Shown here: piece after piece, positions 1-30,248 of the stretch
How the letters are laid out: every line of letters starts with the position of its first letter
Position numbering within the stretch: the stretch's first letter is position 1
Source of the DNA: a virus
Length of the DNA: 30,248 nt
IMG/VR virus record: IMGVR_UViG_3300032331_001341
Coordinates: 1-30,248 of that record
Direction: 5' to 3' (one strand)
The notes under the pieces: generated by a model
The model's input: the letters and a program-made list of their open reading frames with translations, nothing else
Database searches by the model: none
Told to the model about the DNA's origin: nothing
Program-made: the position numbers and the translations under genes

Positions 1-123
1 CCGAGGCGCACGGGAGAGTGCTGCTCACTGCGGCGGACATCATCGAGCAGGCCGAGTGGATCATTGCCAACGCAGAGCCGGCGCCTGACATCTACGTTGA
101 CCCAGAACGCCGAGGTCAATGGC
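1..123. repeat. terminal redundancy, left copy
   Basis: Bases 1-123 match 30126-30248 exactly. The repeat lies inside a single open reading frame that closes only when the ends are joined. This fits a circular or circularly permuted genome read past its start, or a true short direct terminal repeat. Its position inside a coding frame makes the first reading more likely. Unit length is 30,125 bp. Confidence 0.95.
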
Positions 124-161
124 GCGAGGCCCGCGAAAAGTGGTTGACTGGGCAGGTGTGA
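1..161 (+). CDS. 3' part of small hypothetical protein spanning the contig junction
   Basis: This is the downstream part of a 71-residue protein whose ATG lies at 30071. Bases 1-123 are identical to 30126-30248, so joining the ends gives one open frame that stops at TGA 159-161. The product is acidic/helical, with motifs LLTAADIIEQAEW and DPERRGQWREAREKW, and has no domain I recognise. It lies just after the candidate replication origin and is followed by hairpins and a terminator, so it is probably the last gene of the replication transcript. Function unknown. Confidence 0.75.
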   Translation, partial: EAHGRVLLTAADIIEQAEWIIANAEPAPDIYVDPERRGQWREAREKWLTGQV

Positions 162-224
162 ACTGGCAGTGTGAAAGCTCAAACCTAACCACCTTGGGAA
201 GGGTGGTGATGAGTAAAAAACGGG

Positions 225-261
225 GAGCCCGGTCCATGAGTGTGGGCCGGGTTCTTTTTTT
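225..261 (+). terminator. rho-independent terminator
   Basis: A 12-bp stem (225-236 with 243-254, two G-U pairs, core CCCGG/CCGGG) closes a 6-base loop and is followed by seven T (255-261). An A-run at 215-220 on the 5' side would also give a U-tract to a minus-strand transcript. A smaller hairpin (ACCACC 188-193 with GGTGGT 202-207) precedes it. The region 162-298 holds only these structures. It ends the transcript coming from the replication genes across the contig junction. Confidence 0.85.
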
Positions 262-298
262 ACTTGACGGACTCATAGTACGCATGGAGGACGGAGGC

Positions 299-628
299 AT
301 GACGTACGACGAGGCACTGGAGGAGCTCCTAGACCTAGACCTTGCTCCACGCTCGGCAGAGATCGCCGCCGCGTGGGTAGTCTCGACACTGGCAGAGGCG
401 CACGCAGAAGCCACCACTGACGCCGTAGTGCGGGTGCTGGGTGCACTCTTTGATGGCAAGCGGGAGCAGCTCAGAGCACGCGCGATTGGCATGGCGTTTG
501 CGATTGGCAGACCAGACCTTGCAGGCTACCTGACGCTTGATCAGGCAGCAATGGGGGAGGGGTGCTCGCATACGATGGTCGCGAACTGGCGGAAGGCGGC
601 ATTGGAGGCACTGGGGGGACCCCGGTAA
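299..628 (+). CDS. small helix-turn-helix protein upstream of terminase
   Basis: This 109-residue protein is mostly helical and acidic at the N-terminus. Its C-terminal end (roughly residues 77-105) reads like a helix-turn-helix: YLTLDQAAMGEG, a turn, then SHTMVANWRKAALEAL. The ATG at 299 is chosen because GGAGG lies 8 bases upstream (286-290). An in-frame ATG at 284 would add five residues but has no ribosome site, and longer forms run back through the terminator at 225-261. The position before terminase small subunit suggests a DNA-binding regulator or an accessory packaging protein. I cannot assign it to a family. Confidence 0.7.
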   Translation: MTYDEALEELLDLDLAPRSAEIAAAWVVSTLAEAHAEATTDAVVRVLGALFDGKREQLRARAIGMAFAIGRPDLAGYLTLDQAAMGEGCSHTMVANWRKAALEALGGPR

Positions 629-693
629 GGAATCTTTTTGGGGGGTGATGGGACTTGTCCGAAGTCGCCGCGCAGACAACTTTTATGAGTATC

Positions 694-740
694 GGCAAAA
701 ATTTCCTAGTAACCCAGCAAAACCGGCAATAATTGCCTAG
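694..740. promoter_or_regulatory. two copies of a 16-bp palindromic repeat before terS
   Basis: GGCAAAAATTTCCTAG (694-709) and GGCAATAATTGCCTAG (725-740) differ at two positions and stand 31 bp apart, about three helical turns. The second contains the perfect palindrome GGCAAT-A-ATTGCC and ends one base before the terS ATG. A third copy lies at 983-998. The intergenic stretch 629-741 has no convincing gene. They could be terminase small-subunit binding sites, like the three R sites in lambda cosB, or operators. Confidence 0.6.
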
Positions 741-741
741 C

Positions 742-1311
742 ATGGCTATCAAATCACCCAACCTTCCTGTAAAACTAGGGGAAAATCTTGCCGTATACTT
801 CGGCGTTTCAAATGGAACAGTCGCCAGATGGGCCAAGGACGTGAAGCCTTTCACTGCTTTCAAGCTGGCAAAGCACCTCGATTTCATCAAGGTGAAGAAC
901 GGTACGACTCAGAAGCGTCTAGCATCGCCGATGCTGCTGACGGAGCTACAGGAAATTTTTGCCGAGTGCGGGCTTGAAGATAGGCAAAATTTGCCTAGTG
1001 AGCAGACTGACGAGCCGTTGACGCTGGACGCAGCGCGGTTGCGGAAGATTCAACTCGAAACCGAACGCATCCAGTTGGGGCTGGATCGCGACCGCGGTGA
1101 CGTGGTGAGCCGCGCAGCACTCAGAGAGGCAGGCGTCCGCATCGGTGCCGCGCTGGCCGCCGCCGTGGCAGCACTGGACAACGACCTTCCTGGGTTGCTG
1201 GCGGGGAAATCCGAGGTGGAGATTCGCGCAGCAGTGACGCCTAGGCTGGCGAGGATGCAGGAGACGTTCAACGAGGCACTCACGGAGGTGGTGGATGAAC
1301 CCGCTAGCTGA
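742..1311 (+). CDS. terS: terminase small subunit (Nu1-like)
   Basis: This 189-residue protein should bind the packaging site and recruit the large subunit. The N-terminus has a helix-turn-helix (LAVYFGVSNGTVARWAKD, about residues 13-30). The C-terminal half, about residues 98-180, has the pattern usual in Nu1-type small subunits: DAARLRKIQLETERIQLGL, then RGDVVSRAALREA, then long alanine-rich helices. ATG 742 is preferred to the in-frame TTG 733, which would add three residues. There is no Shine-Dalgarno; the start directly follows a palindromic repeat. It overlaps terL by 17 bases. Assignment rests on the C-terminal pattern and gene order. Confidence 0.82.
   Translation: MAIKSPNLPVKLGENLAVYFGVSNGTVARWAKDVKPFTAFKLAKHLDFIKVKNGTTQKRLASPMLLTELQEIFAECGLEDRQNLPSEQTDEPLTLDAARLRKIQLETERIQLGLDRDRGDVVSRAALREAGVRIGAALAAAVAALDNDLPGLLAGKSEVEIRAAVTPRLARMQETFNEALTEVVDEPAS
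983..998. promoter_or_regulatory. third copy of 16-bp palindromic repeat, inside terS
   Basis: GGCAAAATTTGCCTAG matches the copy at 725-740 at 14 of 16 positions. With flanks it forms the 17-base palindrome TAGGCAAA-A-TTTGCCTA (981-997). It is translated in terS as part of RQNLPS. I found no further copy elsewhere by eye. Clustering in and around terS suggests a role in packaging-site recognition or terS autoregulation. Confidence 0.55.
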
Positions 1312-3049
1312 AGGCATCATCGCTGGCAACAAACCGCCCTACACGGGCGATCCTCTGGCGTGGATTCGCGAGCACGTCAGGCTACCACACTCGGCGCGTT
1401 CGGCTGAGTTCGATCCGGCGATGGCACCGCATCTCAATGCTCCCATGCGGGCGATTCTTGGCGGGCAGCACCGGTCAGTGCTGATGCGACTGCCGACCGG
1501 CGCGGGCAAGACCACGATGCTGGAGCTCATCATTCCTTACGTGATCGCGGTGGCACCTGGGCCGATGCTACTCGTGGAGCAGACGGATGACACATCGAAG
1601 GACTGGGCAGAGAGCAGGCTGATGCCGGTGCTGGAGGGCTGCGAGCCGGTGGCACGGCTGTTTCCACAGGATCGGCATCAGAAGCGGAAGTCCGCGATCC
1701 TGTTTCCTCACTGTGCCCTGTTTCTTACGGGGGCGAATATGTCCGGTTTGCAGGGCAAGAGTATGCGGTACGTCTGGTGTGATGAGATTTGGCAGTATCG
1801 CCCGGGCATCCTTGGGGAGGCACAAAAGCGGATGCATGACCGCTACAACCGCGTGTTTATCGGCGTCAGTCAGGGATGGGACACCAGTCACGAGGCCGAG
1901 GAACTCTGGAAGCAGGGCGAAACGATGACATGGGGGCACTCCTGCGTGGCCTGCAACGCGTGGCTGAAGTGGCATTGGAACGAAATTAAGTACATCGAAA
2001 AACCAGACACAGAGGAATGGAATTGGGCCGAACTGCGCGAGTCCGTCCGTCATGAGTGTCCTGAGTGTGGGCACGTCACGCCGAACACGACGGCACACCG
2101 GCGTGCGATGGCAGAGCACTCGGACTACCGCTCGGAGGGTGGGAACTTCGTCAGCGGACACGTAAACTTCACACTGCCGGCGTGGGCCATTTGGTGGATC
2201 GACTGGGCCGATTTGGTTGTCGAGTGGGTGAAGGCGCAGCAGTTGAAAAAACGCGGGCACATTGAACCTCTGAAGCAGTTCTTACAGAAGCGTGGGGCAC
2301 AAACATGGAGTGCTGACCATGAAACGCCGGTGGTGAATTTGCTGGCAGCAGATTACAGACTGGCGGATTTCGCCAATGGCGAGAAAATTAATGGTGAGAT
2401 CACTCGATTCCTTACGGTGGACGTGCAAAAAGGATATTTTTGGGCATGTCTACGGGCATGGAGATCGGATGGATCTTCGAAGCTGATATGGTTTGGGAAA
2501 TTGATGAACTGGGAATCTGTTCGGGACTACCAGCAACGCATGGGTGTGCGGGACAATCTGGTGTTTGTGGACTCGGGCTATCTCACGACAGATGTGTATG
2601 AAGCCTGTGCTAGGCACTCAAAATACACAGAAAAAGGCGAATACGTATGGGGGTCTGGCTGGACTGCTCTCAAAGGCTCGAAGGAAGAACGATGGAGTCA
2701 CGTTCCGCCGCGTGGTCCAAAATTGGAAAAGTTCTACTCGCCTTGGAAAAAGATAGCTGCGCCTTCAAGGAAATTTTGCATGCTCATTAATTGGTCCAAC
2801 CTTATCGCAAAAGACAAATTGACTAGACTGCGTGGTGCAGGTCCTGACGTATGGGCATTCCCGAAAGACATTGGGAAAGAATACATGCTTCAGATTACGT
2901 CAGAGATCTGTCGGGACGTAGTTGACAACACGACCAAAGCAATCACCCGTCGGTACATTCCAATCAGAGAGGACAACCATGCGTGGGACTGTGAGGCGAT
3001 GCAGATTGTTGCAGCATCGCTCGCTGGTGTGTTGCATGGCGAGAGTTGA
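1295..3049 (+). CDS. terL: terminase large subunit (GpA family)
   Basis: This 584-residue packaging motor cuts concatemers and pumps DNA into the prohead. The ATPase half has Walker A LPTGAGKT with Lys72 and Walker B YVWCDE with Asp163/Glu164. A four-cysteine zinc-type insert follows (SCVAC and HECPEC, about residues 215-260), as in many GpA proteins. The nuclease half begins near TVDVQKGYFWA with Asp376, with a second acidic site at VFVDSGY, Asp426. Length is close to lambda gpA (641). GGAGG lies 5 bases before ATG 1295, one of the few good Shine-Dalgarno sites here, and the start overlaps the terS end. The GpA type predicts lambda-like packaging at a specific site. Confidence 0.95.
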   Translation: MNPLAEGIIAGNKPPYTGDPLAWIREHVRLPHSARSAEFDPAMAPHLNAPMRAILGGQHRSVLMRLPTGAGKTTMLELIIPYVIAVAPGPMLLVEQTDDTSKDWAESRLMPVLEGCEPVARLFPQDRHQKRKSAILFPHCALFLTGANMSGLQGKSMRYVWCDEIWQYRPGILGEAQKRMHDRYNRVFIGVSQGWDTSHEAEELWKQGETMTWGHSCVACNAWLKWHWNEIKYIEKPDTEEWNWAELRESVRHECPECGHVTPNTTAHRRAMAEHSDYRSEGGNFVSGHVNFTLPAWAIWWIDWADLVVEWVKAQQLKKRGHIEPLKQFLQKRGAQTWSADHETPVVNLLAADYRLADFANGEKINGEITRFLTVDVQKGYFWACLRAWRSDGSSKLIWFGKLMNWESVRDYQQRMGVRDNLVFVDSGYLTTDVYEACARHSKYTEKGEYVWGSGWTALKGSKEERWSHVPPRGPKLEKFYSPWKKIAAPSRKFCMLINWSNLIAKDKLTRLRGAGPDVWAFPKDIGKEYMLQITSEICRDVVDNTTKAITRRYIPIREDNHAWDCEAMQIVAASLAGVLHGES

Positions 3050-3073
3050 CAGAGTGGCGTGGTGTGGTAGGGT
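3046..3073 (+). promoter_or_regulatory. possible promoter at the terL end
   Basis: TTGACA (3046-3051), a 16-base spacer and TAGGGT (3068-3073). The same layout with a similar GAGTG..GTGG spacer occurs at 21404-21431. A start near 3080 would give a leader of about 100 bases that contains the terminator at 3137-3175, so the downstream genes would be under attenuation. The -10 match is weak. The gap 3050-3187 holds nothing else. Confidence 0.35.
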
Positions 3074-3136
3074 GTTCAGTAACGACACGGATACTAAAGC
3101 CCCTTGGGAGTGCGTTTCCTGTATTTTTAAGGGCCG

Positions 3137-3175
3137 AACCGCCGCCATTTTAACCAGTGGCGGCGGTTTTCTTTT
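3137..3175 (+). terminator. strong hairpin with U-tract before the head genes
   Basis: An 11-bp perfect stem (3137-3147 with 3158-3168, GC core CCGCCGCC) has a 10-base loop and is followed by TTTTCTTTT. It has the form of a rho-independent terminator. The next start codon is only 12 bases past the T-run, leaving no room for a promoter. Confidence 0.85.
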
Positions 3176-3187
3176 ACATCAAACACT

Positions 3188-3472
3188 ATGGTAATGGAGA
3201 TCACGCCGCGCCTATTGCTCAATGCATTCCTTTCAAGGGACGTGGCGGAACTGCGCTCGATTCGCGACAATGCGTTCACTCTCAGCGCCAACGCAAACGG
3301 GCAGGGGACCCTTATCGCATCCACCGTAAACGGTTCGTCCTTCACGTTTTCCGCGCCAGGACTCGCAACGCTCACGCCGATTCAGGTGATGTCATTGGCG
3401 CAACAGGCACTTGATTTAAAGGCTAACTGTTTGACGCGTCCGGTGACACGCACAAGGGCTTGGTTTCTATGA
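3188..3472 (+). CDS. gpW-like head completion protein (probable)
   Basis: This 94-residue protein sits exactly between terL and portal, where lambda carries W. Its layout also fits the gpW fold: an N-terminal helix (LLLNAFLSRDVAELRSIRD), a beta hairpin (GTLIASTVNGSSFTF), a second helix (TPIQVMSLAQQALDL) and a basic tail. gpW closes the filled head and prepares it for tail joining. ATG 3188 is used; ATG 3194 is possible, and neither has a Shine-Dalgarno. The stop overlaps the portal start as ATGA, implying coupling. I base this on position and shape, not clear sequence identity. Confidence 0.6.
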   Translation: MVMEITPRLLLNAFLSRDVAELRSIRDNAFTLSANANGQGTLIASTVNGSSFTFSAPGLATLTPIQVMSLAQQALDLKANCLTRPVTRTRAWFL

Positions 3473-4959
3473 GTTTACTGGAACGCATCAAATCCGTTTT
3501 TCTTCCGAAGCCTAAAGCAAATTATGCCGCAGGATGGGACTCCTACCGTCGTTCACGATTGATCGAAGGTGGAGTCTGGGGGCAACCATTCTGGCAATCT
3601 CATACGCAGAGTTTTGGGAAGGAAGTTTCTGTCGGCGAATGGCGTATCATCGTTTCAGCCGCTCGAAAACTCTACTGGAATGTTGGCGTGGTGAACGCTG
3701 CAATCGACCAGAAGGCGATGCTCACGACCGGAAACGGTGCATTTCGTCCCATCTTCATGGGCGCGGATCGCGAATGGGGCAAGCGGGCCGAAGCTAAGTT
3801 GCTCGACTGGTTCCAGATCGCGTACATGGACGGCTCATCCTGGTGGGATGCTCTGACGTTGGAGAATATCGCCATCGACCGCGATGGGGACTGTCTAACA
3901 GTCCTCAGCCAGAACTCAGCAGGCTATCCGCTGCTTCAACTTGTACCGTGGCACCAAATTGGCACTCGTACCGCATCAGAGGAGCGCGTGCAATCTGGCA
4001 GGTTTGCAGGGGCGAGAATGGAAAACGGCGTGATTCTCAACCGCGCAGGCCGTGCTATTGGATTTCGTCTGATGGGTGAGACTGCCGAAGATGACCGCGA
4101 CATTCCAGCAGGCTCTGCAATGCTTTCCAAGGATCCGCGCGAGATTGGACAGGTGCGCGGGATTTCAGCGTTTGCGCCGGCAATCCTGGACCTACGTGAC
4201 CTTGCAACCCTTGGCGACAATATCAAAGCAGCATCGAAACTCGCGTCCTCGCTGGGTCTCATCGTCGAGAATCAGATGGGGATGCAAGACCCGATGGAGT
4301 CGGCCTTTACGAATGACGCCATGCCTCAGGCAATGGGTGGGGTTCGCCTTGAAACTGTTCAGGGCGGAATGGTGCAATATTTCACGGCCGGTGCTGGTGA
4401 GAAAATCTCCCAGATTGATGCAACGCATCCCACTGAAGCGCAAGATCGCTTGCAGGAACGACTCATCAAAAATGCACTCCTAGGCGCAGGCTGGCCCGCT
4501 GAGTTTTGCTGGAGTCTGGAGAAGATGGGCGGTGCCAATGCTCGGATCATTTTGGAGCAGGTAAACCGCATCACCGCCGACCGGCACCAGTATCTGTCTC
4601 AGCAGTGTAAACGCCGCGTGGCTTATGCCATCGCCAGATTCATCGAGCTCGGCGAACTCCCTGCATACACTGGCGCCGATGCGAACCAGGGTGGCGCCTA
4701 TAATTTCCGATTCACACAGGCACCGCAACTCACGGCGGACAGCTCCTACGCAAACAGCGACGCCATCAACGCGTATCGGGCTGGGATGCGATCCATGACG
4801 GACATCCTTTCGAGTGGCTCGAAAACGCTCGATCAGCACCTCGACGAGGTACAGGCTGAGGAACTTAACATTCGAGCGCGCATGGCCGCTACAGGGCTCG
4901 GGCGCGAGGCGTTTGGACTGCTTACACCCAACGGCAATGTGCCACCTTCTCAGCCATGA
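3469..4959 (+). CDS. portal protein (lambda gpB-type)
   Basis: This 496-residue protein should form the dodecameric ring at the head vertex through which DNA passes and to which terminase and connector bind. Gene order (terL, gpW-like, portal, protease) and sequence pattern match the lambda portal family: an N-terminal SLLERIKSVF segment, WRIIVSAARKLYWN, VNAAIDQKAM, DRDGDCLTV and LPAYTGADAN near the C-terminus. Length is close to lambda gpB (533). ATG 3469 shares ATGA with the preceding stop; a GTG-initiated form from 3460 is less likely because that segment lies inside the upstream gene. The portal end overlaps the protease start by four bases. Confidence 0.92.
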   Translation: MSLLERIKSVFLPKPKANYAAGWDSYRRSRLIEGGVWGQPFWQSHTQSFGKEVSVGEWRIIVSAARKLYWNVGVVNAAIDQKAMLTTGNGAFRPIFMGADREWGKRAEAKLLDWFQIAYMDGSSWWDALTLENIAIDRDGDCLTVLSQNSAGYPLLQLVPWHQIGTRTASEERVQSGRFAGARMENGVILNRAGRAIGFRLMGETAEDDRDIPAGSAMLSKDPREIGQVRGISAFAPAILDLRDLATLGDNIKAASKLASSLGLIVENQMGMQDPMESAFTNDAMPQAMGGVRLETVQGGMVQYFTAGAGEKISQIDATHPTEAQDRLQERLIKNALLGAGWPAEFCWSLEKMGGANARIILEQVNRITADRHQYLSQQCKRRVAYAIARFIELGELPAYTGADANQGGAYNFRFTQAPQLTADSSYANSDAINAYRAGMRSMTDILSSGSKTLDQHLDEVQAEELNIRARMAATGLGREAFGLLTPNGNVPPSQP

Positions 4960-5780
4960 AACACCGTCGCAACGCTCACCTGATCGAGGCCATTTTTCAC
5001 AAGCCGTGGTTCATCACGTCGTCAGGGTACGCAGCAGTGCGTAGACTCGCCGAGGCCAAGCTGCGCGGTGAGAATGGCGACTGGACTGGTATGATGGAGT
5101 CTGGCCGTGAACCGATGGAGATCGATGGCAACGGCATTGCTCACATTGAAATTTGCGGGACGCTTTCAAAGAACGTGTCACCGATTGAAGCCTGCTGCGG
5201 TGCGTATGACTACGAGTGGCTTGAAGAGGACCTTGAAAACGCGATGGAAGCCGGCGTGCGTGGCATCTGGCTCGAAATTGATTCACCCGGTGGAGCGTGC
5301 GAGGGATGCGCGGAAGGTGCCGACCTCATCGCCGAGGCCGCTCGCAAGATTCCCGTGGTGGTTTACTCGGACGGTACCTGCGCGTCTGCTGCGTATAATC
5401 TCGCAGTGAGCGGGACGAAACTGTTTGGATCGCAGTCGTCAACATGGGGAAGCATCGGCACGATCATTCCGTGGACTGATGAGTCTGCGATGTGGACGGA
5501 GGAAGGACTAGAATGGGATCCAATCACGAATACCGGTGGAGTTCTTAAGGGCGCTGGCATGGGGCCATCCCTGACCGCAGCGCAGCGCGCCAGCCTCCAG
5601 CAATACGTGGACGATGCGTTCATGCAATTCAAAGGGAACGTCCTCAAGAATCGTGCGGTGCCCGCCGAGGCCATGACCGGTGGCGCTTATCTGGCTCCCA
5701 GGGCTCTGGAGTACAAATTGATCGACGGCATTCTGACCGAGTCTGCCGCCTACGAAAAACTTGTTGCGCTAGTCAAGTAG
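4956..5780 (+). CDS. head maturation protease, S49 (SppA/ClpP-fold) family
   Basis: This 274-residue serine protease should cleave scaffold or portal during prohead maturation, as lambda gpC does. The S49 signature is clear: EIDSPGGACEG in the oxyanion region, the nucleophile region CASAAYNLAVSGTK with Ser144, and GGVLKGAG with Lys198 as the probable second member of a Ser/Lys dyad. It is shorter than lambda gpC (439), whose C-terminal part includes the internal scaffold gene Nu3. Here the scaffold function is probably the separate gene at 5877. ATGA overlap with portal. Confidence 0.92.
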   Translation: MKHRRNAHLIEAIFHKPWFITSSGYAAVRRLAEAKLRGENGDWTGMMESGREPMEIDGNGIAHIEICGTLSKNVSPIEACCGAYDYEWLEEDLENAMEAGVRGIWLEIDSPGGACEGCAEGADLIAEAARKIPVVVYSDGTCASAAYNLAVSGTKLFGSQSSTWGSIGTIIPWTDESAMWTEEGLEWDPITNTGGVLKGAGMGPSLTAAQRASLQQYVDDAFMQFKGNVLKNRAVPAEAMTGGAYLAPRALEYKLIDGILTESAAYEKLVALVK

Positions 5781-5820
5781 CAAAGATACTATTCCGCTAG
5801 TTCGTGTATGTTGTTGTCAG

Positions 5821-5857
5821 CCGCCGGGGGTTTAATCGCCCTCGGCGGTTTTTCTTT
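5821..5857 (+). terminator. hairpin with U-tract before scaffold and capsid genes
   Basis: A 10-bp stem (5821-5830 with 5839-5848, one G-U) with an 8-base loop is followed by TTTTTCTTT. It resembles the 3137 terminator, sharing GGCGGTTTT, then CTTT and ACA. The gap 5781-5876 otherwise holds only a GATACTAT -10-like string near 5786 without a good -35. The scaffold ATG is 20 bases after the T-run. Confidence 0.8.
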
Positions 5858-5876
5858 ACACGCGGGGCTAGTGTAT

Positions 5877-6278
5877 ATGGAGCAACCCCACACATTGGCC
5901 GACGCTCTCGAGGCTCTGACCAGCGCCCGCGCTGATGTCGCTGCTCTTGAAGCTCTCAGCGCCGAACACTCTGAACTTGTCACGGCATTCGCCGGACTCA
6001 CCGAAACGCACAACGCTTTGCAGGCTTCTTTGGCCACATCGTTGGAACAGAATACAACGCTAGCCGCTGCGTTGGAAACTTTGAAAGCTGAGCAGAAAAC
6101 CGTTGCCAATCAGGCGAACGCAGTCATTAGCGGCCTTGGAATTGACCCCGTGACAGTGGTTCCTGAGGCAACCAATGCTTCCAAGTCGTCCACTGAACTG
6201 TGGGCCGAATACAACACTTTGCCGCTCGAGCAGCGCAACCAATTCTTCCTTACCAACAAGGAAGCAATGAGCAAGTAA
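5877..6278 (+). CDS. coiled-coil scaffold-like protein
   Basis: This 133-residue protein lies between protease and capsid genes. Residues 5-95 have low-complexity heptad-like helices rich in A, L, E and T, including TLADALEALTSARADVAALE and LAAALETLKAEQKTVAN. The C-terminal motif ELWAEYNTLPLEQRNQFF recalls short capsid-adjacent proteins in many lambda-like phages. It most likely acts as assembly scaffold; a decoration protein is the alternative. The frame is open from 5808, but that part is the terminator, so ATG 5877 is the start. No Shine-Dalgarno is present. Confidence 0.7.
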   Translation: MEQPHTLADALEALTSARADVAALEALSAEHSELVTAFAGLTETHNALQASLATSLEQNTTLAAALETLKAEQKTVANQANAVISGLGIDPVTVVPEATNASKSSTELWAEYNTLPLEQRNQFFLTNKEAMSK

Positions 6279-6299
6279 ACCCGTAATTGATACACACTT

Positions 6300-7178
6300 A
6301 TGTCCAACACAATCGCGGGGGTGAACCTCGCTCAAATCGCACAGATGTCCCTTCCGGCCCTCGTGGCCAAGTTTGCTCCCTTGGGTGCAATCGCTGCTGA
6401 CTTCTCCTCCGACATCGCCGACAAAGGCGCGTCGGTAACGACCCGTTACCCTGTATCCGTCACGGCGCAGGATCTCTCCACTGGCTACAGCCGCACTGGA
6501 GTTGAGACGGTTGCCAAGACCATTACGCTCTCCGCGTTCCAGGGCTTCGCATATGGCTTCACTGATTTGGAGCGGTCCAAGTCGTCTATCGACCTCAACC
6601 AGCTTTTTATTGAACCCGCGCTCACTGCGACTGGTAAGAAAATGTTCGGCGACCTGTGGAACCTCGTCACGTCCTCGAACTTCAACTCCGTTGGAATCAA
6701 CGCTGGAAACTTCGACCGTGGCGATCTCGCTGACCTCTCCGCTTCGCTGACGTCCGCTGGCGTGCCTTTTGAAGGTCGTGCAGTGCTGCTGAATCCCACG
6801 TACTACGCTGCTCTGCTTAAGACCCTGAACAGCGCAGAATTCCCCGGCATCATCGCTGAGAAGACCGAAGGCATTGTTCCCCGCGTGGCTGGGTTCGACA
6901 TCTATCAGTCTTCCGAGTGCGACGCTAACGGACAGGGCCTCGGTGGTTTCGCGTTCCACAAGTCCGCGCTGCTGATGGCTGCCCGCCGTGTGAACTCCGA
7001 AGGCGCTGCCATGATGGGAGCCGAAGTGGCTGACGTGCTCGTCCCTAACCTTAACCTGCCCGTGCAGTTCCGTCGTTTTTACGACTTGAACGCCGGTGAA
7101 CTGGTGTACTCCATGGGCGTGCTCTACGGAGTGCAGGCTGGGCGCTCCGAGTTCGGCATCCGCATCGTCGCTGAATAG
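6300..7178 (+). CDS. major capsid protein
   Basis: This 292-residue protein follows the scaffold-like gene and has the features of an HK97-fold coat subunit: an N-terminal arm, an E-loop region around VTTRYPVSVTAQDLSTGYS, an A-domain with RAVLLNPTYYAALLK and GFAFHKSALLMAARRV, and a beta-rich end (RFYDLNAGELVYSMGVLYG). Codons are strongly C-ending (CTC, TCC, GCT), unlike the neighbouring small genes, as expected for a highly expressed gene. Start context is ACACACTTATG with no Shine-Dalgarno. It is enclosed by terminators at 5821 and 7186, suggesting a separately dosed scaffold-capsid transcript. Confidence 0.88.
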   Translation: MSNTIAGVNLAQIAQMSLPALVAKFAPLGAIAADFSSDIADKGASVTTRYPVSVTAQDLSTGYSRTGVETVAKTITLSAFQGFAYGFTDLERSKSSIDLNQLFIEPALTATGKKMFGDLWNLVTSSNFNSVGINAGNFDRGDLADLSASLTSAGVPFEGRAVLLNPTYYAALLKTLNSAEFPGIIAEKTEGIVPRVAGFDIYQSSECDANGQGLGGFAFHKSALLMAARRVNSEGAAMMGAEVADVLVPNLNLPVQFRRFYDLNAGELVYSMGVLYGVQAGRSEFGIRIVAE

Positions 7179-7185
7179 TTCAACA

Positions 7186-7226
7186 GGCGCGGGTGGGTGT
7201 CACAGCTCGCCCGCGCCTTCTTTTTT
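7186..7226 (+). terminator. rho-independent terminator after the capsid gene
   Basis: A 12-bp GC stem (7186-7197 with 7206-7217, two G-U pairs) and an 8-base loop are followed by TTCTTTTTT. It begins 8 bases after the capsid stop and ends 5 bases before the next start codon. Confidence 0.9.
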
Positions 7227-7231
7227 GAAAT

Positions 7232-7453
7232 ATGAGCAAGAAACTGACCCTCATCACCGTCGGGGAAAACATCGCTGCATCGTTCACGGATTACGATTCA
7301 GCCGTGAAGGAATTCAAAGCAATGCAACCGGGTGATGAACCCATCGCATTGCTGACGACCTTGAAAGAGCGCGAAAAGAAGCCAATCCGAAAGACCACGC
7401 AGGCAACCGTTAAGGATGTGCCTGAGATGCAGGAATCCCGCCGCAAGAAATGA
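7232..7453 (+). CDS. small hypothetical protein after the capsid gene
   Basis: This 73-residue protein has a compact N-terminal part (LTLITVGENIAASFTDYDSA) and a lysine/arginine-rich tail ending ESRRKK. There is no recognised domain. It starts AAATATG immediately after the terminator and its end overlaps the next gene as ATGA. Position between capsid and connector genes suggests a minor head or head-tail protein. Confidence 0.7.
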   Translation: MSKKLTLITVGENIAASFTDYDSAVKEFKAMQPGDEPIALLTTLKEREKKPIRKTTQATVKDVPEMQESRRKK

Positions 7454-7755
7454 TCGACTGGTTCGCTATCGCTGAATCTGCACTCAACCAGTCCCTAGGG
7501 ATCATGGGTGAGGAATTCCAGACCAGCGATGGCAGGACGTGGAAGGGCGTGATTAATGAGTCTGATACCTCCGAGGTGTTGGCGATGGGTGGCTTTGAAT
7601 CGCACGCGTCAATCGTCCTTTACGTGTCCAAGACGGGCTTTCCTGACCCGGTGAAAGGTGACTACGTAACGATCAAAGGCGTCCGTCGCCGGATCGTGAA
7701 GACGGCGGATCACCCAGTGTCGTGGTCGCTTTACTTGGAGGATATCAACCGATGA
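7450..7755 (+). CDS. head-tail connector-like protein
   Basis: This 101-residue protein starts with MIDWFAIAESALNQSLG, has a beta-rich middle (DGRTWKGVINESD, ASIVLYVSKTGF) and ends VTIKGVRRRIVKTADHP followed by SWSLYLEDINR. Size, fold pattern and position between capsid and tail completion genes fit a lambda gpFII-type joining protein. I infer this from context; sequence alone does not settle it. Both ends overlap neighbours as ATGA. Confidence 0.6.
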   Translation: MIDWFAIAESALNQSLGIMGEEFQTSDGRTWKGVINESDTSEVLAMGGFESHASIVLYVSKTGFPDPVKGDYVTIKGVRRRIVKTADHPVSWSLYLEDINR

Positions 7756-8135
7756 TCGACCTCGTGATGTGCGAGGCTATTCAGGCGACACTTCAGGCCG
7801 AGCTCGGCACCGGCGTGTACGTGGGGCTGCCACACGACAATGAGCGGATCACGTTCCCCTGCGTATTGCTCGACCTGCGCGGATCGTCGCTGCTGAAGTC
7901 GCCACTTTGGACGGGTCAACTCACCGCCGCAGTGGGGCACCAGGCCGATGATTCGACGGTGGAGGAGCACGCGGAACTTGTCGCGCAGGTGAGCACAATC
8001 CTGAACGACCTGACCATCACCAGTGACGCCGTGCAGCTTTACGGGATCGTCAGCAAGTCCTCGGATAACGTGAATCAGGAACGCCACTGGAATACCAATC
8101 TCGTCTACACAATGGGCTACGGCCCGAAACCATAA
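7752..8135 (+). CDS. tail completion/terminator protein (gpU-like, probable)
   Basis: This 127-residue protein starts with MIDLVMCEAIQATLQAELG, then VYVGLPHDNERITFPCVLLD and a long acidic helix (STVEEHAELVAQVSTIL), ending NTNLVYTMGYG. This is the usual shape of tail-terminator proteins that cap the tube and join it to the head. ATG 7752 overlaps the previous stop; the frame also opens upstream at 7722, inside the preceding gene. The next two genes are tube candidates, which supports the role. Confidence 0.62.
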   Translation: MIDLVMCEAIQATLQAELGTGVYVGLPHDNERITFPCVLLDLRGSSLLKSPLWTGQLTAAVGHQADDSTVEEHAELVAQVSTILNDLTITSDAVQLYGIVSKSSDNVNQERHWNTNLVYTMGYGPKP

Positions 8136-8141
8136 ACGCTT

Positions 8142-8447
8142 ATGCCAGCCACATTTGGAGTTACATCAGATTTCGGATCAACCGCACCGGCAGGATATAT
8201 GCAGTCTGCGGAAGAGACTGTGACCTGCGAAATTGCCACGATTAAAAATGAAATTGGCCGCGTGGTGGAAGCCCAGCAAAAGCCTCGGAGTCTGACTACT
8301 GTGACCATCAAGGGCAAAGGCACTGCAGGACTTACAGCCGTGACCAGTGGGTCGGACTTTAGTGGAATGACAATTGTTTCCTCCAAATACAGCGAGTCGA
8401 ACGACGACTTTGGAACCTCTGAAACCGTTGGAAATCTCTATCAATAA
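8142..8447 (+). CDS. tail-tube-like protein, paralogue A
   Basis: This 101-residue, beta-rich, Ser/Thr/Gly-rich protein sits where the tail tube gene is expected. It is a paralogue of the next gene: both begin TFG[VI]T, both have a V..E segment near residue 25, both carry KGKG (57-60 here, 50-53 there), and both end with a T.(I/V)S strand and a short loop. At 101 residues it is much smaller than lambda gpV (246). Start CGCTTATG, no Shine-Dalgarno. Alternatives are a tail spike collar or minor tail protein. Confidence 0.6.
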   Translation: MPATFGVTSDFGSTAPAGYMQSAEETVTCEIATIKNEIGRVVEAQQKPRSLTTVTIKGKGTAGLTAVTSGSDFSGMTIVSSKYSESNDDFGTSETVGNLYQ

Positions 8448-8450
8448 ACC

Positions 8451-8759
8451 ATGAGCACTTTCGGAATTACAAAGGTACAGGGCCAGCTAATTGAGTCCGT
8501 GGACGTGGAGCACAAGGGCGACACAAAACAGCTCATCAACTATCAGGGCGGGCACGAAGCCGCTCGGAATGTGGATGACTCGTTCACATTTTCGGTGAAG
8601 GGCAAAGGTGACCTTTCAGTAAACGTGGGTGCCATCTCAAGCGGCATTCCAACAGGCGTTTCCGGCGCAGCGTTCGTGACAAAAACGACGATCAGTCAGA
8701 CCAACGAGGACTGGCAGTCATTCACTTACGATGGGGTTGCTTATCCGCACGTGACCTAA
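8451..8759 (+). CDS. tail-tube-like protein, paralogue B
   Basis: This 102-residue protein shares the layout of its upstream neighbour: STFGITKVQG at the N-terminus, then SVDVEHKGDTKQLINYQGG, the strand TFSVKGKG, and the C-terminal part TKTTISQTNEDWQSFTYDG. The two genes are 3 bases apart. A tandem duplication that has diverged is the simplest origin. They could form a two-subunit tube, or one may be the tube and the other a tip or collar protein. Confidence 0.6.
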   Translation: MSTFGITKVQGQLIESVDVEHKGDTKQLINYQGGHEAARNVDDSFTFSVKGKGDLSVNVGAISSGIPTGVSGAAFVTKTTISQTNEDWQSFTYDGVAYPHVT

Positions 8760-8777
8760 TCTCAGACCTTTTGAAAT

Positions 8778-9224
8778 ATGTTAAAACCTGGGCAAAGAAT
8801 TGACTACGTGCGGGACGATCAGTCCCCAATGAAATCTCCTAACACGGACCTCATCAGCCACTGGCTTTCATGCGGTGGCGAACTCCTAAAAGAAGACCCG
8901 TATTCACAGACTGTTGAGCAGACTGACAACGGGCCTAAGACCGTCACGACGTGGCTTGTCAACGGGGACAAGTCCGTCACGTTCGGTGAAGAGTCCGTCA
9001 ACTTCGAGGAGTTTCGCCGCCGGTGGATGTCGAAGGACTGGTGCATGGCCAACGCCGATCATCACATAGCATATTTACGATCGGCGCGGGACAACGCAGT
9101 GGCGTTGAAAGCATGGATCAAGACCCAGAAACCCAGCGTTCTGATACGTCGCGGAAACCGCGTGGCAGTCATCCACCCAGATCTCCCAGAAGCCCGTAAA
9201 AATCAAATCCTCGCTGAATTATGA
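8778..9224 (+). CDS. hypothetical tail-region protein
   Basis: This 148-residue protein has charged N-terminal sequence, a central EESVNFEEFRRRWMSKDW, then YLRSARDNAVALKAWIKTQK and a basic IRRGNRVAVIHPDLPEARKN stretch near the C-terminus. I recognise no family. It starts TTGAAATATG without a Shine-Dalgarno and overlaps the G-like gene as ATGA, so it belongs to the tail assembly transcript. Confidence 0.7.
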   Translation: MLKPGQRIDYVRDDQSPMKSPNTDLISHWLSCGGELLKEDPYSQTVEQTDNGPKTVTTWLVNGDKSVTFGEESVNFEEFRRRWMSKDWCMANADHHIAYLRSARDNAVALKAWIKTQKPSVLIRRGNRVAVIHPDLPEARKNQILAEL

Positions 9225-9556
9225 TCCGAAAATCTGTTGCTCATCTCAACCTTTACGACTGGACGTTTGTCACGTGGGAGGCCATGTCCGAACTCGGTAT
9301 TCTGGAGCAGAGTCCAGCACGTCAAGCTGTTGCTGCTGCATGGATGCAGTCGCTGGAACCGGAAGAACTTGAAATTCTGGTGGAGAAGAAGGTTGCCAGC
9401 AAAGAGATTGATGCCTTCCGTCGCACGTTCCCGTTGACATCGCTGAACGAGACAATCGCGTGGTTCAACGGGCAGTCGAAGCAGATCATGGACTCGCAGG
9501 TGGACGTGGTGCCGCGACCGAACTCTGGGGACTCTGGTGCGCCGGGAAACTCCTAG
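9221..9556 (+). CDS. tail assembly chaperone, G-like
   Basis: This 111-residue helical protein sits just before the tail component and tape measure genes, the position of lambda G. It starts MIRKSVAHLNLYDWTF and has acidic helices (SLEPEELEILVEKKVASKEI). Its frame ends at TAG 9554-9556, only four bases after the slippery heptamer GGGAAAC, exactly as expected for G in a G/GT pair. G and GT proteins coat the tape measure during tail assembly. Confidence 0.85.
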   Translation: MIRKSVAHLNLYDWTFVTWEAMSELGILEQSPARQAVAAAWMQSLEPEELEILVEKKVASKEIDAFRRTFPLTSLNETIAWFNGQSKQIMDSQVDVVPRPNSGDSGAPGNS

Positions 9557-9786
9557 CGCCAGCGTTCGGGGATCACTTGATCTTCACGCTGGCAAAATCA
9601 ACAGGCTGGTCCGATGAATACCTCCGTCACCGCATTTCGTTCGCTCGCCTTCTCAAACTTTACCACTGCGCTTTGTATGCAGAGGGAGCGTGGACAGTTC
9701 CACGTGGAATCCCAAAGAACCAACAGTTTGAACAACTCCAGGCATTTGCATCGACGTTGACACAGGAGGACGAAGACGATGAGTGA
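9221..9786 (+). CDS. tail assembly chaperone GT fusion made by -1 frameshift
   Basis: The zero frame is read to AAC 9548-9550. A -1 slip then continues from 9550 to TGA 9784-9786, giving 110 plus 78 residues (188). The T part begins LLAPAFGDHLIFTLAKSTGW and ends in the very acidic TQEDEDDE. The T frame has no good start of its own: an ATG at 9460 lies inside G without a ribosome site. Fusion is therefore the natural reading. In lambda a few percent of ribosomes make GT, and its T domain contacts the tail tube subunit. The frame ends 8 bases inside the next gene. Confidence 0.85.
9544..9593 (+). promoter_or_regulatory. programmed -1 ribosomal frameshift element
   Basis: The slippery heptamer G GGA AAC (9544-9550) is in the correct zero-frame phase (CCG GGA AAC). 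After a 7-base spacer comes an 8-bp perfect stem, GCCAGCGT 9558-9565 with ACGCTGGC 9586-9593. Inside it a 2-base bulge and a second stem (9568-9574 with 9579-9585, two G-U pairs) close an ACTT loop. Lambda uses G GGA AAG at the same place. Confidence 0.88.
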
Positions 9787-10486
9787 AGTATATATTGATT
9801 TCATGCGGGCAAACTCCAATTTCACTCGGGCGTTTGACAAGCTCATGGAGTCGTCAAAATCCTCCGTAGAGGAAATGTGGCAGCAACAACTGCGCGGAAT
9901 CGTGCGTAATTTCTTTGCAGTCACCCCGCCGATGGGGGGGAAGAAAGCCTCGGTGAAGCTACCTGCACCTGGCAAACAATCGCGCGGGATCGTAATTGCC
10001 TTTGGCGAAGGAAAACAAGCTGGCTCAAAAGCCATTGAAAGGGATCTTGCGCGTGCATTTAACGTGACTGCAGGCACAAAAGCTCAGGCTGATCTACTCG
10101 CATGGTATCTCTCAAAGCGGAACAAGAAAAAACACTTTCAGGGATTCAAACGCAATGCCAGCGCACCCGACGTTCAACGAGTTCGTCGATGGTTGTTGGA
10201 CAATCAAGGGCTGACAGCGGCGGGATGGATGGAGGCCGTGCAAAAACTAGGCGTCACTGGCATTCCTGCGTGGATTAGACGGCATGCAGGAAAAATAGCG
10301 TCAAAATGCAGTGTCAATGTGACAAGGGACGGGCAGTACGCATTTCAGGCCACGAATGCGACAAACCATTCAGATTCTGGTAATATCGAACGCGAATTGA
10401 TCACCGCAATCAGCATGCAGACAAACAGCATCGAACGGTGGCTTAAAGCTGATGCAGAACGACTCTTAAAGGAGGCACTCCGATGA
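9779..10486 (+). CDS. tail component protein (unassigned)
   Basis: This 235-residue basic protein lies between the chaperone and tape measure genes. It starts MSEVYIDFMRANSNFTRAF, has a Lys-rich middle (KRNKKKHFQGFKR), then GLTAAGWMEAVQKLG and ends with an amphipathic helix (ERWLKADAERLLKEALR). Its size and closing helices resemble minor tail proteins, but the position would be unusual for a gpZ-type protein. It overlaps both neighbours by a few bases. Confidence 0.6.
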   Translation: MSEVYIDFMRANSNFTRAFDKLMESSKSSVEEMWQQQLRGIVRNFFAVTPPMGGKKASVKLPAPGKQSRGIVIAFGEGKQAGSKAIERDLARAFNVTAGTKAQADLLAWYLSKRNKKKHFQGFKRNASAPDVQRVRRWLLDNQGLTAAGWMEAVQKLGVTGIPAWIRRHAGKIASKCSVNVTRDGQYAFQATNATNHSDSGNIERELITAISMQTNSIERWLKADAERLLKEALR

Positions 10487-11643
10487 TTACCGCAGCACTC
10501 GGGCTCGACGTTTCAAATTTCAAAAAGGGCGTACAGGATGCCAAGAGCACACTGAATAATTTTGCAGCGCAGGCTACCGCATTTGGTGGACCGCTTGGAA
10601 ATCTATTTGGAAACATCAGCCAGGGCTTTTCGCTTATCAGCAAAGCCGCCACATCGAGCACCGGTGCTGCGTTGATGGGGATCGGTGCTGCTGCTGCTGC
10701 TACTGGCGTGGCGTGGAATGGGATGATGAATTCCATCCAGAACATCAAGGAACTCAAAATTGCAGCTGAGCAGTCTGGTATTACGACTCGCGAGTTTTTA
10801 GTTCTGAAATCTGTGCTTGGTAGCGTTGGAATTGAGGCAGAAACAATTCCAAACATTATGTCGGCGCTGGCGGCAAAGATCAGCGATGCAGGCAACGCTA
10901 GCTCTCCCGCTGCTGCTGCGCTGGCACGTCTTGGACTTAATGCGCGCGACCTTGGGTCGATGAGTGGCGTGCAGCAACTCCGCGTAATTTCTCAGGCGTT
11001 GCGTGGGGTCCAAAACGATACTGAGCGTCTGGCGTTGGCGCGTGAGATTCTAGGCAAAAAAGGCGCAATGATGCTGCCAGGGTTGACGGACTCGAAGTTT
11101 GGCAAAGCGGAACTACGAACTGGTGACATGGCTGCCTTGATTGAACAGTATGGGAGCGTTTTTCTTGCGTTTGATTCGACAGTCAAAAGCTTAAAAGTAT
11201 CACTTGATCCTTTCTTTGCAGGCATGGCGACGCAGATTATTCCTGCGTTAAATGCGGTGGTCACTGGATTGTCAAATGCATCAGGGTTGATGATTGATGC
11301 AGGAAAAGTAGTTGGAGAAACGGTTCGAAATATTGCTCTTGGCCCAATATTGAGCCCAATTTTTCAATTATTGGGGCTTAAAGAACTTCAAAAATTTCCA
11401 ACACTTCCTGAAACTCAAGTAACAGCAGAAATGTCAGCGTTTCAGGAATCAAAAGCCAAGCCAGCCGTTTCATCCCTTGCCGCGGTGGGTGGCGCATACG
11501 GCGGGCCCGGCACAGTCGTGGTTGATGCTCAGCGCGAAAACAATCGCCTGACGATGGTGACCAACAGTCTCTTACAGCAAATCCTCAACAACGCCACTGG
11601 CAAGGAGCGATCCTTGAATGACAGTGGCATGGTCCTCGGCTAA
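10483..11643 (+). CDS. tape measure protein
   Basis: This 386-residue protein has the composition of a tape measure: Ala/Gly/Leu-rich helices, a hydrophobic segment around residues 55-85 (ALMGIGAAAAATGVAWNGMM), then a domain common near the N-terminus of many tape measures (EQSGITTREFLVLKSVLG, ALAAKISDAG, ALARLGLNARDL, LREILG-like AREILGKKG). It sets tail length; at about 0.15 nm per residue this gives a tail near 58 nm, which is short for a siphovirus. It follows the frameshifted chaperones as the family rule requires. Start ATGA overlaps the preceding stop. Confidence 0.88.
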   Translation: MITAALGLDVSNFKKGVQDAKSTLNNFAAQATAFGGPLGNLFGNISQGFSLISKAATSSTGAALMGIGAAAAATGVAWNGMMNSIQNIKELKIAAEQSGITTREFLVLKSVLGSVGIEAETIPNIMSALAAKISDAGNASSPAAAALARLGLNARDLGSMSGVQQLRVISQALRGVQNDTERLALAREILGKKGAMMLPGLTDSKFGKAELRTGDMAALIEQYGSVFLAFDSTVKSLKVSLDPFFAGMATQIIPALNAVVTGLSNASGLMIDAGKVVGETVRNIALGPILSPIFQLLGLKELQKFPTLPETQVTAEMSAFQESKAKPAVSSLAAVGGAYGGPGTVVVDAQRENNRLTMVTNSLLQQILNNATGKERSLNDSGMVLG

Positions 11644-11645
11644 TT

Positions 11646-12257
11646 ATGGCAACTCAGACTCAAATCGAAGTCGCCCGCGACCTTAACGGGCTTCAAACAC
11701 GGACTACCACCAAACAGGCGTTTGCTTGGGAAGATCCATCAGATGATGCACGCAGCTATAAGGTGACGCAAGGCGATGGCGTTGTGACGATCGTGGAGGA
11801 GTTTTACGACACGAATGGAAATCCAATTTACAACGGGGATATTTCGCTGACGACCGAACCGTTGGAAAGTCACGCAGGCGCGTCAGGACTTTCGACCAAA
11901 CAGCGGGATGATTGGGCTCGGTGGAAAGCCAATCCAAACGACCCATCGCTGAATGGCTGGAATCCTGCAAATGATGGTAGTGGTGGGATTCAGTTTTTGT
12001 ACCTAAATTTCATCAAGGGCATCACCACGTATTTTGCTCCCCGTGCAGTCATTAAGCATGTGACAATTGAAGATGATGCTCCCGACCTTGTTGCGATTGG
12101 TCTAATCTCAGCAACTGGTTACCCCGGTGATTCTGGTGACAGAAATTTCATCATGGCGGGAATTTCATTTCAGCAAGAGGGTACAAAATGGCGTGTAACT
12201 ACTGAATACCTTGGCAGTCAAGTTGGATCAGTCTGGGACCCGCAAATTTACACCTAA
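11646..12257 (+). CDS. tail-tip region protein (hypothetical)
   Basis: This 203-residue, beta-rich protein has many aromatic and Asp/Gly residues (KVTQGDGVVTIVEEFYDTNG, WNPANDGSGGIQFLYLNF, GYPGDSGDRNFIMAGISF). There is no recognised motif. It lies directly after the tape measure, where distal tail or baseplate proteins are encoded. Start TAATTATG, no Shine-Dalgarno. Its TAA shares bases with the next ATG (TAATG). Confidence 0.7.
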   Translation: MATQTQIEVARDLNGLQTRTTTKQAFAWEDPSDDARSYKVTQGDGVVTIVEEFYDTNGNPIYNGDISLTTEPLESHAGASGLSTKQRDDWARWKANPNDPSLNGWNPANDGSGGIQFLYLNFIKGITTYFAPRAVIKHVTIEDDAPDLVAIGLISATGYPGDSGDRNFIMAGISFQQEGTKWRVTTEYLGSQVGSVWDPQIYT

Positions 12258-13636
12258 TGGACCTACCTTTTTTCAAGCGCGGGATGGAGCTCCTAGCGTC
12301 TCAACTCAACCGACTCTCCGACAACGTCCGCTCCAGCACAATTACCTCCGTGATCGGAGGTCGGTTTTCTCGCACTCCAGGCGGAACAACATTGATCATC
12401 GACGCAGGCAATCGGACGGCATCGGCAGGTGACGCAGGTACTTGCTACTATTCGGTGTCCGATGCGACTATAGTTGAGGGGACTCCTATTATCGAAGTTT
12501 CCCGCGAACTCTTGCCAATCCAAGCTGGTGAGAGTGGTGATCCGTACCGCTACCCGTATGGGATGACGGAAGTCGATGCGTTCAAAATCACGATTGATTC
12601 TACCTTTGAAAATTGGGCAGGGTTGTACCTCAAACTGGAATTTAACGAGGACGGACTTTTTCGCCAATACCCTCAGGCAGCGCGCTTTAGGCTGAGTGAT
12701 CGGCCTCTAATTAGCGGCGATCAAAACCAGTTTATTCTTTGCTCGGAAATCTCACTGTCGGTTAACGAGCAAGGCAAAAAGTACATCAGCAACATCAACA
12801 ATTTGTGCCCGTTGATTGCTGGCATGCCATTGGGGTCGTGCCATTTTGGGATTGAGGATTCAGGCGATGAATATCCTGATCCGAATACCGTGATGGTGGA
12901 GGTGCGCGTTGGAAAACTCAATGGGATTACGCCGATGGGGATGACCTTTGGCAAACTTGGCACTGATCGGTTTTTGATCGACCTGCCAGCTACTGAAGGC
13001 GAGTGGTTTGCGATTTATCTGGTGGCTGCACTAGACAATACGGGAAACATCAGTTCAGCCGCAAATGCGCTTCAATTTGTCGCATATAACGACTACCAAA
13101 AAAACACGACAAACTACTCATTTATCCTGGCTGCCGAAGTCACCTGCTCTTACGACGGCAACGGAAACCGCTACGCATCAGCGGTTAGGTCTTACTGTGT
13201 GCCACAGTTTTGGAACACGATAGGCCAGGCGCAGTGTCCCTTTTTGGTGTATGACAGCTCGAAAATGGTTGGCCAAGCTAAGGTTAATCAAGTCTCTGTC
13301 AGCCGAGGACTAGTCGATGGCATGTGGCCAAATGGCATGGGGCCAGATCCTACACTTGATCCTGTGACGCTGTCAGTGACGCAAAACTGTTATGTGACGC
13401 TCAAAATGAAGTATTCAACGGAAACGTATGAGCTTCTTGCTCCTTCTGGAACGCCTCCAGATAACGAAAACCTAGTTTTTGAGGCGCATACTACAATTCC
13501 CGAACCCACTGTGGACACAGCGCATCAACTGATTGCAGTTGTTGGATTTGATGCTGAAAAGCAAAAAATCACAGACATTTACAATCAATGCATTCAGCCA
13601 ACTGCAAACCCATGTATGTTGCTGATGCCTTCGTGA
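12257..13636 (+). CDS. tail-tip protein with three internal repeats
   Basis: This 459-residue beta-rich protein contains a repeated module. FILCSEISLSV to NNLC (Phe159 to Cys184) and FILAAEVTCSY to RSYC (Phe289 to Cys314) have identical spacing. A shorter diverged copy, LIAVVGFDAE to YNQC, runs from Leu425 to Cys445. A second repeated element (NGITPMGMTFG, GMWPNGMGPDP) precedes a strand-rich part. Probable role is a tail-tip or baseplate structural protein; I cannot name the family. Nine or more cysteines is unusual for a tail protein. Confidence 0.7.
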   Translation: MDLPFFKRGMELLASQLNRLSDNVRSSTITSVIGGRFSRTPGGTTLIIDAGNRTASAGDAGTCYYSVSDATIVEGTPIIEVSRELLPIQAGESGDPYRYPYGMTEVDAFKITIDSTFENWAGLYLKLEFNEDGLFRQYPQAARFRLSDRPLISGDQNQFILCSEISLSVNEQGKKYISNINNLCPLIAGMPLGSCHFGIEDSGDEYPDPNTVMVEVRVGKLNGITPMGMTFGKLGTDRFLIDLPATEGEWFAIYLVAALDNTGNISSAANALQFVAYNDYQKNTTNYSFILAAEVTCSYDGNGNRYASAVRSYCVPQFWNTIGQAQCPFLVYDSSKMVGQAKVNQVSVSRGLVDGMWPNGMGPDPTLDPVTLSVTQNCYVTLKMKYSTETYELLAPSGTPPDNENLVFEAHTTIPEPTVDTAHQLIAVVGFDAEKQKITDIYNQCIQPTANPCMLLMPS

Positions 13637-13637
13637 A

Positions 13638-14285
13638 ATGGTAAAGATCTGCGAGTTACGGGTTCCGTCCAGCGTAAGGATGACTTATTCTGATGGCACG
13701 GAGTATGGAAATTATAGCAAAACTTTTTCCAATTTTTACGACTTTAGTTTGCTAGAAAAAAAATGCTCACTGTACAGATTTTCAAGAACCACTCAACTGA
13801 TTGCAAATCAAGACTCATGGTGCCTGTATGAGGGTGGCGCAAACGGCCGCATCTTTGGATATTTGCCAACAGATGACAGGGATCCTGACACGGGTGAAGG
13901 GAAAATGTTTTTTTGTACTGGCAATGGAATAGACCCAGCAATCCAATATGCAAATGCAATCCCATGCCTGATTGGGGATCCAGAGCAATTGACGCTTGTG
14001 GAAAATACAAATCAAGGACAATCATTTTTTCCAATTGGATGCGCTTCTTTAAGTCCGATAAATTCTTGCGTGTTTGGACCTCGTGCAAATCGTGGGGCAT
14101 TTCCTTCAGGACAAACTAAATCAGGAAAAAATGGCCAAGGTTTTGGGATCTTGGTAGAAACAAATACAGAAGCGACAGTGGTTTCGTATGGCAGTTTCAT
14201 GCCTTACAACGGACAGACGTTTCCTGTCAATTTTTCGTTTGGCGGCACTGGAACAGGCACATACACAATCGAGATCGAGGCATGA
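13638..14285 (+). CDS. hypothetical tail-region protein
   Basis: This 215-residue, Gly/Ser/Asn-rich beta protein has several cysteines (LEKKCSLY, MFFCTGNG, SPINSCVFGPR) and a C-terminal strand-rich part FGGTGTGTYTIEIEA. It is AT-richer at the codon level than neighbouring fibre genes (many AAA, TTT, GGA), suggesting a separate origin. No family recognised. It starts 1 base after the preceding stop and overlaps the next gene as ATGA. Confidence 0.68.
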   Translation: MVKICELRVPSSVRMTYSDGTEYGNYSKTFSNFYDFSLLEKKCSLYRFSRTTQLIANQDSWCLYEGGANGRIFGYLPTDDRDPDTGEGKMFFCTGNGIDPAIQYANAIPCLIGDPEQLTLVENTNQGQSFFPIGCASLSPINSCVFGPRANRGAFPSGQTKSGKNGQGFGILVETNTEATVVSYGSFMPYNGQTFPVNFSFGGTGTGTYTIEIEA

Positions 14286-14506
14286 ACAAACAACCCCGAT
14301 GGCTTGTTGATCAACGTATTGTCGCTTGTCGCTCCTGTGTTGACAAGGCGACCTGCACAGCTCAGTATCTCATGCTTACGGACGACCCGCCATGCCCGCG
14401 CGGGATTCTCAAGCCCAAGGCCGACGCCATTGCCGAGCGTGCGTGGCCCTCTGGCGCTCCTGAACCCTCTGACTGCTGTGGTTCGGCTTTACAGTATCGC
14501 CAATAG
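14282..14506 (+). CDS. small cysteine-rich protein
   Basis: This 74-residue protein has cysteines at 16, 19, 25, 38, 65 and 66, giving C-x2-C-x5-C-x12-C followed by CC. The spacing suggests a metal site (zinc or iron-sulfur) rather than random cysteines. Short Cys-rich proteins also occur near tail-tip genes of some siphoviruses; lambda gpL carries an Fe-S cluster there, though in a larger protein. Role inferred only. Confidence 0.68.
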   Translation: MNKQPRWLVDQRIVACRSCVDKATCTAQYLMLTDDPPCPRGILKPKADAIAERAWPSGAPEPSDCCGSALQYRQ

Positions 14507-14508
14507 TA

Positions 14509-14832
14509 ATGAGCGCGCCCGCCACCACCTCTGACACGATCGTTCGCGGGGCGGACTACGCCGTGGCGTTTCAGATTCGCGAATTTGGGCCGTACTCACC
14601 CGTCTCTGACCTGACAGACTGGCAGTGGACTGGGGTGCTGCGAAACGCCGCTGGCGCGTCCATCGCAGACCTCACCGTGACCAGTCCTACCGCTGAGATC
14701 GTCTCATTCGGACTGACGTACACCCAGACAGCATCACTCACCGCACAGATGGGTGCGACGCTCATTATCAACGCTGTCCGTCCCGATGGCTGGCACATGC
14801 AGTTAATCCGCTCAAGAATCTCCGTTATATGA
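14509..14832 (+). CDS. beta-sandwich protein resembling BppU N-terminal domains
   Basis: This 107-residue protein starts with TIVRGADYAVAFQIREFGPY, followed by VSDLTDWQWTGVLRNAAG and ASIADLTV, and ends with GWHMQLIRSRISVI. The order 'applied force, DLT, W.G.lR.a.G' is typical of small Ig-like or BppU-type domains that attach receptor-binding proteins to the baseplate. It is followed immediately by collagen-like and fibre genes, so an adaptor role is plausible. Confidence 0.62.
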   Translation: MSAPATTSDTIVRGADYAVAFQIREFGPYSPVSDLTDWQWTGVLRNAAGASIADLTVTSPTAEIVSFGLTYTQTASLTAQMGATLIINAVRPDGWHMQLIRSRISVI

Positions 14833-15098
14833 GTTGTGACCCACTAATCATCGAGCTCTACACGGGCGTGCCAGGCGCACCAGGAGCACAGGGCGCACAG
14901 GGACCGCAAGGGCCGGCAGGGCCAGCGGGTACAGTCACGGACATCACCGGAGACATCACGGTGGACGAGGAAAACGTCGGGACTGTAGTGGGCATCCAGT
15001 CCGTTCCCGTCGCAACCGATACGCCGACTGCCAATCAGATTTTCGCCTTCGACGGCACCAACTATAAACCCACAACCTTCACCGCAGGAACCTATTAA
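14829..15098 (+). CDS. short collagen-like fibre protein
   Basis: This 89-residue protein has eight Gly-X-Y triplets at residues 13-36 (GVPGAPGAQGAQGPQGPA begins the run), which should form a trimeric collagen helix. A small C-terminal domain follows (DITGDITVDEENVGTV, TPTANQIFAFDGTNYKP). It ends TFTAGTY, and the next fibre ends ASAGTY, so the two share a tail signature. Probably a linker or short fibre between baseplate and adhesins. Confidence 0.78.
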   Translation: MSCDPLIIELYTGVPGAPGAQGAQGPQGPAGPAGTVTDITGDITVDEENVGTVVGIQSVPVATDTPTANQIFAFDGTNYKPTTFTAGTY

Positions 15099-15101
15099 GC
15101 C

Positions 15102-16046
15102 ATGGCCTTTCCAATCGTCCCAAAATACAACGCAGTTGCAACATCGCAGGCCGCACCGCTCGCCGGTGACCTCCAGTTGGCAGAGTTGGCAGTAAACACG
15201 CAGACGAATAAAGCCTACCTCAAAGGCAATGGCGGCGTGTTCGAGCTCGGTTCTGACAAGGTGTCCACGTCGCAGCTCACGACGGCGGCAACCGCAAACG
15301 GCGTCCCTCAGCTCACTGGCGCAGGGTTGATTTCGACCTCACAGATTCAGGCTCTGACCACCTCGCAGATTGCTGACCTCACGCAGACTGCGGTGGCGTA
15401 TAAAATTCCGCAGCTTGGTTCTGACGGCAAGATTCCCGCCGCGCTGCTGCCTCCTGCATCCGTCGGCGCGCTGACCTACAAAGGCGCGTGGACCGTCAAT
15501 ACCTCGCCTGTCATCGCGAGTGGTGGCGTTGTGGGCGGTGGCACTGCTGACAAGGGCGACTATTACGTCGCTGCCAACACGGCAACCTTGGGCACTGCCA
15601 TCGACGGCAAGACACAGATTCTCGCCGGTGACCTAATCGCGTTTAACGGTTCGACTTGGGACTTGATTCACGGGGCAACCTCCGAGGTGATTTCGGTCAA
15701 CAGTCAGACTCCGGTAAATGGCAACGTGACGCTCACCGCCGCTAACGTGGGCGCAGTGTCCACCTCGCAGCTTACAACGTTGGCCGTGGCTAATGGGGTG
15801 CCGCAGCTCAACGGTGCTGGGCAGATCACGACCGCGCAGCTCCAGATCACCACGACCGCACAGCTCGGCGTCATGAAAGTCGGCGACAACCTCAGCGTAG
15901 ACGCCGCAGGCCGCGTCAGTGCGATTCAGGGCACCTACACGCTGCCAGTGGCCACGGATACCGTGTTGGGCGGGATCAAGTCCTCCGCGTCGATTAACAT
16001 CGCGACGACTGGCATCGCAACCGTGGCATCCGCTGGCACCTATTAG
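15102..16046 (+). CDS. tail fibre protein 1
   Basis: This 314-residue fibre has an N-terminal module MAFPIVPKYNAV then LQLAELAVNTQTNKAYLK, shared with the next gene and likely the attachment part. It contains an internal duplication: VSTSQLTT..ANGVPQL.GAG begins at residue 54 and again at 219. Between them is KIPQLGSDGKIPAALLPP and a compact domain (YKGAWTVNTSP, KGDYYVAAN, LAGDLIAFNGSTWDLI) common in phage fibres. It ends ASAGTY. It probably forms trimers at the tail tip. Confidence 0.82.
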   Translation: MAFPIVPKYNAVATSQAAPLAGDLQLAELAVNTQTNKAYLKGNGGVFELGSDKVSTSQLTTAATANGVPQLTGAGLISTSQIQALTTSQIADLTQTAVAYKIPQLGSDGKIPAALLPPASVGALTYKGAWTVNTSPVIASGGVVGGGTADKGDYYVAANTATLGTAIDGKTQILAGDLIAFNGSTWDLIHGATSEVISVNSQTPVNGNVTLTAANVGAVSTSQLTTLAVANGVPQLNGAGQITTAQLQITTTAQLGVMKVGDNLSVDAAGRVSAIQGTYTLPVATDTVLGGIKSSASINIATTGIATVASAGTY

Positions 16047-16048
16047 TT

Positions 16049-17095
16049 ATGGCATTCCCAATCATCCCCAAATACCGCACTGGATCGACTGGCTATCCGA
16101 CCTCGCTCAATTTGGGGGAGATTGCGGTCAATACCTTCGACGGCAAACTGTACCTTGGGGCTGATTCGGGCGTGGTGCAGTTAGCGGGCACGACGACCGC
16201 GGCGGGCGCTGACATCACCGAGTGGACTGCTAACGGCACTGCGACGGCCTTTGCACCCATCAATGGGTACAATGGCACTGATGCGAAGGGCTATCTCGCC
16301 ACCGTGCAGGGTATTGATCAGCCCTTCACCGTGACCGCTGACAATTCGGGGACAATCGTGTTTTCCTCCGCGCCTCCTGCGGGATCACTGGTGCGCGTGC
16401 GTGCCATCCAGTTGGCAAGCGGTGGAGGTGGAGGTGGTGGAACCACTGCCGATGTGCAGGTTTTTACCGCTGACGGCACGTGGACGAAACCAGCGGGTGC
16501 CAAATCCGTCAACGTCGTTTGCATCGGCGGCGGTCAAAGTGGACAAGCTGGACAAATTGGTGACAATGGTCTGGGGCCAAAATTAGGCGGCAATGGCGGT
16601 GTCGCTGGAGCATATTCAGAGAGGACAATTAACGCGGATGATATTGGGTCAACTGTTGCAGTGACCGTTGGTGCTGGTGGAGCACAGACAAATAATTGGC
16701 CGGATCAAAACAACGGCGGTGACTCAATTTTTGAAAACTTCCTTGTCTCGTCTGGTGGTGGGCAACCACAACGCGGACAATTCTTTTCCACTGCTGGAGT
16801 GGGTGGGAACAACTCAGACGGGGGAGCAGCAACATCAACATTTGCTCCTGGGAGTGGTGGCGGGGGTGGTGCATTTGATTACGATGCAGGGTTTGCGATG
16901 GCAGGTGGTGCAGGTGCATCGTCTGTTTTTGGAAATGGCGGCGCAGGGAGCGAAGGTTTTTTCTATACCGCACGGGGAAGTGATGCAACTGGCTATGGAG
17001 CAGGCGGTGGTGGAGGTGGTGCAACTGCACCAGGAGGAGGAGGAGGAGGCGGCGCAGGCGCGCCCGGCGTGGTGATCGTTACAACCTATTTTTAA
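16049..17095 (+). CDS. tail fibre 2 with glycine-rich adhesin domain
   Basis: This 348-residue protein has the N-terminal module MAFPIIPKYRTG and LNLGEIAVNTFDGKLYLG, as in fibre 1. The middle beta domain is typical of fibres (GYLATVQGIDQPFTVTADN). After a poly-Gly linker comes a C-terminal domain starting DVQVFTADGTWTKPAGAKSV, with many GGxGG runs, ending VVIVTTYF. Fibre 3 has the same C-terminal domain. Glycine-rich domains of this form are known in phage adhesins such as T-even/S16 gp38, where polyglycine helices hold receptor-binding loops. Confidence 0.82.
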   Translation: MAFPIIPKYRTGSTGYPTSLNLGEIAVNTFDGKLYLGADSGVVQLAGTTTAAGADITEWTANGTATAFAPINGYNGTDAKGYLATVQGIDQPFTVTADNSGTIVFSSAPPAGSLVRVRAIQLASGGGGGGGTTADVQVFTADGTWTKPAGAKSVNVVCIGGGQSGQAGQIGDNGLGPKLGGNGGVAGAYSERTINADDIGSTVAVTVGAGGAQTNNWPDQNNGGDSIFENFLVSSGGGQPQRGQFFSTAGVGGNNSDGGAATSTFAPGSGGGGGAFDYDAGFAMAGGAGASSVFGNGGAGSEGFFYTARGSDATGYGAGGGGGGATAPGGGGGGGAGAPGVVIVTTYF

Positions 17096-17100
17096 TTTTT

Positions 17101-19272
17101 ATGGCACTCATTAAACCGACTGGAGCGCACCTCAACGCAGGATCAGACAGCACGCCCGCCGCTCTCGGCACTGCTGCCGCTGGCACGTCCGTCAGCTATT
17201 CCCGCGCGGATCACGTCCACGCCATGCCATCAGCATCCGATGTGGGCGCACTCGGCGCGACAGCGTCCGCTGGCGGGGATCTCTCGGGGAGTTTTCCGAA
17301 TCCAACAGTAGCAAAAATCAACGGGGCTCCCGTGGCCGCTACCGCAGCAACTAATGGGCAGGTGCTGACGTGGTCGAGCACGGCCAACACGTGGCTTCCT
17401 GGCTCAGTGCCGACGGGCGGGTCAGGTGGCGGTGGCGTGACGTTTTTTCTCAACGCAGGGACAGCAGCGCAGAGCCCCACAACCAACCTTCCTGGCACGC
17501 CCAAGGAACTGGGCCGCGTGGCCGAGGTAGCGCAGACATCCATCACGAGCGCGACATTGTCGCAGTCTGGGTACGATTTGGTTTTCGGCGCGGTGAGTGA
17601 CGTGCTAGACCCAGATGTGACCCAGTGGCCTGCTGGATTATTTGATTTCAATCTGTGGGTGTCTTCAAACGCCAATAGCGCCAATCAGACGATTATTCAG
17701 CTCAAGATCTACAAGTATGATGGGGCCAACGCTCCGACGCTACTGGCAACATCGGACGATGTCAGCGTGTATGATCCGACAGTCACGGCGCAGTACATTT
17801 TGAGCGTGGTGATTCCGCAGACGACCGTGACCATCACGGATCGGATCTATATCCAGATATTAGCCAAGGCGACTGCCAACAATCGGACCGTCACGCTGAA
17901 ATTTGGGGACTCCACTCCATCTCACGTTCACACGACAATCCCTTCAGTGGGTGGCTCTGGACTGGTGAAGGTCATTAACGGCGTGATGCAGTCGCCCGCG
18001 TCTCTGCTGGTAAACGCCGACGTGGACGCAGCCGCAGCCATCGCGCAGGCCAAGATCAGCGGACTGACCGCCGCGCTGGCCTCCAAGCTCACGACCTCCG
18101 ACATTCAGGGACTCTCCACGACCGCAGCCGCCAATCTGGCGACCGTTGGCATCGCCGGTGTGAGCACCTACGCAGCGCGGGCAGATCACGCGCACCTGCT
18201 GCCAACACCCGCGCAGATCGGAGCACTGACGACCTCGTCTCTGATCTCGATCTCGCAAGGAGGCACAGGCGCAACCACGCAGATTGCCGCGCTGGCTTCT
18301 CTTGGGGCGCTGAGTTCGGCAGCGATCACGACCGCGCAATCTAACGTGGGCAGCTCGACGCAGATTCCCGTGCTAAGCATCGACGCCAACGGGCGAGTGA
18401 CTGCGCTGAGCAGTGTGACTGCATCAGGTGGTGGCGGTGGCACGCCTGCCGACGTGCAGATATTCACGTCTAGCGGCACTTGGACAAAACCGTCTGGCGC
18501 AAAATCTGTGCATGTCCAGCTCCTTGGAGGCGGGGGTGGCGGTGGCGGAGGCCGCAGAGATCCCTCAGGATCAGGATCAATCGCAAAAGTGGGAGGCGGA
18601 GGAGGAGGAGGCGGTGGTTTTCTGAATATTACGCTTCCAGCAGACGCATTGGCATCTACCGAATCCATTACAATTGGATCAGGTGGAACTGGTGGAACAG
18701 CAGTCTCAGGTGCTACTGGCAACGGTGGAATTGGTGGAGCAGGAGGCAACACGACATTTAATTCTTTGCTGTGCCCTGGTGGAACTGGAGGTGGCTCAGG
18801 TACATCCGTCGCAGCAAGTGGTGGGATTGGAATCTTAAATGCAAACACCGGAGGCAATTCCAGCCCTACTGTTGCAGGCTCTTTTGGCAGCCCCGCTGGG
18901 TCTACATCTACCTTCATGTTTGGAGGCGCAGGAGGAGGTGGGGGCGGTGGAGTTACCGCAGCGGCAGCGGCAACTCAAGGAGGGACGGGTGGACGATCAA
19001 GCGTACTCAATCAATCAGGTGGAGCTTTTGGGACAGTGGGTACAGCAGGCAGTGCCGGCTACACCAACACTGCCGCATCCACTGGGTTGTTTGCAGTGGG
19101 ATCAGGTGGTGGTGGCGGTGGTGGAGGACTAACTGTGTCAGGTGGCAATGGAGGCGCAGGAGGCTTCCCGGCAGGCGGCGGCGGTGGTGGGGGAGGTACT
19201 GAGACTGGCACAACGTCAGGCGCAGGTGGCGTCGGGGGAGCAGGGTTGGCAATTATCACGACCTATTTCTAG
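17101..19272 (+). CDS. large tail fibre 3 with glycine-rich adhesin domain
   Basis: This 723-residue protein is the largest fibre. It carries two similar segments, YSRADHVHAMP..DVGALG (about residue 40) and YAARADHAHLLP..QIGALT (about residue 358), a motif frequent in fibre shafts. A middle beta domain includes DLVFGAVSDVLDPDVTQWP. The glycine-rich C-terminal domain starts with DVQIFTSSGTWTKPSGAKSV (closely matching fibre 2) and ends LAIITTYF. It is probably the main receptor-binding protein. The antisense strand of the Gly-rich part is open but shows only poly-Pro. Confidence 0.85.
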   Translation: MALIKPTGAHLNAGSDSTPAALGTAAAGTSVSYSRADHVHAMPSASDVGALGATASAGGDLSGSFPNPTVAKINGAPVAATAATNGQVLTWSSTANTWLPGSVPTGGSGGGGVTFFLNAGTAAQSPTTNLPGTPKELGRVAEVAQTSITSATLSQSGYDLVFGAVSDVLDPDVTQWPAGLFDFNLWVSSNANSANQTIIQLKIYKYDGANAPTLLATSDDVSVYDPTVTAQYILSVVIPQTTVTITDRIYIQILAKATANNRTVTLKFGDSTPSHVHTTIPSVGGSGLVKVINGVMQSPASLLVNADVDAAAAIAQAKISGLTAALASKLTTSDIQGLSTTAAANLATVGIAGVSTYAARADHAHLLPTPAQIGALTTSSLISISQGGTGATTQIAALASLGALSSAAITTAQSNVGSSTQIPVLSIDANGRVTALSSVTASGGGGGTPADVQIFTSSGTWTKPSGAKSVHVQLLGGGGGGGGGRRDPSGSGSIAKVGGGGGGGGGFLNITLPADALASTESITIGSGGTGGTAVSGATGNGGIGGAGGNTTFNSLLCPGGTGGGSGTSVAASGGIGILNANTGGNSSPTVAGSFGSPAGSTSTFMFGGAGGGGGGGVTAAAAATQGGTGGRSSVLNQSGGAFGTVGTAGSAGYTNTAASTGLFAVGSGGGGGGGGLTVSGGNGGAGGFPAGGGGGGGGTETGTTSGAGGVGGAGLAIITTYF

Positions 19273-19273
19273 C

Positions 19274-19756
19274 ATGTCCTTTCTCTCCACACTCTTACCT
19301 ACCATCGGCAACCTCCTCGGAGGCCCGCTGGGCGGTGCGGCAGTCGAGGCCGTCGGCAAGGCGCTCGGGATGTCCGACGCGACCGCTGACAAGGTGCAGC
19401 GTGCGCTCACCTCTGGCAACCTCAGTGCGGATCAAATCGCCGCACTCCAAGCCGCCGACATGCAGCTCAAGACCCGCATGGCCGAGCTTGGAATCGACGC
19501 TGAGAAGATCGCCGCAGCGGATCGAGACTCGGCGCGGACGATGCAAGCCGCTACCGGTTCATGGGTGCCGCCTGCGTTGGCTCTCACGCTCACCGTCTGT
19601 TATCTGACAATCATTTGCCTGCTGCTCACGGGCGACATGAAACTCTGGAGTGATCCGACGCTGACGCTTCTCCTCGGGGGGCTCACTTCAGGTTTCACCG
19701 CTGTCCTTGGGTTCTATTTTGGGGCCGCTCACATTCAACCGACGGAGAAAAAATGA
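19274..19756 (+). CDS. holin of the GTA 3TM type (probable)
   Basis: This 160-residue protein has a hydrophobic N-terminus (LSTLLPTIGNLLGGPLGG), a helical DATADKVQRAL region, the segment AAADRDSARTMQAATGSWVP, and two clear membrane spans: PALALTLTVCYLTIICLLL and LLLGGLTSGFTAVLGFYFG. This order matches the GTA_holin_3TM family, which releases gene-transfer agents and phages. The frame opens upstream inside fibre 3, but ATG 19274 follows the fibre stop by one base. It is first in a lysis cassette that ends with the endolysin. Confidence 0.78.
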   Translation: MSFLSTLLPTIGNLLGGPLGGAAVEAVGKALGMSDATADKVQRALTSGNLSADQIAALQAADMQLKTRMAELGIDAEKIAAADRDSARTMQAATGSWVPPALALTLTVCYLTIICLLLTGDMKLWSDPTLTLLLGGLTSGFTAVLGFYFGAAHIQPTEKK

Positions 19757-20058
19757 GTCTCAAGGATGAAGGCATCAACCTAGGGCTCGCCATTGCAGGG
19801 CTCTTTGGGGCTCTCATGATGATGAGCAAAACCGCCGGAATAAATCCTGCCCGTACGATCCTAAGCACGATTGGAGGCGCTGCGTCAGCCAATTACGTGA
19901 CCCCGCTCATTCTCCACGTGACCAAGCTAGGCGACGACCCCACATATTCCTACGCCATCGCATTTTTGCTCGGATTCACGGGCCTTCGCGCGATTGAACT
20001 GCTGACCTCCAAGATACTTACCGATGAACCCGCTCACAGTCGCAAACGCAGCCGCTAA
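19753..20058 (+). CDS. second small membrane protein, holin-like
   Basis: This 101-residue protein has three likely spans: LGLAIAGLFGALMMMS, TIGGAASANYVTPLIL and YAIAFLLGFTGLRAIELL, followed by a basic tail (HSRKRSR). Topology and length fit a holin or antiholin. The start overlaps the previous stop as ATGA. Its last 35 bases are also coding for the next gene in another frame. Confidence 0.7.
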   Translation: MSLKDEGINLGLAIAGLFGALMMMSKTAGINPARTILSTIGGAASANYVTPLILHVTKLGDDPTYSYAIAFLLGFTGLRAIELLTSKILTDEPAHSRKRSR

Positions 20059-20422
20059 CGTCGTCGTGGTGGTCGCAGTGACCGACATGGCCATCAGGGT
20101 ATTCGGGAACAAGGAGCACCGAATTCACTCGCATCCTGGGATGCTTTGGACTCGCAAATTGGTGTCGTCCATCGTAATTTGTGGCGCGGTTTTAAACATC
20201 GCAACGCTCTCCACGCCAGCGCCTACGGAGGTGCTTCTGAATTACGGATTTGCTCTAAACTATTTATTTTCTAGCTTTTATGACCGTTTTACCAGTGCCC
20301 AGCATTCCTCCGTATCAAAAGCAGTACCTCGGAAGCAATCCGCCCGCGGGGCTGGTGGTACTCGAAAAACCAAACCGAATTCTCCCCCCAGCAGGTCAGG
20401 ACGGAAGCGGGATGCCGCCTAG
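20024..20422 (+). CDS. third membrane protein of the lysis cassette
   Basis: This 132-residue frame has three hydrophobic segments in its first 85 residues (AANVVVVVAVTDMAI, LVSSIVICGAVLNIATLS, VLLNYGFALNYLFSSF) and then a basic, low-complexity tail (KQSARGAGGTRKTK, RSGRKRDAA). The tail coincides with the overlapping gene at 20280 and may simply be read-on of an overlap. The N-terminal part looks genuine. Role probably in lysis; it could also be a membrane accessory protein. Confidence 0.58.
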   Translation: MNPLTVANAAANVVVVVAVTDMAIRVFGNKEHRIHSHPGMLWTRKLVSSIVICGAVLNIATLSTPAPTEVLLNYGFALNYLFSSFYDRFTSAQHSSVSKAVPRKQSARGAGGTRKTKPNSPPSRSGRKRDAA

Positions 20423-20510
20423 CACAATCACTCCTTACAGTGGGATTTACGACGAGCACGGCAGGCTTCCGGTGCCTGCATCAAATCTGACCTTCCTCGT
20501 CCATGCTTGA
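20280..20510 (+). CDS. small proline-rich protein overlapping in +1 frame
   Basis: This 76-residue protein is rich in proline (LPVPSIPPYQKQ, NRILPPAGQDG, GMPPSTITPYSG) and ends LTFLVHA. Its first 143 bases lie inside the preceding gene in the +1 frame. Its stop overlaps the ATG of the next gene by 8 bases (ATGCTTGA), which supports translation. Placement recalls Rz1 nested in Rz, but no lipobox cysteine is present, so it is not an ordinary outer spanin. Confidence 0.55.
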   Translation: MTVLPVPSIPPYQKQYLGSNPPAGLVVLEKPNRILPPAGQDGSGMPPSTITPYSGIYDEHGRLPVPASNLTFLVHA

Positions 20511-20676
20511 CGACCGCCATATCTCAGACATCGCGGAGGTGAATTTCGTAAACCTCGCTGCCATCGCAGTTTCCTTCGCCGACTTCGAGCAGTGGATTCG
20601 CATTCTGCTGCTGCTGGCGTCGCTGGTGTACACCGTGATGAAAATTATCGACTGGGTTAAAAATCGCGCGAAATGA
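20503..20676 (+). CDS. 57-residue single-span membrane protein
   Basis: The product begins MLDDRHISDIAEVNF, has one span (IRILLLLASLVYTVMKI) and a short basic end (DWVKNRAK). The ATG overlaps the preceding stop and its TGA overlaps the endolysin start as ATGA, so it is locked into the cassette. A small accessory holin or an endolysin-linked membrane protein is likely. Confidence 0.7.
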   Translation: MLDDRHISDIAEVNFVNLAAIAVSFADFEQWIRILLLLASLVYTVMKIIDWVKNRAK

Positions 20677-21215
20677 ACGACTGGGAACGCTCGCTGAAAT
20701 TTGTGTTGGGGCATGAGACGGTCTATGCCAAAGGCCATTACGGCCAGCTAGAATGGGCAGTGTCAGAGAACGAGGATTCTGATCCCGGTGGGCTCACGAA
20801 ATACGGAATCGACCAACGCTCTCATCCCGAGGTCGATATCAACGCTCTGACCCTCGAAGAGGCGGCACTAATCTACAAGCGCGAGTACTGGGAAAAGGCA
20901 CACTGCTATGAGCTCGCATGGCCGCTCAGTCAGGTGCAATTCGATGGGTCCGTTAATGTTGGCGTGGGCCAGCAAACAAAATTTCTTCAGCGGGCCGCTG
21001 GAGTGAATGCTGACGGAGCGTGGGGACCAAACACGAAACGTGCCACGATGGAGGCAGTTAACGATTTGGGTGTAAAGGCCATCGCAAAGCACGTGTGCGA
21101 CCAGAAGGAGGCTTTTTATCGCAACCTTGCCGAGTCCAAACCTAAGATGGCGCGATTCCTCCAAGGCTGGCTCAACCGTCTCAACGACCTCCGAGCAGAC
21201 TGCGGACTCGTATGA
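20673..21215 (+). CDS. endolysin, GH108-type muramidase
   Basis: This 180-residue protein degrades peptidoglycan at the end of infection. The N-terminal glycosidase part has VLGHE with Glu15 as candidate catalytic acid, and ENEDSDPGGLTKYGID, the signature region of GH108 N-acetylmuramidases, followed by LTLEEAALIYKREYWEKA. The C-terminal part (DGSVNVGVGQQTKFLQRAAG, NADGAWGPNT) is the peptidoglycan-binding half normally found with GH108. No signal peptide is seen, consistent with holin-dependent release. It is slightly diverged: the family EGG is HET here. Confidence 0.85.
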   Translation: MNDWERSLKFVLGHETVYAKGHYGQLEWAVSENEDSDPGGLTKYGIDQRSHPEVDINALTLEEAALIYKREYWEKAHCYELAWPLSQVQFDGSVNVGVGQQTKFLQRAAGVNADGAWGPNTKRATMEAVNDLGVKAIAKHVCDQKEAFYRNLAESKPKMARFLQGWLNRLNDLRADCGLV

Positions 21216-21415
21216 CCCACGAAGATATTCTGGCTAAGGTTCTTGCAGACCTCGGAGAGCATTTCGAGGTGATACAGTTATTCTGTCAGGTGCATGACTC
21301 GGAAACTGACCAGACCGAAACCTGGAGCCTAGGCAGTGGCAATCATCTTGCTCGAATCCAACAGGTTGAGCAGTGGATCGAGAGGCAGGGGGACTCGTCA
21401 GAGTTGACGGAGTGA
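21212..21415 (+). CDS. small hypothetical protein after endolysin
   Basis: This 67-residue acidic protein starts MTHEDILAKVLADLGEHF and has a beta hairpin part (VIQLFCQVHDSETDQ, TETWSLGSGN) and helix ARIQQVEQWIERQ. The start overlaps the endolysin stop as ATGA. No family recognised. A possible promoter lies across its stop codon. Confidence 0.65.
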   Translation: MTHEDILAKVLADLGEHFEVIQLFCQVHDSETDQTETWSLGSGNHLARIQQVEQWIERQGDSSELTE

Positions 21416-21431
21416 GTGGTTGGGTTAGTTT
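21404..21431 (+). promoter_or_regulatory. candidate promoter for a leaderless transcript
   Basis: TTGACG (21404-21409), 16-base spacer and TAGTTT (21426-21431). The spacer resembles that at 3046-3073 (GAGTG then GTGG/GTGGT). Transcription starting 7 bases after the -10 would begin at the ATG 21438. Confidence 0.4.
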
Positions 21432-21452
21432 GGCGAGATGCCGAAACTAACC
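21423..21452 (+). promoter_or_regulatory. hairpin over the start codon of the small basic gene
   Basis: GGTTAGTTT (21423-21431) pairs with AAACTAACC (21444-21452), extended by GGC/GCC with one bulged base, loop GAGAT. The ATG at 21438 starts in the loop. It may instead be an operator overlapping the -10 region. There is no T-tract, so it is not a terminator. Confidence 0.5.
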
Positions 21453-21587
21453 AAATCTCAGGCCGGAACCCTTGGGGGCAGGGTAAAATCAGACCGAAAA
21501 ATCGCCGCATCCCGGCACAACGGGCTTAAGGGTGGACGCCCAAAGCGCACAAAATCAACGGGTTATGTGCAGGATAAAAAAAGTTGA
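21438..21587 (+). CDS. 49-residue basic protein with AT-hook-like motif
   Basis: The product starts MPKLTKSQAGTLGGRVKSDR, continues KIAASRHNGLKGGRPKRTKS and ends at TGA 21585. The pattern 'AS R.NG.KGGRPK' is common in small phage and bacterial proteins and contains the GRP core of an AT-hook, flanked by basic residues. Probably a DNA-binding regulator. It has no Shine-Dalgarno and may be translated from a leaderless mRNA. Confidence 0.68.
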   Translation: MPKLTKSQAGTLGGRVKSDRKIAASRHNGLKGGRPKRTKSTGYVQDKKS

Positions 21588-21676
21588 AGATTTTGCTTGG
21601 GTTTCGTGGATGCTTGGGTTTTAGTGATCCCAAGCAAGGGATAACCCCGAGCAAGACACAACAACACAACACGACA
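21588..21676 (+). promoter_or_regulatory. leader with alternative hairpins
   Basis: GCTTGGG occurs twice (21595-21601 and 21612-21618) and its complement CCCAAGC once (21629-21635), so either copy can pair with it. ATCCC (21627-21631) can instead pair with GGGAT (21638-21642). These pairings exclude each other, as in attenuators. The end of the leader is A/C-only (CACAACAACACAACACGACA region) up to the ATG at 21677. Confidence 0.4.
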
Positions 21677-21859
21677 ATGACCGCACTTATCAACTCCACG
21701 TTTAGCGCCACCGGACTCACATTTCACTCCGCCACCAACACAGTCTGGCGAGCAGTCAGCCACAGTGTCACTGGCACCTCGCAAGTCGAGCTCGTGGGTG
21801 AGCCTGACGACATTACTGATGAAGAATGGGCAGAAATTGGCCTGTTGGAATTGGCTTAA
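21677..21859 (+). CDS. 60-residue hypothetical protein
   Basis: The start is set at ATG 21677 after an A/C-rich leader; the frame is open from 21584 via TTG, but that part is structured leader. The product has a Ser/Thr-rich N-terminus (INSTFSATGLTFHSATNTVW) and an acidic C-terminus (EPDDITDEEWAEIGLLELA). Short acidic proteins of this kind occur among host-takeover genes, but I assign no function. Confidence 0.62.
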   Translation: MTALINSTFSATGLTFHSATNTVWRAVSHSVTGTSQVELVGEPDDITDEEWAEIGLLELA

Positions 21860-21878
21860 TTCCTGACACGACGCGACA

Positions 21879-22142
21879 ATGAGCACCTCACACTACTCCC
21901 GCCCACCGCAATTCGACGTGGGCGCTGATACGGTCCGCATCACGACCGCACCACCAAACACCCGCCGACGATCCAGCACCACCGCCGCACTCTGGATGCT
22001 GGTCGGCGTCCTGCTCCTAATGGCCGATGGCCTAGCACTGGCGCACTACGCTGACGATGTTGTCGAGGCGTGCATTCTGGCAGTCCTGTGCATGCCGACG
22101 GGACTGTTCGTGATGGCCGCAGCATGGGAGGCTAGGCGATGA
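21879..22142 (+). CDS. small two-span membrane protein
   Basis: This 87-residue protein has a soluble N-terminus with PPNTRRRSS, then two spans: LWMLVGVLLLMADGLAL (about residues 39-55) and ACILAVLCMPTGLFVMAAAW (about 65-84). The ACACGACGCGACA sequence directly before ATG resembles the leader of the previous gene. ATGA overlap with the next gene. Outside the lysis cassette, so possibly an exclusion or host-envelope protein. Confidence 0.65.
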   Translation: MSTSHYSRPPQFDVGADTVRITTAPPNTRRRSSTTAALWMLVGVLLLMADGLALAHYADDVVEACILAVLCMPTGLFVMAAAWEARR

Positions 22143-22291
22143 ATAGGTGGATGATGACCTATCGGGTTGAGCACGATTTCAGGCCGTATTTGTCCTGGTT
22201 GATTGAGGCCGAGTCAGAGTCAGAGGCTCGTCTCATTTTATGCGCTCAGATGGGATTCCAATACGAGCACACGGAGGCACGACTCGCATGA
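22139..22291 (+). CDS. 50-residue hypothetical protein
   Basis: The product starts MNRWMMTYRVEHDFRPYLSW and continues LIEAESESEARLILCAQMGF. It is locked between neighbours by ATGA overlaps at both ends, which supports translation. Alternating beta/helix pattern suggests a small globular protein. No family recognised. Confidence 0.65.
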   Translation: MNRWMMTYRVEHDFRPYLSWLIEAESESEARLILCAQMGFQYEHTEARLA

Positions 22292-22815
22292 GGCGCACTG
22301 CTCAACCACGACTCTCGGATTACGAGAGTTTTCCGGTAGATCAACCGTCGACATACGGCTTATTCAGCGACGTTCGACGGGCCTGCGATGCTTGGTTTCG
22401 CCGTCGTGAGGCGCAGGAAGGCCGCGAACGGTTTCGTCCATTTGCTGGCTGGACGATGGCTCCCAAGAGCGATTGGACTCCTCCACCAAAGCCTGTGAGG
22501 AAGCCTCGCCCGAAGATGAGTGACGAGGAACGCAAGGCGAAGATTGACCTTTGGCGACTCAACAATGCCGACCGGGTGAAGGCTCAGACCGCAGCACGTA
22601 ATCGGCGTGCCTACGCTGAGATGACCGCTGAGCAAAAAGCAGCAAAAATCGAGGAAACCAAACGCTGGAGAGCGAAGAATCGCGAAACGTACAACGCCAG
22701 TCAGCGCGAGCTTGCGCGCAAGAAACTGGCAGCAATGACTCCAGAAGAAAGGCGTGCGCTGTATGATAAGCAGGCCGAAAGCCGCCGCAAACGGAAGGAG
22801 GCAGCACGTGAGTAG
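22288..22815 (+). CDS. basic repeat protein, coiled-coil
   Basis: The 175-residue product has an N-terminal globular part (YGLFSDVRRACDAWFRRREA) and a very basic helical C-terminal half made of three units that start M[ST].E[EQ]: MSDEERKAKIDLWRLNNADR, MTAEQKAAKIEETKRWRAKN and MTPEERRALYDKQAESRRKR, spaced about 35 residues. Charged repeats of this kind are often nucleic-acid binding. ATG 22288 is chosen from ATGA overlap with the previous stop; the longer frame from 22240 would lie inside the previous gene. Confidence 0.68.
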   Translation: MRRTAQPRLSDYESFPVDQPSTYGLFSDVRRACDAWFRRREAQEGRERFRPFAGWTMAPKSDWTPPPKPVRKPRPKMSDEERKAKIDLWRLNNADRVKAQTAARNRRAYAEMTAEQKAAKIEETKRWRAKNRETYNASQRELARKKLAAMTPEERRALYDKQAESRRKRKEAARE

Positions 22816-23116
22816 GCCGTGGGTATCCCCAGCCCATGCGGTGGCGTGCATCGAAGTGTTGCCAGTGGCTCACCAGGCTATCCTCGGGCGCATCGTCTGG
22901 TGGGACTGGTGGGGTGGCATCACCGTTGCCAATCGCATCACAGAATTCGATCACTGGCTGGCTCAACGGGCTCCGGTAGACGAGCCGCCAAAAAACGAAC
23001 TCATCGCGTCAATGATGGCTCTCGGATACTCCGAGCAATCCGCCCAAAAACGTTTCAAATCAACCACAGGATATCACAACAACAGACATGACACCACGAC
23101 CCTCCTCCCTTCCTAA
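22808..23116 (+). CDS. hypothetical protein with GTG start
   Basis: This 102-residue product starts at GTG 22808, with a strong AAGGAGG 6 bases before it, the best Shine-Dalgarno in the window. It contains aromatic-rich VWWDWWGGITVAN and a helical region ELIASMMALGYSEQSAQKRF that may be a helix-turn-helix. Its tail (NNRHDTTTLLPS) overlaps the exonuclease start by 29 bases and may be a run-on. The upstream part of the open frame belongs to the previous gene. Confidence 0.6.
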   Translation: MSRPWVSPAHAVACIEVLPVAHQAILGRIVWWDWWGGITVANRITEFDHWLAQRAPVDEPPKNELIASMMALGYSEQSAQKRFKSTTGYHNNRHDTTTLLPS

Positions 23117-24044
23117 ATTATTAGCCTGCGGGCAATTTGAGTCCGCACCCGGCACCTCGGATGCCGCAGCACGCGGCACTATGCTCGACGGAGTTTTTCG
23201 CGAGTCGTTTATGAGCGGGAAGATTCCGAAAGAACTGAACGATGTGGATGCCCAGGCAGTTAAGTGGGCCATCGGTGAAATGTACAAGCTGCCCATTTTT
23301 GAACTGACCGAGACGGAGGAAAAACTCTGTCGCATCAAGGTGCCAGGCATCGAGCGCACTGGCACTGCTGACGCCGTGAACGTGCGCGGCAAGTGGATCG
23401 CTGACCTGAAATCGGGTCAGGTGTACGATTACGAAGCCCAGATGGCCGCGTACTGTCTCGGGCTGATGGCCGAGCATTTGGAGCTCGAATGGACGGCGCA
23501 CCTGTTATTTTGCGACCAGCAACGCGTTGTCACGCATTATTTTACGTTCCGACAGGCCGCCGAAATCGTCCATGCCGCGCTGGACAACGTGGGCAAGCCA
23601 CCAACGCCGTGCGATTACTGCGACTGGTGTACTCATGCGCTGGACTGTAAGCCGCGTGTTGAAGCTACCACCACCGCCTTAGCAACTACGGATGAGACGT
23701 TTACGATGATACTGAGCGACCCTGAGCGTCTGGGCGATTTTCTGAATCGGTGCAAAGTATTGGAAAAATTTCAAGACGCCGCAGAGGACGCAGCGCGAAC
23801 AATGCTGGCCGAGGGTAAACCTGTAGCAGGTTGGCGACTCGGCAAGCCGCGCTCATCGCAATACGTGGATGCGGAGGATCTGATCACAGCCGCGCACGAA
23901 ATCCCGTGGTCTATCATCATGAAGCACGTCGGGGCTATCTCTGGCCGCAAGGCCGAACAAATCTTTGCCGATGCGGGACTCGAAGTCCCCTCCGGTCTTA
24001 TCAAAACCAAACAGACAACAGCACCATTGACAAAATGCAACTAG
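23088..24044 (+). CDS. RecB/Cas4-like exonuclease with Fe-S cysteines
   Basis: This 318-residue PD-(D/E)xK nuclease is expected to resect DNA ends for recombination. The core is GTADAV with Asp95, then IADLKSGQ with Asp106 and Lys108, then YEAQMAAYCLGL. Cysteines at 175, 178, 181 and 187 (C-x2-C-x2-C-x5-C) follow, resembling the Fe-S cluster end of Cas4/AddB-type nucleases and DUF2800 phage proteins. It is directly followed by a RecT-like annealing protein, the classic exonuclease/annealase pair. Start after ACAACAGAC, no Shine-Dalgarno. Confidence 0.82.
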   Translation: MTPRPSSLPKLLACGQFESAPGTSDAAARGTMLDGVFRESFMSGKIPKELNDVDAQAVKWAIGEMYKLPIFELTETEEKLCRIKVPGIERTGTADAVNVRGKWIADLKSGQVYDYEAQMAAYCLGLMAEHLELEWTAHLLFCDQQRVVTHYFTFRQAAEIVHAALDNVGKPPTPCDYCDWCTHALDCKPRVEATTTALATTDETFTMILSDPERLGDFLNRCKVLEKFQDAAEDAARTMLAEGKPVAGWRLGKPRSSQYVDAEDLITAAHEIPWSIIMKHVGAISGRKAEQIFADAGLEVPSGLIKTKQTTAPLTKCN

Positions 24045-24703
24045 TACCCATCACCGAAATGCAGACGATGGCCGAAGCCATCGCACAATCCGGGCTCTTC
24101 GGGATCAAAACGCCGACCCAGGCACTGGCACTCGGACTCCTGTGCCAAGCCGAGGGACGCCACCCCGCTGAGGCAGCACGCGACTACCACATCATCCAAG
24201 GCCGCCCCACACTCAAGGCCGACGCAATGCTCGCACGATTTCAGCAGGCCGGTGGCCGCGTCGAATGGACTCGATACGATGACGAGGCCGTCGTAGGTGT
24301 GTTTTCGCACCCGAGCGGAGGAAAAATCACGATAGACTGGACAATTGAACGCGCGAAGGCCGCTGGGCTCGCATCCAAGGAGGTCTGGAAGCAATACCCG
24401 CGCAATATGCTGCGGTCCCGAGTGATCTCCGAGGCGATTCGTACCGTATACCCTGGCGTCCTGTCCGGCTGCTATCTGGAGGACGAAATCCCAGAGTCCG
24501 TCACGGTGAAATCCGAGCCGGTCGCAGCACTGCCAGAGCCGTACCCGATTGAGTCGTGGATTCAAGCGATCCAGAAAACTGACACGCTGGACGGACTACG
24601 TGAAGTGTGGTCCGCCGCGATTAAAGGCAACCCATTTCCCGCCGATCTCGGAAGGCTAATCGAAGCGAAGGACGCAAAGAAAAAAGAACTCTCCCATGAT
24701 TAA
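24035..24703 (+). CDS. RecT-family single-strand annealing protein
   Basis: This 222-residue protein anneals complementary single strands. The family pattern is visible: TPTQALALGLLCQAEGRHP, YHIIQGRPTLKADAMLARFQ, a central beta part, DWTIERAKAAGLASKE, KQYPRNMLRSRVISEAIR, then YPGVLSGCYLEDE. Shorter than lambda Bet (261), with a helical C-terminal part (DGLREVWSAAIK). ATG 24035 overlaps the exonuclease end by 10 bases; the frame upstream belongs to that gene. The end overlaps the SSB-like gene by 8 bases. Confidence 0.8.
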   Translation: MQLVPITEMQTMAEAIAQSGLFGIKTPTQALALGLLCQAEGRHPAEAARDYHIIQGRPTLKADAMLARFQQAGGRVEWTRYDDEAVVGVFSHPSGGKITIDWTIERAKAAGLASKEVWKQYPRNMLRSRVISEAIRTVYPGVLSGCYLEDEIPESVTVKSEPVAALPEPYPIESWIQAIQKTDTLDGLREVWSAAIKGNPFPADLGRLIEAKDAKKKELSHD

Positions 24704-25118
24704 ATACACCCCAACTCACTCCCAAGGCCGACTCGAAGCCGGCGAACATCTCTGCCGCGTGTTGCAAGCCAGCGAAGGAGTCTCGCTCAAAGGCGACCAG
24801 ACCATTGAGCTGGAACTCGCCGTTGGTCGTGAAGGCAGTCACACGATGCGCGACACGCTCTATAACTCCGAGCGGGCCGCGTGGAGGATCACCCAGGCGC
24901 GTGCGTGCTTTGGGTTCGACGATGCCATCGGGTCACAGATTGAGTTTGCTGCCGCTGACCTGGTTGGATGCACTGGGACAATTCTGATTGAATTGGGAGA
25001 GCCGAAGAAGAGTGGCAAGCATGAAGGCAAGCAGTTTCTTGAGGTGAAGAAATACCTGCCACGCGATCATGCAGCGGAGGACGCAGCAGTCGAAGTGCAG
25101 GACAACATCCCATTCTAA
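24696..25118 (+). CDS. SSB-like protein (DUF669-like) with SSB tail
   Basis: This 140-residue, beta-rich protein has IELELAVGREGSHTMRDTLY, a helical insert (AAWRITQARACFGFDD), GCTGTILIELGE and FLEVKKYLP; the order resembles small DUF669-type phage proteins. It ends in acidic sequence and EVQDNIPF, matching the C-terminal tip of bacterial SSB (DDIPF), which binds SSB partners. It follows the exonuclease and annealase, so it probably protects single strands in recombination and replication. Confidence 0.75.
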   Translation: MIKYTPTHSQGRLEAGEHLCRVLQASEGVSLKGDQTIELELAVGREGSHTMRDTLYNSERAAWRITQARACFGFDDAIGSQIEFAAADLVGCTGTILIELGEPKKSGKHEGKQFLEVKKYLPRDHAAEDAAVEVQDNIPF

Positions 25119-25161
25119 ACGCAGCACGGGGGCCGCGCATCCATCACACGCGGAAATACTT

Positions 25162-25503
25162 ATGATGACAACCGAACTTATCAAAACACTCCGACAAATG
25201 CAGGTATTGGGACCAGTATCTCAGGCTTGGGTCAACGAAGCCGCAAACAGATTGTACGACTTGCAACTCGAACTTGACGAAGCCCGCGCTGAGGTGGAGC
25301 GGTTGAAGGGATGGAATGCGAATCAAACTGAAATGATTCAAGCCATGCGGGATGGGGTTATTCGCCAAGAACCCTCGCGTCTGGAGATTGCGGCGATGTT
25401 TTTTCAGGGGATGAGAGCATCCGGGTACATTTGGGGCGACCCAGAAAAAGTCGCACTGGACGATGCTGACAAGTTGATTAAGCAAGCAAAGGATTCCAAA
25501 TGA
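25162..25503 (+). CDS. coiled-coil hypothetical protein
   Basis: This 113-residue product has a helical coiled-coil centre (LYDLQLELDEARAEVERLKG) and an amphipathic C-terminus (DDADKLIKQAKDSK). The frame opens at 25069 but the upstream part lies in the SSB-like gene and a 43-base gap; ATG 25162 (or 25165) follows ATACTT. The gap has CCGCG/CGCGG that can pair. Function unknown. Confidence 0.62.
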   Translation: MMTTELIKTLRQMQVLGPVSQAWVNEAANRLYDLQLELDEARAEVERLKGWNANQTEMIQAMRDGVIRQEPSRLEIAAMFFQGMRASGYIWGDPEKVALDDADKLIKQAKDSK

Positions 25504-25616
25504 TCGAATGCATGATTGGGATTTGCATCATTCTGATTTTGTTATCAGTAACAATATTGATGATGTGCATGGCTCTCCATGTTTTGCAGGACATTTTGAA
25601 GAATTTTAAACGCTGA
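25500..25616 (+). CDS. 38-residue single-span membrane peptide
   Basis: The product is MIECMIGICIILILLSVTI followed by LMMCMALHVLQDILKNFKR. It is nearly all hydrophobic with a short basic end, overlaps the previous stop as ATGA and stops three bases before the helicase start. Small phage membrane peptides often modify the host envelope; function unknown. Confidence 0.6.
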   Translation: MIECMIGICIILILLSVTILMMCMALHVLQDILKNFKR

Positions 25617-25619
25617 AAA

Positions 25620-27062
25620 ATGATCCTTCGCGACTATCAACAGTCTGCCATTGCAGGCGTGCGCGAGGCGTTCGCAGCGGGCCACAACCGTGTGCTATTG
25701 GTCGCCCCCACTGGCGCAGGCAAGACCGTTATGTTTTCGCACCTGGCCGGGTCCATCGCAGCACGCGGGCAACGGGTGCTTCTCATGGCGCATCGGGACG
25801 AACTGCTGGACCAGATTGGGCGCACGCTGGCGCAGTTTGGCATTCGTCATGGATTCATCGCCGCGCGCAGGCCGCTGAATTTAGAGGTGGCGGTGCAGGT
25901 CGCTGGCGTGCACACGCTAAAAAACCGCGCGTCACGGCTGGCATGGCGACCAGACTGGATCATCTGTGACGAGGCGCACCACGCGACCGCTGGCAGCTGG
26001 GCAACGATCATCAAAGCCTACCCACATGCCCGCGTCCTCGGCGTGACCGCCACCCCAGAGCGGCTGGATGGCAAGGGGTTGGGCAACGTATTCGAGGCGA
26101 TGGTGCGCGGACCCGAGGTCGCTGACCTTATCCAGCGTGGGTTTCTCTCACCTACCCGATATTACTGCCCGCTCACGGTAAATACGGACGGGCTGCATCT
26201 TCGAATGGGAGATTATCGTGCCGGCGAAGTGAACTTGTTGATGCATAACCCTCAAATCACCGGAGAGGCTGTAAACTGGTATCGTAAGCTGTGCAACGGA
26301 GCGCCAGCGGTGGCATTCTGTGCGTCTATTCGCCACAGTGAGCACGTCGCTGAGACGTTCCGTGCCGCTGGCTATCGGTGGACCTCACTGGACTCTACGA
26401 TGACGCCCGAGGCACGCAGAGCCGCCGTCGTGGGGCTGGGAAATGGGAGCCTGCATGGCATCAGCTCGTGCGACATCATCAGCGAAGGCTTCGACTTGCC
26501 AATCGTCAGCGCGGCCATTCTACTGCGTCCAACGGCGTCACTGGGGCTGTACCTCCAGCAAATCGGGCGTGTCCTGCGTATCGCGCCAGGAAAGCAGCAC
26601 GCGACAATCATCGACCACGTGGGCAACTGCGGCAGTATTCGCGACGGCGCGTGGGTGGGAAAACACGGATTTGCGGAGGACATTCGTGAATGGAGTTTAG
26701 AGGGCCGGATGAAGAAAAAAGGTGCTGCGCCGGTGCGACTGTGCGACTCGTGTTTTGCCGTGATTCCCATGGGTTCACAAGAATGTCCCCACTGTGGAAC
26801 TGATTTAATGAAAAAAAAGCGGGATGAAATGGTCCAAGCCGATGGCGATTTAGAAGAGGTGGACAGAAACGCGCTAAAAATAGATGACGATTGCAATCAA
26901 CAGGTGCGGCTCATTAAGGACACCGAGGCGATGATGAAACGCGCCAAGACACTGGAGGACTGGCAGCGCATCGCCAAGCTGCGGGGGTACAACCAAGGCT
27001 GGGCATGGCACCGGCACAATCAGAGGACACAAAAAACCACTTACAAACTGACGACGAAATGA
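25620..27062 (+). CDS. DEAD/DEAH-type helicase with zinc ribbon
   Basis: This 480-residue superfamily 2 helicase has Q-motif-like RDYQQSAI, Walker A APTGAGKT (Lys35), DEAH (117-120), VTATP, then motif VI QIGRVLRI (Gln313-Arg320). A C-terminal zinc ribbon has Cys375, Cys378, Cys389 and Cys392. It most resembles the SSL2/RadD-like helicases found in many phages, and may remodel forks or recombination intermediates. It starts AAAAAATG after a three-base gap and overlaps the next gene as ATGA. Confidence 0.88.
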   Translation: MILRDYQQSAIAGVREAFAAGHNRVLLVAPTGAGKTVMFSHLAGSIAARGQRVLLMAHRDELLDQIGRTLAQFGIRHGFIAARRPLNLEVAVQVAGVHTLKNRASRLAWRPDWIICDEAHHATAGSWATIIKAYPHARVLGVTATPERLDGKGLGNVFEAMVRGPEVADLIQRGFLSPTRYYCPLTVNTDGLHLRMGDYRAGEVNLLMHNPQITGEAVNWYRKLCNGAPAVAFCASIRHSEHVAETFRAAGYRWTSLDSTMTPEARRAAVVGLGNGSLHGISSCDIISEGFDLPIVSAAILLRPTASLGLYLQQIGRVLRIAPGKQHATIIDHVGNCGSIRDGAWVGKHGFAEDIREWSLEGRMKKKGAAPVRLCDSCFAVIPMGSQECPHCGTDLMKKKRDEMVQADGDLEEVDRNALKIDDDCNQQVRLIKDTEAMMKRAKTLEDWQRIAKLRGYNQGWAWHRHNQRTQKTTYKLTTK

Positions 27063-27373
27063 AAGACCGAGAAATAAACGTGGAGATCGCAATCACTCAA
27101 GGATGGCAGCCAAAGGAAATGGCTCCAAATGGAGAGCGGTGGTTATTTTGGCGCACTCGAAAGAACATGATCATCGAGAGCCAACTAGAGCCTCCAAACT
27201 ACTGTACCGACCTCAACGCAATGCATGAGGCGGAGAAGACGCTGAAAGGAATGGAACTTTATGAGTATATCGCTCAATTATTTGACTTATGCTATGAAGC
27301 AACTATTGCCACCGCCCGCCAACGCGCAGAGGCGTTTCTGAGGACGCTGGGCAAATGGGAGGAGGGGGAATGA
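27059..27373 (+). CDS. Phage ABA sandwich-like protein
   Basis: The 104-residue product has NVEIAITQGWQPKEM, PPNYCTDLNAMHEAEKTL, and ATARQRAEAFLRTLGKW. This 'NYstDLNAMHeaE...RAeAFLRtlG' order matches the phage ABA-sandwich family, proteins of unknown role found beside replication genes. ATG 27059 overlaps the helicase stop; the 27005 start would overlap by 58 bases and is less likely. The end overlaps VRR-NUC. Confidence 0.72.
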   Translation: MKDREINVEIAITQGWQPKEMAPNGERWLFWRTRKNMIIESQLEPPNYCTDLNAMHEAEKTLKGMELYEYIAQLFDLCYEATIATARQRAEAFLRTLGKWEEGE

Positions 27374-27696
27374 CCGAATCCGAAATCCAAGCCGCCGTGA
27401 TGCGCAAACTCGGGAGCAGACCCGACACGCGAGTATTCCGAAACCACTGCGGGAGCGTGCAGGATAAGGCAGGCCGGTGGCACACATTTGGGCTGGCTAA
27501 GGGAAGCGCCGACCTCATCGGCTGGCAGTCCATCGAGATCACCGCTGATATGGTGGGCCAGCGCATCGCTCAGTTTCTCAGCGTCGAGGTTAAATCCGCA
27601 ACCGGGCGCGTGCGACCGGAGCAGGAAGCCTGGGCACGGACGGTGAACGAACACGGTGGACGCGCGGTGGTGGTACGCAGCACAGACGACTTATGA
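27370..27696 (+). CDS. VRR-NUC domain nuclease
   Basis: This 108-residue stand-alone VRR-NUC protein belongs to the Holliday-junction resolvase-like nucleases. Residues 45-50 read GSADLI with Asp48; FLSVEVKSATGRVRPEQ follows with Glu73, Lys75 and Gln85, completing the D-(E)xK-Q set. GGAGGAGGGGG upstream gives a good Shine-Dalgarno for ATG 27370. It is flanked by helicase-associated and primase genes, so it probably resolves replication branches or trims structures. Confidence 0.88.
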   Translation: MTESEIQAAVMRKLGSRPDTRVFRNHCGSVQDKAGRWHTFGLAKGSADLIGWQSIEITADMVGQRIAQFLSVEVKSATGRVRPEQEAWARTVNEHGGRAVVVRSTDDL

Positions 27697-29867
27697 CAAC
27701 ACGACTAGACTTCAGCGCAATCAACGAACAACTCCTAAGCAACTACCTTTCCACCCTCCAACAGTGGTTCCCCAATGGCCAAAAACTCGGCGCTGAGTGG
27801 TGCGTGGGCTCCCTGTCCGGGGAGCGTGGGAAATCGCTGAAAATCCACGTCCGAAAGGGCGTTTGGAAGGACTTCAGCTCCGGCGATGGAGGCTCCGACC
27901 CCGTGAGCCTATACGCAGCAATCCACGGCATCACGCAGGCTGAAGCCGCGCGCAGGCTGGACAACGCCGCGCCGGTGGCCATCACGCCAGCAGTGACCGA
28001 TGACGACGGGTTCACGCCGATCACCGACCCGCCTGACGACCTGCCAGACGCGGGCATCACGCATGGGCAGCGGTACACCTACCAGACGCAAGACAGACGC
28101 GTCCTCGGGTTTGTGGTGCGCACTGATGGGCCGCAAGGCAAAACGTACAGACCGCGCACGCCGTGGCGGGATGCCGACGGGCAGATTGTTTGGAGATGGA
28201 AGGGATTCACATGCCCGCGTCCGCTGTACGGACAACAACTCCTCAGCGCATACCAGCATGCCGTCGTGGCAATCGTGGAAGGGGAGAAATGCGCCGACAT
28301 TCTAGCGCGCGCGATACCCGGCACGCCGGTGCTGACGTGGCCTGGTGGCGCTGGAGGTGTCGATCACGTGGACTGGACGCCGCTCCGAGGCCGTCGAGTA
28401 GTGCTGTGGCCCGACGCTGACGAACCAGGGCGAAAGGCCATGGCCCGCGTGGGGGCGATTCTGACGGGGCTCGGATGCGCCGTGAAAACCGTGACGCTTG
28501 GGGACGTCCCCTCGGGGTGGGACGTGGCCGATGCCGTGGAGGACGATTGGACGCTGGAGGATATCACCGCACTGCTGGCAGGAGCGCGTCCGTATGCCGA
28601 GGAGGCTCCCATCGTGGCCCGCACAGTGACCACCACGCAGGCCGCACGAACGCCTGCGGGTGAGGCAGTCCAACGAGTGGAGGTGCGCGAGGAGTTCGGG
28701 CCGGTACCGAGGGCTGATCACGCTCGGTATGGGTTGAAGATCGGCGCAGGTGGCAAATACGTGCCATGTCTGGACTCGCTCTGTCGAATCATGGAACTGC
28801 ACGATTACTGGCGCGGACACATCTGGTGGGACTCCTTCTTGGAGCGCGTGCAGACCGACGTCTGGGGCGAGGTGGAGCCGTGGACTGATCAGCACGCGTC
28901 CAAGGCGTGCCGGTGGATGCAATCCGTGTTCGAGCTCCCTACAGCGTCGACCGACCGCGTGCATGAGGCTGCGATGTCCGTCGCGCGGGACAATCGGCGC
29001 AACGTCGTCACCGAATGGCTGGAGTCGCTTACGTGGGATGGTGTCCCGCGCATGGTGGACCTGATGCCGACTGGATTTGGGGCAGGGCCAGATCCTTACC
29101 ATCGGCGCGTGGGAGAATGCTGGCTGCTGTCCCTCGTGGCGCGAGTTATGCAGCCAGGGTGCAAGGTGGACACGATGCCGGTGTTTGAGGGCTCGCAGGG
29201 GCTCGGGAAGTCCTCCGCGCTGGCAACCCTCGGAGGCGAGTGGTTCGGGGAGTGTCACGAGGATTTTGGGAGCAAAGATTTCGTGCTCAGCTTAAAGGGC
29301 AAATGGCTCATTGAGGTGGCTGAAATGCACTCATTTCGTCGTCAGGACGTGGACCGCTTGAAGGGTATTATGTCCACCCGTATTGACCGCGTGCGCGTAC
29401 CCTACGGGCGGATGACCGAGGAGCACCCGCGCCAGTCCGTGTTCGCGGGCACAACCAACCGGGACGACTGGCAGGCTGACGATACGGGAGCACGCCGATT
29501 CTGGCCGGTTCGATGTGGGTTCCTGGACCTCAAATGGCTGACTGATTGTCGCGAGCAGCTATTTGCCGAGGCCCTCCGCAGGTATCAGGAAGGCGAGAAC
29601 TGGTGGAGTGTGCCTACCGAGGCCGCCGCAGCAGCAGCAGACGAACGCAGGCCCGAGGACCCGTGGGAGGCAGTGCTCGCCGATCACCTGGAGCCGACGC
29701 GAACCTATTCATCGCGGGAGCTTATGAATCACCCGCTTCAGATCGACACCGAGCATCAGTCGCAGGCAACAGCGGCACGCGTCGGGCGTGTCCTCCGTCG
29801 TCTTGGTTGGGTTCGGTTTGAGGTGCGCGGAGCCAACGGGAACGAAAAACGCTGGAAACTCGCCTAA
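27693..29867 (+). CDS. primase-helicase: TOPRIM fused to VirE-type ATPase
   Basis: The 724-residue product joins two parts. Residues 1-300: a primase-like N-terminus (GVWKDFSSGDGGSDPVSLYA) and a TOPRIM with EGEKCAD (Glu196) and LWPDADEPG (Asp241, Asp243). Residues 350-650: a virulence-associated E-type helicase core with Walker A EGSQGLGKS (Lys506), LKGKWLIEVAEMHSF and GTTNRDDW. A short C-terminal winged-helix-like part ends LGWVRFEVRGANGNEKRWKL. It should prime and unwind at the origin immediately downstream. ATGA overlap with VRR-NUC. No zinc-binding CHC2 cysteines are visible. Confidence 0.88.
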   Translation: MTTRLDFSAINEQLLSNYLSTLQQWFPNGQKLGAEWCVGSLSGERGKSLKIHVRKGVWKDFSSGDGGSDPVSLYAAIHGITQAEAARRLDNAAPVAITPAVTDDDGFTPITDPPDDLPDAGITHGQRYTYQTQDRRVLGFVVRTDGPQGKTYRPRTPWRDADGQIVWRWKGFTCPRPLYGQQLLSAYQHAVVAIVEGEKCADILARAIPGTPVLTWPGGAGGVDHVDWTPLRGRRVVLWPDADEPGRKAMARVGAILTGLGCAVKTVTLGDVPSGWDVADAVEDDWTLEDITALLAGARPYAEEAPIVARTVTTTQAARTPAGEAVQRVEVREEFGPVPRADHARYGLKIGAGGKYVPCLDSLCRIMELHDYWRGHIWWDSFLERVQTDVWGEVEPWTDQHASKACRWMQSVFELPTASTDRVHEAAMSVARDNRRNVVTEWLESLTWDGVPRMVDLMPTGFGAGPDPYHRRVGECWLLSLVARVMQPGCKVDTMPVFEGSQGLGKSSALATLGGEWFGECHEDFGSKDFVLSLKGKWLIEVAEMHSFRRQDVDRLKGIMSTRIDRVRVPYGRMTEEHPRQSVFAGTTNRDDWQADDTGARRFWPVRCGFLDLKWLTDCREQLFAEALRRYQEGENWWSVPTEAAAAAADERRPEDPWEAVLADHLEPTRTYSSRELMNHPLQIDTEHQSQATAARVGRVLRRLGWVRFEVRGANGNEKRWKLA

Positions 29868-29868
29868 A

Positions 29869-30054
29869 TGTTTCCGATGTTTCCGATCTGTTTCCGATCC
29901 TGTTTCCGCAATTCCCTCTGTGTTTCCGATGTTTCCTCTATTTTTATAAACATTTAATTTATAGGTACTGTAGGGAACGATGGACGCCCGCGAGGCCCAC
30001 GTGGCAACTGTTAGAGTTTGCGGAAACAGCGGAAACATCGGAAACACGGAAACA
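29869..30054. other. candidate replication origin: iterons flanking AT-rich DNA
   Basis: TGTTTCCG occurs at 29869, 29878, 29889, 29901 and 29921, with a one-mismatch copy at 29930. Its complement CGGAAACA occurs at 30021, 30030, 30039 and 30047. The 16-mer TGTTTCCGATGTTTCC appears directly at 29869 and 29921 and inverted at 30031-30046. Between the arms lies an AT-rich stretch (29938-29963). The array follows the primase-helicase gene. It fits an iteron origin with a DNA-unwinding segment. Confidence 0.72.
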
Positions 30055-30070
30055 GAACCCAACCAAAACC

Positions 30071-30248
30071 ATGAGCAAAATCCAATCAATCATCCACGAT
30101 CTGCGCGTCCTTAAGGCGGTTCACCCCGAGGCGCACGGGAGAGTGCTGCTCACTGCGGCGGACATCATCGAGCAGGCCGAGTGGATCATTGCCAACGCAG
30201 AGCCGGCGCCTGACATCTACGTTGACCCAGAACGCCGAGGTCAATGGC
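30071..30248 (+). CDS. 5' part of small hypothetical protein spanning the junction
   Basis: ATG 30071 follows the iteron array (context CAACCAAAACCATG, no Shine-Dalgarno) and starts MSKIQSIIHDLRVLKAV. Continuing at base 124 the frame ends at 161, giving 71 residues. See the matching segment at 1-161. Located next to the origin, it may be a replication accessory protein, but nothing in the sequence proves it. Confidence 0.75.
   Translation, partial: MSKIQSIIHDLRVLKAVHPEAHGRVLLTAADIIEQAEWIIANAEPAPDIYVDPERRGQW
30126..30248. repeat. terminal redundancy, right copy
   Basis: Exact copy of bases 1-123. It is the point where the circular assembly closes. Confidence 0.95.

Follow-up and report, generated by a model that had tools for sequence, protein, structure and literature searches.

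A predicted lambda G/GT-like -1 ribosomal frameshift, with a covarying stem, in a mostly uncultured phage family

Frameshifting of the lambda G/GT type is widely conserved in long-tailed phages (PMC5009743), including gpG/gpGT of lambda itself (Levin 1993; Xu, Hendrix and Duda 2004; as described in PMC5009743). In Caulobacter phages, the chaperone genes that precede the tape measure gene carry AAAAAAC in phiCbK and GGGAAAC in Colossus (PMC3556154), and the G/T frameshifts of the Haloarcula viruses HCTV-1 and HCTV-2 are cited in PMC5009743 as G_GGA_AAC and A_AAA_AAC. For E. coli, the same source reports far less slippage on A_AAA_AAC than on A_AAA_AAG (PMC5009743).

Here, we analysed a viral DNA stretch of 30,248 nucleotides (IMG/VR record IMGVR_UViG_3300032331_001341, hereafter "the window") and conclude that positions 9544-9593 very probably form a site of programmed -1 ribosomal frameshifting like that of the lambda tail-assembly chaperones G/GT. 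The features of the locus are as follows.

9221-9556, plus strand: G, the zero-frame open reading frame (ORF), 111 aa, ending at TAG 9554-9556
9544-9550, plus strand: slippery heptamer G_GGA_AAC, in phase, with XXXAAAC at the homologous place in all 32 loci
9550-9786, plus strand: T, the -1 frame extension, 78 aa, with stop TGA at 9784-9786
9551-9557, plus strand: spacer of 7 nt, which holds the G stop TAG 9554-9556
9558-9565, plus strand: 5' arm of the lower stem, GCCAGCGT
9568-9585, plus strand: upper hairpin, 9568-9574 paired with 9579-9585, loop ACUU at 9575-9578
9586-9593, plus strand: 3' arm of the lower stem, ACGCTGGC
9779-10486, plus strand: ORF of 235 aa between T and the tape measure gene, overlapping the end of T and found at the same place in relatives
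10483-11643, plus strand: tape measure protein, 386 aa (phrog_9483, tail length tape measure protein, E 7e-19)

As in lambda gpG/gpGT, a small ORF that precedes the tape measure gene carries a heptamer near its end, and the -1 product would be the minor, long form. The sequence-only reading had described this as lambda's logic realized in an independent sequence with a strong hairpin. No sequence similarity to lambda is detectable, and one ORF stands between T and the tape measure gene here. The lambda slippery heptamer is GGGAAAG, which places AAG in the A site, whereas the A-site codon here is AAC; a strong covarying hairpin further distinguishes this locus from lambda. The heptamers and their role are the same as in phiCbK and Colossus, to which the locus was unrelated in sequence in the searches made (no phage record matched GT). 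They are also those cited for HCTV-1 and HCTV-2, whose hosts are archaeal.

The site can be read directly from the window. The 3' end of the G ORF, whose start codon and the stop of the preceding ORF (8778-9224) overlap as ATGA, reads GCG CCG GGA AAC TCC TAG, and the heptamer is in phase with G (CCG/GGA/AAC, i.e., X_XXY_YYZ), as had been claimed. Its distance to the TAG at 9554-9556 is 3 nt rather than the 4 bases given before. The spacer measures 7 nt, in agreement with the earlier count, and beyond it GCCAGCGT and ACGCTGGC form the expected perfect 8-bp lower stem. A second, 7-bp stem closed by a tetraloop is also found, with two G-U pairs and a 2-nt bulge (U9566-C9567) separating it from the lower stem, but this upper part is kept only in the closest relatives (L012, L013 and L008). 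The fold of 9551-9610 has an energy of -26.1 kcal/mol, compared with -14.3 in shuffles (z = -4.2; 0 of 200 shuffles equally stable). Two sequence features mark a programmed -1 frameshift site, an in-phase X_XXY_YYZ before the zero-frame stop and a predicted stimulatory structure 5-9 nt downstream, and both are present here. GGGAAAC by itself is not rare, with three occurrences in the window and 4.2 expected. A scan for the full combination (an ORF of at least 80 codons, ending at most 30 nt from an in-phase XXXYYYZ, with a -1 frame of at least 50 codons past the stop) returned a single site on the plus strand of the window and two on the minus strand. When the codons of G were resampled, an in-phase heptamer near the stop appeared in 2.5% of trials.

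According to the proposed mechanism, the majority of ribosomes would read G and terminate at TAG 9554. A minority would pause at the hairpin that starts 7 nt past G_GGA_AAC and slip one base back, with two tRNAs re-pairing on GGG and AAA, and would then continue into T. From C9550 the T frame reads LLAPAFGDHL..., giving a -1 product of 110 + 78 = 188 aa, compared with 111 aa without the slip, and a predicted G/T junction of ...APGN/LLAPAF; both the product length and the junction of the sequence-only reading are thereby reproduced. G and GT would serve as tail-assembly chaperones, with G coating the tape measure protein and GT recruiting tube subunits through its T part. We infer the slippage itself and its efficiency from sequence. 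Since A_AAA_AAC slips much less than A_AAA_AAG in E. coli, the efficiency could be low.

The conservation of the site was assessed in 32 loci with an intact region (29 distinct sequences), which were gathered via a T search, then a major-capsid alignment and then a wider T alignment. The T search returned relatives L002-L005 (T identity 58-71%), in which AAAAAAC is directly followed by TAA. A close-relative search using G alone gave no match, none of 50,697 phage records matched GT by tblastn, and tape-measure searches and a first scan of genome contigs yielded no relatives. Relatives lacking the in-phase heptamer had been named as evidence against a frameshift; there are none among the intact loci, since all 32 carry XXXAAAC in phase at the homologous place (GGGAAAC in 18, CCCAAAC in 9 and AAAAAAC in 5). 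XXXAAAG occurs in 0 of 32, so that XXXAAAC is exclusive, and the stop codon abuts the heptamer in 22 of 32. On a capsid tree of 18 loci, in which only 4 of 14 inner branches have strong support, the X of the heptamer underwent at least three switches among G, A and C, with the three positions staying equal. Slipperiness survives such a switch only if all three X positions change together, so the switches strongly indicate that this property itself has been kept. One observation concerns G in L008, where an in-frame TAG at 4235-4237 (GCATGGATGCAGTAGATG) is found where its kin read on, representing either a nonsense change or a sequencing error.

The stem is conserved as well. Relatives lacking the stem had been named as another possible counter-finding. 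Nearly all 32 loci have a stem about 7 nt past the heptamer; in some loci it is formed via a replaced 3' arm. Specifically, in L015/L018, L065 and L069 the homologous 3' arm is lost and a nearer stretch pairs with the same 5' arm; L077 and L079 are examples of short or interrupted stems. For the lower stem, 95.3% of cells were paired in the first 16 distinct sequences (at most 43% in slid versions), and 90.5% in all 29 distinct sequences (22-45% when the partner was slid). Comparing the stem of L002-L005 (GCCAGAGT/ACTCTGGC) with that of the window, one pair is compensatory (C-G versus A-U); L012 likewise shows a compensatory C-G to A-U change. Across the 29 distinct sequences, double-sided compensatory change is seen in 4 of the 8 pairs, which answers the earlier suggestion to look for covariation in related phages. 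The number of double-change cells was 19, compared with 6.1 in shuffles that ignore relatedness, and 0 of 500 shuffles reached 19.

Since the stem overlaps T codons, it might be supposed that stem and heptamer are by-products of coding (T needs P and TLA) and that the frame break reflects misassembly or a decaying gene. We therefore used a null in which T was redrawn with synonymous codons. For the window, pairing at 8 of 8 positions had P 0.014 and the fold had z = -4.2 under this null; 8/8 pairing had P 0.01-0.05 in most members, and P 0.01-0.04 where the range is taken over the members showing it. The pair count is not significantly above the synonymous null in L015/L018 and L023/L024, nor is the fold energy beyond it in L035, as a by-product would predict. 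However, the rarity of full pairing in most members, the excess of compensatory changes over shuffles and a frame break that recurs at this position across 29 distinct sequences taken from many samples make the coding and artefact explanation highly improbable.

Even less credible is that T is a separate protein translated from its own start, with the heptamer incidental. In the window, the T frame is open for 44 codons 5' of the heptamer and contains a GTG (9460) at -28 codons, which would permit such a start. Against this, the relatives all lack an ATG, GTG or TTG in the T frame from its upstream stop to the heptamer, several relatives have a T frame open for only 1-6 codons 5' of the heptamer, and the phase of the heptamer is invariant. 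Because the relatives' T frame has no start codon, independent translation of full T, which the sequence-only reading had named as an outcome that would speak against it, is excluded for the relatives and unlikely in the window, as judged from the reading frames. Slippage of RNA polymerase rather than of the ribosome would suit the six-A run of AAAAAAC in five loci, but it is the least probable reading of all because the other 27 of 32 loci use GGGAAAC or CCCAAAC, in which no run exceeds three, and a conserved stem in the mRNA, 7 nt away, is the kind of element that stimulates ribosomes.

In addition to the downstream stem of the preferred ribosomal frameshift, we considered the sequence upstream of the heptamer. 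L023, L024, L063 and L021 carry strong Shine-Dalgarno-like sequences (GGGAGG, AAGGAG) that resemble the dnaX stimulator and precede the heptamer by about 8-12 nt. The family mean for this element is -5.4 kcal/mol versus -4.2 under the synonymous null, with relatedness ignored and several members without the element. For these two reasons we do not claim a dnaX-like Shine-Dalgarno stimulator, for which these sequences are only suggestive.

The surrounding genes are arranged as a tail module in the order tube-like genes, G, T, one ORF, tape measure, with the frameshift site upstream of the tape measure gene and the 235-aa ORF intervening. Two tandem genes upstream of G (8142-8447 and 8451-8759) encode proteins of about 100 aa with similar starts (TFG), are kept in relatives, and are perhaps duplicated tail-tube genes. 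Tail length usually follows a rule of 0.15 nm per tape measure residue; with a tape measure of only 386 aa, a short tail of about 58 nm (an estimate) is predicted. Elsewhere in the window, 16049-19272 encodes two long proteins whose C-terminal parts are rich in glycine (GGGGG runs) and which are possibly of tail-fibre or adhesin type.

The identity of the product is less firmly established than the signal. G found no counterpart among the named tail chaperones of Pfam, PHROGs or the PDB, and T matched no named chaperone family in Pfam and PHROGs, where Pfam was scanned with T as a single sequence. An AlphaFold2 model of G (pLDDT 84) consists of a beta hairpin and five helices. A fold search with this model found no significant match in the PDB, and its best viral fold match was an unnamed uncultured Caudovirales protein (E 1.4e-5). 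The model of T (pLDDT 72, pTM 0.45) was too weak for a fold search. Because G and T match no named chaperone family, we infer the chaperone role of G/GT from synteny, size and frameshift architecture; the missing sequence or fold match is compatible with kinship to named tail chaperones. Thus, of the earlier claim that a -1 signal joins tail chaperones G and GT, the signal, its conservation and its position before the tape measure gene hold, and a match to a chaperone family does not accompany them.

The capsid protein of the family is related to that of Verrucomicrobia phage P8625 (58%), and a capsid scan of genomes identified one Verrucomicrobia MAG contig, L053, which ends too soon past the capsid gene to inform on the site. 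Based on this capsid kinship and contig, the host is probably a member of the Verrucomicrobia. P8625 was considered as a cultured relative that might share the site and was rejected, no in-phase heptamer having been found in its matching part. The gene just before its tape measure gene encodes gp18 (L054, NC_029047, 11917-12537; 206 aa), in which a stretch weakly resembles T (hhalign P 0.04). This stretch lies in a single frame and gp18 has no in-phase heptamer, possibly an arrangement free of frameshifting.

The exclusivity of XXXAAAC and the abutting stop are mildly unusual, and common ancestry accounts for part of both. A tentative and rather doubtful explanation is that slippage in this family depends on AAC (asparagine) in the A site, often with the stop adjoining, which could reflect tuning to the host tRNA-Asn or termination-coupled post-translocation slippage, as opposed to the lysine AAAG slip that E. 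coli favours.

Altogether, this is a new example of the well-known G/GT arrangement, since GGGAAAC and AAAAAAC have already been reported in the same role in phiCbK/Colossus and HCTV-1/-2. It extends G/GT frameshifting to a mostly uncultured phage family that is related to P8625 through its capsid, and documents a covarying predicted stimulator stem in 29 distinct sequences. As a consequence, G and T can be annotated as one gene in a group where family models recognise neither, and the exclusive use of XXXAAAC provides a natural data set on slippage of the bacterial ribosome at asparagine codons.

Follow-up and report, generated by a model that had tools for sequence, protein, structure and literature searches.

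A set of short repeats in two oppositely oriented arms occupies positions 29869–30054 of the window, by which we mean the whole stretch of viral DNA analysed here, 30,248 nucleotides in length. Its location directly behind the gene for a primase-helicase raises the question of what such an array does and which protein reads it. In the reading that we consider very probable, the array is a replication origin, the helicase encoded just upstream is its initiator, and two rings of this helicase would load head-to-head. The identity of the array as an origin, already suspected in the original prediction, is well supported by sequence comparison, since the same two-armed array is found in many relatives and the organisation matches that of PICIs and SaPIs. 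That the helicase binds the array, loads as rings and melts the core, and that the array acts as an origin, we infer.

Architecture of the array

An identical stretch of 123 bases is present at both ends of the contig (1–123 and 30126–30248). This makes the window a complete phage genome, about 30.1 kb long and either circularly closed or terminally redundant. Both terminase subunits, small and large, are encoded, together with a portal, a head protease, a major head protein, a tape measure protein, an endolysin and a replication block comprising an exonuclease, RecT, a DEAD helicase, VRR-NUC and the primase-helicase. Nearly all genes share one strand, so that GC skew says little here; the minimum that had been predicted for 29.9 kb is absent from the cumulative skew. 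As originally proposed, the array adjoins the primase-helicase gene. It begins at 29869, one base past the stop codon (the gene ends at 29867), and is held in a 203-bp intergenic gap, the longest between called genes. The gene for a 71-residue product starts at 30071 and crosses the contig ends.

Ten units fill the array, the first six in plus-strand and the remaining four in minus-strand orientation. The left arm (29869–29937, plus strand) contains exact copies of TGTTTCCG at 29869, 29878, 29889, 29901 and 29921 and the mismatched unit TGTTTCCT at 29930, while the right arm (30021–30054, minus strand) contains four exact copies of CGGAAACA, which is TGTTTCCG on the minus strand, at 30021, 30030, 30039 and 30047. 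The predicted inventory of nine exact units and one mismatched unit, arranged five-plus-one forward and four reverse, could thus be confirmed at every position. Unit spacings amount to 9, 11, 12, 20 and 9 in the left arm and to 8, 9 and 9 in the right arm. Exact TGTTTCCG is restricted to the array, with zero further copies in the 30,248 bases. From a scan for exact 7-mers on both strands, covering 580 bp around the helicase stop codon, 10 copies of the unit were obtained, compared with at most 5 in any of 100 dinucleotide shuffles.

The arms are separated by a core of 83 bp (29938–30020). The AT-rich segment that had been noticed between the arms corresponds to a tract of 30 bp at 29937–29966, with 13% GC compared with 56% GC in the genome, and is the proposed melting site, while the remaining part of the core beyond this tract is GC-rich. 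In the GC-rich part, an element CGCCCGCGAGGCCCACGTGGC at 29985–30005 was recognised by alignment as similar in several relatives; core, tract and element carry no strand assignment.

Further features of the cores and arms can be described when the relatives, designated by L numbers, are considered. Beside the AT tract, the GC-rich element takes the form CGCGCGAG...CCCGCGTGGC in the window (29985–30005) and also in L001, L006 and L009; in L002, L003 and L007 the GC-rich core element is inverted and placed at the opposite flank of the AT tract. A GCAAGTGCCTT-like element, which may be the site of a host factor or of a second initiator, is observed between the distal and proximal left-arm units of L001, L005, L014 and L074 and is weak in the window at about 29909–29920. 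Purine-pyrimidine alternation extends over 26 and 22 nt in the cores of L018 and L019 (p 0.0005), is not general among cores and is absent from the core of the window.

The adjacent primase-helicase and its C-terminal domain

The gene upstream of the array (27693–29867, plus strand) encodes a TOPRIM/VapE primase-helicase of 724 aa, the proposed self-loading replication initiator. The protein was assigned by its match to the VapE-like family PF05272 (E 1.3e-70), by matches to PHROG DNA helicase/primase families and by structure alignment. In the full-length AF2 model (pLDDT 84.5), the TOPRIM primase region at residues ~112–303 aligns structurally to DnaG/T7 primases. The best structural match of this model by far is PriRep1 with dsDNA (7pds; Foldseek E 5e-26), and the VIA-align superposition on 7pds_A (Z 30.4, rmsd 4.8, 380 residues) covers model residues 340–724.

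The original prediction had seen no iteron-binding initiator nearby. This view has to be revised, since the C-terminal 70 residues of the helicase are predicted to form a winged helix and are the likely binder. Modelled alone by AF2, they show the order H-(E)-H-H-E-E with a pLDDT of ~81–90. The proposed iteron-binding domain (residues 656–724; 29658–29864, plus strand), delimited by AF2 and VIA-align, matches many winged-helix DNA binders in VIA-align at Z 6–7, middling values that speak for a common fold only. It aligns with the C-terminus of 7pds_C over 68 residues (Z 5.8, rmsd 2.9), and the predicted winged helix sits where PriRep1 carries its own. For the C-terminal domain alone, Pfam and PDB sequence searches returned nothing useful and Foldseek gave zero matches below E 0.001.

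In the mechanism we propose, the predicted C-terminal winged helix would read iterons of 8–9 bp and each arm would receive one helicase ring. Given the opposite orientation of the arms, the rings would be placed head-to-head on either side of the 83-bp core, open its AT-rich part and then depart in opposite directions. Replication would consequently be bidirectional, with primers laid by the fused TOPRIM domain.

Arrays beside related helicases

Relatives of the helicase were gathered from viral contigs and one MAG (L060). The latter is the sole match in the genome collection, a 4.3-kb contig (CAIOTJ010000047.1) of a Planctomycetaceae MAG that is possibly mis-binned, and gives a weak hint at the host group.

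In relatives ~28–87% identical to the helicase, the two-armed layout is found behind the stop codon of the helicase gene or reaching into its final codons, each relative having its own unit. Copy numbers exceeding those in all 100 shuffles were observed for TGTTTCC (L009), TGTAGCC (L001), TGTAACG (L006), TGTTACA (L060), GTTTCCT (L003, L002 and L007), GAACCCC (L013), TTCCGGC (L015), TCCATAC (L018 and L019), CCAACCT (L021–L026), TGACCAA (L028), CTCAGTC (L030) and GCTCCAC (L039 and L040). Arrays of L005 and L014 are weaker, being matched by 1 and 3 of 100 shuffles, respectively, and their layout is equal by eye. Two more arrays were assigned by layout, without a shuffle test, with nine copies of TGTTACC in L074 and eight copies of TGTTGCA in L081. 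The units of L013 and L074 are unrelated, although the two helicases are 82% identical. Layout, position and core length (~78–100 bp in most relatives) remain constant, and all units of an array change jointly, a behaviour to be expected if one co-evolving protein binds them all. The expectation that the same array would be found beside primase genes in relatives therefore holds for the layout, whereas the repeat sequence is not conserved.

The cores of L018, L019, L021 and L024 have 72–75% GC and are not AT-rich, so that melting of an AT-rich segment is not universal among the relatives. In L018 and L021, both unit orientations are mixed inside one arm. The iterons of L002, L003, L007, L013 and L074 overlap the 3' end of the helicase ORF, where their translation yields short peptide repeats, VSSVSSVSS or FLCFLCFLCF for example; in these relatives the protein tail consequently changes along with the iterons. 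L001 has a second set of four TGTAGCC located ~195–275 bp past the helicase stop codon, beyond the right arm, which brings its total to 12 copies.

Which protein reads the iterons

Most likely, the array is recognised by the putative DNA-binding domain in the C-terminal tail of the adjacent helicase. The helicase had been named as a candidate binder together with the 71-residue product, and with its predicted winged helix it retains this role. The 71-residue product was set aside as an unlikely binder, as a downstream match was found in L009 only among the relatives checked. The first 59 residues of this product gave zero family matches in Pfam/PHROG-type searches.

Within the predicted winged helix, the wing (residues 705–723; 29805–29861, plus strand) is a candidate specificity determinant, since its divergence tracks iteron divergence. 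Comparing wing divergence with iteron distance in 14 relatives, we obtained a Mantel r of 0.63 and, with the helicase core controlled, a partial Mantel r of 0.57 (p 0.0002). The partial r was 0.39–0.49 (p 0.001–0.007) for the 11 sequences left after removal of near-duplicates and 0.40 (p ~0.02–0.03) for the 9 full-length sequences, so that these values refer to 9–14 usable sequences. The iteron register was chosen by eye, and variants of the comparison based on 7-mers or tolerating shifts are in agreement with it. Of all windows, those in the wing score highest or nearly so. However, residues 439–463 correlate equally well, and the comparison of sequences is therefore suggestive, not proof, of the wing as the iteron specificity determinant. 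The recognition helix was considered for the same role and rejected, its partial r of 0.22 (p 0.11) being not significant.

The same data would also accommodate a more far-reaching reading, in which origin and helicase wing form a fast co-evolving lock and key and iteron sets are wholly rewritten between close relatives such as L013 and L074. This would lead to origin incompatibility between related phages and perhaps act against satellites hijacking the same helicase, and the AT-rich core would be dispensable, because the core of some relatives is GC-rich at a similar length. We regard this reading as possible, with the balance leaning against it.

Comparison with known replication systems

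In PICIs, the origin is always located immediately 3' of the gene for the initiator and consists of an AT-rich region with an iteron set on either side; PICI pri-ori plasmids are maintained only with both parts present (PMC6092414). In SaPI Rep, the C-terminal domain recognises the downstream iterons, and the isolated C-terminal domain of Cch2 binds repeats downstream of its own gene (PMC7581432). The window resembles the PICI/SaPI pri-rep-ori arrangement in that the putative origin is located directly 3' of the initiator helicase gene and oppositely oriented iteron sets flank an AT-rich region. PICIs and SaPIs have as their initiator a ring-forming helicase whose C-terminal domain binds dsDNA, and the helicase of the window aligns, together with its predicted winged helix, to PriRep1 (7pds). 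In contrast to a PICI, the window is not a satellite and represents a complete tailed phage, in which terminase, portal, head and tail are all encoded. Its unit sequence is its own, and its primase is TOPRIM/DnaG-like, whereas the primases of SaPIbov1 and SaPI5 are of the archaeo-eukaryotic type (PMC7581432). The organisation is already known from PICIs and SaPIs, and the window is its TOPRIM/VapE version in a complete tailed phage.

Similar arrangements are found outside this group. Like the window, SCCmec Cch2 has repeats, its putative origin, directly downstream of its own helicase gene, but the helicase is of the D5 type and the binding site contains only three iterons (PMC7581432). In Streptococcus thermophilus phage Sfi21, the annotated origin is a 302-bp non-coding, phage-inhibitory region directly 3' of a P4-type primase, where GTTACT-type repeats in opposite orientations surround an AT-rich core as in the window; the primase is a different one, and the Sfi21 array fails the exact-7-mer scan (p 0.16). 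P4 alpha is a fused primase-helicase with an origin-binding C-terminal domain, P4 has 8-bp type 1 repeats in both orientations, and crr is located directly 3' of alpha. However, in P4 the cis-acting sequences are split between ori and crr, two sites that lie apart, whereas all exact units of the window lie in one array.

From a survey of 22 named phages with VapE helicases, an array was detected at p 0.002 in six (Marinobacter PS3, Staphylococcus 2638A, Bacteroides F2, Corynebacterium StAB, Paenibacillus FutureBee and Streptococcus phiARI0460-1), while some others were marginal. Several of the 22 showed no array, mostly where the next gene abuts. The exact-7-mer scan is conservative, missing the annotated Sfi21 origin and one Streptococcus PICI, and a phage without a match is thus weak evidence. 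In 2018, the organisation was described as unique to PICIs and as occurring in no other known bacterial replicon (PMC6092414). Considering the arrays in named phages, Sfi21 and P4, this statement looks too narrow.

Other functions of the array

Rather than an origin, the array could be the operator through which a regulator controls transcription of the genes downstream, since it is intergenic and multiple direct repeats can serve as operators. We consider this very unlikely, because the downstream genes vary among relatives while the array stays beside the helicase, and because an operator does not require two arms of opposite orientation with a nearly invariant core length between them. Neither a sigma-70-like promoter nor a terminator was found in 29600–30248, which is a weak test.

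It is hardly credible, in our view, that the array is a packaging site of the pac/cos type bound by the terminase small subunit. Sites of the pac type often lie near terS, and the terminase small subunit gene (733–1311) follows about 0.8 kb downstream on the circle. However, the array keeps to the helicase while its distance to terS varies (~2.2 kb in L005, 1.1 kb in L015 and 3.6 kb in L007), the available flanks of L001, L006 and L009 contain no terS match, and in 2638A, StAB and FutureBee the array is followed not by terS but by genes of the replication block or by small genes of unknown function. Furthermore, it is the C-terminus of the helicase that is tracked by iteron divergence.

We give scarcely any credence to the idea that, in the 3' region of the helicase transcript, the inverted arms form a functional cruciform or long RNA hairpin: the predicted RNA fold of 29868–30055 is stable (−78.7 kcal/mol, z −8.1), but any inverted iteron set folds automatically, the arm spacings differ so that units pair and linkers do not, the direct repeats within each arm would be superfluous, several relatives (L018 and L021) have arms of mixed orientation, and an Rfam search gave no match. 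The perfect complement between the arms, originally put at 16 bases, is present with a length of 17 nt (29869–29885 with 30030–30046); the cruciform or RNA fold envisaged on this basis is physically possible and unneeded to explain the data.

Conclusions

Read as a probable origin with the adjacent helicase as its initiator, the array is instructive in that the repeat sequence shifts between relatives while the layout is fixed. Among the relatives, initiators are naturally paired with differing putative origins, and this series would allow specificity to be mapped to the wing. Since the array recurs in tailed phages with VapE-type helicases, the module is more likely a replication cassette shared between phages and satellites than a hallmark of PICIs.
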